A DNA stretch of 64,000 bases from Plantactinospora soyae. GTDB lineage: Bacteria; Actinomycetota; Actinomycetes; Mycobacteriales; Micromonosporaceae. A program made the translations under genes and the position numbers. Of the stretch, positions 1-64,000 are shown piece by piece. Within the stretch, counting starts at the first letter, position 1; each line of letters opens with the position of its first letter. The notes below the pieces were generated by a model that had not been told where the DNA came from, made no database searches, and saw only the letters and a program-made list of their open reading frames with translations. Location: positions 5,580,001 through 5,644,000 of the forward strand of contig NZ_JADBEB010000001.1 of NCBI RefSeq assembly GCF_014874095.1, given 5' to 3'.

Positions 1-313
1 CGTTCTTCGCGTCGACGATGATGACGCTGATGTTCTGCCGGGCGGTGTCGATCGCGCCCTTCTCGAAGGTGTCCTTGATCCATTCGGTGAACGCGCTGCT
101 CTTGTCCAGCCCACGGGTGATGGTCACCTCGCCGCCCTTGGGCGCCCCGGGCAGCTTGCGGATGATGTACTCCCCGGTCGGGGTGACCTGGGTGACCTCG
201 ATCGCGTCCAGTTCCACGACGAGGCCGCTCACCTCCTGGATCGACTCGACCCGGGCCTTGCCCAGTTCCACCTGGAACCGGTGGGTCGCGAAGGTGTCGC
301 CGTTCTCCGCCAT
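1..313 (-). CDS. CIS/phage tail tube protein (gp19-like), partial
   Basis: Forms the inner tube of a contractile injection particle. The first 104 residues are visible, starting MAENGDTFATHRFQVELG and continuing with a V-x-E-x-x-E-V-S-G-L stretch and a KGGEVTITRGLD segment. This is the usual layout of T4 gp19-like tube proteins, which are about 145-150 residues, so roughly a third is missing beyond base 1. The ATG at 311-313 follows a purine-rich GAGGACGG element. The gene lies 59 bases downstream of the sheath gene on the same strand, the normal sheath-then-tube order of tailed phages and CIS loci. More structural genes (LysM adaptor, spike, baseplate) are expected to the left of the window. 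Confidence 0.85.
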   Translation of the reverse strand, partial: MAENGDTFATHRFQVELGKARVESIQEVSGLVVELDAIEVTQVTPTGEYIIRKLPGAPKGGEVTITRGLDKSSAFTEWIKDTFEKGAIDTARQNISVIIVDAKN

Positions 314-372
314 CGCTGGTTACCGTCCTCTTCCTGTCGGCATGTCAACGTCCACTCTGGATTCGCTCCGGG

Positions 373-1920
373 TCATTCCGAGACGAGACTGGTGCTGTCG
401 GAGTACTGGGACAGCCGGAAGATCACGAACTCGGCCGGCTTCACCGGGCAGACCCCGACCTCGCAGACCACCCGGCCGCGGTCGACGGACTCCGGCGGGT
501 TGGTCTCCCGGTCGCACTTGACGTAGAAGGCCTCGGCGGCGGTGCTGCCGAACAGCGCCCCGCCGCGCCACTCCTCGGTGAGGAACGCGGCGATGTTGCG
601 CCGGATCGTGCCCCAGAGCCGTTCGTCGTTCGGCTCGAAGACCGACCACTGGGTGCCGAGCAGGATCGACTCCTCGATGTAGTTGAACAGCCGGCGGACG
701 TTGATGTAACGCCACGAGGGGTCCGATGAGAGGGTCCTGGCCCCCCACACCCGGATCCCCCGGCCAGGGAAGGTGCGGATGCAGTTCACCCCGACCGGGT
801 TGAGTAGGTCCTGCTCGCCCTTTGTCACGCTGTTCTGCACCTCGATCACGCCCCGGAGTACGTCGTTCGCCGGTGCCTTGTGGACACCGCGTTCGGTGTC
901 GGTACGCGACCACAGCCCGGCGACGTGTCCGCTGGGCGGCATGAACCGGTGCTGCCCGCTCGCCGGGTCGAAGACCCTGATCCAGGGGTAGTAGAGGGCG
1001 GCGAACCGGGAGTCGTACCCCGTCGCGTCCTGCCGCCAGCTCAGTACCTGCCGGGCGGTCAGCTCCGGCGGCGGGTCGAGGATCGCCATCCGGTCCGCCA
1101 TCTGCTCGCAGTGCGAGATGACCGCCAGTTGGACCGCCTTGACGTCGTCGAGGCCGAGCCGCCCCTGCTGGTACGCGCTCATCAGATCGGGCACCGCGAC
1201 CATGGTGATCTCGTCGATCGCCTCCAGGCCGCCGAAGCCGGTCCGGGCGTCCGCGTCCCCGACGTAGTCGTCGGCGGAGATCCGGGCGGGCAGGCCGGCG
1301 GGGTCGGCCGGCACCGGCGGTACGCTCACCGACTGCTTCGGCGGACGGGCCAGCGCGTTCGCCGACGCCGCCTCCTCGACCGAGATCAGCTTCGACCGCT
1401 CGCGCACCTGGTTGACCACGTACGCCTTGGTGTTCCGCTTCGCGGAGACCTCGAACGTCTCCCGTTCCACGCCGTCCTGCCGGACCACCAGCCGGAACCG
1501 GTCCTCCGGTACGGCCTCGCCCGGCACGTCGGCCACCTCCACGGTGATCTCACCGGCGTCGCCGGAGCCGGGCAGCGCCATGACGGTGTAGGTGCCGAGC
1601 GGTACCGGTGGCCCGGTGACGGCCCGATCCGCCGTGTTCCCGCCGGCCGGCGCCGCCGGGGCACCGACCCGGACGACGTAGCAGACGCCGCCGCCGTTGG
1701 CGAAGTAGCCGTACACCGCCTGGGCCAGGTAGGCGTCCTCGACCATCTCCCCGAACGTCTGGACGAACTGGCTCCAGTTGGTCACCAGGCTCGGGGTGTT
1801 GAACGGTCCCCTTGCGGCGAAGCCCACGAAGGCGGCGACGGCGGTGCCCACCCCCTCGATCGGGCGTGAGCCGCTCGGCACCTCCTCGACATACACGCCG
1901 GGTGACAGGTACGACGGCAT
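373..1920 (-). CDS. CIS contractile tail sheath protein
   Basis: Sheath subunit (515 residues) that polymerises around the tube and contracts to drive it forward. The N-terminus MPSYLSPGVYVEEV followed by SGSRPIEGVGTAVAAFVG is the hallmark start of phage and CIS sheaths. The C-terminal part (WSVFEPNDERLWGTIRRNI, then the FLTEEWRGGALFG stretch and a final VCPVKPAEFVIFRL strand) is the conserved sheath core. The ATG at 1918-1920 is preceded by GAGGGAG and places the conserved motif at residue 1. A longer reading frame upstream lacks sheath similarity and is not used. It is probably co-transcribed with the tube gene downstream. Whether this is a particle acting on other cells or an intracellular Streptomyces-type CIS cannot be read from this gene. 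Confidence 0.93.
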   Translation of the reverse strand: MPSYLSPGVYVEEVPSGSRPIEGVGTAVAAFVGFAARGPFNTPSLVTNWSQFVQTFGEMVEDAYLAQAVYGYFANGGGVCYVVRVGAPAAPAGGNTADRAVTGPPVPLGTYTVMALPGSGDAGEITVEVADVPGEAVPEDRFRLVVRQDGVERETFEVSAKRNTKAYVVNQVRERSKLISVEEAASANALARPPKQSVSVPPVPADPAGLPARISADDYVGDADARTGFGGLEAIDEITMVAVPDLMSAYQQGRLGLDDVKAVQLAVISHCEQMADRMAILDPPPELTARQVLSWRQDATGYDSRFAALYYPWIRVFDPASGQHRFMPPSGHVAGLWSRTDTERGVHKAPANDVLRGVIEVQNSVTKGEQDLLNPVGVNCIRTFPGRGIRVWGARTLSSDPSWRYINVRRLFNYIEESILLGTQWSVFEPNDERLWGTIRRNIAAFLTEEWRGGALFGSTAAEAFYVKCDRETNPPESVDRGRVVCEVGVCPVKPAEFVIFRLSQYSDSTSLVSE

Positions 1921-2291
1921 AACAGACTCCCTCGGGCGCAACGGCGATCCGTGGGGAGAAGTCTGGGCCGAAGCCGGGCCGGCAGACATGACCCGACGGG
2001 CGGGCACCGGGGAAGCGGCCGGTACCCGATGGGGCAGTTCCGCTCAGGTGCCGTCAAATGGCGGATGTCTGCCGGGCCGGGTGCCGGCAGGCTCCGCGTA
2101 CCCGAGGGACACCTCAACCGTCTCCGCCGCGCTCGCGGCCCGGATTCCCGGAGTGGTCGGATGCCCATGCCCAGGCAGCAGAATTCGGCAGCCCGCCGGC
2201 GTACCCTTCTCGGGCTCGTCGTCGGTGGCTGTCTTCTCGACGTGGAGTTGCTCCGGGCGGCGCCGGCGCCGCCCGCCTGCGGGTCGCGGCG
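1921..2291. other. Intergenic region between sheath and hydrolase genes
   Basis: This 371-base stretch separates the divergent sheath (minus) and hydrolase (plus) genes, so it should carry both promoters. Reading frames cross it on both strands, but none resembles a protein. They begin in arginine/proline-rich sequence typical of random high-GC translation. I see no clear hairpin or repeat. Confidence 0.5.
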
Positions 2292-3260
2292 GTGAGCGCG
2301 ACGAGCGGGGCCATCGGGATCGTGCTGGAACCCGCCGCCCGACGGTTCGCCGAGGCGAGCGCGGACCCGCCCTATCTGCACCAGCTCGGGCCGGAGCGGG
2401 GTCGGCGTGTCCTCGACGAACTCCAGTCCGGGAACATCGCCAGGCCCGACGTCGACCTCGACGATCGGATGGTGCCCGGTGGGCCGGTCGGTGCGATTCG
2501 GGTCCGGGTGGTCCGGCCGGCGGGTGCCATCGGCCGGCTGCCGGTGATCCTCTACCTGCACGGCGCCGGCTGGGTCTTCGGAAACTGCCAGACCCACGAC
2601 CGGCTGATCCGGGAGTTGGCCGTCGGCACCGGCAGCGCGGTGGTCTTCCCGCACTACAGTCTCTCGCCCGAGGCGCGCTATCCGGTGGCGGTCGAGGAGT
2701 GCTACGTGGTGCTGCGCTGGCTCGCCGGACAGGGTGCGGTCGACCTGGACGGGGAGCGGATCGCGGTGGCCGGCGATTCGGTGGGCGGCAACCTGGCCAC
2801 GGCGGTGGCGCTGCTGGCGAAGCGGCGTTCCGGGCCGGGACCGGTCGGGCAGGTGCTCTTCTATCCGGTGACCGACGCCCGGTTCGACACCGCGTCGTAC
2901 CGGTTGTTCGCCGAGGGCTTCCATCTCCGCCGCGACGCGATGCGGTGGTTCTGGGACCAGTACGCGCCGGACGAGGCGGTGCGGGCCGAGGTGACCGCCT
3001 CGCCACTGCGGGCGAGCGTCGAACAGCTCGCCGGGCTGCCGCCGGCACTGGTCGTCACGGCCGAGGCCGACGTGCTGCGGGACGAGGGCGAGGCGTACGC
3101 GGCCCGGCTGCGGGCGGCCGGGGTCCCGGTGTCGGCGACCCGCTACCAGGGGACCATTCACGACTTCGTGATGCTCGACGCGCTGCGCGGCACCGAGGCG
3201 GCGGAGGCGGCCATCAACCAGGCCGTCGTCTTCCTCAAGCGGGCGCTACGGGTCGCCTGA
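2292..3260 (+). CDS. alpha/beta hydrolase, HSL (hormone-sensitive lipase) type
   Basis: Predicted cytoplasmic carboxylesterase of the HSL family, 322 residues with a GTG start at 2292. Visible are the oxyanion-hole motif HGAGW (residues 90-94, HGGGW in relatives), the nucleophile elbow GDSVGG with Ser163, Asp260 in EADVLRDEGE and His290 in TIHDF, so the catalytic triad is complete. The frame is open to 2058, but the extra N-terminal sequence is arginine/proline-rich and unlike the family. I prefer 2292, where the protein has normal length, although its ribosome site is weak. It has no signal peptide. It sits on the plus strand between CIS genes of the minus strand and is therefore an insertion in, or cargo of, the CIS locus. 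The substrate is unknown. Confidence 0.85.
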   Translation: MSATSGAIGIVLEPAARRFAEASADPPYLHQLGPERGRRVLDELQSGNIARPDVDLDDRMVPGGPVGAIRVRVVRPAGAIGRLPVILYLHGAGWVFGNCQTHDRLIRELAVGTGSAVVFPHYSLSPEARYPVAVEECYVVLRWLAGQGAVDLDGERIAVAGDSVGGNLATAVALLAKRRSGPGPVGQVLFYPVTDARFDTASYRLFAEGFHLRRDAMRWFWDQYAPDEAVRAEVTASPLRASVEQLAGLPPALVVTAEADVLRDEGEAYAARLRAAGVPVSATRYQGTIHDFVMLDALRGTEAAEAAINQAVVFLKRALRVA

Positions 3261-3266
3261 TCCGCG

Positions 3267-3320
3267 TCGTGGCCGGCCGAGCTGTCGTGGCCGGCCGGGC
3301 CGAGCTGTCGTGGCCGGCCG
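3267..3320. repeat. Three copies of a 13-base repeat after the hydrolase gene
   Basis: TCGTGGCCGGCCG occurs at 3267-3279, 3285-3297 and 3308-3320, with GAGCTG in both spacers. It lies in the 168-base convergent gap between the hydrolase and the DUF4157 gene. It may be slippage-derived sequence, and no function is evident. Confidence 0.6.
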
Positions 3321-3372
3321 GCCGGGCGGGACTCGGGTGCCGGTGTCGCCGCCCCGGATATGTGCCGGCCCA

Positions 3373-3410
3373 CCCCGGTCGCTGTCCCGCCCGGGGGACA
3401 GCGACCGGGG
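3373..3410. terminator. Bidirectional hairpin terminator
   Basis: A perfect 16-base-pair stem (CCCCGGTCGCTGTCCC paired with GGGACAGCGACCGGGG) with a 6-base loop lies between the convergent stops at 3260 and 3429. There is no U-tract, as is common in actinomycetes. Position and symmetry suit termination in both directions. Confidence 0.8.
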
Positions 3411-3428
3411 TAGCCGTGGGGAGAGGGG

Positions 3429-5225
3429 TCAGATGGGGCGGAGCATCTTGTTGTCGTTGAGGCTGTCTTCGAGGCGTACGGCGGGGACGTCGAGCAACTC
3501 GTTGATGCCCGGGAACTGGTTGGGCAGGGGTACTCCACCCGCGACGGCCGGGTTCGGCTCGGTGTTGGTGTGCGTGCTGGCGTGCGCCGTACCGACCTGC
3601 ATCAGGTACTTGCCAGGGTCCGCACCCTGGCCGACCGACTGCGCCCGGTCCCGCCGGACCACCTGCTCGCCGTAGGTGTTCAGCATGACCGCGCGGCTGT
3701 GGAGGTTTTCTCCGAAGAGGCGTGCCGGCCGCCCGCCGGTACCCTTGACCCGCATACCCGTGCCGCGGGCCGCCGCCAGGAACGCGGCGAGGTCCACCGA
3801 CTTTTTCCGCCGGTAGGTGTTGCAGAAGTTGGTCAGCTCCGGGCTCATCTCGCCGCTGCTCAGGTACGCATCGACCAGGCGCTGGTGCCCGTCCTCCCGG
3901 ATCACCTCCAGGTAGAGGGTCCGCACCCCGTTCTTGTACAACTGCGCCATGTGGGTGGTGGCCCAGGCGAAGAACGGTTCCTCGTCGTGCGACCCGCCGA
4001 TGACCAGACCGTCGCCGGCCAGCAGGAGCATGTCCGTGGCGTCGATCGCGGGCATCGGAATTCCGCGCAGCCTGCCGGCCGTCGCCTCCTTCAGGGCCTG
4101 CGCATTCTCGGCACCGGACTCATGCTGGTACCGCCCGGCCCGGGCCACCGCGTCGTTGGCGAGCTGCTGGTCCCGCGCGGCCTGGGCCTGCCAGTACGGG
4201 CGGGACACCGGATCCAGGCGGCCGAGTTGCTCCATCATCTCGGCGGGGCCGCGGCGGTGGCTGCCGACCCACCGCGGGATATTCGCCTCCTGCTCCGCCA
4301 CGGTGCTCAGGGCGAAGCCGAGGTTGCGCCCAGTCTCGTCCGGACTCAACTCGATCAGCGAGGTGAGGTCGGTGTCGAGGCTGATCCGTTCCTTCCCGTC
4401 CGGCCTCTGTCCGGTGGCCTGCTGATGACTCTCGCTCAACGCCCGCCAGTTCAGCTGGTCCTCCACCTGGGTTATGCGTCGGCCGGAGAGCGACCGGCGT
4501 GGGCCGCGGAGCCGGAGCGACGGGCCAGGCGGCTCCCTGTGCAGGTCGTCCTCGGTCACCCGCTGGACCGCAGGGGTGCCCGACGGCGGCCCGGCCGGTA
4601 CGGGTGCGGTGTGGGCCTGCGTGGGCCGCTCACTGAGGGCGCGGTGCGCGTTCGCCTCCGCCGCCCGTTCGAACGCGTCGCCCGGGTCGGAGATCCGCAG
4701 ACCGTGGCCGTCGTCGGCGTCGGCGACCGGGCCGGAGCGCTGCTGGATGACGTGGGTGAGTTCGTGGGCCAGGGTGTGCCGGTCGGCCCCGCTCTGGCCG
4801 ATGACGACGTGGGATCCCGAGGTGTAGGCGCGGGCGCCCACCTCCGCCGCCGAACGTTGGGCGAGGGCGTCGGTGTGGAGTCGTACGTCGGAGAAGTCGG
4901 CACCCAGCCGGGCCTCCATGTCGGTCCGGGTCGGCTCATCGAGCGGTCGCCCGGCGGCGCGCAGTACCTCGTGCACCGCCGATCGTTGCACCGGTTCCGG
5001 CCCGGACCGCTGCCCGTCGCCGTGTTCGTGGGTCTGCCGCTGGTCGGTGTCGTGTTCGGAGCACAGCCGCTGGATCGCCCGGGTCACCGCGGCGTTGCCG
5101 GCCCGGCGTTGCAGGGCCAGGATCGCGGCCACCGAGCCGGTCGGCGGTGCGGAGCCGACCCCCGGCCGGGTCGGCTGGGTAGAGCGGGTCGGGACGTCGC
5201 GGTCCGGCGGATCGTGCGCGCGCAT
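3429..5225 (-). CDS. CIS-associated DUF4157 protein with C-terminal TIKI/ChaN/EreA-like domain
   Basis: A 598-residue protein with two recognisable parts. The N-terminus has the LQRRAGNAAVTRAIQRL motif (about 38-54) often seen in CIS-associated proteins, then a DUF4157 domain (about 80-165) with the metallopeptidase-like HELTH motif at 154-158. After a low-similarity helical linker, residues about 395-560 carry GGSH (410-413), LYLE (437-440), RAVMLN (511-516) and VGTAHASTH (544-552). These match the spaced G-x-x-H, E, R/N and G-x-x-H signature of the TIKI/ChaN/erythromycin-esterase superfamily. DUF4157 is the commonest marker of CIS cargo. The C-terminal domain is therefore a candidate effector hydrolase, which is inference. 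The ATG at 5225 has AGGAGGACAGCC in front. The gene follows the AAA+ gene by 16 bases. Confidence 0.85.
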   Translation of the reverse strand: MRAHDPPDRDVPTRSTQPTRPGVGSAPPTGSVAAILALQRRAGNAAVTRAIQRLCSEHDTDQRQTHEHGDGQRSGPEPVQRSAVHEVLRAAGRPLDEPTRTDMEARLGADFSDVRLHTDALAQRSAAEVGARAYTSGSHVVIGQSGADRHTLAHELTHVIQQRSGPVADADDGHGLRISDPGDAFERAAEANAHRALSERPTQAHTAPVPAGPPSGTPAVQRVTEDDLHREPPGPSLRLRGPRRSLSGRRITQVEDQLNWRALSESHQQATGQRPDGKERISLDTDLTSLIELSPDETGRNLGFALSTVAEQEANIPRWVGSHRRGPAEMMEQLGRLDPVSRPYWQAQAARDQQLANDAVARAGRYQHESGAENAQALKEATAGRLRGIPMPAIDATDMLLLAGDGLVIGGSHDEEPFFAWATTHMAQLYKNGVRTLYLEVIREDGHQRLVDAYLSSGEMSPELTNFCNTYRRKKSVDLAAFLAAARGTGMRVKGTGGRPARLFGENLHSRAVMLNTYGEQVVRRDRAQSVGQGADPGKYLMQVGTAHASTHTNTEPNPAVAGGVPLPNQFPGINELLDVPAVRLEDSLNDNKMLRPI

Positions 5226-5241
5226 GGCTGTCCTCCTGCCG

Positions 5242-7422
5242 TCAGTGGACCCGCGCGGGCTCCCCGCGCGGTCGGTGCTCGCCGAACTCGCTCTCCAGGA
5301 GCAGTCGGCCGAGCTTGCGGTACTCCCGTTGCACCGCGCCGACCAGGTCGGACATCCGTACCGGCCGGCCGGCCCCCGCCGCCAGGTACGCGGCGGTGAC
5401 CACGCAGGCCCGGATACTGCCGCCGGTCAGCTCGAAGCTGCGGGCGCAGAAGTCGAGGTCCAGGTCCTCGTCCCGGGGCAGTTCGGTGCCGAGGCAGCGG
5501 TCCCAGAGCGCGCGCCGCTGCGCCACGTCCGGCATCGCGAAGTCGACGATCAGGTCGAGCCGCCGGGTGAACGCCTCGTCCAGGTTGGCCCGCAGGTTCG
5601 TGGTGAGCACCGCGACCCCGTCGAAGGACTCCATCCGTTGCAGCAGGTAGGCGCTCTCCAGGTTGGCGTAGCGGTCGTGGGCGTCCTTCACCTCCGACCG
5701 TTTGCCGAAGATCGCGTCCGCCTCGTCGAAGAGCAGCAGGCCGTTGACGTCGGCCGCCTCGGTGAAGATCCGTTCCAGGTTCTTCTCCGTCTGGCCGACG
5801 TACTTGTCCACCACGGTGGAGAGGTCCACGACGTACAGGTCCAGGCCGAGGTCGGTGGCGATCACCTCCGCCGACATGGTCTTGCCGGTACCCGAGTCGC
5901 CGGCGAAGAGCGCCAGCACGCCCCGGCCCCGGCCGCCACCGGGACGCATCCGCCACCGGCCCAGCACCCGGTCCCGGTACCGCACCCGCAGGGCCAGTTC
6001 CCGCAACTGGTCGAGGATCGGGTCGACGAGCACCAGGTCGGCCCAGCCGACGGCGGGTTCGATCCGTCGGGCCAGCCGGGCGAGGCCGGCGGCGTTCTGC
6101 CCGCGTACCCCGGCGCGCAGATGGTCGGCGTCGACCCGGTCCGCGCCAGCGAAGAGCGCCAGCTGGTCGGCGGCCTGCGCGGCCCGCCGTACCTGGTCCG
6201 GGCCGAGCAGGTACGGCGCCAGCTCGCGCGCCGAGTCCACCCCGTCGGTCCAGCCGGCCGGCCGGTCCGCGGTCCGTGCCCCGCCGGCCGTACGCCACAG
6301 CCGGGCCCGGCCCTGTTCGTCCAGTGGCGCGGCGGTGACCAGCAGCGGCGCCTGCCGGCTCCAGTGTGGATCCCACTCGACCGTCCCGGTCAGCAGCACC
6401 GGCACCGGCTGGTCGGCGACCCGGCGCAGCAGCCGGGCGTGTGTCGGCTGCGCGGCCGGGTCGAGTGCCTGGACCGGGCCGGCGACCAGCCCGGCACCGC
6501 GCAGCCGCGCCTCCCGGACCGTCGCGGCGAGCAGGTCGCCGGGGGCCGGGTCGGCGGCCAGTGTGTCCAGGTCGAGCCGGAGCACCGACCGGCCGGCCCG
6601 GACCAGCGCCGCGACGGCCAGGTCGGCGGCGGCGGCGCCGGGGCGCTCCCGCAGGTAGCCCAGGCGTACCCCGGCGCGCAGCGCGGAGCCGAGCCGGCCC
6701 GCCAGCTCGTCCCGCGCCGACGCGTCGCCCTGTACGGCCGCGCCGTCCTCCGCCGGCCAGGCCACCTCGGCCAGCCGGGCGTCGACCGTGTCGTCGCCGA
6801 GCAGGTGCGCGGCCACCCGATCGGGCACCCGCAACGACCGGGACAGGTACGGCTGGTCCGGCTGCTCGACCAGCAGCAGACCGCCGCCGACCAGGGGCCC
6901 GGAGCCGGCGAACCGGGACCGTCCGGTGATTGCCGAGGCGGGGATCCCGCACAGCTCCAGGGCCAACCCGATGGTCGCCCGGCGCCGGCTGACGTCGTCG
7001 TTGAGATAGCCGTAGAGCCGCTCGTACCGGGCCTCGACGTCGGGCAGCAGCGCGACGAGCAGGAACTCCAGGTCCAGCCCGGTCAGCCCGAAGTCGTGCG
7101 CCAGCCGGCGCAGCCGCAGGTCGGCCCCGTCCGTGGCGGCCCGGTCCGCAGCCGCCTCCAGCACGGCCAGCGCCTGGGCGTCGGCCAGATCCGGTTCGGC
7201 TGTTCCGGCTGTTCCGGCTGTTCCGGCTGGCCCTGCTGTTCCGGCTGTTCCGGCTGGTGGGGCTGCCAGGCGTTCGGCATCGGCCGCCGACACGTACAGC
7301 CCCCGGAAGGCGTCGTCCGGATCGGGATCGTCCCGGCGGCGGTCGGCGACCAGCCGACGTACCCGCGCGGCGACCAGACCGAGTCGGCCCAGCAGGTGGA
7401 CGGCTGCTGGCTGGCCGCTCAT
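5242..7422 (-). CDS. CIS AAA+ ATPase (Afp15/Cis15-like)
   Basis: A 726-residue ATPase of the type found in almost every CIS locus, thought to act in particle assembly, sheath handling or cargo loading. Walker A is GDSGTGKT (about 508-515) and Walker B is LLLFDEAD (about 562-569), followed by sensor LTTNLR and the arginine-finger region FTRRLD. The long N-terminal half is the non-catalytic region usual for this family. The ATG at 7420-7422 overlaps the stop of the DUF4255 gene in an ATGA arrangement, indicating translational coupling. An upstream extension of the frame is arginine-rich and runs antisense-like through the DUF4255 gene, so it is rejected. Residues 57-75 are a simple A-G-T-rich tract. 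Confidence 0.9.
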   Translation of the reverse strand: MSGQPAAVHLLGRLGLVAARVRRLVADRRRDDPDPDDAFRGLYVSAADAERLAAPPAGTAGTAGPAGTAGTAGTAEPDLADAQALAVLEAAADRAATDGADLRLRRLAHDFGLTGLDLEFLLVALLPDVEARYERLYGYLNDDVSRRRATIGLALELCGIPASAITGRSRFAGSGPLVGGGLLLVEQPDQPYLSRSLRVPDRVAAHLLGDDTVDARLAEVAWPAEDGAAVQGDASARDELAGRLGSALRAGVRLGYLRERPGAAAADLAVAALVRAGRSVLRLDLDTLAADPAPGDLLAATVREARLRGAGLVAGPVQALDPAAQPTHARLLRRVADQPVPVLLTGTVEWDPHWSRQAPLLVTAAPLDEQGRARLWRTAGGARTADRPAGWTDGVDSARELAPYLLGPDQVRRAAQAADQLALFAGADRVDADHLRAGVRGQNAAGLARLARRIEPAVGWADLVLVDPILDQLRELALRVRYRDRVLGRWRMRPGGGRGRGVLALFAGDSGTGKTMSAEVIATDLGLDLYVVDLSTVVDKYVGQTEKNLERIFTEAADVNGLLLFDEADAIFGKRSEVKDAHDRYANLESAYLLQRMESFDGVAVLTTNLRANLDEAFTRRLDLIVDFAMPDVAQRRALWDRCLGTELPRDEDLDLDFCARSFELTGGSIRACVVTAAYLAAGAGRPVRMSDLVGAVQREYRKLGRLLLESEFGEHRPRGEPARVH
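7201..7254. repeat. Nine-base tandem repeat inside the AAA+ gene
   Basis: The 9-mer TGTTCCGGC is repeated at 7201, 7210, 7219, 7237 and 7246, with one degenerate copy at 7228. On the coding strand it gives an in-frame A-G-T tripeptide tract in the N-terminal linker. Copy number can change without breaking the frame. Confidence 0.85.
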
Positions 7423-8132
7423 CGGGGCTGGTCCGGCGTGGCCGACCGCCGCTCCCGGTCGTCCGGTCCGGGTCGCCGGTCGGATCCGGCCCGCGCCGCC
7501 CCGTCCGGCGCGCCGTCCCGGCGGTTCCCTCTTCCGGTCCGGGTCCGGTGGCTCGCCAGGACCCCGGCGGTGTCGCTGACCCGGACGGTCCGCTCCAGCA
7601 CCGGGGGAGCGGCCACCGTCCGGCGCGTCGCGACCGGCGCGACGACCACCAGGTCCAACGACGGCTTGAGCTCCCCGCCGAGCGCGGTCCACACGTCGGC
7701 GAGGGCCCGTCCCTCGCCGGGCGGTGCGGCGACCGCCATCGGCACCGCCAGGCGCAGCGCGGCCAGCGAGCCGGTCATCCGTTCGGTCGGCAGCTCGTCG
7801 TACCGGACCAGCTCGGCGAGCAGGGCGGAGAGCAGTCGATGCTCGTCGGTGGGCCGATTGGTCCACGCGGTGACCAGATAGGACAGTGCGAAGAAGTGCG
7901 GCGCGTCGTGCCAGGCCACCGTCCGGCCCGCCGCGTCGAGTTCGGCGATCCGGCCCTGGAAGTGCCGGGACCGGTCCTCCCGGATGTCGTAGAGGAACAG
8001 GTTCACCGTCGGCGCGTTGCGGCGGGCCGCCCAGTCCCGGGTGGGCGCCTCGAACGACACGTCCACTCCGGTACCCGCCAGCGCCTCCTCCGCGACCAGC
8101 CCGCGCAGTCCCTCGTCGACCTCGTGTATCAC
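7419..8132 (-). CDS. DUF4255 protein (CIS Pvc16-like)
   Basis: A 237-residue protein of the DUF4255 (Pvc16 N-terminal) family, a standard CIS component proposed to cap the tail end. The N-terminus VIHEVDEGLRGLV, the APTVNLFLYDIREDRSRH segment and HDAPHFFALSYLVTAWT are typical of the family. I chose GTG at 8132 because an AGGGATGAGGG sequence precedes it and the family motif then starts at residue 2. A second GTG lies 24 bases upstream. The last ~40 residues are arginine/glycine-rich. The gene starts 20 bases after the propeller gene and overlaps the ATPase gene by four bases. Confidence 0.88.
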   Translation of the reverse strand: MIHEVDEGLRGLVAEEALAGTGVDVSFEAPTRDWAARRNAPTVNLFLYDIREDRSRHFQGRIAELDAAGRTVAWHDAPHFFALSYLVTAWTNRPTDEHRLLSALLAELVRYDELPTERMTGSLAALRLAVPMAVAAPPGEGRALADVWTALGGELKPSLDLVVVAPVATRRTVAAPPVLERTVRVSDTAGVLASHRTRTGRGNRRDGAPDGAARAGSDRRPGPDDRERRSATPDQPR

Positions 8133-8152
8133 GCGTCCGCCCTCATCCCTCG

Positions 8153-11100
8153 TCACCAGCCCCGGTGCAGGAGCCCGGGTGGTTGCTGGGCCGGCAGCAC
8201 CACCAGGAACGGTGTGCTCACCGCACTGAACCCGGTACCGCTGGCCACCGCCGACCGGCCGCCCAGCCGGTCCTTCGGCAGCACCAGCAGTTGGGCGGTG
8301 AAGCTGCCGTCGGCCGCCGGTCGCACCGGCAGGGCGGCCGCGGTGATGCCGACGTCCCAGGAGAGCCGTACCGGCCGGCCGGGTGGGAAGTCCACCCCCC
8401 GGATCGCGGCGACGAACCCGGGCGGCCCGATCGGCGGTACCGCCACGATCCGGGGTGCGACCACCCGGAGCGGAGTGCTCGCGGTGTCGTTGTCGGGGTC
8501 GGCGTTGCCGCCGGTGGTGCCGACGGTGCCCCGGACGGTCGTGCTGAGCGCCGCGCCCGGGGAGAGCGTGCCGGCGACGGTGGCGGCGGCGCCCGGGGCG
8601 AGATCCGGCACCGGGCAGCCGTCGGCCGGGCAGCCCGCGACAGCCCCGCCGGCCGGTACGCCGCCGGGCAGGTTGGGCCGGAGCCGCAGGCCGGTCGCGG
8701 TCGTACCGCCGGCGTTGCGGACCGTGTAGGTGACGGTGACGGTGCCGCCGACGTACCCCGGTTGCGGGTCGGCCGAGACGGTCAGCGCCGGATCGGCCGG
8801 GCTGCCCGGTGGTGCGGGGGCGACCCGCACCATGGTCACGGCGCGGTTGTCCGACGGGTCCGCGTCGGTCGGGCTGGCCTCGACCGACCAGTCGAGTTCG
8901 AAGCTGCCCCGGGCGGTGCCCACCAGGTCGACCCTGATCTCGACGGTACGTCCCACCCCGAGGCGGCCCAGCGTGCAGCGGAGGGTGGCGAGCACGCAGT
9001 CGCCGACCGGCGTGTCGAGACCGGTCACCGACAGCCCGGCCGGGACGCGGAGGCTGCCCCGGACGTCGTCGGCGGCGGTCGGCCCCTGGTCGGTGACGGC
9101 GAGCCGGACCGAGGTCCGGCCGCCCACGGTGGTGCCGGGCGACCGGGCCGACACGGCGGTGGCGATGTCGACGCGGCGTTGCCAGGTCGGCTCCTTCTGC
9201 CGCCCCGGCAGGTGTCCGGTGAGCGGCCGGACCTCGCCGCCCGCGAGGTCGTAGCTCCACAGCGCCTCGGGCGAGTTGTTGCCCGCCGCCCGCCTGGCCG
9301 AGAAGGCGAGCCGCCCGCCGTCCGGCGACCAGGCCACGTCGCGCGGCTGGTGCGGGCCGTCGTCGCGGTCCGGCACCGGCCGGGCGCAGGATCCGCCGCC
9401 GGCGGGCAGCAGCAGCCGGCACCGGTTGTCGTCCAGGTCGACCAGGACCAGGCCGTCAGCCTCGCGGTTGAAGACCAGCCGGGTGCCGTCCGGCGAGTAC
9501 GCCGCGCTGTCGTCGACGACCGGACATTCGTTGCCGCAGATCGTCGCGGTCAGGTCGGTCTGGTCGAGCCCGTCGCCGGCGTTGGCGGTCCAGATGTGGG
9601 TCGACACGTCGCCCCGGTAGGTGCCCCGGGTGAAGGCGAGTCGGGCGCCGTCGGGCGACCAGGCCGGCTGGGTGTCGTCGAGCCCGGACAGGGCGTCCGG
9701 GACCGGCAGGTCCAGCAGGTGGCGTCCGGTGACGGCGTCGACGACCTCGATCCGGGACCGGGTACGCGGCGCCCCGGATCCGTTTCCCGGCGAGTCGCGG
9801 ACCAGGGCGAGCCGGGTACCGTCCGGCGACCAGGCGGGATCCGTCTCCCGGTCGCCGCGACCCCGTCCGGCGATCGGCAGCAGCCGTGGCCGGCCTCCGC
9901 TGGCGTCCACGATCCAGATCCGTTCGGTCCGGACGCCGTCGACCGTCTCGTACCGGCTGACCGCGATCCGCTGCCCGTCCGGCGAGTACGCCTGCCGTTC
10001 GAACCACGGATCGCCGTCGACCGGCTCCCAGAGCAGCCGTGAGTCGGCGGTCGCCCCGGGGTCCTCGCGCAGGACCGACAGGCGCAGGTCGCGGGGATCC
10101 ACCCCGTCGGGCCGGATGTCCTGCAAGGTGGCGGTGGTCCGATCAACGGCGCTGGTCCGGGCGACCAGGAGGGAACCGGTGGTGGTGCCGGAGCCGGCGT
10201 ACCAGGTGGGATGGCTGACGTCGCGGTTCTCGGCGAGCCGTGGCACCACCACGCACTCGCACAGGTCCTCCTGGACCAGTACCGAGTAGACCCGGTCGAC
10301 GTTCCCGGTCGCCTCGCCGTCCGGCAGGGTACGGCTGACGAACGCCACGGTCGCCCCATCGGCCGTCCAGGCCGGCTGCCGGGCCTGCCAGCCGGGCGGC
10401 AGCATCCGGACCCGGCCGGTGCCGTCCGGGGCGGTCAGCCACACTTCGGGACGCGGGCCGGCCGGCCCGATCGTGTAGGCGATGCGCCGGTGCGTCGGGT
10501 TCGGGTCCCAGGCCGGCTCGGCGGCCCCGGTGGGCTCGGCGGTGACCCGGGTGACCGGGCCGCCAGCGGCGGGCAGCCGGTAGATCTGGGCGACGCTGTC
10601 GCCGCCGCGTCGACCGGCGAAGGCCAGCGTGCTGCCGTCCGGCGACCAGGTCGGCCATCTGCTGTCGCCGGTTCCGTCGGTCACCCGGCGGGTACCGCCC
10701 CCGTCGGCGTCGATCACGAAGACGTCGTGCCCGCCGTCGTCGCGGCCGGCGGCGGAGCTGTACGCGATCCGGCTGCCGCCGGGGGAGAGCACCGGCCGGG
10801 ACTCGTCGGTCGAGTTCCGGGTGACCCGGAGCACCGGACCGGCGCCCCGGCGCAGGTACACCTCGGTGCTGCGCTCGTCGCGTCGGCTCACCCAGGTCGC
10901 CGCCGACCCACGGGCCGAGACCTCGTCGTCGAAGTGGTCGGGTCCGGCGTCGAAGAACGGTGCCGCGGTCGCCGTGGACCCCTCGCCGCGGATCACGCCG
11001 AGGCTGCGGTGCCCGGTGCCGGCGTACGCGATCCGCTGGCTCAGGTCGGAATTCGGGGCCGGTACGGGCGCCGCCGTCGGGGCCGGCGCGTTCGCTGCGG

Positions 11101-11200
11101 CCCGGCTCTGGTCGACGAGGCCGGCGGTGGGCAGCGGCGCGGCGACGAGCAGCACAGCCAGCACGGCCAGTACGGCGGAAAACTTGATCCTGCGTCGCAA
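8153..11200 (-). CDS. Exported TolB/PD40 beta-propeller protein with CARDB/DUF11-like repeats
   Basis: About 1015 residues. The N-terminus MRRRIKFSAVLAVLAVLLVA is a signal peptide or membrane anchor. Many PD40/TolB units with the SPDG-x-x-x-A-F motif follow to about residue 690, which should form one or more propellers. The rest looks like two or three immunoglobulin-like CARDB/DUF11 repeats (DVRGSLRVPAGLSVTGL, then the VTYTVRNAGGT segment). I chose TTG at 11198-11200 because GAGG lies 5 bases upstream and the signal sequence then starts the protein. An earlier TTG at 11332 would add a hydrophilic 44-residue leader. It sits in the CIS operon between LuxR and DUF4255 genes, so a surface or docking role is possible but not proven. 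Confidence 0.8.
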   Translation of the reverse strand: MRRRIKFSAVLAVLAVLLVAAPLPTAGLVDQSRAAANAPAPTAAPVPAPNSDLSQRIAYAGTGHRSLGVIRGEGSTATAAPFFDAGPDHFDDEVSARGSAATWVSRRDERSTEVYLRRGAGPVLRVTRNSTDESRPVLSPGGSRIAYSSAAGRDDGGHDVFVIDADGGGTRRVTDGTGDSRWPTWSPDGSTLAFAGRRGGDSVAQIYRLPAAGGPVTRVTAEPTGAAEPAWDPNPTHRRIAYTIGPAGPRPEVWLTAPDGTGRVRMLPPGWQARQPAWTADGATVAFVSRTLPDGEATGNVDRVYSVLVQEDLCECVVVPRLAENRDVSHPTWYAGSGTTTGSLLVARTSAVDRTTATLQDIRPDGVDPRDLRLSVLREDPGATADSRLLWEPVDGDPWFERQAYSPDGQRIAVSRYETVDGVRTERIWIVDASGGRPRLLPIAGRGRGDRETDPAWSPDGTRLALVRDSPGNGSGAPRTRSRIEVVDAVTGRHLLDLPVPDALSGLDDTQPAWSPDGARLAFTRGTYRGDVSTHIWTANAGDGLDQTDLTATICGNECPVVDDSAAYSPDGTRLVFNREADGLVLVDLDDNRCRLLLPAGGGSCARPVPDRDDGPHQPRDVAWSPDGGRLAFSARRAAGNNSPEALWSYDLAGGEVRPLTGHLPGRQKEPTWQRRVDIATAVSARSPGTTVGGRTSVRLAVTDQGPTAADDVRGSLRVPAGLSVTGLDTPVGDCVLATLRCTLGRLGVGRTVEIRVDLVGTARGSFELDWSVEASPTDADPSDNRAVTMVRVAPAPPGSPADPALTVSADPQPGYVGGTVTVTYTVRNAGGTTATGLRLRPNLPGGVPAGGAVAGCPADGCPVPDLAPGAAATVAGTLSPGAALSTTVRGTVGTTGGNADPDNDTASTPLRVVAPRIVAVPPIGPPGFVAAIRGVDFPPGRPVRLSWDVGITAAALPVRPAADGSFTAQLLVLPKDRLGGRSAVASGTGFSAVSTPFLVVLPAQQPPGLLHRGW

Positions 11201-11362
11201 GTGGACCTCGGCGGAGTCGCGGTGGACGTGGACGGCGGTCGGTGGGTCACCGCCATCCTCCGGCGGTCGTCGGCCGGCCGCTCCGGACCGGAGGGCACCG
11301 GCGGGGGCAGCGGTGCCGGCACGTTCAGGCAATCCGCGTACGGTGGCCGTCGCCCCGGTTGT

Positions 11363-11986
11363 TCAGATCAACCCGTTGCGGAGGGCGTACGCCACGGCGT
11401 GCGCCCGGTTCCGCAGCTGGAGCCGGCTGGTGACGTCGTGCAGGACGTTCTTCACGGTTCGCTCCGAGTAGGAGAGCTTGCTGGCGATCTCCCGGGTGTC
11501 GAACCCGTCCGCGACCAGCCGTAGCACGTCCACCTCCCGGGTGCTCAGTCCGAGCAGGGTGAGGCCGCGCGGTTCGAGTACCTGCCGCTGGAGCCGGCCC
11601 ATCTGGGCCATCAGCCGACCCAACAGGTCGGCGGGGAGCGCCCCTTCACCACGGGCGACGGCCAGCACGATGTGGCTGAGCCGTTCCGCGCTCGCCTCGG
11701 TGCGGCGGACCAGCCCGACCACGCCGTGCTCCACCGCCAGGGCCAGTCCGGCATCGTCGATCCTCGCCGGCACCAGCACCAGTCTGGTCAGGCCAGCCCG
11801 GTGCAGCCGACGCAACAGCCGGGTCGCCGACTCGTCGAGGGCGTCGACGACCACCAGGGGGACACTTCCGGACGTCTCCTGGCCCGGCTCGACCACCCAC
11901 AGGTCCGGCCGGGAGCGGAGCTGGCTCTCCACCCCCAGCCGCGAGATCGGGTCCTCCGCGTGGACGCTCACCGTGACACGGTTCAT
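11363..11986 (-). CDS. LuxR-family transcriptional regulator of the CIS locus
   Basis: A 207-residue regulator. Residues 1-120 resemble a receiver fold (VSVHAEDPISRLGVES, then VVVDAL at 45-50) but lack a full acidic pocket. Residues about 143-207 are a LuxR/GerE helix-turn-helix (GLSTREVDVLRLVADG, then TREIASKLSYSERTVKN). No histidine kinase is adjacent, so it may be an orphan or pseudo-receiver regulator. The ATG at 11984-11986 has GGGGAGG upstream. It is the first gene of the leftward CIS transcript and diverges from the membrane-protein gene, so it may control both. Confidence 0.88.
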   Translation of the reverse strand: MNRVTVSVHAEDPISRLGVESQLRSRPDLWVVEPGQETSGSVPLVVVDALDESATRLLRRLHRAGLTRLVLVPARIDDAGLALAVEHGVVGLVRRTEASAERLSHIVLAVARGEGALPADLLGRLMAQMGRLQRQVLEPRGLTLLGLSTREVDVLRLVADGFDTREIASKLSYSERTVKNVLHDVTSRLQLRNRAHAVAYALRNGLI

Positions 11987-12100
11987 CTCCAGCCTCCCCA
12001 CAGGTCGACGCCCCGTCGTGGGCGTGGTGCCACCGCGTGTACGGCAGGTGCCGGTGCGCGCAGCAGTACGGCAAAGGGTGCCGGACGGGACTTCGCGTGC

Positions 12101-12119
12101 ACCTAACGTGGACCTAACG
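12101..12119. promoter_or_regulatory. Direct repeat in the LuxR/membrane-protein divergent promoter
   Basis: ACCTAACG occurs at 12101-12108 and 12112-12119, one helical turn apart, in the 207-base gap between the divergent genes. Spacing and position suit a regulator site, possibly for the adjacent LuxR protein. This is inference. Confidence 0.35.
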
Positions 12120-12193
12120 GGCAACGGCTCTGCCCGTGCCGGTACCCCGGTGGTCGGTCCGCAGGCGGTGCCACCGTCCCTACCGTCGGGGAC

Positions 12194-13480
12194 ATGAGCA
12201 TCTCGTTGGGTCTGGTGGACACGCCTGCGGTGGTCGTGCCGGGAGAGAGCGTCGACATACCGGTGACGGTCCGGAACCCGGGTGACGTCGTCGAGGCGTA
12301 CGACCTCGACATCGTCGGCATACCCGGCACGTGGGCGACGTTCGACCCGCCGAGGGTCTCCCTCTATCCCGGCGCCAGCCAGACCGTCGCGCTCACCGTC
12401 CGGCCGCCCCGGTCCTCGGAGGTCCGGGCCGGGGAGCTGCCGTACGGCGTCCGGGTGGTTCCGTCCGAGGCACCGGAGACCGCGACGGTCGAGGAGGGCG
12501 TACTGACCATCGCGCCCTTCAACGAGGTGACCGCGGAGCTGCGGCCGCAGGTGCGCCGGGCCCGGCTCGGTGCTCGCTACCGCCTCGCCGGGGTCAACGG
12601 CGGCAACGTCGGGGAGACGCTGACCGTCACCACGGTCGACGGCAACGAACAGCTGCGCTTCGCACCCCGGCCCAGCACGACGAACCTGGCGGCAGGCGAG
12701 CAGTACGCGGCAGTCCTCGGCGTACGGGCCCGGCGGCTGCTCTGGCGCGGCTCCCCGCGACACCTGCCGTTCCGGGCATTGCTGACCGATGCGGCGGGCC
12801 GGGCCGTCACCCTGGACGGGACGCTGGTGCAGCAACCCGTTCTCTCCGCCTGGCTGTTCAAACTGTTGGCGTTGCTGTTGGCGCTGCTGCTGCTCCTGCT
12901 CGCCATCTGGTTCGGCCTGCTGCGCCCGGCGGTGCGGTCGGCGGCCCGGGAGGCCGTCGACGGGAAGGTGGCGCAGGTCGCGACCGAGGCGGAGGAGGCG
13001 GCGAACGAGGCCGCCGACGAGGCGGCGCGGGACGCCGTCGAGCAGGAGCGCGCCGCGCCCCCCGCCGGCCCGACGCCGTCGCCGGCGCCCGCCGGTGGCA
13101 GCGGCGGCATCGGCCAGGGCGGGCAGTTCGCCACCGCGTTGGTGTTGCGGACCAATCCCAGGGGTACGGCGTCGCGCAGCTACACCGTGCCCCGCAACCG
13201 GGTGCTCCTGATCACCGATTTTCTGGTCGACAACCCGCAGGGGGACACCGGAACCCTGACCGTCACTGCCGACGACGTACGGGTGGTCACCTACGGTCTG
13301 GAGAACTTCCGCAACCAGGACTACCACTCGGTGACGCCGATCCGGGTGCCCGCCGGGGCCAGGGTGACCCTCACCGTCGCCTGCCGCCGACCCGGTGCCC
13401 CGGTCGGCGCTCCCGCGCCGCAGAGCTGCCAGGAGGGGCTCTACCTCAACGGGACCCTGACGCGGGCCGCCGGCTCCTGA
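12194..13480 (+). CDS. Membrane-anchored CIS-linked protein with beta-rich domains
   Basis: A 428-residue protein with no close family that I recognise. Residues 1-215 are beta-rich and resemble NPCBM/COG1470-type immunoglobulin-like repeats (SISLGLVDTPAVVVPGESV, then the VTVRNPGDVVEAYDLD segment). One strong transmembrane helix covers about 218-243 (leucine-rich). An alanine/glutamate-rich helix follows (246-287), then a proline-rich linker and a C-terminal beta domain (310-428) with a possible disulfide pair, C397 and C412. There is no signal peptide. It diverges from the LuxR gene that heads the CIS operon. Streptomyces CIS are reported to rely on a membrane protein (CisA) for recruitment to the membrane, and this protein could play that role. 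That is a positional inference. Confidence 0.75.
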   Translation: MSISLGLVDTPAVVVPGESVDIPVTVRNPGDVVEAYDLDIVGIPGTWATFDPPRVSLYPGASQTVALTVRPPRSSEVRAGELPYGVRVVPSEAPETATVEEGVLTIAPFNEVTAELRPQVRRARLGARYRLAGVNGGNVGETLTVTTVDGNEQLRFAPRPSTTNLAAGEQYAAVLGVRARRLLWRGSPRHLPFRALLTDAAGRAVTLDGTLVQQPVLSAWLFKLLALLLALLLLLLAIWFGLLRPAVRSAAREAVDGKVAQVATEAEEAANEAADEAARDAVEQERAAPPAGPTPSPAPAGGSGGIGQGGQFATALVLRTNPRGTASRSYTVPRNRVLLITDFLVDNPQGDTGTLTVTADDVRVVTYGLENFRNQDYHSVTPIRVPAGARVTLTVACRRPGAPVGAPAPQSCQEGLYLNGTLTRAAGS

Positions 13481-13503
13481 GCCCGCGCTGCGTCCCAGCG
13501 GGG

Positions 13504-13566
13504 TCAAGTTCAGGTGTCCAGGACGACGGGACAGCCGGCGCCATCGACGTCAAGGAATTGTCAAGA
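13504..13566. promoter_or_regulatory. Possible SARP operator upstream of the propeller gene
   Basis: GTCAAG is repeated exactly 11 bases apart (TCAAG at 13550 and 13561), with a third TCAAG at 13504. SARP regulators bind short direct repeats at 11-base or 22-base spacing that overlap the promoter. A SARP gene lies at 14633-17455. The target would be the gene starting at 13642. This is inference from spacing only. Confidence 0.35.
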
Positions 13567-13641
13567 CGGATGCCCAGTCCGGCGTACGACCATTGTCGAT
13601 GTCGCGGGGGCACCGGGCTTTCGCACGACACGGGAGCGCAC

Positions 13642-14625
13642 ATGTCGTTTTCTTGGAGCAGGATCGCGCGCATCCATGCCAGGACGCTCAGCGTCGGCCT
13701 CGGCCTGCTGCTGGTCGCAGGCGCCGGAACACCCGGCCACGCCCGTACGGTTGATCTCAGGATGTCTTCCAAGGGAACCGTGGCGTTCCAGGCGACGAAT
13801 TCACGTCTGTGGGTCACCGGAATCACCGGGAACGGCAAGGAACTGAACTTTTCCGTGATGCCGGGAACCAGCCCGGCCATCTCGGCGGGGACCGGCCAGA
13901 CCACCGTACTGACCGGCACGGTGGTGTTCCAGGGCAGCAACGGCAACCTGTGGGCCGCCGCGGCCGGCAGCACCTCGGGCGGGGACCACGGCCTGCCCAT
14001 GGCCCCGGGCACTGGCCCGACCATCTCGACCGACGGCACTCGGGTCGCCTTCCAGGGCAGCAACGGCCGCCTGTGGACCACCGACGGTAGGCGCCCCGCG
14101 GACACCGGCCTGGGGATGGCGCCTGGAACCAGTCCGAGCATCGCCGCGAACAACCAGGTCGCGTTCCAGGGAGCCGATGGCTACCTCTGGACCACCCTGG
14201 GCGGCCGTACCAATCTCGCCATGATGCCTGGCACCAGCCCGGCCTCCTCGCGGGACGGTGTGATCGCCTTCCAGGGTGCCAACGGCAACCTGTGGATCAT
14301 CCGGGTCGGCGGCGGGACCGACGACACCGGATACGCCATGGCGCCGGGCACGAGTCCGACCATGTCGACGATGTCGACCAACTGGGATCTCACCCGGATC
14401 GCCTTCCAGGGAGCCAACGGCAACCTCTGGACGACCAGGGCCTCCGTGGACCGCTTGGGCAAGGACTGGGGTTACCAGATGATGCCCGGCACCAACCCGG
14501 GCGTCTCCTCCGACGCCGCTGAGGTCGCCTTCCACGGGAGCAACGGCCGCCTCTACACGATCAGCGAGAACGACAGCGTCCGGGAACTGGGTTTCATCCT
14601 GGCCGCCGGGACCAGCCCGGCCTGA
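13642..14625 (+). CDS. Secreted seven-repeat beta-propeller protein
   Basis: A 327-residue exported protein. The signal peptide is about 1-35 (RTLSVGLGLLLVAGAGTPGHA). The mature part is seven repeats of 34-48 residues, each with a V/I-A-F-Q-G-S/A-N-G-N/R-L-W start and a M-x-P-G-T-S-P end. Seven copies would close a seven-bladed propeller or tachylectin-like lectin ring. The last copy is slightly degraded (VAFHGSNGRLYT, then AAGTSPA). No catalytic residues are evident, so carbohydrate or surface binding is the likely role. The gene converges with the SARP regulator, with 7 bases between the stops. It lacks a strong Shine-Dalgarno sequence but starts at the only sensible ATG before the signal peptide. 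Confidence 0.8.
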   Translation: MSFSWSRIARIHARTLSVGLGLLLVAGAGTPGHARTVDLRMSSKGTVAFQATNSRLWVTGITGNGKELNFSVMPGTSPAISAGTGQTTVLTGTVVFQGSNGNLWAAAAGSTSGGDHGLPMAPGTGPTISTDGTRVAFQGSNGRLWTTDGRRPADTGLGMAPGTSPSIAANNQVAFQGADGYLWTTLGGRTNLAMMPGTSPASSRDGVIAFQGANGNLWIIRVGGGTDDTGYAMAPGTSPTMSTMSTNWDLTRIAFQGANGNLWTTRASVDRLGKDWGYQMMPGTNPGVSSDAAEVAFHGSNGRLYTISENDSVRELGFILAAGTSPA

Positions 14626-14632
14626 CGATCGA

Positions 14633-17455
14633 CTACTGCAATTGCTTCAGCCTGATGCGCACATCCTCCGCGTCCGAATGACCGAGGTCGAGGAGGATGT
14701 CCAGGGCGGCCCGCAGCGACTCGCGGGCCGCCCGGACGTCCTCGGCGGCCTCCTGGGTGTCCGCGAGCCGGGTGAGGGTGTCGGCCTCGAAACAGCGATC
14801 ACCCAGCGCTCGTACCAGGGCGAGCGCCCGCTGATAGCAGTGGACGGCCTCCGCGTGGCTGCCGAGGTGATGGTGGGTGTACCCCAGGCTGTCCCAGGTG
14901 GTGGCCTCGCCCCACCTGTCCCCGGTCTGCTGGTGCAGCTCCAGGGCCTGCCGGCAGCACCGCAGTGCCTGGACGTAGTCACCGAGCAGACAACGGTCCC
15001 ACCCGATGGAGTTGAGCGCGTCGGCCTGGCCCTGCGGATGGCCGACGGCCGCGAACAGCGCCAGGGCGTGCTCGTCATGGTGCAGTGCCTGTCGCGGCTG
15101 GCCCTGCCGCTCGCACAGGGAGGCCAATGCCCGGTGGGTGTGCGCCTGCCCCGTCCGGTCGCCGGCCCGGCCGAACAGCTCGAGTGCGCGACTCAGATGC
15201 TCGCCGCTGTCCGCGTAACGGCGCAGGCGATTGTTGGCCCGAGCCAGATCTCGGTACGCGTGAGCGGCGGCGACCGGGGCGGCGAGGCGCTCGGCGGAGA
15301 CTACCGCCAGCTGCCACATCCGGGACCGGTCGTGCCAGAAGCCGCGCCAGTGCAGGAACATGTCCAGGACCCAGGCCAGTTGCCAGGCCCGAAGGTCGTG
15401 GCCGGTGTCGGCGGCGAGCCGCGCCACGCCGAGCAGCACCTGATGCTCGGCCGTCAGCCAGGCCCGCGCTTCCTGGTCGTCGACCGGTCGGCGGACAGCG
15501 CTGCCCGGCGTCGCCTCGGCCAGCGGCAGGGGTATCGGGTCTCGGGCCGGATTCAGCAGCAGGTCGGCCGCGTACGCGGTGTGCAGGTAATGGTCGATGA
15601 GCCGGCCGGTGGCGGCGGCACGATCGGCCTCCGTCTCTACCTCCCGGCACTGGTCAGCGGCGTAGGCGGTGAGGAGGTCGTGGCAGGCGTACCTGCCGGG
15701 GGAGTGTTCACCGACCAGGTTCGCGCCGGTCAGTTCGGCCAGCAACGCCGTCGCGCCGGGCTCGGGGACCCCGGCGAGGCCGCTGGCGGCGGCCACGCCG
15801 ATGTCCGGCCCCGGATGCAGTCCGAGCAGGCGGAACAGCCGCGCCGCAGCCGGGGTCAACGTCCGGTAGGACCAGGAGAACACCGCTCGTACCCGGGAAC
15901 CGGGATCGCCTGCGTCGAGTGCGCCCAGTCGTCCGCGTACGTCGGTCAGGTCCTGGGCCAGCGCGCCGAGCGGGAAACCCGATTGGCGGATCCGGGCTGC
16001 GGTGATGCTCAGCGCCAACGGCAGCCGGGCGCAGCAGGCAACGATCTGCTCGGCGGCAGCCGGCTCCACATCGACTCGATCGGCACCGAGCCGCGACACC
16101 AGCAGTTCGCGCGCCTCCGCAGCGGACAGCAGGTCAAGGGAGAGCGGGTGGGCTCCCTCGACCGCAACGAGCGGGGTCAGCTGGTTGCGGCTCGTGACCA
16201 GGCAGAACGCGGGAGCACCACCGGGCAGCAGCGACCGTACCTGCGTGCAGTCGCGGGCATTGTCCAGCAGTACCAGCATCCGCCTGCCCGCCAGGAGGCT
16301 CCGGTAGAGCGCCGCCTGTGCCTCCGGGTCCTCCGGCACCCGCTCGGCGGGCACCCCGAGGGCCAGCAGAAACCGGCGCACCACCGCAGCCGGCCGCACA
16401 GCCCGGGTGGAGCCGTCGAAACCGCGCAGGTTCGCATAGAGCTGCCCGTCCGGGAACCGCTCGGCCACCCGGCGCGCCCAGTGCACGGCGAGGGCGGTCT
16501 TGCCCACCCCGGCGGTCCCCGAGACCGTCGCGATGTACTGCCCGCCCCGCCCCTCGAGCAGCGAGTCGAGCTCCGCGAGAGCATTGCGCCGGCCGGTGAA
16601 TCCTGGAACCGCCGCGGGTAGCTGCGCGGGCTGCGGACAGCCTGGCCGCGCCGGCCGCGCAGGGGCGGCGGCCGATGGCCGGGGCTGCCCACCACGCAGG
16701 ATCGCCTGATGTACGGCCTGCAGCTCGGCCGCCGGCTCTGCGCCCAACTCGTCGGCCAGCCGGGCGCGTAGCGCGACGAAGCACTCCAGCGCCTCGGCGG
16801 ACCGGCCGTCCTGGGCCAGCGCCCGCATGAGCACTCCGGCGAGCTGTTCGGCCAGCGGATGCTCCGTGAGCAGGTCGCGCAATTCGACGACGACCTGCTC
16901 CGCGTCACCGAGGCGGAGTTCGGCGTCCGCCCACGCCACGGCGGCCTCCAGCCGATGCTGATACCACCCGGTGCGGCTGCGATCGGCCCACGGCCCGGGT
17001 ACGCCCGCCAGGGGTGTGCCTCGCCACAGCGTAAGCGCCGATCGTAGGAGTTCCACCCGCTCCGGATCCGTCCGCTGGGCCACGGAGGCCGCGCCGACGA
17101 GCCGCCGGAATCGATGCAGGTCGACCAGATCAGGGTCGAGATCAAGCAGATAGCCGGCCGGCCGACGCAGCAACACTGCCGGCTCGCCACCCGCCTCTAC
17201 GGCCGTCAGGGAATGCCGGATCCTGGTGACGTGTGAGTACAGCACCTCCCGCCAGGTCTTCGGCGGCGCTCCGCTCCACACCCGATCGGCCAGCGTCTCG
17301 GCAGCCACCGGCCGACCCACGTCGACCGCGAGGGCGGCGAACACGGTCCGCAGCTGAACCCGGCCCATCGCGATCAGCTGACCAGCCGCGACGACCTCCA
17401 CCGGTCCCAGCACACGAATCTCGACATTCCTCGCTAACTGCAACACATCCCGCAT
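14633..17455 (-). CDS. SARP/AfsR-family transcriptional regulator (BTAD-NB-ARC-TPR)
   Basis: A 940-residue activator. Domains in order: OmpR-like winged helix (about 10-100, EIRVLGPVEVVA through the RPAGYLLD strand), bacterial transcriptional activation domain (about 105-255), NB-ARC ATPase with Walker A GTAGVGKT (313-320) and LVLLDNARD as Walker B, then tetratricopeptide repeats (about 690-930). This is the AfsR architecture, a pleiotropic or pathway regulator usually linked to secondary metabolism. I used ATG at 17455. A TTG at 17473 would add six residues, and neither start has a strong ribosome site. No biosynthetic cluster is adjacent, so its targets are unknown apart from possible sites before the propeller gene. 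Confidence 0.92.
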   Translation of the reverse strand: MRDVLQLARNVEIRVLGPVEVVAAGQLIAMGRVQLRTVFAALAVDVGRPVAAETLADRVWSGAPPKTWREVLYSHVTRIRHSLTAVEAGGEPAVLLRRPAGYLLDLDPDLVDLHRFRRLVGAASVAQRTDPERVELLRSALTLWRGTPLAGVPGPWADRSRTGWYQHRLEAAVAWADAELRLGDAEQVVVELRDLLTEHPLAEQLAGVLMRALAQDGRSAEALECFVALRARLADELGAEPAAELQAVHQAILRGGQPRPSAAAPARPARPGCPQPAQLPAAVPGFTGRRNALAELDSLLEGRGGQYIATVSGTAGVGKTALAVHWARRVAERFPDGQLYANLRGFDGSTRAVRPAAVVRRFLLALGVPAERVPEDPEAQAALYRSLLAGRRMLVLLDNARDCTQVRSLLPGGAPAFCLVTSRNQLTPLVAVEGAHPLSLDLLSAAEARELLVSRLGADRVDVEPAAAEQIVACCARLPLALSITAARIRQSGFPLGALAQDLTDVRGRLGALDAGDPGSRVRAVFSWSYRTLTPAAARLFRLLGLHPGPDIGVAAASGLAGVPEPGATALLAELTGANLVGEHSPGRYACHDLLTAYAADQCREVETEADRAAATGRLIDHYLHTAYAADLLLNPARDPIPLPLAEATPGSAVRRPVDDQEARAWLTAEHQVLLGVARLAADTGHDLRAWQLAWVLDMFLHWRGFWHDRSRMWQLAVVSAERLAAPVAAAHAYRDLARANNRLRRYADSGEHLSRALELFGRAGDRTGQAHTHRALASLCERQGQPRQALHHDEHALALFAAVGHPQGQADALNSIGWDRCLLGDYVQALRCCRQALELHQQTGDRWGEATTWDSLGYTHHHLGSHAEAVHCYQRALALVRALGDRCFEADTLTRLADTQEAAEDVRAARESLRAALDILLDLGHSDAEDVRIRLKQLQ

Positions 17456-17744
17456 AACATTTACGATATCCAATGCCGGTCCCTCGGCGTGACGTTAAAA
17501 ATTCGGCAGTTGCCGCTGAGGGCTGTGGAGCCTCGGGGTGTGCGACCGGCCCGTCGTCCGTCATTCCTGCGCCAATACCGCGAGCTGCAGTTCCGGTACC
17601 CAGTTTGCGAGAACGCACTCAGGAGATGTCAGACGAAGGGCTCTGGCCCACGTCCGGTGGTAGCACGGAACATCGGCCTTTTCGCGAGGCCATTTCCCGG
17701 CGCGGGGAGGAACTGGTTACGATGGCGTAGCGTGCCGGCTGTGA
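17456..17744. other. Intergenic region upstream of the SARP gene
   Basis: About 290 bases between the SARP start and the reductase remnant. It is somewhat AT-richer near the SARP start and should hold the SARP promoter. A plus-strand frame of 85 codons crosses it without recognisable similarity. The missing 5' part of the reductase gene would belong here, so this may be sequence left by a deletion. Confidence 0.45.
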
Positions 17745-18146
17745 TATTGGACGTTCGGCGGAACATGGCCACACCTGCGCGAGGACCCGGCGATGGGCCA
17801 CTACGCGGAGCGGATCAACGGCATGCCGAAGTACGTCGCCTCGCGGACCCTCGCCGGGCCACTGGAGTGGAACGCCACCCTCATCGAGGGCAAGGTCGTC
17901 CAGGCCGTCCCCGCACTCAAGGAGAAGCACGCCGGCACCCTGATCGTCTCCGGATGCGGGGAGCTGGCGCACACCCTCGCCCAGCAGGGTCTGGTCGACG
18001 AGTTCTGGTGCTGGGTGAATCCGCACCTCTGGCCGGCCGGGCCGAGGATCCTCGATGGTGTCGGCCCGATCCGCCTGCAGCTGGTCGTGGCCACGCCCTA
18101 TCGATCCGGAGTCGTCTGGCTGCGCTACCGGCCGGCCCGGGCCTGA
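17745..18146 (+). pseudogene. RibD-C/dihydrofolate-reductase-like gene, 5'-truncated remnant
   Basis: The frame reads YWTFGGTWPHLREDPAMGHY, then MPKYVASRTL, GKVVQAVPALKEKHAGTLIV and SGCGELAHTLAQQGLVDEFW. These are the C-terminal two-thirds of the actinobacterial dihydrofolate reductase/RibD C-terminal family (normally about 185-200 residues). The reading frame is stopped by TGA at 17742-17744 just where conserved sequence begins, and the N-terminal strand with the first NADPH contacts is absent. A 117-residue product could still start at ATG 17793, but it would lack the cofactor-binding start of the fold. I read it as a decayed gene. Confidence 0.7.
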
Positions 18147-18261
18147 GGAAAAGGACCAGGGGAAATACGATCATGTACGCCGTCGAATCGGCCGACCGCC
18201 CGGGGTCCGGTTCCATGACGAATTTTCAGCAAGTATCGACGGAGCACCTGGAGGTGCAGCG

Positions 18262-19041
18262 ATGGACACGTCCGCGTATTTGAGCGCCGTTGTCGAACAG
18301 ACGAACACGTTCGCCGATTGGGTGCACGGCAGGGATGCGGCGGCCCGGGTGCCAACGTGTCCGAAGTGGACGCTGGCTGATCTTGTCGACCATGTCGCCG
18401 CGACACAGCGCATGGTGGCAATGCTCGTGGGTGAGCGGATGACCGAGCCGAGCAGGGCGTTCGCCGGCTACGTTCCGGCCCCGACCGACTCGGACCAGTG
18501 GCGCGCCTGGCTGACCGAGGGCGCGGCCGAGGCGAAACAGGCGTTCGAATCGGTCGCCGATGACACGCCGGTGTGGGATCCGTCCGGCGCGGCTGCGGGC
18601 GTGCCGTTCTGGTCACGTCGGCTGTTCGGCGAGGTTTGCGTCCATCGCGCGGACGCGGCCGCGGCGCTCGGGATGCGGTATGAGCTGGCACCGGAGCCTG
18701 CCGTTGCGGCCATCGAGGACTGGCTGGACACGATGACTTCCCGCGGCTACTGGGAGAACAAGCCAGACTTCGCCGATGCGATGCGCGGGACCGGCCAGAC
18801 GCTGCATTTCCACGCGACCGACGCGCCCGGGGAGTGGCTGGCACGCCGGGAACCGGACATGGTCGTCCTGGAACGCACGCACACCAAGGCGGACGTCGCG
18901 GTCCGTGGCCCAGCCGCCGAACTGCTGCTCGTGCTCAGCCGCCGTCGCCCGCTGGAGGCGGCTTCTACCCTGGAACTGCACGGGGATCGGGCACTGCTCG
19001 ACCACTGGGTCGGCCACATGGACTGGGTCACCGACCCCTGA
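18262..19041 (+). CDS. Maleylpyruvate-isomerase-family mycothiol-dependent enzyme
   Basis: A 259-residue protein of the DinB-fold mycothiol-dependent family (TIGR03083 type). His44 in LVDHVAATQ and the E124-x-x-x-H128 pair in GEVCVHRAD are the expected metal ligands, and the C-terminal LLLVLSRRRPLE segment is typical of the attached second domain. The ATG at 18262 has an excellent GGAGGTGCAGCG upstream. Substrates of such enzymes are rarely known. They conjugate or isomerise thiol adducts using mycothiol, which fits an actinomycete host. It stands alone, after the reductase remnant. Confidence 0.85.
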   Translation: MDTSAYLSAVVEQTNTFADWVHGRDAAARVPTCPKWTLADLVDHVAATQRMVAMLVGERMTEPSRAFAGYVPAPTDSDQWRAWLTEGAAEAKQAFESVADDTPVWDPSGAAAGVPFWSRRLFGEVCVHRADAAAALGMRYELAPEPAVAAIEDWLDTMTSRGYWENKPDFADAMRGTGQTLHFHATDAPGEWLARREPDMVVLERTHTKADVAVRGPAAELLLVLSRRRPLEAASTLELHGDRALLDHWVGHMDWVTDP

Positions 19042-19235
19042 CCCGCGCCTGGATGCGACCTCGCGCCCCAGCGCTGCCGGCGCCGCTGACGAGCAGCCAA
19101 CGAGTAGGAGCAGGTCGCGTAGCCGACGCTGAGCTTCGAACGCCAAAGGGTCCGGCTGGGCGAAGCCGATCTGAAGCCGGGCTCTGGTGTGATGCCTCGC
19201 GATGTGTTTCTCGGCCCCGTGAATCGGAGGAAGCG

Positions 19236-19672
19236 ATGCACCATCGGCGACGATTGGGCTCGTCCCTGGCATTGGTCCTGGCACTCACCGCGGCTCTGCT
19301 GGCGTGAGCACCCGAGTCCGTGCCAGCGGCGGTGACACGGGTACCGGCCTGGCGGGGGAGGGCGGTGAGCGGGTCATCACCGCGACCGTGGCCGCAGGGC
19401 CGCACTACGAGCTCCGTGCCCTGGCGAGCGAGTCGGTCTGCAAGGCGCACAACATCTGCGTCTGGACCGACAACTACTATCGCGGTCTCGCTCTCGTCAT
19501 GAGCGGTATGGCACCCGAGGCCAGCGCCAGCCGTGCCGATGTCCACCCAGCCCCGCCCGTCGTCTCACCGACCCGATCACCCGCTGCTGGGGTCAACCCC
19601 ACTGCGGCTTTGGCAGGAGCAGACGACGGACGAGGCACCGACCCGAAGTTTGACTCAAGCGTCATACGCTGA
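19236..19672 (+). pseudogene. Peptidase-inhibitor-I36-like secreted protein, frameshifted
   Basis: A good ribosome site (CGGAGGAAGCG) precedes ATG 19236, which opens a clean signal peptide (MHHRRRLGSSLALVLALTAA) that hits TGA at 19305-19307 after 23 codons. The next frame starts at 19304, overlapping that stop, and continues VSTRVRASGG onwards to a CKAHNICVWTDNYYRGLAL motif. This resembles the cysteine/tryptophan strand of I36/beta-gamma-crystallin-type inhibitors (C-x-x-x-x-x-C-L-W-x-D). Joining the frames would give a normal exported protein with an LLAVSTRVRAS cleavage region. The 3' part also lacks the usual second half. I read it as a frameshift pseudogene. A sequencing error or programmed frameshift is the alternative. 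Confidence 0.55.
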
Positions 19673-19726
19673 TGAGCGGGCACCCGATCAACGGGCTGGC
19701 CGGGATACGGGAGAGGTCGACGGGTG

Positions 19727-20053
19727 CTACTTCGCGGCCGTTCCGGGTTTCCCGCTGATGGATTCCTGATAGATGTCCGCGTAGGTGCGCGAGTCCTTCA
19801 CCAGGTCGTCGCAGAAGGCCGCGACGTCGTTGCCGATGAGCTCCAGGACTCCCTTGCCGTCCGCAACGCCCTCCTCGAAGAAATCGACGATCCCCGAGAG
19901 CAGAGTCCCGTCAGCCAGCCCGACCGGCCCGACCTTGAAGAAGTACCTCTGAATCTCCTTGTAGACGATCTGGTAGTCCCGTGGCAGCGCCTTGACCCGG
20001 GCCACGTGCGCCCGCCACTGCTTCTTGCCCTCGATGATGTCCTGAATACCCAC
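19727..20053 (-). CDS. DUF1048 protein
   Basis: A 108-residue small helical cytoplasmic protein of the DUF1048 family. Conserved segments are KKQWRAHVARVKALPRDYQIVYKEI and LELIGNDVAAFCDDLVKD. It starts at GTG 20053 with GGAGG 5 bases before it, one base after the stop of its paralogue. It is the third gene of a PadR-DUF1048-DUF1048 operon. DUF1048 genes very often follow PadR repressors, but their function is not established. Confidence 0.85.
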   Translation of the reverse strand: MGIQDIIEGKKQWRAHVARVKALPRDYQIVYKEIQRYFFKVGPVGLADGTLLSGIVDFFEEGVADGKGVLELIGNDVAAFCDDLVKDSRTYADIYQESISGKPGTAAK

Positions 20054-20054
20054 G

Positions 20055-20411
20055 TCAACCTCCTGGCTGGCCCAATTTCCTAGCGACGTTCCTGTTCAAC
20101 TGCTCGCGCCACCGGTCGCGATAGCCTCGGGCCCCCTCGCCGCCGGCCAGCGCCGCACAGAAGCCCCCGATGTCGTCACCCAGCACCTCGTGGACGCTCT
20201 GCCCCTCGGCCGCCGTCTCTTCGAGCAGCCCCAGAGCACCGTCGAGAATCGGCATCAGGTTGCGGCCAGTGAAGTCCGAGTAGGGCCAGGTGTGAGCCTT
20301 GATCTTTTCCCACGCCGCCCGGTAGTCGGGGGGCAATGCCGCGGCCCGGGCTTCGAACGTCTTCCACTCCCTGGTGAGATCGCTGCCTGTGATGGTCTCC
20401 CAGAAGTTCAT
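20055..20411 (-). CDS. DUF1048 protein (paralogue)
   Basis: A 118-residue DUF1048 protein with the same pattern as its neighbour: MNFWETITGSDLTREWKTFE, then LPPDYRAAWEKIKAHTW and VHEVLGDDIGGFCAALAGGE. The ATG at 20409-20411 overlaps the PadR stop in an ATGA arrangement, and GGAGGG lies upstream within the PadR gene, so it is translationally coupled to the repressor. The tandem pair suggests duplication. Small helical partners of this type may bind each other or the repressor, but this is unknown. Confidence 0.85.
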   Translation of the reverse strand: MNFWETITGSDLTREWKTFEARAAALPPDYRAAWEKIKAHTWPYSDFTGRNLMPILDGALGLLEETAAEGQSVHEVLGDDIGGFCAALAGGEGARGYRDRWREQLNRNVARKLGQPGG

Positions 20412-20734
20412 TCCCCACCCTCCTTGAGCTTGTCGATGCGTGATGAGACGTACGCCCATTTCGCCCAGAACGTCGCGAGTTCGTCGCGTCCCGCGTCATT
20501 GAGCGCATAGAACCTTCGCGGCGGGCCCAGCCCGGACGGTCGTTTCGTGACCTGGACGAGCCTGTTCTTCTCCAGACGCAGCAGGATCGTGTACACCGTT
20601 CCCTCGACGACGTCGACGAAGCCGAGTTCGTTCAGTCGACGCGTGATGGCGTACCCGTAGGTCTCCTCGTTGCCGATGATCTGAAGCACACAGCCCTCGA
20701 GAGTGCCCTTCAGCATCTCCGTCAGGTCATCCAT
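20408..20734 (-). CDS. PadR-family transcriptional repressor
   Basis: A 108-residue PadR winged-helix repressor: LKGTLEGCVLQIIGNEETYG (start of the helix-turn-helix), then a GTVYTILLRLEKNRLV recognition region and the YALNDAGRDEL wing. The ATG at 20734 has AGGAGGGCCGCG in front. It heads the operon with two DUF1048 genes and probably represses itself through the inverted repeat at 20757-20777. PadR repressors respond to small hydrophobic or phenolic ligands or drugs. No transporter is adjacent here. Confidence 0.9.
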   Translation of the reverse strand: MDDLTEMLKGTLEGCVLQIIGNEETYGYAITRRLNELGFVDVVEGTVYTILLRLEKNRLVQVTKRPSGLGPPRRFYALNDAGRDELATFWAKWAYVSSRIDKLKEGGE

Positions 20735-20756
20735 CGCGGCCCTCCTGGCTACCTTA

Positions 20757-20777
20757 GTACTCTGCGGCACCGAGTAC
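20757..20777. promoter_or_regulatory. Inverted repeat upstream of padR-like gene
   Basis: GTACTC (20757-20762) and GAGTAC (20772-20777) form a perfect 6-base inverted repeat with a 9-base spacer, 22 bases upstream of the PadR start. Size and location suit an autoregulatory PadR operator. An AT-richer patch with ACAGTAT to the right could hold promoter elements. Confidence 0.5.
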
Positions 20778-20948
20778 CAGTACACAGTATCACGGGGTAG
20801 TGAAGTCGATGTCGACCGATCGCAAGGTGCAGGCGCGGGCCTGTGGCTGACCGCCGAATCAGGCTGGGGCGGCCGAGGAGCCGTACTTCTACTATGCTGC
20901 CCATGCATTTGTCCGTACCCGTGCCCGACTAGGTCCAACGGAGCGTAT

Positions 20949-21773
20949 ATGTCCGACTCGCCCCCAGTCGACCAAGAGCCGGTGAACTCCAGGCTCGACA
21001 CCACGGTGCCGCACACGGCACGGATCTGGAATTACTGGCTCGGCGGCAAGGACAACTTTGCCGTGGATCGGCAGGTCGGGGAGCGGGTCAAGGGCATCTT
21101 TCCCGTCGTCATCGAGCTGGCGCGCGCCGACCGGCTGTTCCTGGGGCGGGCCGTCCACTACCTGGTCGCCGAGGCGGGGATCCGCCAGTTCCTCGACATC
21201 GGCACCGGGCTGCCCACTCAGGACAACACCCATGAGGTCGCGCAGCGGGTGGCCCCCGAAGCACGGATCGTCTACGTCGACAACGATCCGCTGGTACTGG
21301 TGCACGCGCGTGCCCTGCTGACCAGTTCCGCACGAGGCGCCACTGACTACATCGACGCCGACCTGCACGACCCGGACACGATCCTGCGGACGGCGGCCAA
21401 CACGCTGACCCTCTCCGAGCCGGTGGCGATCATGCTGCTCGGTGTCATGCACTTCATCAACGACGACGACGAGTTGCAGCAGATCATCGACCGGCTGCTG
21501 GCCGCAGTGCCGTCCGGAAGCTATGTGGCCGTGGCCAACACCACCACGGCGGTCAACGGCGAGGCCACCGCCGAAGCGGTCCGCGTGTGGAACATCGATG
21601 CCCAGCCAAAGCTGAAACTGCGGACCCCTGAGCGGATCGCCGAGTTCTTCACCGGCCTTGAGGTCGTCGAGCCGGGCTGGGTCTCGTGCTCACGGTGGCG
21701 CCCCGAGGTGCAGGACGACGGCAGCCTGCCGGTCGAGGTGGACCAGTGGTGCGGGATCGTCCGCAAACCGTAG
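20949..21773 (+). CDS. SAM-dependent methyltransferase, DUF574/Methyltransf_19 family
   Basis: A 274-residue cytoplasmic methyltransferase of an actinobacterial family with many paralogues per genome. TARIWNYWLGGKDNFAVDRQ (about 23-42) is its signature N-terminus, FLDIGTGLPT is SAM motif I and ARIVYVDNDPLVLVHA is motif II. The C-terminal EVVEPGWVSCSRWRP is also typical. The substrate is unknown for the whole family. The ATG at 20949 lies in an AT-rich leader, and the start is supported by family length. It diverges from the PadR operon, and the two share a 214-base promoter region. Confidence 0.9.
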   Translation: MSDSPPVDQEPVNSRLDTTVPHTARIWNYWLGGKDNFAVDRQVGERVKGIFPVVIELARADRLFLGRAVHYLVAEAGIRQFLDIGTGLPTQDNTHEVAQRVAPEARIVYVDNDPLVLVHARALLTSSARGATDYIDADLHDPDTILRTAANTLTLSEPVAIMLLGVMHFINDDDELQQIIDRLLAAVPSGSYVAVANTTTAVNGEATAEAVRVWNIDAQPKLKLRTPERIAEFFTGLEVVEPGWVSCSRWRPEVQDDGSLPVEVDQWCGIVRKP

Positions 21774-21924
21774 GTCGTCGGATACCCGCCTTCACCTTCA
21801 ACCTGATCCGCGTCCACGGTGACCTCGCCATGACCATGAAGCCAGGCCACAGTGGACGTCGGCAGTCTGCTGGGCATCACCGGCACTCCTGGCCTGCACC
21901 AGGTGGCCGCCTGCCCTGGCCGGG

Positions 21925-22797
21925 CTAGCCTCGGCGGTACTTCTCCCACCAGGTGAACGCCGTCCGGTACGCCGTCGGGGTGTCGTCGGCGGCGTGATTG
22001 GCCAGGCCGTTTCGGCCGAAGTAGTGGTCGTGGACCTGGTTGGCGGCGGCTGTGGCAAGGTCGGGGTCGGAGATCGCGACGGCGTGAATGTGGTAGGGCC
22101 ACGATCCCTGGGACGGATTGCGCAACCAGGCGGCGAAGCCGACCGTGCGCAGCGCCAGCACCGTCTGCCAGCGCTGGGTGGTGGTCAGATTCGTCACCGA
22201 AATGTCGACCACTCCACCGCCGTCATGCGTGCCGGCGGAGCTGGGGTTCGTCGAGGTGTACGAGCCCTGGCTGAGGACCAGGCTCCACGACAGCATGGCA
22301 TCGGCGGCCGTGAGCATGTCGCGGGTGCGGGTGTTGACCCGCGCGCCACCGTACGTGCTGCTCCGCGAGCCGCTGGAGACGGCCCTGGTAACCGTAAATC
22401 TGTTGGCCCCGAGGCTGGTCAACGAGGTGGGTCCCGGAAAGCCGTTCGCGTCGAGACCCGAGTATCCGAGAGACCGCTGCCAGGCAGCGTAGGCGGCGAC
22501 GGTCGAGGTTCCGTAGTGTCCATCGACGACGCCCGAAGCCAACAGACCCTTGGCCTGCAGGGCCCGCTCCACCTCCAGGGCGTGCGGCGCCGCCCCGGCA
22601 GTGAGCCCGGTGCCGCTCTTGGGTGGGTCGACCTGGGCGGCGAGGAGGACCATCTCCATGTCGACGACCGGGAGCGCGAGCGCCGAGGCGTCCATGGCGA
22701 ACACCGTGTCCGCGCCGACCGCCGCCGCCGCGACGGCCGCACCGCGCGACAGCAACCATCGCCTCGACCGGCCGGTTTGCGTGACGGGCAGGTTCAT
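21925..22797 (-). CDS. Exported peptidoglycan-binding protein with M15-like peptidase domain
   Basis: A 290-residue exported protein. An N-terminal twin-arginine-like signal (GRSRRWLLSRGAAVAAAAVG) is followed by a PG_binding_1-like domain (about 72-132, SGVVDGHYGTSTVAAYAAWQ) and a C-terminal domain with H191-x6-D198 in THDGGGVVDIS and Y-H-I-H (235-238). This is the zinc-ligand arrangement of M15/VanY-type D,D-peptidases. It probably trims cell-wall peptides. The ATG at 22797 has CGGAG upstream. An unusually large number of serines and glycines surrounds residues 140-190. It is monocistronic, with the next gene upstream more than 200 bases away. Confidence 0.78.
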   Translation of the reverse strand: MNLPVTQTGRSRRWLLSRGAAVAAAAVGADTVFAMDASALALPVVDMEMVLLAAQVDPPKSGTGLTAGAAPHALEVERALQAKGLLASGVVDGHYGTSTVAAYAAWQRSLGYSGLDANGFPGPTSLTSLGANRFTVTRAVSSGSRSSTYGGARVNTRTRDMLTAADAMLSWSLVLSQGSYTSTNPSSAGTHDGGGVVDISVTNLTTTQRWQTVLALRTVGFAAWLRNPSQGSWPYHIHAVAISDPDLATAAANQVHDHYFGRNGLANHAADDTPTAYRTAFTWWEKYRRG

Positions 22798-22962
22798 GAC
22801 GAGCTCCGTTCTTCGTATTGATCTCCAAGGGTGGTAAGAACCTACAGGATCGTCGCCAGACGTGGAAGAAAGTTACCAACACCTTTGTCGATGGGCGGCC
22901 GTGACCTGCGCGCTTGGGTCCGGCGGCGAGGGATCGGGGTCGGGATCGCCCGCAATAGCAGA

Positions 22963-22992
22963 AAGGGCCGGCCCTCGCCGGGGCCGGCCCTT
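22963..22992. terminator. Terminator after the discoidin-domain protein gene
   Basis: A perfect 12-base-pair stem (AAGGGCCGGCCC / GGGCCGGCCCTT) with loop TCGCCG, followed on the minus strand by TTTC. It lies 18 bases beyond the stop of the gene at 23011-24891, so it is a good intrinsic terminator for that gene. Confidence 0.8.
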
Positions 22993-23010
22993 CGTCGTAC
23001 CCGGATCGGG

Positions 23011-24891
23011 TCAGTTCGGATACACCTCCAGTTCGAAGATCCGGGCCGCCCGGTCGCTGTCGCTCGTCGGGTTCAGCACGTTCAGCCGGACGTACCGGCC
23101 GGTTCTCGGGGTCACCGAGTGCGTGGTGACGTCGGCGGTGTTGCCCCGGGCCGAGGCGACGGTGGTCCAGACCGTGCCGTCGGTACTGACCTGAAGGTCG
23201 AAGTCCCGGGTGTTCCAGCTCGGCTTCTCACCACCCGCCCCGGAATGCCGGACCACGAGCCGCCCGACCTGCCGGTCGGCCTGGAGGTCGACCCGCAGCC
23301 ACTTGTTGGCGCCGAGCGAGCACCACTTGTCGGTGGTGCCGCCGGACCAGCTGCCGTTGACCGCCTTGGCCGGCGCCTCGGCCGCCGCGCACTGGCTGTC
23401 GGCGGTGGTGGGACGGTTCAACGCCAGGTTGCCGCCCGTCGGTGGCTGCGCCGGTTCGTACAGCCGGATGTCGGTCAGGCTGGCGCTGCCCTCGTACACG
23501 TTGGTGTAGAGGTCACCGATCACGAACCAGTCCGGGTACGCCGAGCCGGCCGGCCACTGGTTCGGCCAGGTGGTGCTGCCGTTGTAGTCGTTCTGCACCA
23601 GGTTGCCGTTGAACCGGCCGTCGTACTCGGCCGGCTGGGTGTTGTAGTGCCAGATCGGCGCGTTGCCGACCACGAACGGGCGGTGGAATCGGATCGTCTT
23701 CTGGCCGACCCGGGCGAAGTTGCCGCTCGCCTCCAGCACGTAGCCGGTGGCGTCCCGCTCGATCGCGAAGGTGTAGAACTCGTTCGGCATCAGTTCGGGC
23801 TGGAGTTCGGCCGCCGACGAGAGCTGTTGCTCGGCCACCCCGCCGGAGCAGTTGGACATGAACCACTGCGAGTTGCCGGCCAGCCCGCCCCGGCCGGGGT
23901 TCCAGTTCGGCATTCCGCTGATCCACATGTTCACCGTGTTGAAGCTGCTGTCCCGGTAGTTGTAGTACGTGTTCGTGTTCGAGTTGCAGACCCGGCCGCC
24001 GGTGCCCGAGCCGACCCGGTCCGGGTGCTGGGAGAACGAGTCCATCAGAACCTTGCGGCGGTAGTGCCAGAAGTGGTTGTTCCGGGGCGCCGGGTTGGCG
24101 AAGTCGACGATCGACAGGAAGTGGAACCCGTTGTAGCCGTACGCCCCACGGCGGACGTCCTGCCACTCGCAGTACGGTACTGAGGCGTCACCGGACCAGC
24201 CCGGACTGTCCGAACCCTCACCCCACGGGTGCTGGGTCTTGCAGCCGGAGGTGCTGTAGCCGTTCTCCCGGCCGTCGTACGAGATGCTGCCGTTGCGCTT
24301 GCCGCCGAAATCGAGGGTCTTCAGCTTGTACTCGATCCGGTACTGGTTCGGCAGTTGCCGGCTGGGCCGGAAGATCGCCCCGCCGGTGTGGTCCGGCACG
24401 TTGAGCCGGGCCACGTGCTCGGCGCCGAGCGCCTGGGTGCTGATCGACGGCGGTGCCTCGATCACACCGTCGTTGTTCCAGTCCCGGGCCGAGAGGGAGG
24501 CCGTCAGCCAGCCGTCCTGACCGACCGGGAACTCCTTGCGGTACGTCGAGAACGAGTTGAACGCCGTGTTCCAGGCCGGCCCGTAGTCGTTGCGGTACCA
24601 CTGCCCGGCGTCATCCATGATCGTGTCGAACGGCTGGGCGTAGGTTTCCCGTACCCAGGGCGTGTTGGCCCCGCCCAGCGGGGCGCTGAAGTTCTCCTCG
24701 TACCGTAGGGTCCAACCCGCCCGGGTCGGATCGTCCGCGCTGCCGGCGATGGCGTTGGTGCCCGTCGCCGTCGTGGTTCTGGTGGTGGGGGACCCGGCCG
24801 CGCCCGGTGTCGCCATGGCGAGCGCGACCAGGGTCGCGGTGGCCACGGTCCACAGTGACCGGCGGGTCCTGCTGTTGAGCTGTCCGTGCAT
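23011..24891 (-). CDS. Secreted carbohydrate-active-type protein with C-terminal F5/8 type C (CBM32-like) domain
   Basis: A 626-residue exported protein. The signal peptide is about 1-34 (RSLWTVATATLVALAMATPG). Residues about 55-470 start GWTLRYEENFSAPLGGANTP, like concanavalin-fold glycoside hydrolases such as GH16, but I cannot find the E-x-D-x-E catalytic motif. The catalytic class is therefore open. Residues about 490-626 are a discoidin/F5-8 type C domain (NLALNRPTTADSQCA, WLRVDLQ, then IFELEVYPN at the end). I chose ATG 24891 with AAGGGTG upstream rather than GTG 24900. It lies downstream of the sugar-ABC binding-protein gene, which suggests release of the sugar that this importer takes up. 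Confidence 0.75.
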   Translation of the reverse strand: MHGQLNSRTRRSLWTVATATLVALAMATPGAAGSPTTRTTTATGTNAIAGSADDPTRAGWTLRYEENFSAPLGGANTPWVRETYAQPFDTIMDDAGQWYRNDYGPAWNTAFNSFSTYRKEFPVGQDGWLTASLSARDWNNDGVIEAPPSISTQALGAEHVARLNVPDHTGGAIFRPSRQLPNQYRIEYKLKTLDFGGKRNGSISYDGRENGYSTSGCKTQHPWGEGSDSPGWSGDASVPYCEWQDVRRGAYGYNGFHFLSIVDFANPAPRNNHFWHYRRKVLMDSFSQHPDRVGSGTGGRVCNSNTNTYYNYRDSSFNTVNMWISGMPNWNPGRGGLAGNSQWFMSNCSGGVAEQQLSSAAELQPELMPNEFYTFAIERDATGYVLEASGNFARVGQKTIRFHRPFVVGNAPIWHYNTQPAEYDGRFNGNLVQNDYNGSTTWPNQWPAGSAYPDWFVIGDLYTNVYEGSASLTDIRLYEPAQPPTGGNLALNRPTTADSQCAAAEAPAKAVNGSWSGGTTDKWCSLGANKWLRVDLQADRQVGRLVVRHSGAGGEKPSWNTRDFDLQVSTDGTVWTTVASARGNTADVTTHSVTPRTGRYVRLNVLNPTSDSDRAARIFELEVYPN

Positions 24892-24940
24892 GGTTGGCAC
24901 CCTTCACTCGACGGGGTAAAGAGTTGAGCGTCGCCGACCT

Positions 24941-24958
24941 CGGTCCGTACGCGGACCG
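24941..24958. promoter_or_regulatory. Palindrome upstream of the discoidin-domain protein gene
   Basis: CGGTCCGTACGCGGACCG is a perfect 18-base palindrome (7-base arms around TACG). It lies 50 bases upstream of the start at 24891, after the importer-operon terminator. It could be an operator for an unlinked sugar regulator. Confidence 0.35.
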
Positions 24959-25046
24959 GCAGACAGATGCACCTCCGATTCCCGTGCCCTCGATTCCGGG
25001 TGGCGCCGCCGATTCGCCACCTGGACCGGCCCGGACCCGCCGGACA

Positions 25047-25069
25047 CCGGGCCGGGGTGACCGGCCCGG
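25047..25069. terminator. Hairpin after the sugar-binding protein gene
   Basis: CCGGGCCGG and CCGGCCCGG form a 9-base-pair stem with a GGTGA loop, 32 bases downstream of the stop at 25101 on the minus strand. It probably ends the ALDH-ABC operon transcript or attenuates read-through into the secreted enzyme gene. Confidence 0.6.
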
Positions 25070-25100
25070 GGTCGCGGGGTTCCGTTGTCCTTGCGGACGG

Positions 25101-26066
25101 TCAGAACTTGCCGTCCTTCAGGAACTGCGCTGCGTTCTCCTTGGTGACCCGGGGCGAGTCGACCACGGTGTCCTTCTGCACCGTGGCGCCGCCCAGGATC
25201 TCGACCGCCCGGTCCAGGCCCATGCTGCCGATGATGTCGGCGTCGTTCAGGCCGGTGACCAGGTAGTTGGTGCCGTCCATGATCGCTTTCAGGGCCTCGG
25301 CCTGCCCGTCGACACCGGCGATGACGATCTGGGACGCCTTACCGGCGTCGGCCACCGCGCGCTGCGCGCCCAGGCACATCGCGTCGTTCTCGCAGAACAC
25401 CGCCGTCAGATCGGCGTTGGTGGCGAGCAGGCTCTCCATCACGGTCAGCCCGCCGTCGGAACTCCAGTTGCCGAAGTCCGGCGCCTCGACCAGCGCGATC
25501 CCGGGCTTGCCCTGCAAGGCAGCCTTCACCCCGTTGGTACGGGCGAGCCCGATGCTGTTGTCCGCCGGGCCGCCCTTGATGATGCCGACCTTGCCGCCGC
25601 CGGCCAGCCGCTGGGCCAGGAACTCGCCGTTCTGTCGGCCGATCGCCTCGTTGTCCGGGCCGATCCAACTCGTGTACTCGCCGGTGGCGAACTTCCGGTC
25701 CACCAGCACCACCGGCTTGCCGGCCGCCTTGATCGCGTTCAGCACCGCCGGCGCGGACTCCAGCGGACCGCCCGAGATGATGACCGCGTCCACGTTCTTG
25801 CTGAGCAGGTCCTCGACGTTGGACGCCAGCTTCGCCGCGTCGCCGTTGGCGTCGGTGCTGAGGATCTCGACGTTTCCCTTCTTCTCGGCCTGGGCCGCGA
25901 TGGCCTTGTCCATGCCGCTGAAGTAGGGGCCGCCGAGGGTGAAGTTGGCGACACCGATCGTGTACGAGTTGTCGCCGCCGGACCCGCCGTCGCCGTCCGA
26001 GCAGGCCGCCAGGCCGGCGGCGAGCACGCCGACGAGTAACAGACCTCTGAGCCGCTTCGCGTTCAT
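25101..26066 (-). CDS. Sugar ABC transporter substrate-binding lipoprotein (RbsB/periplasmic-binding-protein type 4)
   Basis: A 321-residue lipoprotein that captures the substrate outside the membrane. The lipobox is LAAGLAAC, with the acylated cysteine at about residue 21. The fold is RbsB-like: YTIGVANFTLGGPYFSGMDK, then DAVIISGGPLES, VVLVDRK and a LTAVFCENDAMCLGA hinge segment. I used ATG 26066 with GGAG upstream. An ATG 15 bases earlier is possible. It is the last gene of the operon ALDH, ATPase, permease, binding protein. The ligand is unresolved: the family covers ribose, xylose, galactose, inositol, erythritol and autoinducer-2. Confidence 0.9.
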   Translation of the reverse strand: MNAKRLRGLLLVGVLAAGLAACSDGDGGSGGDNSYTIGVANFTLGGPYFSGMDKAIAAQAEKKGNVEILSTDANGDAAKLASNVEDLLSKNVDAVIISGGPLESAPAVLNAIKAAGKPVVLVDRKFATGEYTSWIGPDNEAIGRQNGEFLAQRLAGGGKVGIIKGGPADNSIGLARTNGVKAALQGKPGIALVEAPDFGNWSSDGGLTVMESLLATNADLTAVFCENDAMCLGAQRAVADAGKASQIVIAGVDGQAEALKAIMDGTNYLVTGLNDADIIGSMGLDRAVEILGGATVQKDTVVDSPRVTKENAAQFLKDGKF

Positions 26067-26154
26067 CTGCCGGTTCTCCATCCTGTGGTGGGGTGTGGAA
26101 CCGACCAGGCCGGATCAGGCGCCGGTCGGTGGGACGGTCCCGGCGCCGGACCGT

Positions 26155-27150
26155 TCAGGCCCGGGGCCGGCTCGCACGTTGCACTCCGATGACCACGACG
26201 ATGACGATGCCCTTGAGCACCTGCTGCCAGAAGCTCTGCACGTCGTAGAGGTTGAGCAGGTTGTTGATCAGGACCAGTACCAGCACGCCGCCGAGAGTGG
26301 CCCGGGCCGATCCCCGGCCACCGGCCAGGCTCGCCCCACCGATCACACAGGCGGCGATGGCGTCGAGTTCGAACGCCACCCCGACACTCGGCTGGGCGAT
26401 GCCGACCCGGCTGGCCAGGATCACCCCGGCCAGGCCGGCGCACGCTCCGCTGATCGCGTACGCCCCGATCACGTGCCGGCGTACGTTGATGCCGGCCAGG
26501 CGTACGGTCTCGGCGTTGCCGCCGATCGCGATGATCGCCCGGCCGGCCGGCGTACGGCTCAGGAACACCCCGCCGGCCAGGAACACCGCCGCCATGATCA
26601 CGGTGGTGAGTGGGATCGGGCCGAGCATCGCCGAGCCGAGCCAGAAGAAGTCCGGATTCTCCGGTGCGATGGGCACCTCGGAGTAGACGAAGGCCAGCCC
26701 CCGGATGGTGGTCAGCGCCGCCAGGGTGACCACGAAGGGCGCCAACTCGAACCGGGCGACCAGGATGCCGTTGACCAGTCCGAACGCGATACCACTGGCG
26801 ATCCCGACCGCCATCGCCAACGGCAGTGGCAGGCCCGAGACGAGGCCCGCGGAGACGATGCCCGCGAAGGCGACGACCGAGCCGACCGACAGGTCGATGC
26901 CGCCGGTCAGGATCACCACCAGCATGCCGAAGGCCAGCAGCCCGGTGGTGACCATCTGCTTGAGCAGGTTGGTGAGATTGGTCTGGGTCAGGAAGGCGTC
27001 CGAGGTCAGCGCCGCCACCGCCAGAACCACCACGACCAGCGCGATGAACGCGGTCTCGACCGTCACCGGCCGGCCCGCGATGGTCAGCCGGGACCGTCGG
27101 ATGGGCTCGGTCGCCGGGTCCGGCGTCGTTCTGGTGAGCTGTCCGGTCAT
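26155..27150 (-). CDS. Sugar ABC transporter permease (RbsC type)
   Basis: A 331-residue permease with 8-10 membrane helices. The RbsC/AraH signature ILTGGIDLSVGSVVAFAGI and the ANRLAG-like coupling loop (here GGNAETVRLAGINV) are clear, with VIGGASLAGGRGS in the late region. The ATG at 27148-27150 follows a diverged copy of the repeat unit described below. The frame stays open through the repeats up to the ATPase gene, which would give an acidic P-D-D-V-D-C-D tandem peptide. I do not think that leader belongs to the permease. Confidence 0.9.
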   Translation of the reverse strand: MTGQLTRTTPDPATEPIRRSRLTIAGRPVTVETAFIALVVVVLAVAALTSDAFLTQTNLTNLLKQMVTTGLLAFGMLVVILTGGIDLSVGSVVAFAGIVSAGLVSGLPLPLAMAVGIASGIAFGLVNGILVARFELAPFVVTLAALTTIRGLAFVYSEVPIAPENPDFFWLGSAMLGPIPLTTVIMAAVFLAGGVFLSRTPAGRAIIAIGGNAETVRLAGINVRRHVIGAYAISGACAGLAGVILASRVGIAQPSVGVAFELDAIAACVIGGASLAGGRGSARATLGGVLVLVLINNLLNLYDVQSFWQQVLKGIVIVVVIGVQRASRPRA

Positions 27151-27287
27151 CCGGCCCGTCCAATCGAGGTCATCCGGCTCGTCGCAGTCGACGTCATCCG
27201 GCTCGTCGCAGTCGACGTCATCCGGCACGTCGCAGTCGACGTCATCTGGCTCGTCGCAGTCGACGTCATCCGGTCCGTCCAATCGCG
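27146..27287. repeat. 24-base minisatellite between ABC ATPase and permease genes
   Basis: Four tandem 24-base units (27169, 27193, 27217 and 27241; consensus starts GTCATCCGGCTCGTCGCAGT) are flanked on each side by a diverged unit that shares GTCATCCGG-Y-CCGTCCAATCG (27146-27168 and 27265-27287). Each unit carries, on the coding strand, an ATGA like the stop/start overlap expected at this junction. The array looks like repeated duplication of the gene junction. It separates the ATPase stop (27266) from the permease start (27150). Confidence 0.9.
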
Positions 27288-28873
27288 TATCCGAGGATCT
27301 CGTCCTCGGTGGTCCGGTCGGCGTCCAGTTCGGCGGTGATCCGACCCTCGCGCATCACCAGCACCCGGTCGGTCGCCCCGAGCACCTCGGTCAGGTCGGA
27401 GGAGATCAGCAGCACCGCGAGTCCGTCCCGGGCGAGGTCGTCGACCATCCGGTAGATGCTCATCCGGGTCGCCATGTCCACACCCCGGGTCGGCTCGTCC
27501 AGGATCAGCACCCGGGGGCCGGCCAGCAGCCACTTCGCCAGTACGGCCTTCTGCTGGTTGCCGCCACTGAGCCGTACCACCGGCATCGAGCCGCAGTGCG
27601 CCGGCCGGATGTCCAACCGGTCGATCAGGTCGTCGACCGCCCGGCGTTGCCGAGCCGCGTCGACCAGGCCGGCCCGGGTCATCGAGTACAGCGTGGTCAA
27701 CGCGATGTTGGCCCGTACCGTCAGCTCGGGAACCAGACCGGTGCGCTTGCGGTCCTCGGTGACCAGCGCGAGCCCGGCGGCGATGGCCTCGGCCGGGGTC
27801 CGGAAGGTGGCCGCACCGGACCGGTGGCGCTGCGCCGGTCCGGCCCCGGCCGCCGCCTCCGGTGCCGGGCCGCCGTCCGGTCCGTCGGTACCGGCGGACC
27901 GCTCGTCCGCCGCCGCTGCGTCCGCGCTTCCTGGCTCGGCGACCCGCACCTCGCCCGCCGAGGACGGCTCGGCGCCGAACACGCACCGGGCCAGCTCGCT
28001 GCGCCCCGACCCGACCAGGCCGAACATCCCGACGATCTCCCCGGCATGGATCGTGAACGAGACGTCGGTGAACTCACCCGGCCGGGAAAGCCCGGCAACC
28101 CGCAGCCGTGGCTCGCCGAACCCGGTCCGCCGGTCCGGATAGATCTGTTCCAACCGCCGGCCCGCCATCAGCCGGATCAGCTCGTCCTCGCTGGTCCGCC
28201 CGGGTTCGGTCGTCTCGATCACCCGGCCGTCCTTCATCACCACGATCGAGGTGGCCAGGTCCAGCACCTCGGCCAACCGGTGCGAGACGTAGATGACCAG
28301 CACGCCACGCTCCCGCAGCCGCCGGATCAGGCCGAACAGAGAGTCCAGGTCACTGCCGGCGAGCACGGCCGACGGCTCGTCAAGCACCAGTACCCGGGGT
28401 TCGCTGACCAGCGCCTTCGCGATCTCGACCATCTGCTGCCGGGCCACCGACAGTCGGCCGGCGATCGACCGGGGGTCGACCGCGCCGAAGCCGATCTCCG
28501 CCAGCAGCTTTCCGGCCCGGGCGTGTGCGGCCGGCCAGTCGATCAGGCCGGTACGGCGGCGGGGGAAGTTGCCCAGCAACAGGTTCTCGGTCACCGACAG
28601 CTCGCCGATCAGCGTCAGCTCCTGATAGACGGTACGGATGCCCAGGTCGTGCGCGTCGTGTGGCGAGCGCGGTTCCACCGGTACGCCGTCCAGCCGCAGC
28701 TCGCCGCCGCTCATCGGCAGCGCCCCGGCCAGAATCTTGATCAGTGTGGACTTGCCCGCCCCGTTGGCGCCGACGATGGCGAGCACCTCACCCGGCCGCC
28801 CGGTGATGTCCACCCCGTGCAGCACCCGTACGCCGCCGAAGTCCTTGCGTACGCCGCGCAGCTCCAGCGTCAC
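27266..28873 (-). CDS. Sugar ABC transporter ATP-binding protein (RbsA type, two ABC domains)
   Basis: A 535-residue ATPase with duplicated ABC domains. The first has Walker A GANGAGKST (35-43) and VLVLDEPSA as Walker B. The second has the degenerate Walker A GLVGSGRSE (286-294) usual for RbsA, with LSGGNQQKAVLAKWL as signature and VLILDEPTRGVD as Walker B. An alanine/glycine/proline-rich insert (about 312-356) makes it about 35 residues longer than relatives. The GTG start at 28873 shares one base with the TAG stop of the aldehyde dehydrogenase gene. The product powers sugar import with the RbsC-type permease. Confidence 0.92.
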   Translation of the reverse strand: MTLELRGVRKDFGGVRVLHGVDITGRPGEVLAIVGANGAGKSTLIKILAGALPMSGGELRLDGVPVEPRSPHDAHDLGIRTVYQELTLIGELSVTENLLLGNFPRRRTGLIDWPAAHARAGKLLAEIGFGAVDPRSIAGRLSVARQQMVEIAKALVSEPRVLVLDEPSAVLAGSDLDSLFGLIRRLRERGVLVIYVSHRLAEVLDLATSIVVMKDGRVIETTEPGRTSEDELIRLMAGRRLEQIYPDRRTGFGEPRLRVAGLSRPGEFTDVSFTIHAGEIVGMFGLVGSGRSELARCVFGAEPSSAGEVRVAEPGSADAAAADERSAGTDGPDGGPAPEAAAGAGPAQRHRSGAATFRTPAEAIAAGLALVTEDRKRTGLVPELTVRANIALTTLYSMTRAGLVDAARQRRAVDDLIDRLDIRPAHCGSMPVVRLSGGNQQKAVLAKWLLAGPRVLILDEPTRGVDMATRMSIYRMVDDLARDGLAVLLISSDLTEVLGATDRVLVMREGRITAELDADRTTEDEILGYAIGRTG

Positions 28874-30273
28874 TAGAACGCCTCCATCACCACGATGGTC
28901 TTCTGCCGGGTGAGGTCGAGCAGCGTTTCGTGCAGCCCCTCGCGATTGCCGCCGGTGTCCTTGGTACCGCCGAACGGCAGGTTCTCGGCACGCAGCGCGG
29001 TCGAGCCGTTGATCACCACTGTGCCGACGTCGAGTTGGCGGGCGATCCGGAACGCCCGGGAGATGTCCCGGGTGAAGACCGCGGCCTGGAGCCCGTACGG
29101 CGACTCGTTGGCCATCCGGACCGCTTCGGCGGGGTCGGCGAACCTGGCGACCGGGGCGACCGGTCCGAAGATCTCCTCGGCGAACGCCCCGCTCCGGGCC
29201 GGTACGTCCACCAGCACCACCGGGTCGACGAAGGCGCCCCGGCGTTCGCCACCGGCCACCAGCCGGGCACCGTCGGCGACCAGCCGGCCGACGGCCGCCT
29301 CGACCCGCTCGGCCGCGGACTCGGCGATCAGCGGCCCGACGTCGGTCGACTCCAGCAACTGGTCTCCGACGGAGAGCTTCCCGGTCTGGGCGAGCAGCGC
29401 GGAGACGAAGTCGTCGTACACGGGGTCCTGTACGTAGACCCGCTTGACCGCGCAGCAGATCTGTCCGTTACCCCGGGCCAGCCGGCCCAGCACGACCGCC
29501 CGGGCCGCCGCCTCGATGTCGGCGTCGGCGCAGACGATCAGCGCGTCGTTGCCGCCGAGTTCGAGCAGGACCTTCTTCAACGTCCGGGCGCCTCGGCGGG
29601 CGATCTCCCGGCCCGCCTCCGTGCTGCCGGTCAGGCTGACGGCGGCGATACCGGGCAGCTCCGCCAGTGCCTGCGAGACCTGCACGCCGCCGGGCACCAA
29701 CTGGTGGGCGTACGGGGGTGCGCCGGCCAGCTCCACCAGCTCGGCGATCCGGACCAGTGCCAGCGGGCAGCGCGCCGGTGGCTGGACCAGTACGGCGTTG
29801 CCGGCCGCGAGCGCGGCGGCGGCCTTGTGCGCGTACAACTCGACCGGATAGTTGAACGGCACGAGCGCCGCGACGACGCCGAGCGGTTCGCGTACGGTCA
29901 CCGCGAGGTGCCGCTCCAGTCCCGGTACGGCGTCCAGCGGGGTCTGCCGGCCGAAGATCCTGGTCGCCTCGGCGGCGAAGCCCCGGAAGATCCGGATCGC
30001 CGCTGCTACCTCGGCCCGGGTCTGGAGCAGTGGCTTGCCGTTCTCGGCCGCGAGCAGCCGGGCCAGTTCCGACTGCTCTCCCTCGATCAGCTCGGCGATC
30101 CGCTGCAGCAGGCCGGCCCGCTCGTGGGCCGGCATCGCCGCCATGGCCGCCTGGCCGAGTTGGGCCGCCCCGACCGCATCGAGGAGCCCTTCCGGGCTGG
30201 TGGCGGCGATCTCACCGATCGGCTCGCCGGTGCCGGGATTGTGGACGGTGATGACCAGGTCCGATGCGGACAT
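28873..30273 (-). CDS. NAD(P)-dependent aldehyde dehydrogenase
   Basis: A 466-residue aldehyde dehydrogenase. Catalytic Cys273 is in GQICCAVKR, Glu238 in LLELGGNDA, and the oxyanion Asn141 in PFNYPVE. The lysine that usually contacts the NAD(P) ribose (GNAVVLKP) is replaced by glutamine in GNAVLVQPPA. It is the first gene of an operon with an RbsABC-like importer, so it probably oxidises an aldehyde made from the imported sugar or polyol. The ATG at 30273 has TTTGGAG upstream. An ATG 30 bases earlier is possible but has no ribosome site. The direct repeats at 30311-30345 may regulate it. Confidence 0.88.
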   Translation of the reverse strand: MSASDLVITVHNPGTGEPIGEIAATSPEGLLDAVGAAQLGQAAMAAMPAHERAGLLQRIAELIEGEQSELARLLAAENGKPLLQTRAEVAAAIRIFRGFAAEATRIFGRQTPLDAVPGLERHLAVTVREPLGVVAALVPFNYPVELYAHKAAAALAAGNAVLVQPPARCPLALVRIAELVELAGAPPYAHQLVPGGVQVSQALAELPGIAAVSLTGSTEAGREIARRGARTLKKVLLELGGNDALIVCADADIEAAARAVVLGRLARGNGQICCAVKRVYVQDPVYDDFVSALLAQTGKLSVGDQLLESTDVGPLIAESAAERVEAAVGRLVADGARLVAGGERRGAFVDPVVLVDVPARSGAFAEEIFGPVAPVARFADPAEAVRMANESPYGLQAAVFTRDISRAFRIARQLDVGTVVINGSTALRAENLPFGGTKDTGGNREGLHETLLDLTRQKTIVVMEAF

Positions 30274-30617
30274 CCGCTCGCTCCAAACGAATCGTCGCAG
30301 CATGCAAGAGCTTTCTGCCAGCCGCCGAGGACTTTCCGTCAGCCGTCACAAAGTTTCGGATCGTTGGTCGAATGTTCACAGGCCCTCGCGAGGTTCGTCA
30401 ATACGTTGGATGAATTCCGTCCCACGTTGCGGACAGCCGGCGCCGCACCGACGGACGCGAGGATCGGCCGGACCGGCGGAACGGCGAGGGTCGGCCGCGC
30501 ACGCCGGCAGGGCCGGTCGGGCAGCCCGGATATCGGGCCCGACCAGCAGCTGAGCGGTTCACACCGGGATCGGGGCCATCCGGACGGTGGATTCCAGTGC
30601 GGAGACACAGCTCCACC
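30274..30617. other. Intergenic promoter region of the ALDH-sugar ABC operon
   Basis: A 344-base gap between the aldo/keto reductase stop and the ALDH start. It contains the 21-base-spaced direct repeats described separately and a 10-base palindrome CCTCGCGAGG at 30384-30393. No convincing gene is visible in it. It should hold the operon promoter. Confidence 0.5.
30311..30345. promoter_or_regulatory. Direct repeats upstream of the ALDH-ABC operon
   Basis: On the minus strand, CGGCTG-R-C-R-GAAAG occurs twice (30311-30324 and 30332-30345) exactly 21 bases apart, two helical turns, 38-72 bases upstream of the ALDH start. They may bind an activator or repressor encoded elsewhere. Confidence 0.45.
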
Positions 30618-31610
30618 TCAGGCTGGCCAGGCGGCACGCGGCGGATCTACCAGCGGAGCGGTGTCGCCGTACAGCCACGGGTCGTGTTCGCCGACGGCGA
30701 TGAAGTCTGCCGGATAGCCGGCCGTGAAGTCGGTGGCTGCGGTGAGCCGGGTGACCGCCTCCTCGGGTAGCCGTACCTCGGTCGAGCCGAGGCTTTCGGC
30801 GAGCTGGTCCGCGCTCGTTGCGGCGATGATGGGGTGGATGGCCCGCGAACGGGCCAGGATCCAGGCGATCGCTACCTGTGCCGGGGTGGCGTTCAGTTCG
30901 ACGGCGACGGCCTGCACCGTGCTGACGACGGTCTGCTCGCGGGGGCTGAGCGGGCGGGTCGCCAGGCCGGCCAGGGCGCCTTGGGCGATCGGGCGCCAGG
31001 CCGCGACGGAGAGGCCGAGGGCGTGTGCCATGGGCAGTAGCTCCCGCTCGATGTCGCGGTCCAAGAGGTTGTAGGGCACCTGAATGCCGGCGAACGGGGT
31101 CCAGCCGCGCCATTCGCTGAGCGTGTTGGCCCGGGCGACGAGCCAGGCTGGGGCGTTGGAGAACCCGGTGTAGAGGATCTTGCCGGCGCGCACGGCGTCG
31201 TCGAGGGCCCGCATGGTCTCCTCGACGGGCGTGTGACGGTCCCAGACCTGCACCCAGTACAGGTCGATGTGGTCGGTGCGCAGCCGTCGTAGGCTCGTTT
31301 CGAGAGACAGCCGCAGGTTCTTGCGGTGGTTGCCGGCCGCGTTCGGGTCGGCGGGGTCACGTGCGGCCGTGTACTTGGTGGACAGGACGAAGCGGTCGCG
31401 TTGACCTGTCAGCAGGGCGCCCACCACCTCTTCGCTCTCCTCGTAGGCCAGCGCGGTGTCGATGACGTTGCCGCCGACGTCGGCGTAGGTGCCGAGCATG
31501 CGCTGGTACTCGTCGGGATCGCCCGGTCCCCAGCGGGCGGTGAAGGACGTGGCGCCCAGGAACAGCTCTGACACTCGGAGTCCGGTGGGGCCCAGCGTTC
31601 GGTACCGCAT
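30618..31610 (-). CDS. Aldo/keto reductase with His-to-Gln change in the tetrad
   Basis: A 330-residue NADPH-dependent oxidoreductase with the (beta/alpha)8 fold. It begins MRYRTLGPTGLRVSELFLGA. Asp51 and Tyr56 (NVIDTALAYEESE) and Lys79 (LSTKYT) of the catalytic tetrad are present. The fourth residue, normally histidine in a Y-x-V-H-x-W-D strand, is Gln121 in LYWVQVWD. The C-terminal phosphate-binding segment IIAATSADQLAESLG is intact. The ATG at 31610 has AAGGAG upstream. It follows a DoxX gene, and the pair is probably controlled by the divergent TetR repressor. The substrate is unknown. Confidence 0.9.
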   Translation of the reverse strand: MRYRTLGPTGLRVSELFLGATSFTARWGPGDPDEYQRMLGTYADVGGNVIDTALAYEESEEVVGALLTGQRDRFVLSTKYTAARDPADPNAAGNHRKNLRLSLETSLRRLRTDHIDLYWVQVWDRHTPVEETMRALDDAVRAGKILYTGFSNAPAWLVARANTLSEWRGWTPFAGIQVPYNLLDRDIERELLPMAHALGLSVAAWRPIAQGALAGLATRPLSPREQTVVSTVQAVAVELNATPAQVAIAWILARSRAIHPIIAATSADQLAESLGSTEVRLPEEAVTRLTAATDFTAGYPADFIAVGEHDPWLYGDTAPLVDPPRAAWPA

Positions 31611-31643
31611 GAAGTGCTCCTTCTCGTTCCAGGCGTGTGGGGT

Positions 31644-31994
31644 TCAGACAGTGGCGATGGCGAGGCAGGGAGCGGCGGCGCCGATGAGTGCCAGCACGGC
31701 CGGGCCGAGCGCGCCCTTGGCATCCCGCACGCGCAGGTGGGCCAGGACGGCGCCGGTGAAGAAGAGCACGACGCCGATTCCGGCCGCGAGGCCGAGCGGG
31801 CGGTAGACGATGCCGGCGAGCAGACCAACCGCTCCGGCGATCTTGGGTAGGGCCAGGGCCGGGATCAGCGCCGGCGTGACTCCGACACGGGTCAGGACGG
31901 CGACCACGTCCGGATCGCGGACCAGGATATTGCGGGCGGAGAAGGCGAGGACAACTGCCGTGATGATCGCGGCGACGACGTACGCGGTGGACAT
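31644..31994 (-). CDS. DoxX-like membrane protein
   Basis: A 116-residue integral membrane protein with four predicted helices: TAYVVAAIITAVVLAFSA, VGVTPALIPALALPKIAGAV, PLGLAAGIGVVLFFTGAVLA, and a last AVLALIGAAAPCLAIA. The KIAGAVGLLAGI segment is characteristic of DoxX_2. The ATG at 31994 has AAGGAGGAACC before it. It stands first in a two-gene unit with the aldo/keto reductase, and the TetR operators lie 50-87 bases upstream. DoxX proteins are linked to redox stress and thiosulfate or quinone metabolism. The role here is unknown. Confidence 0.85.
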   Translation of the reverse strand: MSTAYVVAAIITAVVLAFSARNILVRDPDVVAVLTRVGVTPALIPALALPKIAGAVGLLAGIVYRPLGLAAGIGVVLFFTGAVLAHLRVRDAKGALGPAVLALIGAAAPCLAIATV

Positions 31995-32044
31995 GGTTCC
32001 TCCTTGGAAGCCGAGGGGCGGATCTCCCCGGCACTCATGTAAAG

Positions 32045-32081
32045 TACAACGTGCATTGTAAAAAGTACAACGCACATTGCA
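32045..32081. promoter_or_regulatory. Tandem palindromic TetR operators
   Basis: TACAACGTGCATTGTA (32045-32060, perfect TACAA/TTGTA arms) and TACAACGCACATTGCA (32066-32081, one arm mismatch) repeat with 21-base spacing in the DoxX/TetR divergent region. Both sit in an AT-rich patch that contrasts with the surroundings. They are likely to bind the adjacent TetR protein and control both directions. Confidence 0.7.
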
Positions 32082-32099
32082 CTTTCACTGGAGGTACCG

Positions 32100-32747
32100 A
32101 TGACCAGCAGAGGTTCCGGCAGGGAGCAGTCGCCCGGCAGGGGCAGCGGCAAGCGTCAGGCGATCCTCGCCGGCGCGCTCAGCGTCTTCGCCCGCGACGG
32201 GTACGCGGGCGCGAGCATCGACGCGATCTCCGCCAGGGCGGGGGTCTCCACCCGCACCATCTACAACCACTTCACCGACAAGGCGGACCTCTTCCAGCAG
32301 GTGCTGGAGCACAGCTCGACGAACGCCGCCGAGGCGCAGATCGCGATCATCGACCGGTACCTGCGCAAGGTCACCGATCTCGAGGCCGACCTGGTCGACT
32401 TCGGCCGCGCCTGGGTCACCCCGATGCCCACGCACGCCGACCACTTCACGCTGGTCCAGCGGCTGGGGGCCGAGTCCGGGCCCGCGGTGGAGAGCGCGAC
32501 CAGCGCCTGGCGGCGAGCCGGACCGGTACGCGTCCGCGGCGAACTGGCCGGCCGCCTCGGCGAGCTGACCGACCAGGGAATCCTGACCGTCGATGATCCC
32601 GATCGCGCGGCTCTGCACCTCATGCTGCTGGTGTCGGCCGGGTTACCCACCCAGCCCGGCGCGGCGCCCACTCAGCAGGAGATCACCGAGGCGGTCACCG
32701 CGGGCGTCCGCACCTTCCTGTACGGCTACCGCAAGCAGCAGCCCTGA
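32100..32747 (+). CDS. TetR-family transcriptional repressor
   Basis: A 215-residue TetR regulator. Residues about 19-65 are the helix-turn-helix (AILAGALSVFARDGYAGASI, then a GVSTRTIYNHFTDKADLF recognition stretch). The C-terminal half is a ligand domain of the TetR_C type with VQRLGAESGP and LMLLVSAGLPTQP. The ATG at 32100 has GGAGG upstream. It diverges from the DoxX-aldo/keto reductase pair with two clear operators in between. A role in sensing a reactive carbonyl or drug is plausible. Confidence 0.9.
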   Translation: MTSRGSGREQSPGRGSGKRQAILAGALSVFARDGYAGASIDAISARAGVSTRTIYNHFTDKADLFQQVLEHSSTNAAEAQIAIIDRYLRKVTDLEADLVDFGRAWVTPMPTHADHFTLVQRLGAESGPAVESATSAWRRAGPVRVRGELAGRLGELTDQGILTVDDPDRAALHLMLLVSAGLPTQPGAAPTQQEITEAVTAGVRTFLYGYRKQQP

Positions 32748-32847
32748 CCGGCGGGAACGCTGGCCAGGGCTGCCGGGTGGAGGACGGCGGGCAACCAGGG
32801 GATCGGGGCGAGGTGGCGGTCCCCGGTCGGGGCGTACATCCAGACGT

Positions 32848-34989
32848 TCAGCCCACCCTGGTCAGAGGGGTTGGCGCAGGCGTACCGGCCGGGGTATCGG
32901 GTGCCGGCACGGGAAGGCGTAACAGGCGGGCGGCCCAGTTGGGCAGCCACCAGTTCCAGCGGCCGAACAGCGACACCGTGGCAGGTACCAGCAGGCAACG
33001 CACCACCGTCGCGTCGAGCAGGATGCCCGCGCCCAGACCGGTCGCCAGAATCTTGATCTCGGTACTCGGCGCCGTGGAGAGCGAGAGGAAGGCGAGGAAC
33101 AGGATCAGTCCGGCGCTGGTGACCAGTCTTCCGGTGCGGCCGATGCCCTCGACGATCGCGGTACGGGTCTGCCCGGTGCGGTCGTACTCCTCACGCATCC
33201 GGGCGAGGATGAAGACCTCGTAGTCCATGGAGAGCCCGTAGAGGAACGCGAAGCACATCAGCGGTACCCAGAAGGTCACCGTACCGGTCGCCGGTATGCC
33301 CCAGACCAGCTCTGATCCGTAACCGTGCTGCCAGACGAGGACCAGCACGCCGTAACTGGCGGCCAGGGAGAGCAGGTTGAGCAGCACCGCCTTGAGCGCC
33401 AGCAGCAACGAGCGGAAGGCCCGGGCCAGCAGGATGAACGTGATCAGTCCGATCACGGCCAGGAGGAACGGGAGCGGTCCGTAGAGGGCCTGTTGGGCGT
33501 CCTTTTCGAGCACCCCGAACCCGCCCACCTGAGCCCCGCCGATGGCGTCCACGCTGTCGCGTACCCGGGTGATGGTGGCCTTGCCGCCGTCGCTGCTCGC
33601 CTCGTCGTGGGGCAGCACGACCAGCAGCCGCGTCCCGTCCCGTTGCCAGGCGGCGCCGGGAGGTGCGACGGCCGCGTAGCTGCCGGGCAGCCTGTCCAGC
33701 TCGGCGGGTCCCGCCGCGCCGTCGGGGATGAGCACCTCGATAGGTGTCAGCACGCCGCTGGGGACACCGGCCCGGGTCAGGTCCGCCAGACCAGCAGCCG
33801 CGGCCGGCCTGGCCGAGCGGGCCAGTGCCGCGGAATCGGCGTCGCCGAGCTTGAGGCCGGTCGCCGAGACCGCGAGGCCGCCGAGGATCAGTACGCCGAC
33901 GGCGGCGGCGAGCCAGCGGAACCGAACCACACCGCTGGCCCAGCGGCACCAGAAGCGGCTCGCGTTGTCCTCCCGGCGCAGCCGGGGCCAGTCCACCCGA
34001 CGCCCGACGGTGGCCAGCAGCACCGGCAGCAGGGTCAGGGTCACCAGTACGCTGACCAGCGGTACGAGCATGCCGGCGTACCCGACGCTGCGCATGAACG
34101 GTACGGGTAGCACGACCAGCGCGATCAGCCCGATGGCCACGGTGACACCGCTGAACAGCACGGACTGTCCCGCGCTCGCCATCGCCCGGTGCACCGCGTC
34201 GTCGCCGGAGTGGCCGTGGGCCCGTTCCTCCCGCCACCGGGTGACCAGCAGCAGCGAGTAGTCGATCGCCACGCCGAGCCCGATCAGCGCGACGAGGAAC
34301 TGCACGATGAAGCTGACCTCGGAGAAGGCGGTCAGCCCGAGCACGATGAGGAAGGTGGTGAGGATCGACACGGCCGCCACCAGCAGTGGCACCAGGGCCA
34401 GCAGCGAACTGAAGACGAACGCCAGCACGACGAGGGCGCCGAGCGCGCCGATCAGGGTCTCGGTCAGCACGCTACTGCCCGAGCCGGTGTCGTCCACCGT
34501 GGAAAGTTCGTCGAGCCCGGTGACGTGTACCGTCGCGCCGGCCGGCAGCACCCGCGACATCGCCTGGGTGATCTCCGACCCGCGGTCGGATGCCGGCGCC
34601 GGGCCGGCCGGCGGCAGGAAGACAAGCCCGAAGACGGTACGCCCGTCGGTGCCGATGAAGCGACGGTCCCCTGTGGAGGAATACGACACCACCCGCAGTC
34701 GCGGGGCGACCGCCGCCGCCTCGAACGCCTGCCCGACCACGGGAGCGTCGACGCTGGTTCCCTCGGGCAGCACGACCACCGGAACCAGCGGATAGGTCCG
34801 GGCGCCGTTGCCGTAGGTGGTCAGGATCGCCTCGTTCGCCTCGTCGGCCGCTGTGCTCGGGAACGAGAAGTCACGGGTCAACTGGTCCGACAACTGGCCG
34901 GCGGCCACACCTCCGGCGAGGAAGAGGACGAGCCAGGACAGGGTCACCGCGAGCCTGTGCCGCAGGACGAAGTGCGAGAAGCGGATCAT
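32848..34989 (-). CDS. MMPL/RND-family membrane transporter
   Basis: A 713-residue exporter with two halves. Each half has an N-terminal helix, an extracytoplasmic domain and five clustered helices. The start is MIRFSHFVLRHRLAVTLSWL. The RND signatures GLGVAIDYSLLLVTRWREE (first half) and YGLSMDYEVFILARMREEY (second half) carry the conserved Asp-Tyr proton-relay pairs. MMPL proteins export lipids, siderophores or drugs. It lies just beyond an iron-siderophore uptake operon, so siderophore export is a possibility but not shown. The ATG at 34989 overlaps the stop of a 49-codon ORF in an ATGA arrangement. Confidence 0.92.
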   Translation of the reverse strand: MIRFSHFVLRHRLAVTLSWLVLFLAGGVAAGQLSDQLTRDFSFPSTAADEANEAILTTYGNGARTYPLVPVVVLPEGTSVDAPVVGQAFEAAAVAPRLRVVSYSSTGDRRFIGTDGRTVFGLVFLPPAGPAPASDRGSEITQAMSRVLPAGATVHVTGLDELSTVDDTGSGSSVLTETLIGALGALVVLAFVFSSLLALVPLLVAAVSILTTFLIVLGLTAFSEVSFIVQFLVALIGLGVAIDYSLLLVTRWREERAHGHSGDDAVHRAMASAGQSVLFSGVTVAIGLIALVVLPVPFMRSVGYAGMLVPLVSVLVTLTLLPVLLATVGRRVDWPRLRREDNASRFWCRWASGVVRFRWLAAAVGVLILGGLAVSATGLKLGDADSAALARSARPAAAAGLADLTRAGVPSGVLTPIEVLIPDGAAGPAELDRLPGSYAAVAPPGAAWQRDGTRLLVVLPHDEASSDGGKATITRVRDSVDAIGGAQVGGFGVLEKDAQQALYGPLPFLLAVIGLITFILLARAFRSLLLALKAVLLNLLSLAASYGVLVLVWQHGYGSELVWGIPATGTVTFWVPLMCFAFLYGLSMDYEVFILARMREEYDRTGQTRTAIVEGIGRTGRLVTSAGLILFLAFLSLSTAPSTEIKILATGLGAGILLDATVVRCLLVPATVSLFGRWNWWLPNWAARLLRLPVPAPDTPAGTPAPTPLTRVG

Positions 34990-35135
34990 GCCGCCACCGG
35001 GAGAGTGGCCCGTACCGTCGGCGCCAACGAGGGGGCGTACGTCCCGCCGTGGTGGCGGTGTTGACGGCCGCTCCGGTCCGGGCCCCGGTAGCCGTTCCAG
35101 GCCACGGTCTGGTCGATATCCGCAGGTGTCTGCAT
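34986..35135 (-). CDS. Small ORF translationally coupled to the MMPL gene
   Basis: A 49-residue ORF starting MQTPADIDQTVAWNGYRG and ending VRATLPVAA. The ATG at 35133-35135 has AGGAG 5 bases upstream (AGGAGACGCG), which is much better than the MMPL start's own site. Its TGA overlaps the MMPL ATG (ATGA). The middle is basic and histidine-rich (GRQHRHHGG). I recognise no family. It may be a leader that drives MMPL translation, a small accessory peptide, or a peptide precursor. The coupling geometry is seen in the sequence, and the function is open. Confidence 0.5.
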   Translation of the reverse strand: MQTPADIDQTVAWNGYRGPDRSGRQHRHHGGTYAPSLAPTVRATLPVAA

Positions 35136-35370
35136 CGCGTCTCCTGGGTCTCCGATGGCTGACCGGACGTGCCGGGCCGCACCTGTCCGCTCACAGCTCG
35201 CGAGCGTGGCGCAGGTGCCGGCCGTGTGCAGCCACGATGCCGCCCGAGGCGGGCGATCGTCGTCGGGCGGAGGAAGACACTTGCCGCTGCCGCCGGTGAC
35301 GTAGACCGTCGGAAACTACCTCCGGGGAAGTACTGGCGGCCCCGGTCGCCGATCGGAACGGGCCCCGAGC

Positions 35371-36144
35371 CTAGGCGGGGACCACCATCGGTGTGCCGGC
35401 GACGGGATCGGGTACGACGAGGCAGCTGAGCCCGAAGACCTTCTCGACCAGTTCGGCGCTGACCACGTCGGTCGGGGCGCCCTCGGCGACGATCGCGCCG
35501 TCCGACATCGCGATGACGTGGTCGCAGAACCGGCAGGCGAGGTTGAGATCGTGCAGGACGACGACGATGGTCTTGCCGGACTCGGCGTTCAACTTGCGGA
35601 GCAGTCGCAGCAGTTCGACCTGGTGGTTGATGTCCAGGTAGGTGGTGGGCTCGTCGAGCAGCAGCAGGTCGGTCTCCTGGGCCAGGGCCATGGCGACCCA
35701 GACACGCTGCCGTTGGCCGCCGGACAGGTCCCGGATCGGACGGTCGATCAGGTCTGCGGTGCCGGTGGCGTCGAGTGCCCGGGTGACCGCGTCGTGGTCG
35801 CGGTCGGTCCAGCGCCGGAACCAGCCCTGGTGCGGATAACGGCCGCGGGAGACGAGGTCGGCGACGGTGATGCCGTCGGGGGCGACCGGGGTCTGCGGAA
35901 GCAGCCCGAGCACCTTCGCCACGTCGAGGGTACGCAGGTCGGCGACGGCCCGGTCGTCGAGGTAGACGGCGCCGCCGCGCGCCGGCAGCAGTCGGGCCAG
36001 CCCGCGCAGCAGGGTGGACTTGCCACAGGCGTTGGCACCGACGATGGCGGTGATCCTGCCGTCGAGCACGGAGACGTCGAGGTTGGCGACGACGGTCCGG
36101 TCGTCGTATCCGAGGGTCAGGCCCTCGGCGCGCAGTCGGGTCAT
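35371..36144 (-). CDS. Iron-siderophore ABC transporter ATP-binding protein (FecE/FepC type)
   Basis: A 257-residue ATPase. Walker A is GANACGKST (about 36-44, with Ala-Cys in place of Gly-Ala or Gly-Ser), the signature is LSGGQRQRVWVAMALAQ, Walker B is LLLLDEPTTYLD and the switch is VLHDLN. The C-terminal GAPTDVVSAELVEKVFGL is typical of FepC. The ATG at 36144 overlaps the stop of the second permease (ATGA) and has AAGGAG upstream. It is the last gene of the binding protein, permease, permease, ATPase operon controlled by the IdeR-type box at 39310. Confidence 0.93.
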   Translation of the reverse strand: MTRLRAEGLTLGYDDRTVVANLDVSVLDGRITAIVGANACGKSTLLRGLARLLPARGGAVYLDDRAVADLRTLDVAKVLGLLPQTPVAPDGITVADLVSRGRYPHQGWFRRWTDRDHDAVTRALDATGTADLIDRPIRDLSGGQRQRVWVAMALAQETDLLLLDEPTTYLDINHQVELLRLLRKLNAESGKTIVVVLHDLNLACRFCDHVIAMSDGAIVAEGAPTDVVSAELVEKVFGLSCLVVPDPVAGTPMVVPA

Positions 36145-37208
36145 CCACCCGCTCCTTGCCGGTTCGTGGTGGCCAGCAGCCACAGCAGATAGGGAGCACC
36201 GACCGCGCCGGTCACCACGCCGGTGGGCAGCGGTGTGGGCAGCAGGTGCACGGCGACGAGATCGGCGACGAGCAGCAGCGCCGCGCCGACCAGCGCGGCG
36301 GGCAGGATCCCCCCGGTGGCCGGGCCGAGCAGTCGGTTGGCGATCGGCCCGGCCACGAGGGCCACGAAGACGATGGGGCCGGCCACGGCGACCGCGAGGG
36401 CGACCAGCACGATGCCGGTCGCGAGGAGGCCGGCGCGGCTGAGGTCGGGTCGGGTGCCCAGGGTACGGGCGGCGTCGTCGCCGAGTTCGAGGGCCCGCAG
36501 CGGCCGTTGGAGCAGCACCGCGACGGGTAGCAGGACGAGCAGGGCGCCGACGAGCAGGCGCAGTTCCTCGGGGCTCGCCTGCCCGACGGAGCCGGTCAGC
36601 CAGTGCATCGCCTGGCGGGCCTCGAAGAGCCGGGCCCGGCTGAGCACGTAGCCGATGAGACCGTCGAAGAAGATCGCCACGCCGATTCCGATGAGGATGA
36701 ACCGGTAGCCGGTGACACCGTCGCGCCAGGCCAACAGGTACATCGCCAGGCCGGCGAGGATGGCCCCGCCGAGGGCGAACCCGCTGATGACGAGCCCGCC
36801 GGCCTCGAGCAGCACGATTCCGGTGACGGCGGCGAGCCCGGCCCCGGAGGTGATGCCGACGAAGTCCGGGGAGGCGAGAGGATTGCGCAGCAGCTGCTGG
36901 AAGATCGTCCCGGAGGCGCCCAGGGCGAGACCGACCGTCAGCGCGGAGGCGGCGGTCGGCAGCCGCAGGCCGCGCACGACGAAGTCGACGCTGGGGTTGT
37001 CGCGTAGGTGCAGCACCGAGGCGACGACCTCTCCGGCGCCGATCCGGAAGCTCCCCACCATCATGGTGAAGACGAAGAGCGCGGCCACGGCCACGACCAG
37101 GGCACAGGTCACCAGGACGGAACGGGCCCGCCGACGCCGTCGGTTGTCCCGCAGCGCCGACGCCGCCGTGCCGGTCGGGGCGATGGTCGGGTGGGTCACT
37201 GCCGTCAT
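36141..37208 (-). CDS. Iron-siderophore ABC permease (FecCD family, FepG-like)
   Basis: A 355-residue permease of the FecCD family with about ten helices. LGASGTIFQQLLRNPLASPDFVGI is the family hallmark (G-x-x-x-Q-x-x-x-x-N-P-L-A-x-P-x-x-x-G), and GPIVFVALVAGPIANRLLG is the cytoplasmic coupling region. It starts at ATG 37208, four bases after the stop of the first permease. Both permeases form the heterodimeric channel. The N-terminal ~30 residues are basic and disordered. Confidence 0.92.
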   Translation of the reverse strand: MTAVTHPTIAPTGTAASALRDNRRRRRARSVLVTCALVVAVAALFVFTMMVGSFRIGAGEVVASVLHLRDNPSVDFVVRGLRLPTAASALTVGLALGASGTIFQQLLRNPLASPDFVGITSGAGLAAVTGIVLLEAGGLVISGFALGGAILAGLAMYLLAWRDGVTGYRFILIGIGVAIFFDGLIGYVLSRARLFEARQAMHWLTGSVGQASPEELRLLVGALLVLLPVAVLLQRPLRALELGDDAARTLGTRPDLSRAGLLATGIVLVALAVAVAGPIVFVALVAGPIANRLLGPATGGILPAALVGAALLLVADLVAVHLLPTPLPTGVVTGAVGAPYLLWLLATTNRQGAGG

Positions 37209-37212
37209 CCGC

Positions 37213-38265
37213 TCATACCTCCGAGAGCCGGCCGTAGCGCACGATCGCCACGAACGCGGGCGCGCCCATCACCCCGAGCACCACACCGACCTGGAGTTCG
37301 TCGGGGGCGGCCACGACCCGACCGAGTACGTCGGCCAGGAGCAGCACGATCGGCGCCAGCACCATCGAGTACGGCAGGATCCACCGGTAGTCGGGACCGC
37401 AGAGCAGCCGGGCCACGTGCGGTACGACGAGTCCGATGAAGACGATCGGCCCACAGGCGGCGGTGGCCGCCCCGGCGAGCACCGCGACCACCGCGAAGGC
37501 CGCCGTGCGGGTCCGGGTGACGTTCTGGCCGAGCCCACGGGCCGTGTCCTCGCCGAGCGCGAGACCATTGAGGACACGCCCGAATCCGAGCGAGGCGGCC
37601 AACCCGATCAGCAGGAACGGCGCGACTCCGGTCAGGATCGGGGTGTAGCGGCCGGCGAGGGAGCCGACCTGCCAGAAGCGCAGTTCGTTGAGCGCGTCCA
37701 CGTTCGTCATCACGATCCCGGTGGTCACCGAGACGAGACCGGCGGTGACCGCGGCTCCGGCCAGGGCCAGCTTGACCGGCGTGGCGCCCTCCCGGCCCAG
37801 CGACGCGATCGCGTAGACCAGCACGAGCGCCCCGATCGCTCCGGCGAAGGCGAACCAGATGTAGACGCCGACGCCCTGTACGCCGAGCACCGTGACGGCG
37901 AAGACGACGAGGACGGCGGCACCGGAGTTGATGCCCATCATCCCGGCGTCGGCGAGCGGGTTGCGGGTGACGCCCTGCAGGATCGCCCCGGCGACGCCGA
38001 GCGCGGCGCCGACCAGGATGCCGAGCAGGGTACGGGGTACCCGCAGCTCCAGCGTGACCGTACTGGTGATCGACCCGTCGCTGTCCAGGTTGCCGAGGGC
38101 GCGCAGCACCTCGGACAGCCCGATGGAACGGGAACCCATTGTCACGCTCAGGAACGCGACGACGGCGAGGACCACGCAGAGCGCGGCGAGCCCGGGGCCC
38201 AGAGCGGTGGCCCGCCGCCCGCCGCGGCCCGAGGTGCGCGTCGCGTACCGGCTAGTTGCCGACAT
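37213..38265 (-). CDS. Iron-siderophore ABC permease (FecCD family, FepD-like)
   Basis: A 350-residue permease with the FecCD signature VAGAILQGVTRNPLADAGMMGI and the coupling segment GPIVFIGLVVPHVARLLCG. The ATG at 38265 lies 14 bases inside the end of the binding-protein gene, a long overlap that implies coupled translation. It is the partner of the permease immediately downstream. Confidence 0.92.
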   Translation of the reverse strand: MSATSRYATRTSGRGGRRATALGPGLAALCVVLAVVAFLSVTMGSRSIGLSEVLRALGNLDSDGSITSTVTLELRVPRTLLGILVGAALGVAGAILQGVTRNPLADAGMMGINSGAAVLVVFAVTVLGVQGVGVYIWFAFAGAIGALVLVYAIASLGREGATPVKLALAGAAVTAGLVSVTTGIVMTNVDALNELRFWQVGSLAGRYTPILTGVAPFLLIGLAASLGFGRVLNGLALGEDTARGLGQNVTRTRTAAFAVVAVLAGAATAACGPIVFIGLVVPHVARLLCGPDYRWILPYSMVLAPIVLLLADVLGRVVAAPDELQVGVVLGVMGAPAFVAIVRYGRLSEV

Positions 38266-39259
38266 TCGGATCCGCGGCCTTGACCGCCTCGGTCAGCTTG
38301 GTCAGCTCGGTGGCGAAGTCGCCGTACGTGTGCAGCCAGAACGCCGGCCAGGCGACCACCGCTCCGGCCTTGGCCGCCTTGACCTTGAACCAGGTCGGCT
38401 GCTTCTTGCTCCACTCGGTGTTGACCGTGGGGGTGAAGGTACGGCCGTCCCACAGGATCAGGTCCGGCTGGTACTTGTCCGCGTTCTCCCAGCTGAGGTT
38501 CTCCCAGTACGGGAAGCCGGGGTCCGGGCTGGCCGGGTTCATCACCTTCAGGCCCCAGCTCTGCAGGTCCAGCAGTTCGGGCGCGTACTCGGGGTTGGCC
38601 ACGTACACCTTGTCGTCGGCGGGCGCCATCGCCGCGACGGTCAGGCTGGGCTTGGTCGCGGTCGCCGCCTTGAAGGCGGTGACCGCCTCCTCGAAGCGCT
38701 TCTTGTTCGCCGCGATCTCCGGCTTGTTCACGTCGGCGCCGAGGCTCTCGGCGAGATCCTCGTACCCCTCGGCCAGCGCGACGATCGACTTACCCTGGGT
38801 GACTCCGGTGACGGGGGCCAACTCGGCGAGCTTCTTGCTCTTCTCGTCGACGCCTTCCTCCATGCCGCTGTGCGCCTTCTCGGCCGGCCACCAGTCGCCG
38901 ACGATGAGGTCCGGTCGCAGGGCGGCGGCCTTCTCGACGTCGATCTTCCCCCACTCCTCGCCGAGGATCTCGATCCCGGACAGGTCGAGGTTCTTCAGGT
39001 TGAGGTCGGTCTTGACCGACTCGTCCGCGAAGATGCCGACCGGCTTGATACCGAAGGACATCAGCGCGGCCGCCTCGCCCGCGTGCGCGATGATCCGGGT
39101 GGGGGTCTTGTCCGCCTTCACGACCTGGCCGGAGCCACCGGTGAACTCCCAGGGACCGTCGGCGGCGGGAGTGTCGTCGGTACTGGAACCGCTGCTGCCG
39201 CAGCCGGCGAGCACGACGCTCAACGCGGCCACGGCCAGGACCGGACGCCATGCGCGCAT
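38252..39259 (-). CDS. Iron-siderophore ABC substrate-binding lipoprotein (FepB-like)
   Basis: A 335-residue lipoprotein. The lipobox is VVLAGC, with the acylated Cys at about 20. The two-lobed FecB/FepB fold is indicated by TPTRIIAHAGEAAALMSFGI, RPDLIVGDWWPAEKAHS and QPDLILWDGRTFT. It captures ferric siderophore outside the membrane for the two FecCD permeases. The ATG at 39259 has only a weak purine tract upstream. It is the first gene of the operon. The promoter carries an IdeR/DmdR-type box about 51 bases from the start, so the operon should be repressed when iron is plentiful. Confidence 0.92.
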   Translation of the reverse strand: MRAWRPVLAVAALSVVLAGCGSSGSSTDDTPAADGPWEFTGGSGQVVKADKTPTRIIAHAGEAAALMSFGIKPVGIFADESVKTDLNLKNLDLSGIEILGEEWGKIDVEKAAALRPDLIVGDWWPAEKAHSGMEEGVDEKSKKLAELAPVTGVTQGKSIVALAEGYEDLAESLGADVNKPEIAANKKRFEEAVTAFKAATATKPSLTVAAMAPADDKVYVANPEYAPELLDLQSWGLKVMNPASPDPGFPYWENLSWENADKYQPDLILWDGRTFTPTVNTEWSKKQPTWFKVKAAKAGAVVAWPAFWLHTYGDFATELTKLTEAVKAADPNVGN

Positions 39260-39309
39260 GGTGGTGGTTCCGTTCTCTCGGGGTCGACTGAGCCTTCCTG
39301 GCTCGACGG

Positions 39310-39328
39310 TTAGGTTAGGCTAAGCACA
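39310..39328. promoter_or_regulatory. IdeR/DmdR-type iron box
   Basis: TTAGGTTAGGCTAAGC matches the first 14 bases of the actinobacterial IdeR consensus TTAGGTTAGGCTAACCTAA exactly, with divergence in the right end. It lies upstream of the siderophore-uptake operon. Iron repression is therefore expected. Confidence 0.85.
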
Positions 39329-39450
39329 CGCCTGGCTCTTGGCTAGTCGACATGATCCGGCTCACCCAAAGGTGCCGGTCCCGGCGAGCTGCTCGGATGA
39401 GCAACCGCAGCGCTTCGGCCAGGGAGCGGCCGGGTCGGGCAGACCGGTAC

Positions 39451-40032
39451 TCAGCGGATCGGTCTGCGGCGCTGTCGGCGTACCAGGGCAACCCCGGCCG
39501 CGACCAGCGCGGTGCCGACGACGACGGCGCCGGCCCACCACAGTGGGGTAACGGAGCCGGCCTTCCCGGTGGTGCCCGTCGCTGCGGCGGCCGGGGATGC
39601 CGGTGGGGTGGTCGCGGTCGCCGACGGGGTGGGCTCCTGGCCCGGCGCGAGCGCGACGGTGAACCGGAACTGGCCCTCGATCGGATGCCCGTCGGCGGAG
39701 ACCACCCGGTACGCCACCCGGTAGCCGCCGGACCGCAGCGGGGAGATGGGCAGGTGAACCCGCTTGTCCACCGCCCGAGGTTGGCCGGCTCCGTGTCGCC
39801 TCCCGTCCGGACCGGTGAGCACCACGGTGCTGTAGTCGCCCCGGACCAGGTCGTTGAAGAGAAGAGTGATCTCGGTGAGCGGCGCGCCGACGGTGGAGTC
39901 CGCCTTCGGGTCGCTGCCGAGCAGTTGGGCGTGCGCCGACGCCGGGGCGGCGGTCAGCAGACCGACCACCATGGTGGCCAAGCCGAGTACGGCCAGCGCG
40001 ACCACCCTGCACCGCATCCTCCGACCGGACAC
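39451..40032 (-). CDS. CopC-domain copper resistance protein, membrane-anchored
   Basis: A 193-residue exported protein. The signal peptide (LAVLGLATMVVGLLTAAPASA) ends just before His, so the mature protein would begin HAQLLGSDPKAD, as in CopC where the N-terminal His binds Cu(II). The second copper motif SADGHPIEGQFRF is present. A threonine/proline-rich linker leads to a C-terminal helix (LWWAGAVVVGTALVAAGVAL) and a basic tail. I chose GTG 40032 with GGGAG upstream. An ATG at 40164 overlaps the peroxidase stop (ATGA) and would add a 44-residue polar leader before the signal. It is the last gene of the copper operon. Confidence 0.85.
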   Translation of the reverse strand: MSGRRMRCRVVALAVLGLATMVVGLLTAAPASAHAQLLGSDPKADSTVGAPLTEITLLFNDLVRGDYSTVVLTGPDGRRHGAGQPRAVDKRVHLPISPLRSGGYRVAYRVVSADGHPIEGQFRFTVALAPGQEPTPSATATTPPASPAAAATGTTGKAGSVTPLWWAGAVVVGTALVAAGVALVRRQRRRPIR

Positions 40033-40160
40033 CGGCCCAACTCCCTCGCGTCGTTCGTCACCATCGGTGGAGCTGGTCGTCCGGCCGGCCGGCATCGTTC
40101 CCGTCCGCTCGTCCTCGGGGCCGACGTCGCCCCGGTTCGCGCCGGTACGGCTGGTACGGG

Positions 40161-41426
40161 TCATCCGAGCAGCCGCTCGCCGATCCAGCCGCCGGCCTCG
40201 CAGCCGGGCGGAACGGCGAAGACCGCGGAGCCGATCGGGGTGATCCAGTCGTTGAGCAGGTCCCGTTCGGCGAGGCGGCGCTGGATCGGCAGGTACTGCC
40301 GGTCGATGTCGGCCTGGTACGCGGCGAAGATCAGCCCGCTGTCCGCCCGCCCGTCGGCATCCGGAACCCCGTCGTAGTTGTACGGCCGGCGCAGAATCTT
40401 CAGCCGGTCGTCGGTGACCCGGGCCCGGGTCATGTGCGCGAAGTCCGGGATGACGGGCAGCCCGCCCTCGTTCAGGGCCGAGAAGTCGGGCTCGTCGTGC
40501 TCGTGCTGCCCGCTCAGCGGCGCCCCGGTGTCGAGTCGCCGCCCGACCGCGAGTTCCTTGTCGGCCCGGCCGAGCTTGTCCCAGGTCTCCAACTCGGCCC
40601 GGATCCGCCGTACCACCAGGGTGGTGCCGTCGCGCAGCCAGTCGGGCCCGTCGGCGGTCCAGACGGCCTGCTCGAACGCGGGCGTACCCGGCCGGGGGTT
40701 GGCGGTGCCGTCGAGTTGGCCGAGGACGTTGCGTTGGGTGTGCGCCGGAGACTGCGTCCCCCGGCTGCGGCGGAACCCCGACTGGACCCAGCGGACGGCC
40801 GCGAACGGTCGGGCATCCTTGACCAGCATTCGCTGGGCGTGGGTGACGGTGAGCGGGTCGTCGGCGCAGATCTGCAGCAGCAGGTCACCCCCGGACCAGG
40901 CCGGTTGCAGCCGGTCGATGGCGAAGGCGGGCAGTTCGGCGACCGAGGGCGGCCGCCGGTCGTCGCGCCCGGCCGCCGCGTACAGGCCGGGGCCGAATCC
41001 GAAGGTGACGGTGAGCCGGGCCGGAAGCACGGCGAGTTCGGGTTCGGTGTCGGCGAGCGCCGGACGGCCCTGGGTCAGCCGGGCGGCGTCGTCGGTGAGC
41101 AGCCGCATCAGCCGGCCCAGGGCCGCCCGGTCCGCACCCCGGTGCAGGGTGAAGGCGACGAAGGCGGCATGCGCCTGCGGTTCGGTGGCGACACCGGCCT
41201 GCCGGGGACCGTGGAACGCCTCGATCGTGGTACCGGTTCCGGCGGCCGTGCCCGTACCGGTTCCGGCGGCGGTCGCGGCGACCGGTGCCGGCTCTCCGGA
41301 CTGGTCGCCGGAGCCGGTCGCCGCGATCACGGCGGCGGCCCCGGCGACCGCCCCGCCGACGGTGAGGGCGCCGCCGGTGAGCAGGCGTCGTCGGCTCACC
41401 GGCCGGGTCTTCGACTGGCCGGTCAT
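40161..41426 (-). CDS. Tat-exported DyP-type heme peroxidase (DtpA/EfeB-like)
   Basis: A 421-residue peroxidase. The Tat signal is VSRRRLLTGGALTVGGA. The GxxDG motif is G236-Q-L-D239-G240 with distal Asp239, and the proximal heme ligand is His331 in PDFAHMTRAR. The segment RRPYNYDGVPDADGRADSGL is typical of the C-terminal half. In Streptomyces lividans a DyP enzyme (DtpA) is encoded with a PCuAC protein and Sco and takes part in copper delivery to the oxidase GlxA. Here the neighbours are PCuAC and CopC, and Sco is not in the window. The ATG overlaps the PCuAC stop (ATGA). Confidence 0.92.
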   Translation of the reverse strand: MTGQSKTRPVSRRRLLTGGALTVGGAVAGAAAVIAATGSGDQSGEPAPVAATAAGTGTGTAAGTGTTIEAFHGPRQAGVATEPQAHAAFVAFTLHRGADRAALGRLMRLLTDDAARLTQGRPALADTEPELAVLPARLTVTFGFGPGLYAAAGRDDRRPPSVAELPAFAIDRLQPAWSGGDLLLQICADDPLTVTHAQRMLVKDARPFAAVRWVQSGFRRSRGTQSPAHTQRNVLGQLDGTANPRPGTPAFEQAVWTADGPDWLRDGTTLVVRRIRAELETWDKLGRADKELAVGRRLDTGAPLSGQHEHDEPDFSALNEGGLPVIPDFAHMTRARVTDDRLKILRRPYNYDGVPDADGRADSGLIFAAYQADIDRQYLPIQRRLAERDLLNDWITPIGSAVFAVPPGCEAGGWIGERLLG

Positions 41427-42022
41427 GCGGCCGGGCTCATGCTCATCCCCGGGGTGGGAGCCATCGGCATGCCCGAACCGGGGTCGTAGCTCTCCTCGGC
41501 GCCGGTGAACGGCTTGGCGACCGCGCTGAACTGGGCGGTCTTCCCGTCGCTGAAGCTGAGCGTGAAGGTGAGTTCGTCACCGGCCCGGACCGGCCCGCCC
41601 AGGTCCAACATCATCAGATGGTCGCCGCCCGGCTCCAGCACGTGGCTGCTCTTTGCCCTGATCGTGAGCCCGCCGGCCTTGGGCTGCATGACCATCATGC
41701 CGTCCTTCATGGCCATCTCGTGTATCTCCATCGGCGACACCGGCGTACTCACGCCGACGATCGTGAGGTCGGTGTCACCGTCATTGACCAGGGTGCCGAA
41801 GGCGGCGGTCATGCCCTTGTCCGCGGCCTTCACCCACGGGTCCCGGACGGTGAACGGACTCGTGGCGGCGCTCGCCGACGGGATCGGGCTCGGGGTGGCC
41901 TCCGGCGTCGCCCCCGCTCCGCCACAGCCGACGGTGGCGGCCGTCGCCGTGATGGCCACCGCCAGGGCCACGGCCAGGACCGCCGGACGTCGTCGTACGC
42001 CGGTCGATGCCGAGATGTTCAT
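41423..42022 (-). CDS. PCuAC-family extracytoplasmic copper chaperone
   Basis: A 199-residue exported chaperone. The signal (LAVALAVAITATAATVGCGG) could be a lipobox at Cys33. The Cu(I) ligands follow the PCuAC pattern: His101 in EIHEM, Met112, His135 and Met137 (GGDHLMML). The spacing is H-x10-M-x22-H-x-M, one residue longer than the usual. The C-terminal tail is rich in Met and Pro (SGMPMAPTPGMSMSPAA) and may bind extra copper. The ATG at 42022 has CGGAGGAACCAG upstream. It heads the operon PCuAC, DyP, CopC. Confidence 0.92.
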   Translation of the reverse strand: MNISASTGVRRRPAVLAVALAVAITATAATVGCGGAGATPEATPSPIPSASAATSPFTVRDPWVKAADKGMTAAFGTLVNDGDTDLTIVGVSTPVSPMEIHEMAMKDGMMVMQPKAGGLTIRAKSSHVLEPGGDHLMMLDLGGPVRAGDELTFTLSFSDGKTAQFSAVAKPFTGAEESYDPGSGMPMAPTPGMSMSPAA

Positions 42023-42388
42023 CTGGTTCCTCCGCTTGGTTGTGCTCGGCCCATTGGTCGTCCCGATCCGCTGGCTGGTTCCGGTCGACCCTGATTCCGC
42101 TCCCGATCGCGCTCCCGCTGCCGGCGATGGCGATGGCGATGGCGGGTGCGGTGGCGACGCGGCGAGGAGAGGCCGGACGGCGACGGGTGACGCGGGTAGG
42201 GGAGGGCGGGTGGTGGGGTCACCGGCGTGGCCAACACGGTGGGGCGGGGCCGGTCGATCTGACGGCGAGGGCACGAAGTTTCGTACGGCTGGCACCGTAA
42301 TTGCCGTCAACGTGTACTGAACTTTTGCCATTTGCACAAAAAGTTAGCCGGCTCTTGATCAAAGCGTTCCAGTCGTGAGGATGTTCCG
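42023..42388. promoter_or_regulatory. Divergent promoter region of the copper genes
   Basis: A 366-base gap between the divergent PCuAC operon and the CopC-fusion gene. Near the plus-strand gene it is AT-rich, with an inverted repeat AACTTTT (42320-42326) / AAAAGTT (42339-42345). Near the minus-strand gene it has short GATGGC-type repeats (42124-42141). I see no clear CsoR or CopY box. No gene is evident in it. Confidence 0.5.
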
Positions 42389-44464
42389 ATGGGTCAACTC
42401 CCCGGGATCCCGCGCCGGACATCCGCCGGTCTGCGTACGCTCGCCTCCGCCGCGACGATCGCCGTCCTCGCCACCGCGGTCGCCGTACTCGCCGCCGCCC
42501 CGCCCGCCGTGGCACACGGAACGCTGGCGATGTCCACACCGGCCGAGGGGGCAACGGTCAACGGGCCGCTGACCGCCGTGGAACTCCACTTCACGGAGAA
42601 GGTGGCGTCGAACGCGTACTTCACCATCACCGCGCCGGGCGGCGGGCGGGTCGACAACGGCTGGACGTACGGGGCACCGACGACCCTGGCCAAGCCGGTG
42701 CGGGAGTACTTCCTGGTGGAGGGGAAGTTCGAGCCACGGGAGTACACGACGGGCTTTCCCGCGCTGGTGACGGTGGCGCACCTGCCGGCCGCCGGCCAGT
42801 ACTCGGTCAGCTACCTCTCGGTGGCCTCCGACGGGGATCCGGTCCGGGGCACCCTGACGTTCCGGTACAGCGGCCGCCCGACACCGGCGCCGAAGGACTG
42901 GCGCCCGCCGACCAACCAGCCGGACCCGGCGCTGCTGGCCGCCGCCGAGCGGCACGGTACCTCCGGCCAGGGCACAGCCTCGTCCACCGCTTCCGCCGCA
43001 CCTGCCGGGGCGTCCGCCCTGCCCACCGCCACAGCTGCCGGAGCGTCGGTTCCGCCCGCCGCCGCCCCGCCCGCGACGCAGGCCGACGAGGGCGGTCCGG
43101 GCTGGCTGGGCTGGACCGGCTGGGCGGTGGCGATCGCCGTCGTCGTCGCCGGTCTCGGGCTGTGGCGCTCCGGGCGGATCCCCGGGAGCCGGTCGACCCG
43201 CTCCGGGCGGTCACGCCCGGTCCCGGTCCGGGGCGCCAGGCTGCCGGAGCCCCGACGCGGAGGGGCCGGTCGCGCCGGTAGCGGCTCGAGGCGCGCCACG
43301 GTCACCGGAGATGCGAAGTCGGCCGGCCCGGCCGTCGCAAGCGGAGCCGGCCCGAGAGCCAAGGGTGCCGCCGCAGGCCGGAAACGGGCCGTGGTCCCGG
43401 CCGTGGGCAAGGGCGGCGCGGTCCTCACGGCTCGGGCACCGGCAGATCCGGTGGACGACCCGACGCCGCCCGCGCCGGCCGAATCCGACGTCGACGCACC
43501 CGGGTTGCCACGGGTCGGGCCCGGGCTGAGCAACACCCGGCTGGCGCTGCTGGCCGGCGGGTTGGTGGTGGCTCTGCTGGCTGGCTTCGGGCTGGGCCGG
43601 CTGGGCGCCGGTGACGGAAGGACGGCGGGCACGCCGGCGAGCGCGCCCGCCGGTGCGGCCTCCGCGCAGGGCGACGGCCCGCTCTCGGCGACGGACGGGC
43701 ACCAGCACGCGCCCGGCACCGGGCCGCACAGCCATCGGGGCGACACCGGGGCGACGCTGGCCACCGGTACGGCGGTCAGCGCGGGCGGGTACACGCTCCA
43801 GCCGGCCCGGCGTTCCCAGCCGGCCGGGGCGAGCGCCGACTACTCGTTCCGGATCGTCGGGACCGATCGCAGGCCGGCGACCCGGTTCGCGGTGATGCAC
43901 GATAAGCCGCTGCACATGATCGTCGTCGGTCGTGACCTCGCCGGGTACCAGCATCTGCACCCCACGATGGCGCCCGACGGCACCTGGACCGTTCCGCTCC
44001 GGCTGGCCCGGGCGGGCGGCTACCGCGTGTACGCCGACTTCACCGTCACCGGAGGCGATGGCACCCAGGTGCCGCTGGTCCTGGGCGTGGACCACGTCGT
44101 TCCGGGCGCGCACACCCCGGTCGCGGTGCCGGCGGCGCAGCCGCAGACAACGGCGGGGCCGTTCACGGTGGCGATGGCGGGCACACCCACGGTGGGCGTG
44201 ACCGCGCCGATGACCTTCCGGGTGAACCGCACCGACGGCACCGCGCCGGCACAGCTGGAGCGCTACCTGGGTGCGTACGGCCACCTGGTCGTGGTGCGCG
44301 AGGGCGACCTGGGGTACGTGCACGTGCATCCGGAACTCGAACTGGTCGACGGGGCGGTGAAGTTCTGGCTGACCACGCCGAGCGCGGGGCGCTACCGGGC
44401 CTTCTTCGACTTCCAGGTGGCGGGGCAGGTGCATACCGCCGAGTACACGATGGACGTCGGCTGA
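42389..44464 (+). CDS. CopC-domain fusion membrane protein with C-terminal metal-binding-type region
   Basis: A 691-residue protein in three parts. The signal peptide ends at AVA and the mature chain would start at His43 (HGTLAMSTPAEG), giving a CopC domain to about 165 with ASDGDPVRG in place of the usual SxDGHPxxG, so its second histidine is missing. A transmembrane helix (about 235-260) and a basic, proline-rich cytoplasmic-type stretch follow. After a second helix (about 390-415), a His-rich segment (DGHQHAPGTGPHSHRG) leads to a C-terminal beta domain (HDKPLHMIVVGRDL, then QHLHPTMAPDGTW) like those in secreted actinobacterial copper proteins. The ATG has GAGG upstream. It diverges from the PCuAC operon. 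Confidence 0.8.
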   Translation: MGQLPGIPRRTSAGLRTLASAATIAVLATAVAVLAAAPPAVAHGTLAMSTPAEGATVNGPLTAVELHFTEKVASNAYFTITAPGGGRVDNGWTYGAPTTLAKPVREYFLVEGKFEPREYTTGFPALVTVAHLPAAGQYSVSYLSVASDGDPVRGTLTFRYSGRPTPAPKDWRPPTNQPDPALLAAAERHGTSGQGTASSTASAAPAGASALPTATAAGASVPPAAAPPATQADEGGPGWLGWTGWAVAIAVVVAGLGLWRSGRIPGSRSTRSGRSRPVPVRGARLPEPRRGGAGRAGSGSRRATVTGDAKSAGPAVASGAGPRAKGAAAGRKRAVVPAVGKGGAVLTARAPADPVDDPTPPAPAESDVDAPGLPRVGPGLSNTRLALLAGGLVVALLAGFGLGRLGAGDGRTAGTPASAPAGAASAQGDGPLSATDGHQHAPGTGPHSHRGDTGATLATGTAVSAGGYTLQPARRSQPAGASADYSFRIVGTDRRPATRFAVMHDKPLHMIVVGRDLAGYQHLHPTMAPDGTWTVPLRLARAGGYRVYADFTVTGGDGTQVPLVLGVDHVVPGAHTPVAVPAAQPQTTAGPFTVAMAGTPTVGVTAPMTFRVNRTDGTAPAQLERYLGAYGHLVVVREGDLGYVHVHPELELVDGAVKFWLTTPSAGRYRAFFDFQVAGQVHTAEYTMDVG

Positions 44465-44480
44465 CGGTGAGCACGGCGGG

Positions 44481-45920
44481 TCAGGACTGTGCCGCGTGTC
44501 GGGGCGTGACCGGCCGGAACGTGGTCGGCGCGCCGGGCGTACCGCCGCGCCGCGAGGCGTACCCGGGAACTCCCACGCAGGTGAAGAGCAGCGTCGCGAG
44601 ATCGTCCGGCGCGTCGAGGAGCGCCGGCACCTCCCGGTCGACGAAGGTCATGCCGGAGGCGCTCGCGCCGAGGGCGTACGCGGCGAGGTGCAGCCGTCCC
44701 TCCACCAGGCCGGCGGTGAGCTGCGCGTCGCGGTAGCCACGGTCGTCGAGGCCGGCGAGCGGCGCCGCCGCGACGACGACGTACGCCGCGTCGCCGGCGA
44801 GGCTCTGGTCGAGGCAGACCCGCAGCAGTTCGTCGCGGTGGTCGCCGGCGCGCACCGGCCGCTGGATGTCCGGCCACCGGTAGACGCCTGGCGGGACGTC
44901 GTCGACGCCGTGCACCACCACCCAGTGCGGCACGTCGACGCCGCGCAGCGCCGCCCGCAGCGGCCACTCAAGGAGGCGACGCGGAAGGGTCCGGCTCCGG
45001 TCCATCCGACGCTGCGAGCCACGGCGTAGGACGACCTCGTCCACGGGCTCCGCCGCAGGGACGTCCGGCAGCGCGGGCCCGTCCGACCAGGCGGGCCCGA
45101 GTTCGTCGCGCTCGCCCGCGCGTTGTGCGGCGGTGCACAACGGGAACTCGACCGGCGGCAGCTCACCCGTCGCGGCCGGCCCACCGGGCGCTACCGCCGG
45201 CTCGCCGTCGCCGAGGGACAGCAGCGCCAGCGGGTACTCGTGGACGCCGTCGGCGCCGACCAGCGTCCGTAGCTGCCCGTCCGGGAACAGGGTGCGCAGC
45301 CGTGGCCGCAGCCCGGCGCTCGTGGCTGCCGCGCAGAGCTGGGAGAGCAGCGTACCGGCGTCCCAGTAGAGGTGCCGCCAGCCGCGCTCGGCGTAGCGCC
45401 ACCCAGTGCGCCACGGCACGCCGGTCACGACCAGCGTCGTCGCGTTGCCGCCGGCGGCGGGCCCGACCTGCACCAGGGCGTGCTCCTGGGCGTCGTACCA
45501 GTGGACACCGTCCGGAACTCCGGTGACGCCGCGCACACTGGCGTAGACCTCGAGCGGGAAGCGCGCACCGGCGGAGCCGGACGCGCGGAAGGGCACCGTC
45601 TGCCCGTCGCGCTCGGCAACGCGGACGACCCCGGCTCCCAGGAAGAGCACGCGTCCCAGTTGCGCGGCGTCCAGCGGCCGGGGCGTGCCGGCACGCCCGG
45701 CGAGCGTCTCGGTCGCGGAGACCCCCGGGTCCGGCAGCCGGCGCGGCAGCGGCACGACGGGCAGACCGTGGTACGCCTTCATGGCCGGGGGCCGAGTGAC
45801 GGGGTCGTTCGGGGCCAGATCGTGGCGTACCCGGGGATCGTCGAGGGGTACGTCCCAGGACCGGTCCAGCGTGTACGACGTCAGCCGGTGCAGCAGCCCG
45901 GCTCCCGATTCCAGATCCAC
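44481..45920 (-). CDS. SagB-type twin nitroreductase
   Basis: A 479-residue flavoprotein with two nitroreductase-like modules (about 45-260 and 290-470). YRWPDIQRPVRAG, VVVAAAPLAGLDDRGYRDAQ and LHLAAYALGASASGMTF are in the second, and LGRVLFLGAGVV and RHLYWDAGTLLSQLCAAATS in the first. SagB-type members oxidise azolines during RiPP maturation, but many stand alone with unknown substrates. No YcaO or precursor gene is adjacent. The GTG at 45920 has GAGGATGGGCGG upstream. It converges with the CopC-fusion gene, 16 bases between stops. Confidence 0.82.
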   Translation of the reverse strand: MDLESGAGLLHRLTSYTLDRSWDVPLDDPRVRHDLAPNDPVTRPPAMKAYHGLPVVPLPRRLPDPGVSATETLAGRAGTPRPLDAAQLGRVLFLGAGVVRVAERDGQTVPFRASGSAGARFPLEVYASVRGVTGVPDGVHWYDAQEHALVQVGPAAGGNATTLVVTGVPWRTGWRYAERGWRHLYWDAGTLLSQLCAAATSAGLRPRLRTLFPDGQLRTLVGADGVHEYPLALLSLGDGEPAVAPGGPAATGELPPVEFPLCTAAQRAGERDELGPAWSDGPALPDVPAAEPVDEVVLRRGSQRRMDRSRTLPRRLLEWPLRAALRGVDVPHWVVVHGVDDVPPGVYRWPDIQRPVRAGDHRDELLRVCLDQSLAGDAAYVVVAAAPLAGLDDRGYRDAQLTAGLVEGRLHLAAYALGASASGMTFVDREVPALLDAPDDLATLLFTCVGVPGYASRRGGTPGAPTTFRPVTPRHAAQS

Positions 45921-46211
45921 CCGCCCATCCTCGCAAAAGCGTCAACACGGCGCGGCGGACACCATCGGTGCCACGCGGGGCCCTGCGCGACGTCGTCAGG
46001 GTGCGCCGTTCCGGCCGATGGGATTCGAACAGGTGAGCCAGCGCACGTCTGTGCGGGGGGCCGATCGGACGACCGGTGGGACCTGTGATTCTGGAGCCGG
46101 AAACTGGCGACCGGGGGACACCAGGGTCATCGGATTCCGTACGGCCTACGTAGCCTGGCACGCCGCTGCGTTGACATCGCCGCAACCGGACAGCTGGACC
46201 TGGAGAGTCAT

Positions 46212-47798
46212 GTGACCAATCAAGCCGCTGGGGCGCCCGACAAACTCGACGGCGCCGTCCTCAAGATAGCCGGAGTGGTCGTGCTCGGCGCGATCATGTC
46301 GATCCTTGACATCACCGTCGTCAGCGTCGCGCTGCCGACCTTCCAGAGCGAGTTCGACGCCACGTACGCCGAGGTTGCCTGGACCATGACGGGCTACACC
46401 CTGGCGCTCGCCACGGTGATCCCGCTCAGCGGCTGGGCCGCCGACCGGTTCGGTACCAAGCGGCTCTACATGCTCGCCCTGCTGCTGTTCACGCTCGGCT
46501 CGGTGCTCTGCGCGACCGCCGACTCGATCGGTCAACTCATCGCCTACCGGGTGTTGCAGGGCCTGGGCGGTGGCATGCTCATGCCACTCGGTATGACGAT
46601 CATGACCCGTGCCGCCGGTCCGGAGCGGATCGGCCGGCTGATGGCGGTCCTCGGTATCCCGATGCTGCTCGGCCCGATCGGCGGGCCGATCCTCGGCGGC
46701 TGGCTGATCGAAGCGGAGAGCTGGCACTGGATCTTCCTGATCAACCTCCCGATCGGCGCGGCCGCGCTCGTGTACGCGGCCGTCGTGCTGCCGAAGGACA
46801 ATGCCGAACCGTCCCAGTCGTTCGACTTCGTCGGCATGCTGATGCTGTCGCCGGGCCTCGCGCTGTTCCTCTTCGGTGTCTCGTCGCTGCCGGAGACCGG
46901 CACGATCGCCACCACCAAGGTCTGGTCGACGATGCTGGTCGGCGCACTCCTGGTGGTCGGTTTCGTCCTGTACTCGTTCAAACCGAAGCACCCGCTGCTC
47001 GACCTCCGGCTGTTCCGCAACCGCAACCTGACGGTGGCGTCGATCTCGCTGTTCGTCTTCATCATCGCGTTCATGGGTGCCGGCCTGCTGTTCCCGAGCT
47101 ACTTCCTGCAGGTCGGTGGCGAGTCGACCCTGCACGCCGGTCTGCTGATGGCGCCGCAGGGCATCGGCGCGATGCTCACGATGCCGATCGCCGGCATGCT
47201 GGCCGACAAGATCCCGGTCGGCCGGACCGTGCCGTTCGCGATGGCGCTCATCGCCGCCGGGTTCTTCACCTTTACCCAGGTCGGTACGGACACCTCGTAC
47301 TGGCTGCTGTGCGGCTCGCTGTTCGTGATGGGTCTCGGCATGGGTGGCACGATGATGCCGATCATGACGTCGGCACTGCGTACGCTGACCAACCACGAGG
47401 TGGCCCGCGGCTCCACGCTGGTGAACATCCTCCAGCAGATCGGCAGCTCGATCGGCGCCGCCATCATGTCGGTGATCCTCACCAGCCAGCTGAACGGGTC
47501 GAACCCGATCCCGGGCCTGACCGACCCGCAGACCGGGGAGCCGATCACCGAGGCCGGCGCGGCGATCGCCAACCAGCACGGCGCGCAGTTGCCGCTGGAG
47601 CCGTCGATCCTGCAGCGCGGTCTGGAGTTCGTGGCCGACTCCTTCGCCACGACGTTCTGGGTCGGCTTCGCACTGGTGCTGCTGACGTTCATCCCGATCG
47701 CGTTCCTGCCCCGCAGGCGCGCGGCATCGCGGTTGTCGGCGGACCCGAGCGGTGACGGCGGCGAGGACCGCACGGCTACGCCGGTGTTGATCCACTGA
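46212..47798 (+). CDS. MFS transporter, DHA2 (EmrB/QacA) drug:H+ antiporter family
   Basis: A 528-residue exporter with 12-14 helices. Helix 1 carries LDITVVSVALPT (motif D1). Motif A is GWAADRFGTKRLY. Motif C is GPIGGPILGGWLIE, the antiporter motif of drug exporters. The C-terminal tail is short and charged. The GTG at 46212 has GGAGAG upstream. No local regulator is obvious: the IclR gene at its 3' side is convergent and clearly faces the shikimate genes. The substrate is unknown. Confidence 0.92.
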   Translation: MTNQAAGAPDKLDGAVLKIAGVVVLGAIMSILDITVVSVALPTFQSEFDATYAEVAWTMTGYTLALATVIPLSGWAADRFGTKRLYMLALLLFTLGSVLCATADSIGQLIAYRVLQGLGGGMLMPLGMTIMTRAAGPERIGRLMAVLGIPMLLGPIGGPILGGWLIEAESWHWIFLINLPIGAAALVYAAVVLPKDNAEPSQSFDFVGMLMLSPGLALFLFGVSSLPETGTIATTKVWSTMLVGALLVVGFVLYSFKPKHPLLDLRLFRNRNLTVASISLFVFIIAFMGAGLLFPSYFLQVGGESTLHAGLLMAPQGIGAMLTMPIAGMLADKIPVGRTVPFAMALIAAGFFTFTQVGTDTSYWLLCGSLFVMGLGMGGTMMPIMTSALRTLTNHEVARGSTLVNILQQIGSSIGAAIMSVILTSQLNGSNPIPGLTDPQTGEPITEAGAAIANQHGAQLPLEPSILQRGLEFVADSFATTFWVGFALVLLTFIPIAFLPRRRAASRLSADPSGDGGEDRTATPVLIH

Positions 47799-47841
47799 GG
47801 TTGTCGGTGTACTGACGCCGATCTGGATGGCAGACACCATC

Positions 47842-47882
47842 GGCCGGCTGCGGGGGAGGACGACGCGCCCCCGCGGCCGGCC
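47842..47882. terminator. Bidirectional terminator between MFS and IclR genes
   Basis: A 15-base-pair stem with one mismatch (GGCCGGCTGCGGGGG / CCCCCGCGGCCGGCC) and an 11-base loop fills the convergent gap. It should stop transcripts from both sides. Confidence 0.75.
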
Positions 47883-47883
47883 T

Positions 47884-48630
47884 TCACAGTTCCCGGCTGA
47901 TGCCCAACGCCACGGCCCGGACCGCCGGGCCCACCGAGCGTAGGCTCAGCCCACCGCTGGCACCGGAGACCGAGACCGCCCCGGCCGGACGCCCGTCGGC
48001 GCGCAGGACGGCGCTGGCGACCGACGCCACCCCGGCCCAGGATTCCTCGTTCTCGTAGGCCAGGCCGGATTCCCGGACCCGCGCCAACTGTCGCCGCAAC
48101 AGGGCGGGGGCGGTGACGGTTCGTGGACCGGCCGTCCGCAGCGGCCGGTCGCAGACGAGCGAGACCGCCGCGTCGACGCTGAACGCGAGCAGCGCCTTGC
48201 CGGCCGCGCAGGCGTGCGCGGGTAGCCGGCCTCCCACCTCGGACGGCATCCGGGGCGCGTCCCGGCCCGGCAGCATCTCGACGTGGACGACGTCGGTGCC
48301 GGCCAGGACCGCCAGCTGCACACTCTGCCCCGTCGCCTCGCGCAGGTCGGTCAGGTAGGGCAGGGCGATCGTCCGCAGGTCGCGTCGCCGGGCGGCGAGT
48401 GCCCCGAATTCGAAGAGCCGTACGCCGATCCGCAGGGCCGATCCGGTGCGGTCCAGCAGGCCGTACGCCACCAGGTCGGCCACCAGTCGGGACGTCGTCG
48501 ACTTCGGCAGGCCGGTACGGCGACTGATCTCGGAGACCCGAAGTTCGCGGTGTCGCAGGTCGAACGCGCCGAGTACCGCCGACACCCGGGCGACGGCCAG
48601 ATCGGGAATGTTCCGCTCAGCGGTACGCAC
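47884..48630 (-). CDS. IclR-family transcriptional regulator of the shikimate/quinate module
   Basis: A 248-residue IclR regulator. Helix-turn-helix about 20-65 (LRVSEISRRTGLPKSTTSRL), then an effector-binding GAF-like domain (SVQLAVLAGTDVVHVEML, then a LPAHACAAGKALLAF segment, the IclR signature). IclR proteins such as PcaR, PobR and QsuR control aromatic-acid catabolism. It diverges from the AroE-like gene, and a 24-base inverted repeat lies between them. The GTG at 48630 has AAGGAG upstream. Confidence 0.92.
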   Translation of the reverse strand: MRTAERNIPDLAVARVSAVLGAFDLRHRELRVSEISRRTGLPKSTTSRLVADLVAYGLLDRTGSALRIGVRLFEFGALAARRRDLRTIALPYLTDLREATGQSVQLAVLAGTDVVHVEMLPGRDAPRMPSEVGGRLPAHACAAGKALLAFSVDAAVSLVCDRPLRTAGPRTVTAPALLRRQLARVRESGLAYENEESWAGVASVASAVLRADGRPAGAVSVSGASGGLSLRSVGPAVRAVALGISREL

Positions 48631-48669
48631 CAGCGCAGCTCCTTGACAGGTCTGCCGGATCGTTGCTTA

Positions 48670-48693
48670 CTAACGTACCAGTTCGTACATTAG
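48670..48693. promoter_or_regulatory. IclR operator candidate
   Basis: CTAACGTAC (48670-48678), spacer CAGTTC, GTACATTAG (48685-48693) is an inverted repeat matching at 8 of 9 positions in the divergent gap. It is AT-rich against the background and lies 40 bases from the IclR start. Very probably the IclR site. Confidence 0.65.
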
Positions 48694-48774
48694 CCGGCCC
48701 GGACCGATCCCATCGACGATCGGTCCCATCGAACGGTCAAGCACGGGGCGATCGAGGACGGGAGCGTCACACCA

Positions 48775-49647
48775 ATGCCACTCTGCCGGTACGGCCTGAT
48801 CGGTGCGGGGATCGGGACGTCGCTGTCACCGGTGCTGCACGAGACCGAGGGGCGTCAGCACGGGCTCGACCTGACGTACCGGCTGTTCGACGTCGACGCA
48901 CCGGGAACACCGGCCGACCTGCGCCGGTTGCTGGACGACGCCGAAGCCGACGGGCTGGCCGGGCTCAACATCACCCATCCGTTCAAGCAGCGGGTGGTCG
49001 ACCTGCTCGACGGGCTCTCCCCGCAGGCCCGGGACATCGGCGCGGTGAACACCGTCGTCTTCCGCGACGGGCAACGGCTCGGCTTCAACACCGACGCGTA
49101 CGGCTTCACCGAGTCGTTCCGGCGGGGCCTGCCCGGTGCGGCGGTCGACCGGGTCGTGCAACTCGGTGCCGGTGGCGCGGGCGCGGCCTGCGCGTACGCC
49201 CAACTGCACGCCGGCGTCGGGCATCTCACCGTGGTCGACCCCGACGCCGACCGGCGCGGCGTGCTGGCGGAGGCCCTGAGCGTCCGGTTCGAGACCGACC
49301 GGATCGCGGTGGCGGCTCCCGAGGAGTTGCCGGCGGCGATCGGGTCCGCCGACGGTCTGGTCAACACCAGTCCGGTCGGCATGCGCGCCCATCCCGGGCT
49401 GCCGCTGCCGGTCGGGCTACTGCACCCCGACCTGTGGGTGGTCGACGTCATCTACATGCCGGTCGAGACGCCGCTGCTGCGGGCCGCCCGCGCCAAGGGG
49501 CTGCGCGCCATCGGCGGTGCGGCGATGTGCGTGTTCCAGGCCGCGGCGGCGTTCGAGCTGCTCACCGGTCGGACCCCGGACACCGAACGGATGCTCGACC
49601 ACCTCGACCGCCTGCTCGATGCCGGCGGACCCGCCGTCCGGGCCTGA
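48775..49647 (+). CDS. Shikimate/quinate 5-dehydrogenase (AroE/QsuD-like)
   Basis: A 290-residue NAD(P)-dependent dehydrogenase. The substrate serines are Ser16 and Ser18 (TSLSPVLHE), with catalytic Lys71 in NITHPFKQ, Asn92 in GAVNTV and Asp107 in FNTDAYG. The nucleotide loop is GAGGAG (131-136), and VDPDADR after the second strand (Asp in place of Arg/Thr) favours NAD over NADP. It is therefore likely to run catabolically, oxidising quinate or shikimate to dehydro forms. The gene sits in one module with a transporter and a 3-dehydroshikimate dehydratase. A 3-dehydroquinate dehydratase is not in the window. ATG 48775, GGGAG upstream. Confidence 0.9.
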   Translation: MPLCRYGLIGAGIGTSLSPVLHETEGRQHGLDLTYRLFDVDAPGTPADLRRLLDDAEADGLAGLNITHPFKQRVVDLLDGLSPQARDIGAVNTVVFRDGQRLGFNTDAYGFTESFRRGLPGAAVDRVVQLGAGGAGAACAYAQLHAGVGHLTVVDPDADRRGVLAEALSVRFETDRIAVAAPEELPAAIGSADGLVNTSPVGMRAHPGLPLPVGLLHPDLWVVDVIYMPVETPLLRAARAKGLRAIGGAAMCVFQAAAAFELLTGRTPDTERMLDHLDRLLDAGGPAVRA

Positions 49648-49737
49648 CCCGGTGCCGCCGCCACCCGACCACTCCGGCCACCCCCGAACCACCGGCCGGC
49701 GCTGGAACCGCCCAACCACCATCCCCCTGGAGTACCG

Positions 49738-51159
49738 ATGAGCCAACCAGCAACGAGACCAGAGACAACCGTGCCGCCCAGCGGCATCGTCACCCAGGAC
49801 CTGCCGGAGCCGATGTCGCTACGCCGGATGGTCGGTCCCGGCGTGGTGGCCGTCGGTATCGGCCTGGCGGCCGGGGAGATCGTCCTCTGGCCGTACCTCA
49901 CCGCGATCGGTGGGCTGGGCCTGCTGTGGCTCGCCTTCGCCACCCTCGCCGTCCAGTTCGTCATCAACATGGAGATCGAGCGCTACACCCTCGCCACCGG
50001 TCAGACCGCCGTCGCCGGCTTCTCCCGCTGGTGGAAGGGCTGGGGCATCATCATCTGCCTGGCCGGCGCGTTCCAGTACGTCTGGCCGGGCTGGGCGACC
50101 GGCGGATCGACCGTCTTCACGTACCTCGTCGGCGGCGGTGACGCGGTCTGGATCACCGTCGCGGTACTCGTCCTGATCGGCGTGCTGCTCTCGGTCTCGA
50201 AGGTCATCTACCGGACCGTCGAGCGGGTCGAGATCGTCAAGGTCGCGCTCACCCTCTTCTTCCTCGCCGTCGTCGTGGTCTTCGTCATCTCCGCCGCGAG
50301 TTGGGGCGAGGGCGCCAAGGAGACCGTCGTCGGCTTCGGGCAGATCCCCGAGGGCATCACCTTCACCCTGCTGCTCAGCGCGATCGGCGCCGCCGGTGCG
50401 GGCGGCGTACACAACCTCGTGCTGAGCAACTGGATCCGGGACAAGCGGTACGGCATGGGCGCGCACGTCCCGCGCCTGATCTCCCCGATCACCGGACAGG
50501 AGGAGGCGTCGGGCGCCGACCGGTACGCGTTCCCGCAGGACGAGCGGAACCTCGACCGGTGGCGTACCTGGTGGAAGCGCGCCAACATCGAGCACCTCTT
50601 CGCCTTCCTGCTGGTCTGCTTCGTGACCATCACGGTCATGAGCCTGCTCGCCTACGACACCCTCTTCGGCCGCGACGACCTCAAGTCCGACACCTCCTTC
50701 CTGCGGATCGAGGGCGACGTCCTCGCGGCCGAGGTCGGCACCTGGCTCAAGCTGCTCTTCTTCGCGATCGCCGCGGTCTCCCTCTGGGCCGCCGCGATGG
50801 GCCTGCTCGACGTCATCGGCCGGGTGGCGAGCGACTTCCTGCGCCGTAACTACCTCGCCACCTCGACCCGGTGGACCGAGGCCCGGCTCTACCTGGCGGT
50901 CGTCTGGGGCGAGATCGTCCTCGGCTCCGGCATCCTGCTCGCGGGCTTCAGTCAGCCGATCGGACTGCTGCTGGTGTCCACCTGCGCCGCCTCGGTCGTC
51001 ACCCTGCTCTATTCCATCCTGCTCGTACGCCTCAACGTCAAGGACCTGCCGGCCGCCATCCGGATGCGTGGCTGGCGGCTCGGCGGCATGATCGTGGCCA
51101 TCGGCTTCTACGGCTTCTTCGCCATCGCCATGGTGGTCACCCAGATCCAGAAGCTCTGA
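49738..51159 (+). CDS. Nramp-fold transporter lacking the metal-binding motif
   Basis: A 473-residue membrane protein with about 11-12 helices in the Nramp/LeuT-like fold. The first helix reads MVGPGVVAVGIGLAAGEIVL, where true Nramps have D-P-G-N, and helix 6 (TLLLSAIGAAGAGGVHNLVL) lacks the metal-ligand methionine motif M-P-H. A cytoplasmic loop DKRYGMGAHVPRLISPITGQ follows. With the metal site gone, metal transport is unlikely. The gene lies between a quinate/shikimate dehydrogenase and a dehydroshikimate dehydratase, so uptake of a cyclic polyol acid is the natural inference. The ATG at 49738 has CTGGAG upstream, and it is co-directional with the dehydrogenase gene. Confidence 0.88.
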   Translation: MSQPATRPETTVPPSGIVTQDLPEPMSLRRMVGPGVVAVGIGLAAGEIVLWPYLTAIGGLGLLWLAFATLAVQFVINMEIERYTLATGQTAVAGFSRWWKGWGIIICLAGAFQYVWPGWATGGSTVFTYLVGGGDAVWITVAVLVLIGVLLSVSKVIYRTVERVEIVKVALTLFFLAVVVVFVISAASWGEGAKETVVGFGQIPEGITFTLLLSAIGAAGAGGVHNLVLSNWIRDKRYGMGAHVPRLISPITGQEEASGADRYAFPQDERNLDRWRTWWKRANIEHLFAFLLVCFVTITVMSLLAYDTLFGRDDLKSDTSFLRIEGDVLAAEVGTWLKLLFFAIAAVSLWAAAMGLLDVIGRVASDFLRRNYLATSTRWTEARLYLAVVWGEIVLGSGILLAGFSQPIGLLLVSTCAASVVTLLYSILLVRLNVKDLPAAIRMRGWRLGGMIVAIGFYGFFAIAMVVTQIQKL

Positions 51160-51169
51160 ACCGTGCGGC

Positions 51170-51204
51170 GACCGGCCGGGGCGACGACATCGTCCCGGCC
51201 GGTC
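51170..51204. terminator. Terminator between Nramp-like and QsuB-like genes
   Basis: GACCGGCCGGG and CCCGGCCGGTC form an 11-base-pair stem that can extend by four more pairs with one mismatch. It ends just inside the stop of the convergent dehydratase gene at 51203 and probably serves both strands. Confidence 0.7.
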
Positions 51205-53098
51205 AGCTCGTGGAGAGCCGGAGATGGCGGTGCGCGGCCATCCGTACCGGTGCGTTGGCCTCGCCGCATCCGTCGTAGCCACCGATGCGTTGCACGATCT
51301 CGAAGAAGACCCGGCCGCCGTAGACCGGGGTGTACAGGTGGAGCAGTTCGCCACCGTGCTGGTCGCGGTCGTAGAGTATGCCGTACCGGCGCAGCCGCTC
51401 GACGAGATCGGTGGGCAGCGCGAACCGGGCGACGAGATCGGCGTAGTAGTTGTCCGGCACCGGCAGCGTCGTGCCGCCGAGCCGGTCGACGGCCGACGCG
51501 GTACCGAAGATGTCGGCGGTGGCGAAGGCGACGTGCTGCGGGTCGACGACGGCGGGCGCCCACTCGCCCCGGCGGAGCAGCGCCGCGGTGAGCGCGAGCC
51601 GTACGGTCCGGTCCGGCGTGGTGAAGGCCCGCGAGCGCATGAGCCCGAACGGGGCGGCGTACTCCTCCGTGGTCAGCCGGGCGAGCCCGAGCACCGAGCG
51701 GTAGAAGAGTCCCGCCTCGTCGAAGTGGTCGAAGGGTTGCGCCAGCCCGAGATGGTCGGTGACGGTGAGTCCGGCGGCACCGGAGAACTCCTCGCCGGTG
51801 GGCAGGAAGTCGGCCCGCCAGTCGTCGTCGCGGCTGAAGAACACCGACGTGCCGTCCGGGGCGGCGACGGCGGCGAGGTCGGACTCGCGGGCACCACGGA
51901 CGCGGGGCAGCACCGGTGCGAGCAGCGCCTCGGCGCGGACCCGGGACCGGTGCGGGTCCGCGGTGGTGAGCGCGAACGCGCTGACCGCGGCCGTACCCGG
52001 GGTCTGGGGGCGGGTGACGGCGCTGTTCAGGACCACCCGGCAGGCGGCCTGCTCCCACAGCTCCACCGGCTTGGAGCGGTGCTGACCGGTGTGGGCGAAC
52101 CCGAGACCGCGCAACGCGGCCCGTAGCGCCGGACCCGACTCCCCGTCCACCGCGAACTCACTGAAGGCGTGTCCGGACAGCGGCGGCGCCGCCGGCAACC
52201 GGCGTACGCCGGTTGCCGGCACCTCCGAGGGTCGCAGGCTGTCCTCGAGCGTGACCAGCGACCGCATCGCGTCGACGGCGGCCCGCGCCGGATCGGCCTG
52301 CCGGAACACATCGTTGAACACCTCGAGCGACAACGGGCCGGTGTATCCGGTGGCGAGTACCCGGTGGACGAAGTCGGTCAGGTCGAACGAGCCCTGGCCG
52401 GGAAAGAGCCGGTGGTGACGGCTCCACTGTAGAACGTCCATGCTGAGCCGGGGCGCGTCGGCGAGCTGGAGGAAGAAGATCTTGCCCGGGGTGATCTCGG
52501 CGATGCCGGCCGGACCGACCTCCCGGGACAGCACGTGGAAGGAGTCGAGGCAGAGTCCCAGCGCCGGATGGTCGGCCCGCGCGACGATCCGCCAGGAGTG
52601 GTCCCAGGTGGAGACGTGCCGTCCCCACGCCAGCGCCTCGTACGCGATCCGGATGCCCCGGGCGTGCGCCCGGTCGGCCAGCAGGGCGAGCTGTTCGGCG
52701 GCCAGTTCGTCGTCGTCGATCGCGGTCGGGGCGACCGACGAGCAGACCAGCATCGTGTCGACGCCCAGCTCGGCCATCACGTCGAACTTGTGCTCCGCGC
52801 GGGCCAGGTTGGCGGTCAGTGCCGCCGGCGGTACCGCCTCGAAGTCGCGGAACGGCTGGTACAGGTCAATCGTGAGACCGACGTCGGCGCACCGGGCCCG
52901 GACCTCGGCCGGGGTCCAGGGCGTCACCACCAGGTCGTTCTCGAACAGTTCGATGCCGTCGAACCCGGCGCCGGCCGCTGCCGCGATCTTGTCGTCCAGG
53001 GTCCCGGAGACGCAGACGGTCGCCATCGACCGGCGCAGCCCGGTGGACGCAGGGCGGGGAGGACGTCCGGTTCCGACCGAGGCCCGGCTGCTGCTCAT
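51203..53098 (-). CDS. qsuB: 3-dehydroshikimate dehydratase (QsuB-like: TIM-barrel + HPPD-like domains)
   Basis: A 631-residue two-domain enzyme that converts 3-dehydroshikimate to protocatechuate. Residues about 25-300 are a sugar-phosphate isomerase/epimerase-type TIM barrel (MATVCVSGTLDDKIAAAAGA, then GFDGIELFENDLV). YEALAWGRHVSTW, GLCLDSFH and LSLEVFND supply the metal ligands Glu, Asp/His and Glu. Residues about 320-625 are a 4-hydroxyphenylpyruvate-dioxygenase-like VOC domain (GFAHTGQHRSKPVEL, HVAFATADIF, then RVFFEIVQR). This fusion is the QsuB architecture of Corynebacterium. The ATG at 53098 has GGAGGG upstream. It follows the TetR gene by 23 bases and may be in one unit with it. Confidence 0.92.
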   Translation of the reverse strand: MSSSRASVGTGRPPRPASTGLRRSMATVCVSGTLDDKIAAAAGAGFDGIELFENDLVVTPWTPAEVRARCADVGLTIDLYQPFRDFEAVPPAALTANLARAEHKFDVMAELGVDTMLVCSSVAPTAIDDDELAAEQLALLADRAHARGIRIAYEALAWGRHVSTWDHSWRIVARADHPALGLCLDSFHVLSREVGPAGIAEITPGKIFFLQLADAPRLSMDVLQWSRHHRLFPGQGSFDLTDFVHRVLATGYTGPLSLEVFNDVFRQADPARAAVDAMRSLVTLEDSLRPSEVPATGVRRLPAAPPLSGHAFSEFAVDGESGPALRAALRGLGFAHTGQHRSKPVELWEQAACRVVLNSAVTRPQTPGTAAVSAFALTTADPHRSRVRAEALLAPVLPRVRGARESDLAAVAAPDGTSVFFSRDDDWRADFLPTGEEFSGAAGLTVTDHLGLAQPFDHFDEAGLFYRSVLGLARLTTEEYAAPFGLMRSRAFTTPDRTVRLALTAALLRRGEWAPAVVDPQHVAFATADIFGTASAVDRLGGTTLPVPDNYYADLVARFALPTDLVERLRRYGILYDRDQHGGELLHLYTPVYGGRVFFEIVQRIGGYDGCGEANAPVRMAAHRHLRLSTS

Positions 53099-53121
53099 GG
53101 CTCACCCTCCGACCGTACGGT

Positions 53122-53775
53122 TCAACGTTGGCCGAGATAGCCGACGACCATCTCGGCGAGCATGGTGCGGTAGTGCTGGCGCGTCGTCGGGTCGAGCAGG
53201 TCCCGGCCGAACAGCGCGTTGAAGGTGTGCCGGTTGGCGACCCGGAAGCAGCAGTACGCACTGATCATCATGTGGATGTCGAGCGCGTCGACGTCGGTGC
53301 GGAACACATCGTCCCGCTGGCCCCGGTCCAGTACGCCGCGCAGGACGTCGACCGCCGAACTGTTGAGGTCGACCAGCCGGGCGACGTGGGTCATGTGCTC
53401 GGCCTGTTGGGCGTTCTCGACGCCGACCAGCTTGATGAAGGCGGGATGCGCCTCGTGGTGGTCGAAGGTGACCTCCGCGATGCGGCGGACGGCGGCGACC
53501 GGGTCGAGGTGGTCGACGTCGACGGCCCGTTCGGCCGCCCGGATCTCGGCGTACGCGCGTTCCAGCACGGCCAGGTAGAGCTGTTCCTTGCCCTCGAAGT
53601 AGTAGTAGATCATCCGCTTGGTGGTGCGGGTACGCGCCGCGATCTCGTCGACCCGCGCGCCGCTGTATCCCCGGTTCGCGAACTCCTCGGTCGCGACGTC
53701 GAGGATGTCGGCGCGGGTACGCTCGGCGTCACGCCTGCGGTCGACCCGGGGTTCCGGTGGCGCCTGGCCCGTCAT
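53122..53775 (-). CDS. TetR-family transcriptional regulator
   Basis: A 217-residue TetR regulator. Helix-turn-helix about 20-65 (DILDVATEEFANRGYSGARV, then a TRTTKRMIYYYFEGKEQLY recognition helix). The C-terminal ligand domain contains FDHHEAHPAFIKLVGVENAQ, the TetR_C_15-like pattern. It lies upstream of qsuB on the same strand, and a palindrome at 53867-53880 sits in front of it, so it likely regulates itself and qsuB. Two local regulators (IclR, TetR) for one aromatic module suggest response to both substrate and another cue. The ATG at 53775 has GAGGTGGC upstream. Confidence 0.9.
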   Translation of the reverse strand: MTGQAPPEPRVDRRRDAERTRADILDVATEEFANRGYSGARVDEIAARTRTTKRMIYYYFEGKEQLYLAVLERAYAEIRAAERAVDVDHLDPVAAVRRIAEVTFDHHEAHPAFIKLVGVENAQQAEHMTHVARLVDLNSSAVDVLRGVLDRGQRDDVFRTDVDALDIHMMISAYCCFRVANRHTFNALFGRDLLDPTTRQHYRTMLAEMVVGYLGQR

Positions 53776-53866
53776 GCCACCTCTTCTCGCCTCGGATCCG
53801 TCGGACCCGGTGTCCCGGGCGATCGACCAGCTCCCGCCACCGCCGTCTCGTTGCCAAGGATAACGA

Positions 53867-53880
53867 ACGAACTAGTCCGT
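53867..53880. promoter_or_regulatory. Palindrome upstream of the TetR/qsuB genes
   Basis: ACGAACTAGTCCGT is a 14-base palindrome with one central-flank mismatch (ACG-A-ACTAGT-C-CGT), 92 bases upstream of the TetR start in an AT-richer patch. A TetR operator is plausible. Confidence 0.5.
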
Positions 53881-53922
53881 ACATGCGCGCAGGTAGGGTC
53901 GGGTCGGGAGCCGCCGCTAAGC

Positions 53923-54267
53923 TCAGGCGGTGCGTCCGGAGCCGCCGCCGTCGTCCTCGTCGCCGGGCGGTACGGCCGCCAGGACCGCGTCGAGCAGGCC
54001 GGGGAACCGGATGTCGAGGTCGTCCCGGCGCAGCGTGTGGCGGATGATCCGGCCGTCCCGGCGGGCGAGGAGCACGCCGCCCTCGCGGAGCACCCGCCAG
54101 TGGTGGCTGGCGGAGGACGGGGGCACGTCGGGCAGCACGGTGCCGCAGGTGAGTTCCGCGTCGTGGGCGAGGCGTCGCACGATCCGCAGCCGGACCGGAC
54201 TGGCCAGGGCGTCGAGGACGGCGTCGAGCCGCAGCTGGTCCCGGGTCGGGTGGGTCAGGGTACGCAT
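53923..54267 (-). CDS. ArsR-family transcriptional regulator
   Basis: A 114-residue winged-helix repressor: LDALASPVRLRIVRRLAHDA, then PPSSASHHWRVLREGGVLLA (recognition helix) and RRDGRIIRHTL (wing). Cys41 is in LTCGTVL, but the classical CVC metal motif is absent, so a metal is not a safe assumption. The tail is acidic and Gly/Asp-rich. The ATG lies inside the left arm of an inverted repeat (54263-54291), implying tight autorepression. It diverges from a GNAT acetyltransferase gene. Confidence 0.9.
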   Translation of the reverse strand: MRTLTHPTRDQLRLDAVLDALASPVRLRIVRRLAHDAELTCGTVLPDVPPSSASHHWRVLREGGVLLARRDGRIIRHTLRRDDLDIRFPGLLDAVLAAVPPGDEDDGGGSGRTA

Positions 54268-54291
54268 TCTTCGATCGTACGACAGAATGCG
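54263..54291. promoter_or_regulatory. ArsR operator candidate overlapping the start codon
   Basis: CGCATTCT (54263-54270) and AGAATGCG (54284-54291) form a perfect 8-base inverted repeat with a 13-base spacer containing TCGATCGTACGA. The ArsR start codon lies in the left arm, so bound protein would block expression directly. Confidence 0.75.
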
Positions 54292-54354
54292 AATAATCGA
54301 ACTGATCTGTTACCGTTCGAATCCGTACCGGCAGTCGGATGGAGACAAGGGACA

Positions 54355-54909
54355 ATGCGGAAAACCGATCCGGCGTCGCCGCTGGACGTCTCGATCGCCC
54401 GCCCCGCCGAGGCCGACGACGGCGGATTCGTGGCCGAGATCGTCGACCTGATCAACCGGGTGTACGCCGGCGCGGAGCAGGGGCTGTGGCAGGACGGCAC
54501 CGATCGGACCAGCCCGGCCGAGGTGACCTCCCTGATCCGTACCGGTCAACTCGTCGTGGCCAGGATGGACGGCCGGCTCGTCGGCACGGTCCGGGTCCAG
54601 CGGCTCGCGGGCGGCGAGGGCGAGTTCGGGATGCTCGTCGCCAGTCCGCACGAACGCGGCATCGGGATCGGCCGGGAACTCGTCGCCTTCGCCGAGCGTT
54701 GGGCGCGCGAGCGGCAACTCGCCCGGATGCAACTCGAACTGCTCGTTCCGCAGACCTGGACGCATCCGGTGAAGGAATTCCTGCGCGGCTGGTACACCCG
54801 GATCGGCTACCGGGAGATCCGCCGCGCCCGGCTCGACGAGGCGTACCCGGCGCTGTGGCCGTACCTGGCGACGCCATGCGACTTCGTGATCTACCACAAG
54901 TCCCTCTGA
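54355..54909 (+). CDS. GNAT-family N-acetyltransferase
   Basis: A 184-residue GNAT acyltransferase. The acetyl-CoA binding segment is EFGMLVASPHERGIGIGRELVAFAE (about 90-115), with R-G-I-G-I-G-R in place of Q/R-G-x-G-x-G/A. VVARMDGRLVGTVRVQRL is beta4, and FLRGWYTRIGYREIRRA is the usual C-terminal F/Y-x-x-x-G-Y motif. It diverges from the ArsR gene. The target is unknown, with resistance or metabolite modification both possible. The ATG at 54355 has GGAGACAAGGGACA upstream. Confidence 0.9.
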   Translation: MRKTDPASPLDVSIARPAEADDGGFVAEIVDLINRVYAGAEQGLWQDGTDRTSPAEVTSLIRTGQLVVARMDGRLVGTVRVQRLAGGEGEFGMLVASPHERGIGIGRELVAFAERWARERQLARMQLELLVPQTWTHPVKEFLRGWYTRIGYREIRRARLDEAYPALWPYLATPCDFVIYHKSL

Positions 54910-55064
54910 TCGGCCGGGTTCGGCCCGTCGACCACACAAAGTGATCATCCTCACGGGAGCTGCCCAGGTCAGAGGTGTCGTTCCGGTCGCCTGACTACTC
55001 TGTGGAATCGGCGAACGGCAGGACATCCGCACCGCGCGGGCAAGGATTCGGGGGACGTACGACG

Positions 55065-55733
55065 ATGACCGGTTCCACCACACGGTCCTGGCACGGCATG
55101 ACGATCCCGGCCCCCGGCACCTACCTGCTCGATCCCGCACACAAGCGGATCGGGTTCCTGGCCCGGCACATGATGGTGAGCCCGGTACGGGGTGAGTTCG
55201 GCGAGGCGTCCGCGCAGATCCTCGTCGATCCGGATCCGCTGGGTTCCTCGGTGACCGCGACCATCCGGGCGGCGAGCATCGGCACCGGAAGCGCCGACCG
55301 GGACGCGCACCTGAGCAGCGCGGATTTCCTCGACGTGGAGCGGTACCCGACACTCGAGTACCGCAGCACCGGGATCAGGCACCAGCCGGAGCGGGACGAC
55401 TCGATCTTCTTCTGGGCCCGCCTGCGCAGCCAGCGTCCCGGTCGACGCAGCGAGGTGGTCGTACCCGAGCAGGCCCGCCGGACGACCGGACGGTTCGTCC
55501 TCACCGGTGAGTTGACCGTCAAGGGGATCACCCGGCCGGTCGACCTCCAGGTGGAGTTCGGCGGCGCCCGGCGCGACCCCTACGGGCAGGACATCTTCGG
55601 CTTCAGCGCGACGGCGGAGATCGAGCGGGAGGCGTACGGGCTGCTCTGGAACGTGGCCCTGGAGAGCGGCGGTGTCCTGGTCGGAAGGACTGTCCGGATC
55701 GAGATCGCGGGCGAGGCGATCCGCCAGCCCTGA
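55065..55733 (+). CDS. YceI-family lipid-binding protein
   Basis: A 222-residue beta-barrel protein of the YceI family. GTYLLDPAHKRIGFLARHMMVSPVRGEF is the canonical N-terminus, DRDAHLSSADFLDVERYPTLEYRST the central signature, and LTGELTVKGITRPVDLQVEF the C-terminal part. There is no signal peptide, so it is cytoplasmic, as usual in actinomycetes. The family binds polyprenoids or amphiphiles. A 25-residue insert (RSQRPGRRSEVVVPEQARRT) lengthens one loop. The ATG at 55065 has a purine-rich GGGGGACG upstream. A GTG at 54975 would add 30 arginine/serine-rich residues. Confidence 0.9.
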   Translation: MTGSTTRSWHGMTIPAPGTYLLDPAHKRIGFLARHMMVSPVRGEFGEASAQILVDPDPLGSSVTATIRAASIGTGSADRDAHLSSADFLDVERYPTLEYRSTGIRHQPERDDSIFFWARLRSQRPGRRSEVVVPEQARRTTGRFVLTGELTVKGITRPVDLQVEFGGARRDPYGQDIFGFSATAEIEREAYGLLWNVALESGGVLVGRTVRIEIAGEAIRQP

Positions 55734-55798
55734 CCCGACCCGCGACGCCCGGCCGGGTACGCCGGTTGCGTGCCGGTCCGGTCGGTCGGATTCGCGGA

Positions 55799-56977
55799 TC
55801 ACATGAAGTTGCGGGTGTGCAACGCCGACAGGGCGGCCGCCTCGTCGTCCGGGAAGCCGATGTACTCCAGCCGTCGTCGGCGGCCGGAATCCATCGCCTG
55901 CTGGAGCCGGAGCACGTCCTGCCAGCCCCGGGCGATCGCCGCGGGTTCCCAGGAGCCGGCGGCCAGGACGACCAGCGAGTCGAAGACCTGCTTGTTCAGG
56001 CCGGCCGTGTCGGCCAGCGCCGCGTGGCGTCGCTCGACCGCCGTACGCAGCCGGTGCAGGAAGCCCGGATCCGTCCGGACCACGTGCGCGGTGTGGGCGA
56101 CCCCGAAGGCGACGTGCCGGGCCTCGTCCCGGGCGGCGAGCCGGGTGACGTCGGCGGTGACCTGGTCCGGGGCGTGCCGGTGCAGGAAGTGCAGCAGGTC
56201 CAGGAAGCTGCCCTCACCCAGGACGGAGAGCAGGAACGAGGCGAGGGTGAAGTCCGGTTCCTCGAGGAGGGTCTGCAGGGACGCCCGGCCGCCGGCTCCG
56301 GAGAGCCCGAGCCGGTCGCGGTGCATCAGCCCACGGCGGGTGAAGATCTCCATGTGCCGGGCCTCGTCGGCGGCCTGCGCCGCCAGGAGCTGCATCACCT
56401 CGCGGTAGTGCGGATGCAGCCGGGAGAGCAACCGGGCCGGGATCATCAGCGCGGCCTGCTCGTTCTCCACCAGGAAGGTCATCACCTGGACGACGGCGTC
56501 CTCGACGTCGTCCGGCACGGATCCGGCCGCCGTCCAGTCCACCGCGGTCGCCGGATCCCACTGGTTGGCCGTGGCCTGCGCGTACAGCTGCGGTGCGATG
56601 TCGGCCCAGACCAGATCGCGGTCGACCCAGTCGACGGAGAGCGCCGGACCACCCGGCTCGACCAGCGCGCCCCGGGCGGCCAGCCCCCACTCCCGACTCG
56701 CGTGCGGTACGACGTCGGCGGCCGTCCGCCCGGCCCGCTGCGCTCCCCGCCACCGGTCCCGGTCGGCCCTGCCCCGCACGATGGTCGGCGAGGCCGCCTC
56801 GGGGTCCAACCGGTGCCCCTCCGCCCGGCACCAGGCCGCGAGGTGTACGCCGAGCGCCGGATGACGACCGCGCACCACCAGGCGATCTCCCGGCTCCAGC
56901 CCGGCCAGGGCCCGGTTGACGAGCAGGTGGCCACCGTTGTCGAAACCGAGACCCTCAAGGTCGATAGTCGTCGGCAC
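55799..56977 (-). CDS. TusA-like / di-iron ferritin-like fusion protein
   Basis: A 392-residue protein. Residues 1-60 resemble TusA/SirA (IDLEGLGFDNGGHLLVNRAL, then LAGLEPGDRLVVRGRHPA and AWCRAEGHRL), but the catalytic C-P-x-P cysteine is absent. Residues about 155-340 are a ferritin-like four-helix bundle with a complete di-iron set: Glu171 (VENEQAAL), E205-A-R-H208 (ADEARHME), Glu255 (LGEGSFLD) and E285-A-R-H288 (RDEARHVA). It is thus a probable O2-activating oxygenase or desaturase. The GTG at 56977 lies 23 bases inside the PhnD-like gene. It is the last of three overlapping genes. The substrate is unknown. Confidence 0.75.
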   Translation of the reverse strand: MPTTIDLEGLGFDNGGHLLVNRALAGLEPGDRLVVRGRHPALGVHLAAWCRAEGHRLDPEAASPTIVRGRADRDRWRGAQRAGRTAADVVPHASREWGLAARGALVEPGGPALSVDWVDRDLVWADIAPQLYAQATANQWDPATAVDWTAAGSVPDDVEDAVVQVMTFLVENEQAALMIPARLLSRLHPHYREVMQLLAAQAADEARHMEIFTRRGLMHRDRLGLSGAGGRASLQTLLEEPDFTLASFLLSVLGEGSFLDLLHFLHRHAPDQVTADVTRLAARDEARHVAFGVAHTAHVVRTDPGFLHRLRTAVERRHAALADTAGLNKQVFDSLVVLAAGSWEPAAIARGWQDVLRLQQAMDSGRRRRLEYIGFPDDEAAALSALHTRNFM

Positions 56978-57812
56978 CGAGTGCCCCGTCGGGGTCGTAG
57001 AAACCGGTGTCGCTGACCGCTTGGTCCAGGGCGGCGTACCGGTCCGTCCGGCCCGGCAGCCACTCCTTGAGTCCCTCCAGGTCGAGCAGTGGCCGGGCGG
57101 AGTCGTCGGCGTACGACATGCTCAGCAGCAGCTCGCCGAACTGGTCCACGAGCGCCGGATCGGCCTGCGGCGCGACTGACATGTTGCAGTGGTCGTACGG
57201 CTCCGTCTGGGCGAGCACCCGGACCGAGGCGGACGGCAGGGTCCCGTCCCGGCCGAACAGCAGCAGATTCGCGTCGATCAGGCAGGCCGCGTCGGCACGG
57301 CCGGCGAGCAGCGCGGTCGCGGCGTCACGTTCGCCGCCGATGTGGTCGCCGTGCAGGCCGACGCCCACGTCGAAGCGGAGCAGAGTGCCGTCGGCCTCCG
57401 GATCGACACCGAGGCCGCGCAGCAGCGCCAACGGCAGCAGGGTCGCCTGCGGCGAGTCGACCGCACCGGTCGCGACGGTCCGGCCCCGCAGGTCGCCGGG
57501 GGAGTGCAGGTCGGAGTCCGCCCGTACCACGATCACCGAGGTGAGGTCGCGGTCCGTGTCGCGCATCGCGACGGTGCGCAGGGGAAGGCCGCGGGCCCGG
57601 GCCAGCCGCTCGGCGCGGATCCAGGCCAGCGGTGAGTTCCAGGCCAGGTCGATCCGGCCGGCGAGCAGGTCCTCGACCTGCCGTTCGTAGTGCGAGTAGA
57701 GCACGTAGTCCAGGTCCAGGCCACGCGCCCGGAACCAGGCCCGGAAGCCGTCCCAGATGGTCACGACCTTCGGGTCGTAGGCGACGGCGCCGAGCAGCAG
57801 CGGGCGGCTCAC
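56955..57812 (-). CDS. Signal-less PhnD-like substrate-binding-fold protein
   Basis: A 285-residue protein with the PhnD/transferrin-like (phosphate/phosphite/phosphonate-binding) fold: LLLGAVAYDPKVVTIWDGFR, then YERQVEDLLAGRIDLAWNSP, VIVVRADSDLHSPGDLRGRT and AALLAGRADAACLIDA-type patterns. There is no signal peptide or lipobox, and no permease or ATPase is adjacent. It should therefore be cytoplasmic, as in the Thi5 class or as a ligand carrier. The GTG at 57812 overlaps the stop of the flavoenzyme gene (GTGA), and its own stop lies within the di-iron gene. The strict overlap with two oxidoreductase genes suggests a substrate chaperone or an enzyme that reuses this fold. Confidence 0.75.
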   Translation of the reverse strand: MSRPLLLGAVAYDPKVVTIWDGFRAWFRARGLDLDYVLYSHYERQVEDLLAGRIDLAWNSPLAWIRAERLARARGLPLRTVAMRDTDRDLTSVIVVRADSDLHSPGDLRGRTVATGAVDSPQATLLPLALLRGLGVDPEADGTLLRFDVGVGLHGDHIGGERDAATALLAGRADAACLIDANLLLFGRDGTLPSASVRVLAQTEPYDHCNMSVAPQADPALVDQFGELLLSMSYADDSARPLLDLEGLKEWLPGRTDRYAALDQAVSDTGFYDPDGALGADDYRP

Positions 57813-58978
57813 TGGGCCGGCCCGTCCAGCAGCGGCAGGCCGGTCAGGGCCCGGCCCACGAAGTCCAGCAACGCTGGCGTCGTCGGCGCCATCACCCGGG
57901 CCGCCCGGGAGTCCCGGAACCGGCGTTCGATCCCCAGCTCCTTGCGGAACGCGGCGCCGCCACACACCGTCATCGCCAGGTCGGCGACCTCGGCGGCGCT
58001 GCCGTCCGCCGCCGCCTTGACCTCCAGCACCAGCAGTTGCGCCTCGTCGTCTCCCTGCTCGAGGGCGGTCAGCGTGCTGTCGAGGAGCGCCCGGGTGCGG
58101 TCCGTCTCGATCCGCATCCGCGCCAGCACCGCCCGGGACTCGGGCTGCTGTGCCAACGACCGGTCCAGGTGCCCGAGGCGGGTCCGGGTCAGGTGTCCCG
58201 TCGCCTCGCGGGTCACCGCCTGCATGAGGCCGACGCTCGCGGCGGCGTTGAGCAGGAGGAACCACGGCAGTACGGCGGTGAGCGCCAGATCCAGGCCGGT
58301 GCCGTCCGCACCGAGCAGCGCCGTCCGGGACACCCGTACGTCGCTGCCGGTGACCGGTCGGGAGTCGTTGCCGCGCAGTCCCAACCCGTCGAACTCGGGA
58401 CCGACCGACAGCCCTTCTGTGCCGGTGCGGACCAGCCAGAGCGACATCGGCCCCGCCGCGGCCAGCGGCCGGCTCGACCAGACGTAGCTGTCGGCGTGAC
58501 CGGCCGAGGTGACCCAGCTCTTCCGGGCGTCCAGCCGCACCTCGTCGCCGTCGTCCGTCGCGGTGCTCACCGGCGCCCAGAAGTGGCTGCGTGAGCCCGT
58601 CTCGGAGAAGGCGAGGGTGCTCAGGTGGCGCCCGGCGGCGACCTCCCGCAACTCGTCGGCGCGGCCGGTCGCGGCCAGCGCGGCAACCGCGCTGTAGTGC
58701 ATCATCGTCACCATCGCGGTCGAGCCGCAGGCCGCCGAGAGCTGCCGTACCACGTCGGTGGCGGCCCGGAGCCCCTCGCCACCCCCGCCGTACTCAGTGG
58801 GCACGGTAAGGGCGAGCAGGCCCGTCTCGGCCAGCGCGGCGACGGCCTCGCGGGGGAACGAGCCGGACCGATCGACGGATTCCGCCCCGGGTACGACGAT
58901 CTCCTTGACGATCCGGTCCAAGGAATCCTGGTACTTCAAAGCGCCCTCCCCGGGCTCGGCCAACTCCAGCACCGCCAT
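57809..58978 (-). CDS. Acyl-CoA-dehydrogenase-like flavoenzyme (DszC/SfnB-like)
   Basis: A 389-residue FAD/FMN enzyme of the acyl-CoA dehydrogenase fold: LALTVPTEYGGGGEGLRAAT, LAFSETGSRSHFWAPVSTAT, ARKSWVTSAGHADSYVWSS and DFVGRALTGLPLLD. The catalytic glutamate position near the C-terminus is not the canonical one of fatty-acid dehydrogenases. The TEGLSVGPEFDGLGLRGNDS segment resembles the monooxygenase-type relatives (DszC, SfnB, DnmZ). It is the first gene of the three-gene overlapping operon. I chose ATG 58978. A TTG at 59005 would add nine residues. The substrate is unknown, and a sulfur- or nitrogen-containing compound is a guess from the relatives. Confidence 0.8.
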   Translation of the reverse strand: MAVLELAEPGEGALKYQDSLDRIVKEIVVPGAESVDRSGSFPREAVAALAETGLLALTVPTEYGGGGEGLRAATDVVRQLSAACGSTAMVTMMHYSAVAALAATGRADELREVAAGRHLSTLAFSETGSRSHFWAPVSTATDDGDEVRLDARKSWVTSAGHADSYVWSSRPLAAAGPMSLWLVRTGTEGLSVGPEFDGLGLRGNDSRPVTGSDVRVSRTALLGADGTGLDLALTAVLPWFLLLNAAASVGLMQAVTREATGHLTRTRLGHLDRSLAQQPESRAVLARMRIETDRTRALLDSTLTALEQGDDEAQLLVLEVKAAADGSAAEVADLAMTVCGGAAFRKELGIERRFRDSRAARVMAPTTPALLDFVGRALTGLPLLDGPAQ

Positions 58979-59103
58979 GTTGCCGCCCGGTTGTCGCGCT
59001 GACAACTGCCAAGTGTCTCGTCGTCACCGAGTAGTCGGGGCCGCCCGACCCGGTACCTGCCCGAGCGTGACGCGGCGCCGATCGAGTCCCGCCACGCCTA
59101 CGG

Positions 59104-60867
59104 TCAGGTCAGCACCAGGATGTTGTAGTAGTCGAGCCGGTCGATGGTCACCCGCAGCCGGCCCTGGCGGCAGGAGGAGGCCGGCACCTCCGACCCCGCG
59201 AAGTCGGGAGAGATCTTGATCACTCGTCGGGGGCAGGACGGCAGGTCGACCTCCACGCCGAAGCCGGTCTGCGGAACGATCGCCAGGTCGTAGTTGTGGT
59301 TGACCAGGTGCAGCGTGCGCGCTCCGCTGCCGCGCTGTACGAGCAGACTCGCCGCGACGTTGCCGGTGCCGACCCGTACGGCCTGGGTCCCGTGGTCGTT
59401 GTTCCGGTAGAGCGATCGGTGCTCCTTGTAGAACTGGCTGTACGTCCGGAAGAAGCCCAGCATGCCGGACTGTTCCGCGGTCGGGCTGCCGATCGTGTCC
59501 TTGAGGTGGAAGGCCGGGAAGATGCCGTTGGCGTACGCCTCGGCGCCGAAGATCTGCCAGTAGTCCTTCTTCTCGGCCAGCGGCAGGTTCAGGTAGTTGG
59601 TCATCATGTCGTTCGGCCAGTCGATGAAGACCGCCACCGGTACGTCCCCGGCGATCCGTCGGCTCTGCTCCTTGAGGTACCGGTAGTTGGCCTGCAACGA
59701 CTTGGCGCCGTTGAGGTGGCCGTCGCGCACCGGCACGTAGTCGGCGCCCCGGAAGTCGGGCGTCTGCTCGTCGGGGTTCCACGGGTACATCCCGACACTG
59801 TTGAAGTCCACGTACGGCAGCAACCCGTTCGAACTGATCAGCAGGTGGCGGCCGGCCGTGCTCCGGGCGTACGCCCGCAGTTCGTCGACCATCTCCCTCC
59901 AGTATCGCCGCAGGTAGCTGACGGTGAACGAGGTGTCGTCGGCGTACATCCGGTTGGCGGTCACCCGGCCCCACTCGGCGGCCAGCGGGTTGCCGGAGGT
60001 GAGCGGGTCGAGGTTCCAACCGTTGGTCCGCAGGTACCGCCGGTAGTGGAAGTTGCGGGCGAGGTCGTCGGCGGGAACGTCGCTCCGGACGAGGTTGTCG
60101 TCGGTCATGCCGAACCGGGACTTCCAGTCGGCGGCCGTGAAGTCCGGGTACTTCGTCAGCAGGTACCGGTTGAAGTCGGCGATGGCGTAGTCGTCGAATC
60201 CCTCGTTGCCGTTGAAGCCGTACTTCTGCCCGCCACTGAACCCGGCGTTCACCTCGTCGAGGTTGATCCCGTCCACGCCGCCGTCGATCTGGATTTTGGC
60301 CCAGTCGAGCAGGTATTCACGGTATCTCGGGTTGAACATGTTGCCCCGGCGCGCGGGATCGGGGAACCCGAACTCGTCATGCGGTACCGGGCTGTTGTCC
60401 GCGTCGCGCGTCGACATGTCGTCGAAGATCTCGGTGCTGGGGAAGTCGTGCGGGAAGATGACGCTGGCCGTCCCGCTGCCCATGAACGTGATGCCCCTGT
60501 CGTGGTAGCGCCGGATCTGGGCGAAGTCGTAGTCGGCCGCCTCGTCGCCGTTGGTGGACCATTTCCCGATCGCCCGGATGGTGACGTCGGGGACCAGTTC
60601 GTAAACCTGTGGATCCTCCTGGTCGACGTCGGACTGGCTGAAGCCGAAGACCGTGAAGTCCGTCGCCCGGGGCCGGTCGACGGTTGCGGCCGTCCGGTTG
60701 CGTACCTGCGGGACGTGCCCGGCGGCGACCTGGTCGGCGCGGGCGCCGGTCCGGTCGTCCTTCATCCCGGGTGCGGTCGGGGCGGCGGAGGCGGGCGGTG
60801 CGGGGAAGGCGAGCAGCAGCACGATGGCCAACGGGAACCAGTTCGGCGCTCCGGATCGGTGTGGCAT
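59104..60867 (-). CDS. Secreted TIM-barrel glycoside-hydrolase-like protein
   Basis: A 587-residue exported protein. The signal peptide is about 1-29 (NWFPLAIVLLLAFPAPPASA). The body begins TDFTVFGFSQSDVDQEDPQV, with a DGGVDGINLDEVN strand (Asp/Glu candidates) typical of GH-like barrels, then YWREMVDELRAYARS and FIDWPNDMMTNY. A C-terminal beta domain (about 500-587, LLVQRGSGARTLHLVNHNYD) is like those of alpha-galactosidase or GHL-type enzymes. No CBM is seen. The ATG at 60867 has GGAGGAGCGCA upstream. The gene stands alone in a 2-kb region. The substrate is unknown. Confidence 0.75.
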   Translation of the reverse strand: MPHRSGAPNWFPLAIVLLLAFPAPPASAAPTAPGMKDDRTGARADQVAAGHVPQVRNRTAATVDRPRATDFTVFGFSQSDVDQEDPQVYELVPDVTIRAIGKWSTNGDEAADYDFAQIRRYHDRGITFMGSGTASVIFPHDFPSTEIFDDMSTRDADNSPVPHDEFGFPDPARRGNMFNPRYREYLLDWAKIQIDGGVDGINLDEVNAGFSGGQKYGFNGNEGFDDYAIADFNRYLLTKYPDFTAADWKSRFGMTDDNLVRSDVPADDLARNFHYRRYLRTNGWNLDPLTSGNPLAAEWGRVTANRMYADDTSFTVSYLRRYWREMVDELRAYARSTAGRHLLISSNGLLPYVDFNSVGMYPWNPDEQTPDFRGADYVPVRDGHLNGAKSLQANYRYLKEQSRRIAGDVPVAVFIDWPNDMMTNYLNLPLAEKKDYWQIFGAEAYANGIFPAFHLKDTIGSPTAEQSGMLGFFRTYSQFYKEHRSLYRNNDHGTQAVRVGTGNVAASLLVQRGSGARTLHLVNHNYDLAIVPQTGFGVEVDLPSCPRRVIKISPDFAGSEVPASSCRQGRLRVTIDRLDYYNILVLT

Positions 60868-61043
60868 TGCGCTCCTCCGTGGGCCGTTGTCCGACGGTCT
60901 TCTGGTGGCGGGCCATTCGAGAGCATATGTCGCACGCATCAATATAGAAAGCTGTCAATTAAGCGGTGGCGAACGGGTCGCTGGGAAGGGCGGTGCGGGG
61001 ATTGCCCCGGTGGGGACAATGGGAAGGAGCGAGGGAGGTCGTC

Positions 61044-61223
61044 ATGAGCGGTGATCGTCGGAACATCGAGCGGCTGACGGACGAGGATTTCGCTTCCGTA
61101 CGGCGGATGAGGTTCGGTCGACTGCCCGCCAGGGTCATGCCGGCGGACCTGATCGAGACGGCGGAGACGGACGCTCCGCGCGACGAGGTGGAGCAGCCCC
61201 TGGTGCGCCGGGAGTGGGGATAA
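61044..61223 (+). CDS. Small protein of unknown function
   Basis: A 59-residue ORF: SGDRRNIERLTDEDFASVRR, then LPARVMPADLIETAETD and a short tail. The ATG at 61044 has a strong GGGAGGTCGTC upstream. It is rich in charged residues with no signal or membrane segment. I recognise no family. It converges with ureD with only five bases between the stops. The codon pattern and ribosome site support a real gene. Confidence 0.6.
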   Translation: MSGDRRNIERLTDEDFASVRRMRFGRLPARVMPADLIETAETDAPRDEVEQPLVRREWG

Positions 61224-61228
61224 GCCGG

Positions 61229-62143
61229 TCAACGCCAACTGAATGCCGGCGGGGTGGGGCGGCCCACCGCCTCGGACCGGGCCACCGCACAGAACTGCCG
61301 CACCTTCGCCCGGACCGGCTCGGTCTCCCGGCCGAGTACCCGGTAGACCAGGCCCGCGTCGTTCGGCAACCTGTTGGCTCCGGCGGCCAGTGGCAGCTCG
61401 TCGTCCCAGCTGGGCGGCATCCGCTCGGCCACCCGGCGGGCGCGCTCGGGTGAGGTCAGCAGTAGCACGGTGCCGAGGACGTGGAAGTCGTCGAGGACGC
61501 CGCGCCGGCCGACGCCGAACCGTGCGGGTTCGATGACGAACTTCTCCACGAACAGGTCGGGCCCGTGCGGTCGCGCGGCGCGCACGGTGGCGGAGTACAC
61601 GTCGTACTGGAAGATCTCCCCGGCCCGATGGTGCTTCCGTCCCGGCAGCAGAATCTCCGCGGCGACCATGGTGGCCGTCTCCGGCAGCGTGACGGCGGTG
61701 TGGGTGAGGAACCGGCTTCGTCGGTACGGGATGACCGGCTCCGGAAGATACTCCAGATAGGCATCCTCGCCGAGGGTGATCCGCTGGACCTGGACGGCGT
61801 AGTTCGCGTCCATCTCCTGGATCTTGTTGGCCGCCTGGGTGGTCAGGTGGACCCGGGCGCGGGCGCCGAGGGACACGTCGATCCGGTGCCGGTCGCCCTG
61901 CAGCATTCCGCCCGAGGTGGAGATGATGAACACGCAGGCCATCTCGGGCATCTCCACGTCCCAGTAGAGCGCCTGCTGCACCAGCAGCGGTGCCTGCCGG
62001 AACAGGTCGGTCAGCACCGTCCGGTCGACCCGGTGCTCGAACGCGAGTCGCAGCAGGCCGACCTTCCCCGGCGCGGCACTGGCCAGCTGGGCCGGCTCGT
62101 CCTGGTAGGGCGCCAGCTCGGGCGCGCTTCCCAGCCAGCTCAT
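61229..62143 (-). CDS. ureD: Urease accessory protein UreD
   Basis: A 304-residue UreD/UreH protein that scaffolds nickel delivery to apo-urease with UreF and Ure[35 protein letters not shown] is the family core, followed by [16 protein letters not shown] and [20 protein letters not shown]. The ATG overlaps the ureG stop (ATGA). It is the last gene of the urease accessory block. Urease structural genes must lie to the right of the window if the operon is complete. Confidence 0.92.
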
Positions 62144-62877
62144 GCGGGTACGTCCAGCGCGTCCTCTCGTCGCGGGCCGGCCGGAGCCCCGAGGTCGGCC
62201 GAAGCCCCGAGATCGACCGAAGTTTCGAGATCGGCCGGGGGTTGGAGATCGGCCGGCGGGCTCAGGTCGAACAGTGCGTTGTGCCGGACGAGCGCGATCA
62301 GTTCGTCGATTCCCGCGCCGGACTTGCAGTTGGTGAAGACGAACGGTTTGCCGTCGCGCATCCGTGTCGCATCGTGGGCCATGACGTCCAGGTCGGCGCC
62401 GACGTGCGGTGCGAGATCCGTTTTGTTGATCACGAGGATGTCCGACCGGGAGATACCCGGGCCGTTCTTCCGTGGGATCTTGTCCCCGGCGGCCACGTCG
62501 ATCACGTAGATGAAGTAGTCGACCAGGGCCGGGCTGAAGGTGAGGGTCAGGTTGTCCCCGCCGCTCTCGATGAGCAGCAGGTCGCTGTCCGGGAAGCGTG
62601 CCTCCATGTCCTCCACCGCGGCCAGGTTCATGCTCGGGTCCTCCCGGACCGCGGTGTGTGGGCAGGCGCCGGTCTCCACCCCGATGATCCGCTCGGCCAG
62701 CAGCACGCCGGTCAGGGCCCGCCGGACGTGCGCGGCGTCCTCGGTGGTGACCACGTCGTTGGTGACCACGAGCACCCGCAACCCGCTCTCGACCAGCTTG
62801 GGCACGATCGCCTCGATGATCGCCGTCTTGCCGCTGCCGACCGGGCCCCCGACACCGATCCGGCTGACTGTCTTCAT
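62140..62877 (-). CDS. ureG: Urease accessory GTPase UreG with repetitive C-terminal tail
   Basis: A 245-residue SIMIBI GTPase for nickel insertion into urease. The P-loop is [10 protein letters not shown] (9-18), the Ni/Zn-binding motif is [11 protein letters not shown] with the conserved Cys-Pro-His, switch [15 protein letters not shown] and guanine specificity [11 protein letters not shown] are present. The catalytic part ends around residue 203. A tail of about 40 residues with xxADLx hexapeptide repeats follows, which most UreG proteins lack. The ATG at 62877 is preceded by GGGAGAG. It overlaps ureD by four bases. Confidence 0.93.
62187..62258. repeat. 18-base tandem repeat in the 3' end of ureG
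   Basis: Four 18-base units (62187, 62205, 62223, 62241; core CGAGATCGGCCG) encode the hexapeptide repeat P/S-A/V-D-L-x-x of the UreG tail. They are in frame, so copy number can vary without frameshift. Confidence 0.85.
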
Positions 62878-62899
62878 GATCTCTCCCAGAACTCTGCCG

Positions 62900-63601
62900 T
62901 CAATTCATGAACATGCGGACGTGCGCGTGGACGTGGGTCGCCGCCAGTACGTCGATCACCGGCCCGAAGGTGGCCATGTCATCGAGGCCCGCGCCCGCCG
63001 CCCGCCGGTACTCCTCGGCGGCGGTCGCGTTCACCGCGTACAGGATCGCCTGGGTGTCGAGGTGGTCCACCCGCATCAGCCGGATGGCCGCGCTGAGCAC
63101 CATCACCGCGACGCCGTACTGGTGGGCGGCGAAGGCGTCCTCCTCGGACAGCCCCAGACCGGCGAAGAGCGCACCGAACGCGACCGGATAGGTGACCGGG
63201 ACAGGGTCTGCGGCGGCGTCCCGGAACCGTTTGTCGAGCATGGAGTCACCGAGGATGTGCGTCGCCGCCTCGGCCAGTTTGCGCCCCATCCGGACGGTCA
63301 TCGTCCGGGCCTCCTCCGACAGCTTGCGGAGGTGGACCGCCTCGTCGGCCCGACGGATCAGGTCCAGGTCGCCCGCGACGGCGCCGCGATGCCCGGCCAG
63401 CAGCGCCACGCCGTCGCCGGTGGCGGCCAGATGGCTCACGGTACGGGTGAACTCCTCCAGGGTCGCCCGATCCCGGACCACCCCCTGTTGTACCGCCGTC
63501 TCCAGCCCTCCGGAGAAGGTGAAGGCGCCGACGGGGAACAGCGAGTCGCCGAACTGCAGGAGCTTCAGGGTCGCCGGAATGGTCGGCCTGGTCGGCGTCA
63601 T
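62900..63601 (-). CDS. ureF: Urease accessory protein UreF
   Basis: A 233-residue all-helical UreF that acts with UreD and UreG as GTPase-activating partner. [29 protein letters not shown] is the diagnostic N-terminus, then [21 protein letters not shown] and [18 protein letters not shown]. The tail ends [11 protein letters not shown]. The ATG at 63601 overlaps the ureE stop (ATGA). Confidence 0.93.
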
Positions 63602-64000
63602 CGGCCGACGAGGTCGGACACGTGTGAGTGCGGCGTCTGGTCGGCACCGCCGAACAGGCGGCGGGCCTCGTGCGGTGCGAGGTACGCGATGATCTCGGTG
63701 CCGGGCACGAAGTCGTACGAGATGCCGGCGAAGTCGTGGGTCCGCATCACCGAGTCCATCACCCGGCGGTCGACGGTGAGCGGCACGTACAGCCGGGTCC
63801 CCTTCACCACCGCGGGCCAGTGCTGATTGCCGATCGCGTGCCCCAGTTCGACCGCCGAGCGCAGGCCCAGCCCCGCCGGCTCGTTCTCCAGCTCCCGCAG
63901 GTCCACGACCATCACCTCGCCGAGTTGGACCCGGGCCACGATCGCGGTGGCCGCCCGCTCGTCCCAGCAGAGGACGTCCCCGTCGCGCAGCCGCGTTCCT
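63598..64000 (-). CDS. ureE: Urease accessory nickel-binding protein UreE, partial
   Basis: The visible 133 residues (from GTRLRDGDVLCWDERAATAI to the stop) are the C-terminal part of UreE, the nickel metallochaperone. Both typical UreE features are present: the peptidyl-carrier-like strand ARVQLGEVMVVDL, and MRTHDFAGISYDFVPGTEI with the conserved H of the metal site. The tail has PHSH rather than a long His-rich stretch. The N-terminus is beyond base 64000. Its stop overlaps the ureF start, giving the order ureE-F-G-D. Confidence 0.9.
   Translation of the reverse strand, partial: GTRLRDGDVLCWDERAATAIVARVQLGEVMVVDLRELENEPAGLGLRSAVELGHAIGNQHWPAVVKGTRLYVPLTVDRRVMDSVMRTHDFAGISYDFVPGTEIIAYLAPHEARRLFGGADQTPHSHVSDLVGR

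What the first reader, a model, noticed from the sequence alone, without database searches (positions are those of the whole stretch)
55799..58978. Three overlapping genes: flavoenzyme, cytoplasmic PhnD-like protein and TusA-like/di-iron oxygenase
Seen: the flavoenzyme stop overlaps the PhnD-like start, and the PhnD-like stop lies inside the di-iron gene. The PhnD-like protein has no signal peptide and there is no permease or ATPase. The last protein has all six di-iron ligand residues and a cysteine-less TusA-like head. I know of no named pathway with this trio. A plausible model is oxidation of a small anionic (sulfur, phosphonate or amino) compound, held by the PhnD fold and handed between an FMN/FAD monooxygenase and a di-iron oxygenase.
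Basis: partly seen in the sequence, partly recalled or inferred. Interest (0 to 1): 0.75.

Follow-up and report, generated by a model that had tools for sequence, protein, structure and literature searches.

The report
Three-gene flavin–iron module, selenium-linked
Three overlapping genes in a soil actinomycete form a small, widely shared enzyme module built around a former nutrient-binding protein that now appears to work inside the cell; some of its genome neighbourhoods hint that it handles selenium, whose supply inside bacteria is poorly understood.

Summary
In detail: 55799-58978 (minus strand) encodes an acyl-CoA-dehydrogenase-fold flavoenzyme (ACAD), a cytoplasmic PhnD-fold protein (SBP) and a TusA-like head fused to a di-iron domain, with overlapping ends. 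The trio recurs in Actinomycetota, Acidobacteriota, Myxococcota and Planctomycetota; the six di-iron ligands are kept in 70 of 70 rows. Three results change the reading. (1) ACAD+SBP are constant; the third slot holds the TusA-head/di-iron protein, a TusA-head/radical-SAM protein (the Rv1679-Rv1681 set) or a core-MetE-like protein. The two heads are homologous. (2) The SBP pocket is rebuilt: His154-Gly-Asp156, His208 and Cys209 in 84 of 84, where 16 of 16 transporter-type rows have a gap, Asp and Tyr. Phosphonate binding is therefore unlikely. (3) Selenium: in three genomes the trio lies within complete selenocysteine loci. selD is present in 35 of 35 di-iron or MetE-type genomes tested, but only 2 of 5 radical-SAM-type and 28 of 40 trio-free ones. 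One locus of each TusA-head type adjoins a "putative selenate" importer. Best reading: an oxygen-dependent chalcogen, probably selenium, processing module. The chemistry is unproven.

The parts
57809..58978 (-). Acyl-CoA-dehydrogenase-fold flavoenzyme (389 aa), Rv1679/FadE16-like; usual catalytic Glu position is Ala364; invariant His94
   Evidence: (407 bits to NF049984, cut-off 600)
56955..57812 (-). Cytoplasmic PhnD-fold SBP-like protein (285 aa), Rv1680-like; GTG start overlaps the ACAD stop
55799..56977 (-). TusA-like head fused to a ferritin-like di-iron domain (392 aa)
56768..56977 (-). TusA-like head, residues 1-70, without the CPxP cysteine; homologous to the head of Rv1681-type radical-SAM proteins
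55799..56605 (-). Di-iron four-helix domain, residues 125-392; ligands E171/E173, E205, H208, E255, E285, H288; C-terminal HTRNFM
57186..57191 (-). Codons of invariant His208-Cys209 of the SBP, at the Asp203 and capping-Tyr204 positions of PhnD1
57345..57353 (-). Codons of invariant His154-Gly155-Asp156 of the SBP, an insertion relative to transporter-type SBPs
57809..57812 (-). 4-base overlap of ACAD stop and SBP start
56955..56977 (-). 23-base overlap of SBP end and di-iron gene start

Best explanation
The trio is a self-contained, widely spread chalcogen-processing module, most likely for selenium. SHOWN: ACAD and SBP are the constant chassis; a third, exchangeable arm is a di-iron domain or a radical-SAM domain on a homologous TusA-like head, or a core-MetE-like protein. 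The SBP pocket is rebuilt around Asp119, His154-Gly-Asp156, His208 and Cys209. Three trios lie within complete selenocysteine loci. INFERRED: the SBP is no longer a transport receptor but a cytosolic holder. It captures a small selenium (or sulfur) species at Cys209/His208, related to what the 'putative selenate' ABC importer brings in. The ACAD-fold flavoenzyme does a redox step that is not acyl-CoA desaturation. The di-iron arm, docked through its head, does an O2-dependent cleavage (for example oxidative demethylation of a methylated selenium species), and the product feeds SelD. The MetE-like arm, which keeps the zinc and homocysteine residues, would do the equivalent step by moving the methyl group to homocysteine. 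The radical-SAM arm would do it without O2, or on sulfur.
For: Trio synteny across four phyla without conserved flanks. Partner classes among 84 distinct SBPs: 70 di-iron, 6 radical SAM, 6 MetE-like, 2 none. Di-iron rows are not one SBP clade (AU p 8e-53, quick tree). Head homology: hhalign probability 95.8%, P 7e-9, against 25 control windows all above P 0.06. Pocket: His154-Gly-Asp156, His208 and Cys209 in 84/84, against gap, Asp and Tyr in 16/16 transporter-type rows, 15 of them distinct, read on PhnD1/PtxB ligand residues (PMC10284923, PMC5700983, passages). L039 and L050 run selD-ACAD-SBP-di-iron-selA-selB on one strand; L036 runs selD-selA-selB-ACAD-SBP-di-iron, each with a tRNA-Sec gene. 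selD in 31/31 di-iron and 4/4 MetE-type genomes against 28/40 trio-free (Fisher p 2.5e-4). A di-iron trio is followed by a TIGR04553 importer in L091 (SBP 361 bits, cut-off 250), and a radical-SAM relative is operonic with one in L241 (SBP 307 bits). A cysteine that binds a metalloid oxyanion has precedent in this fold: Cys106 of AioX links to arsenite (PMC5908839, passages).
Against: Only 2 of 5 radical-SAM-type genomes tested have selD, so that arm cannot depend on SelD. selD is common anyway (28/40 trio-free) and the test is not corrected for phylogeny; within the window's own family it is 9/9 against 9/14, p 0.12. Most trios examined, including the window's, are far from sel genes or on other contigs (own selD/A/B near 7.01 Mb, trio near 5.64 Mb). 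Of the trio loci held, only L091 showed the TIGR04553 importer in its flanks. The 'selenate' name of TIGR04553 is itself a prediction. A published structure-based annotation calls Rv1680 a putative phosphonate transporter component (PMC8562490, passage). Substrate, iron, flavin and partner contacts are untested. MetE-type genomes also have MetH matches, so that arm is not shown to be their only methionine synthase. In G124, G234 and G472 no ACAD lies within 2.5 kb of the SBP, nor in the 0.6 kb held upstream in G151. Cys209 is not at the position of AioX Cys106.
Confidence: 0.4

Rival explanations
1. Organosulfur module: the same architecture oxidises or demethylates a small sulfur acid or thiol, and the selenium neighbours reflect selenium-for-sulfur mimicry or chance.
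For: TusA-like head, OsmC-like neighbour and MetE-like arm are sulfur-type folds (the OsmC match is below cut-off in L202 and absent in L197); the ACAD scores against SfnB, DszC and 3-sulfinopropanoyl-CoA desulfinase models, below cut-offs; L091 carries a protein nearest DszC/SfnB, below cut-offs; radical-SAM-type genomes can lack selD.
Against: selD in 35/35 di-iron/MetE-type genomes tested and three trios within Sec loci.
Confidence: 0.25
2. Oxygen-dependent and oxygen-independent versions of one reaction: the di-iron and radical-SAM arms are isofunctional substitutes, as AcsF and BchE are (comparison recalled), whatever the substrate.
For: Same chassis, homologous head at the same end, and no locus with two kinds of arm near the SBP.
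Against: The third, MetE-like arm is not an oxidase; different selD co-occurrence suggests different substrates.
Confidence: 0.2
3. Phosphonate or phosphite oxidation, as the PhnD fold suggests.
For: Nearest solved SBPs bind phosphite, phosphate or methylphosphonate; Tyr42 and Ser120 of that pocket are kept in 83/84 each; Rv1680 has been annotated in print as a putative phosphonate transporter component from fold likeness (PMC8562490, passage).
Against: Ser126, the ligand His, Asp203 and the capping Tyr are replaced in the trio SBPs and Thr125 is kept in only 6/84; no phosphonate genes are among the 25 commonest families (of 148) in 113 flanking proteins.
Confidence: 0.05
4. Small-molecule biosynthesis, for example an N-N, azoxy or hydrocarbon product, since the nearest solved di-iron folds are VlmB and aldehyde deformylating oxygenases.
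Against: Compact three-gene unit without carrier, ligase or transport genes that recur beside it and without conserved flanks; fold similarity alone.
Confidence: 0.1

Closest known systems
Rv1678-Rv1681 gene set (NCBIfam NF049986, NF049984, NF049985, NF049973)
   Same: ACAD and SBP homologues in the same order; third protein with a homologous TusA-like head
   Different: Third domain is radical SAM, not di-iron; a DoxD-like membrane protein precedes; the window proteins fall below the NCBIfam cut-offs. The searches made (listings, one passage) showed no experimental function, only the annotation of Rv1680 as a putative phosphonate transporter component (PMC8562490)
TIGR04553 putative selenate ABC importer SBP, PhnD1, PtxB
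   Same: Fold; Tyr42, Ser120, Arg84 and Asp87 shared with the transporter-type rows
   Different: No export signal seen and no ABC partners in the trio; most of the STS/His/Asp/Tyr pocket replaced by Asp119, HGD and HC
AioX/ArrX arsenic-oxyanion sensors
   Same: PhnD-like fold; AioX holds a metalloid oxyanion on a pocket Cys
   Different: Periplasmic sensors; the Cys is at another position
VlmB azoxy synthase and aldehyde deformylating oxygenases
   Same: Four-helix di-iron fold
   Different: Matches cover only the di-iron part, not the TusA-like head; about 20% identity; other partners
MesD/MesX oxygen-dependent methionine synthesis (PMC7857596, passages)
   Same: A core-MetE protein with O2-linked redox partners resembles the MetE-type variant
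   Different: MesX (DUF1852) is not part of the trio; NCBIfam methionine-synthase models are below cut-off

Membership tests
Rv1679 family acyl-CoA dehydrogenase (NF049984) | score at or above 600 bits | tested here: not met
   407 bits
Rv1680 family SBP-like protein (NF049985) | score at or above 400 bits | tested here: not met
   227 bits
Rv1678-Rv1681 system | radical-SAM third protein | tested here: not met
   di-iron domain instead; own genome gave no NF049973 match at E 1e-20 (G000)
Acyl-CoA dehydrogenase | three-domain fold | tested here: met
   PF02771, PF02770, PF00441 above cut-off
Acyl-CoA dehydrogenase | catalytic Glu in YEG motif | tested here: not met
   Ala (59) or Gly (1) at that position in 60 rows; of the three alignments printed two have YEG and the best hit, 7p98, has YTG; the alternative Glu site of isovaleryl-CoA dehydrogenases was judged by eye only
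PhnD-type phosphonate/phosphite receptor | PF12974 domain | tested here: met
   120.7 bits, cut-off 27
PhnD-type phosphonate/phosphite receptor | full STS-His-Asp-Tyr ligand set | tested here: not met
   only Ser120 and Tyr42 kept (83/84 each), Thr125 in 6/84; rest replaced
Putative selenate ABC importer SBP (TIGR04553) | score at or above 250 bits | tested here: not met
   58 bits
TusA sulfurtransferase | PF01206 at or above 28.6 bits | tested here: not met
   21.0 bits
TusA sulfurtransferase | CPxP catalytic Cys | tested here: not met
   absent from the head in alignment A1
Ferritin-like di-iron oxygenase | four Glu and two His ligands | tested here: met
   70/70 rows, 69 distinct
Ferritin-like di-iron oxygenase | bound iron and O2 activation | not testable with these tools
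   needs protein
AurF (PF11583) | score at or above 29.6 bits | tested here: not met
   14.4 bits
VlmB azoxy synthase | N-oxygenation of a hydrazine substrate | not testable with these tools
   fold match only
SelD-dependent selenium trait | selD in the genome | tested here: met
   own genome 390 bits, cut-off 125
SelD-dependent selenium trait | trio next to sel genes in this genome | tested here: not met
   sel locus about 1.4 Mb away
SelD-dependent selenium trait | trio needed for selenium use | not testable with these tools
   needs a mutant

The most novel reading that the evidence does not exclude
A previously undescribed aerobic selenium-supply system. A PhnD-fold transport receptor moved into the cytosol and was rebuilt into a Cys/His selenium holder. 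It works with a flavoenzyme and an interchangeable arm (di-iron, radical SAM or MetE-like) that releases selenium from a methylated or oxidised form for SelD.
Probability: 0.25. Interest if true: 0.88.

Novelty: new variant of a known kind. Interest (0 to 1): 0.7.

Why it matters
A 2026 review states that no specific high-affinity selenium transport system has been identified in prokaryotes and that the in vivo selenium form and donor for SelD remain incompletely elucidated (PMC13188914, passages). Trios embedded in Sec loci give a concrete, genetically testable candidate. The rebuilt SBP pocket would be a clear case of a transport receptor turned into a cytosolic carrier or enzyme. The module also offers a frame for the Rv1679-Rv1681 gene set, for which the searches made showed no experimental function.

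Tried and rejected
Riboswitches near the cassettes: only tRNA matches at Rfam gathering scores in 19 loci, and no match in the window. MetE-type arm as the sole methionine synthase: not supported, since all 6 MetE-type genomes have MetH matches (in G1233 below the family cut-off). Selenocysteine codons in the trio: none found; the in-frame stops seen lie at or near natural gene ends, or upstream of the start in one ACAD hit. Rv1681-like radical-SAM proteins without the TusA-like head (in L133-L143) have other neighbours and were set aside. Phosphonate receptor: judged unlikely on pocket residues. The Foldseek 'pdb' search of the di-iron model was not run; VIA-align was used, and it gives fold likeness only. 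Literature searches for the trio with PhnD or selenium terms gave nothing relevant; they cover only the held open-access library.

Rows dropped before counts: SBP loci under 150 bits, SBPs under 200 aa and identical SBPs; di-iron hits under 300 aligned positions; ACADs under 340 aa. The recount found no SBP pair at 98% identity or more among the 84 rows; of the 70 di-iron rows one is the window's own and two are the same gene; of the 16 transporter-type rows two are the same gene. The neighbour scan used 31 of the loci held, 113 proteins, long and cut ones left out. The selD test used 80 genomes that I chose from those already seen: 40 trio-positive, 40 without a strong trio match.
Full report
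WHAT IS THERE. Pfam and NCBIfam place them as an acyl-CoA-dehydrogenase-fold protein nearest the Rv1679/FadE16 family, a PhnD-fold protein nearest the Rv1680 family, and a protein with a sub-threshold TusA match and sub-threshold AurF/R2-like matches. The genome gave one match to the di-iron protein.

CONSERVATION. All 21 loci of a genome-contig scan have the SBP and the di-iron gene in order, 20 of 21 with the ACAD. In 201 relatives (own genome included), 17 genomes gave di-iron matches above 100 bits; the other 18 matching genomes were weak partial matches. With the Rv1680 model, 31 of 397 genomes of the order scored 200 bits or more, 4 over the cut-off. With the SBP alignment A3, strong matches (290 bits or more) were found in 8 of 247 Acidobacteriota, 15 of 198 Planctomycetota and 8 of 193 Myxococcota genomes, the known centre genome included in each; the other 1, 2 and 20 genomes listed there had weaker matches (about 92-120 bits), and those inspected were transporter type. 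Flanking genes are not conserved in the loci compared. The trio therefore behaves as a unit.

THE EXCHANGEABLE THIRD SLOT. Four order-level loci (L082-L085) and L132 carry the SBP with a radical-SAM protein; those of L082, L083 and L132 score over the Rv1681 family cut-off and L084 and L085 align at 56% identity to L082. L213 from Myxococcota is likewise. In L197 (Acidobacteriota) and L202-L204 (Planctomycetota) the third gene is a core-MetE-like protein, with an OsmC-like gene nearby; the order is ACAD-SBP-MetE in L197 and SBP-MetE-ACAD in L202. The OsmC label rests on a below-cut-off match in L202; the L197 gene had none. Among 84 distinct SBPs the neighbour is di-iron in 70, radical SAM in 6, MetE-like in 6 and none in 2; one of the two (L051) is cut by the contig end. 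L205-L207 and L212 have di-iron partners although their SBPs are nearer the radical-SAM type. On the SBP tree the partner changes at least twice, on the smaller ACAD tree (45 rows) at least three times, and a single di-iron clade is rejected. All are quick-mode trees. In G124, G234 and G472 no ACAD lies within 2.5 kb of the SBP.

THE HEADS ARE HOMOLOGOUS. Profile-profile comparison of the di-iron heads with the radical-SAM heads gives probability 95.8% and P 7e-9; 25 control windows taken from the di-iron body, the radical-SAM body and the SBP all gave P above 0.06 (an earlier run with fewer rows gave 77-89%). The window's head also matches directly (residues 6-91, 33% identity, E 2.8e-5) a stretch of G120 that lies at the front of a radical-SAM gene (L027, L241). 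Members of both groups hit Pfam TusA below cut-off (P0003, L205, L206; L213), while the L082 radical-SAM protein did not at E 0.5. The predicted model has strand-helix-strand-helix-strand in residues 3-67.

SELENIUM. Of 113 flanking proteins in 31 loci, SelA and the SelB winged helix each matched three members. They belong to L036 (Streptomyces tibetensis), L039 (Streptomyces hyderabadensis) and L050 (Amycolatopsis acidicola): selD-ACAD-SBP-di-iron-selA-selB on one strand in L039 and L050, selD-selA-selB-ACAD-SBP-di-iron in L036, with a tRNA-Sec gene at each. As called, the gaps around the trio are 36 and 50 bases in L039; in L050 about 0.8 kb separates the di-iron gene from selA. A crude chance estimate (4 neighbour slots, 3 target genes, 7500 genes) is 5e-4 for two or more of 20 loci. 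In 80 chosen genomes selD is present in 31/31 di-iron, 4/4 MetE-type, 2/5 radical-SAM-type and 28/40 trio-free genomes. In G234 selD lies about 16 kb from the SBP/di-iron pair, and in G1216 and G1246 about 31 kb away; in the other positive genomes tested it is farther or on another contig. In L091 a TIGR04553 'putative selenate' importer follows the trio by about 150 bases; in L241 a radical-SAM relative (326 bits to the Rv1681 family, cut-off 380) is followed by such an importer and a DoxD-like gene. Among the trio loci held no other showed this importer. A 2015 comparative-genomics study of selenium genes proposes YedE, YedF, a LysR-type regulator and DUF3343; in the passages seen the trio is not among them (PMC5322559).

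MECHANISM AND ITS LIMITS. Combining a cytosolic holder with an invariant Cys/His pair, a flavoenzyme without the usual dehydrogenase base, and arms that can be di-iron, radical SAM or MetE-like, the simplest common job is removal or transfer of a group, plausibly a methyl, from a small chalcogen compound. The MetE-like arm aligns with MetE zinc and homocysteine residues (by eye; zinc ligands recalled, homocysteine residues Ser433, Glu484 and Asp599 from PMC7857596, passages). All chemistry is inferred. The radical-SAM type occurs in genomes without selD, so the ancestral substrate may be sulfur, or the arm may set the substrate.

VERDICT. A real, conserved variant of the functionally unknown Rv1679-Rv1681 gene set, not described in the papers searched, with a testable selenium hypothesis.

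Noticed in passing
L134-L137 (e.g. L137:1883-3709): Rv1681-like radical-SAM domains without the TusA-like head, fused behind what looks by eye like a metallophosphatase domain; in some loci glycosyltransferase-like genes follow.
   Followed up: no
L138-L142: Headless Rv1681-like radical SAM in a row with a gene that looks by eye AhpD/peroxidase-like and a DoxD/DoxX-like membrane gene.
   Followed up: no
L208 (G1216:C30) and G1246:C50:265983-267584: One long frame with two SBP-like matches in tandem, a double-SBP protein of unknown role.
   Followed up: no
L200:6632-7660: An extra gene inserted between SBP and di-iron genes in a planctomycete; by eye it resembles a formylglycine-generating-enzyme-type protein.
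   Followed up: no
window 55799-55819: C-terminal HTRNFM of the di-iron protein is nearly invariant across phyla, suggesting a functional tail.
   Followed up: partly
L198 (G1024): ACAD and SBP of the radical-SAM-like clade with no third partner next to them.
   Followed up: partly
window 51203-53026: A 607-residue protein that looks by eye like a sugar-isomerase-type barrel fused to a dioxygenase-like C-terminal half.
   Followed up: no
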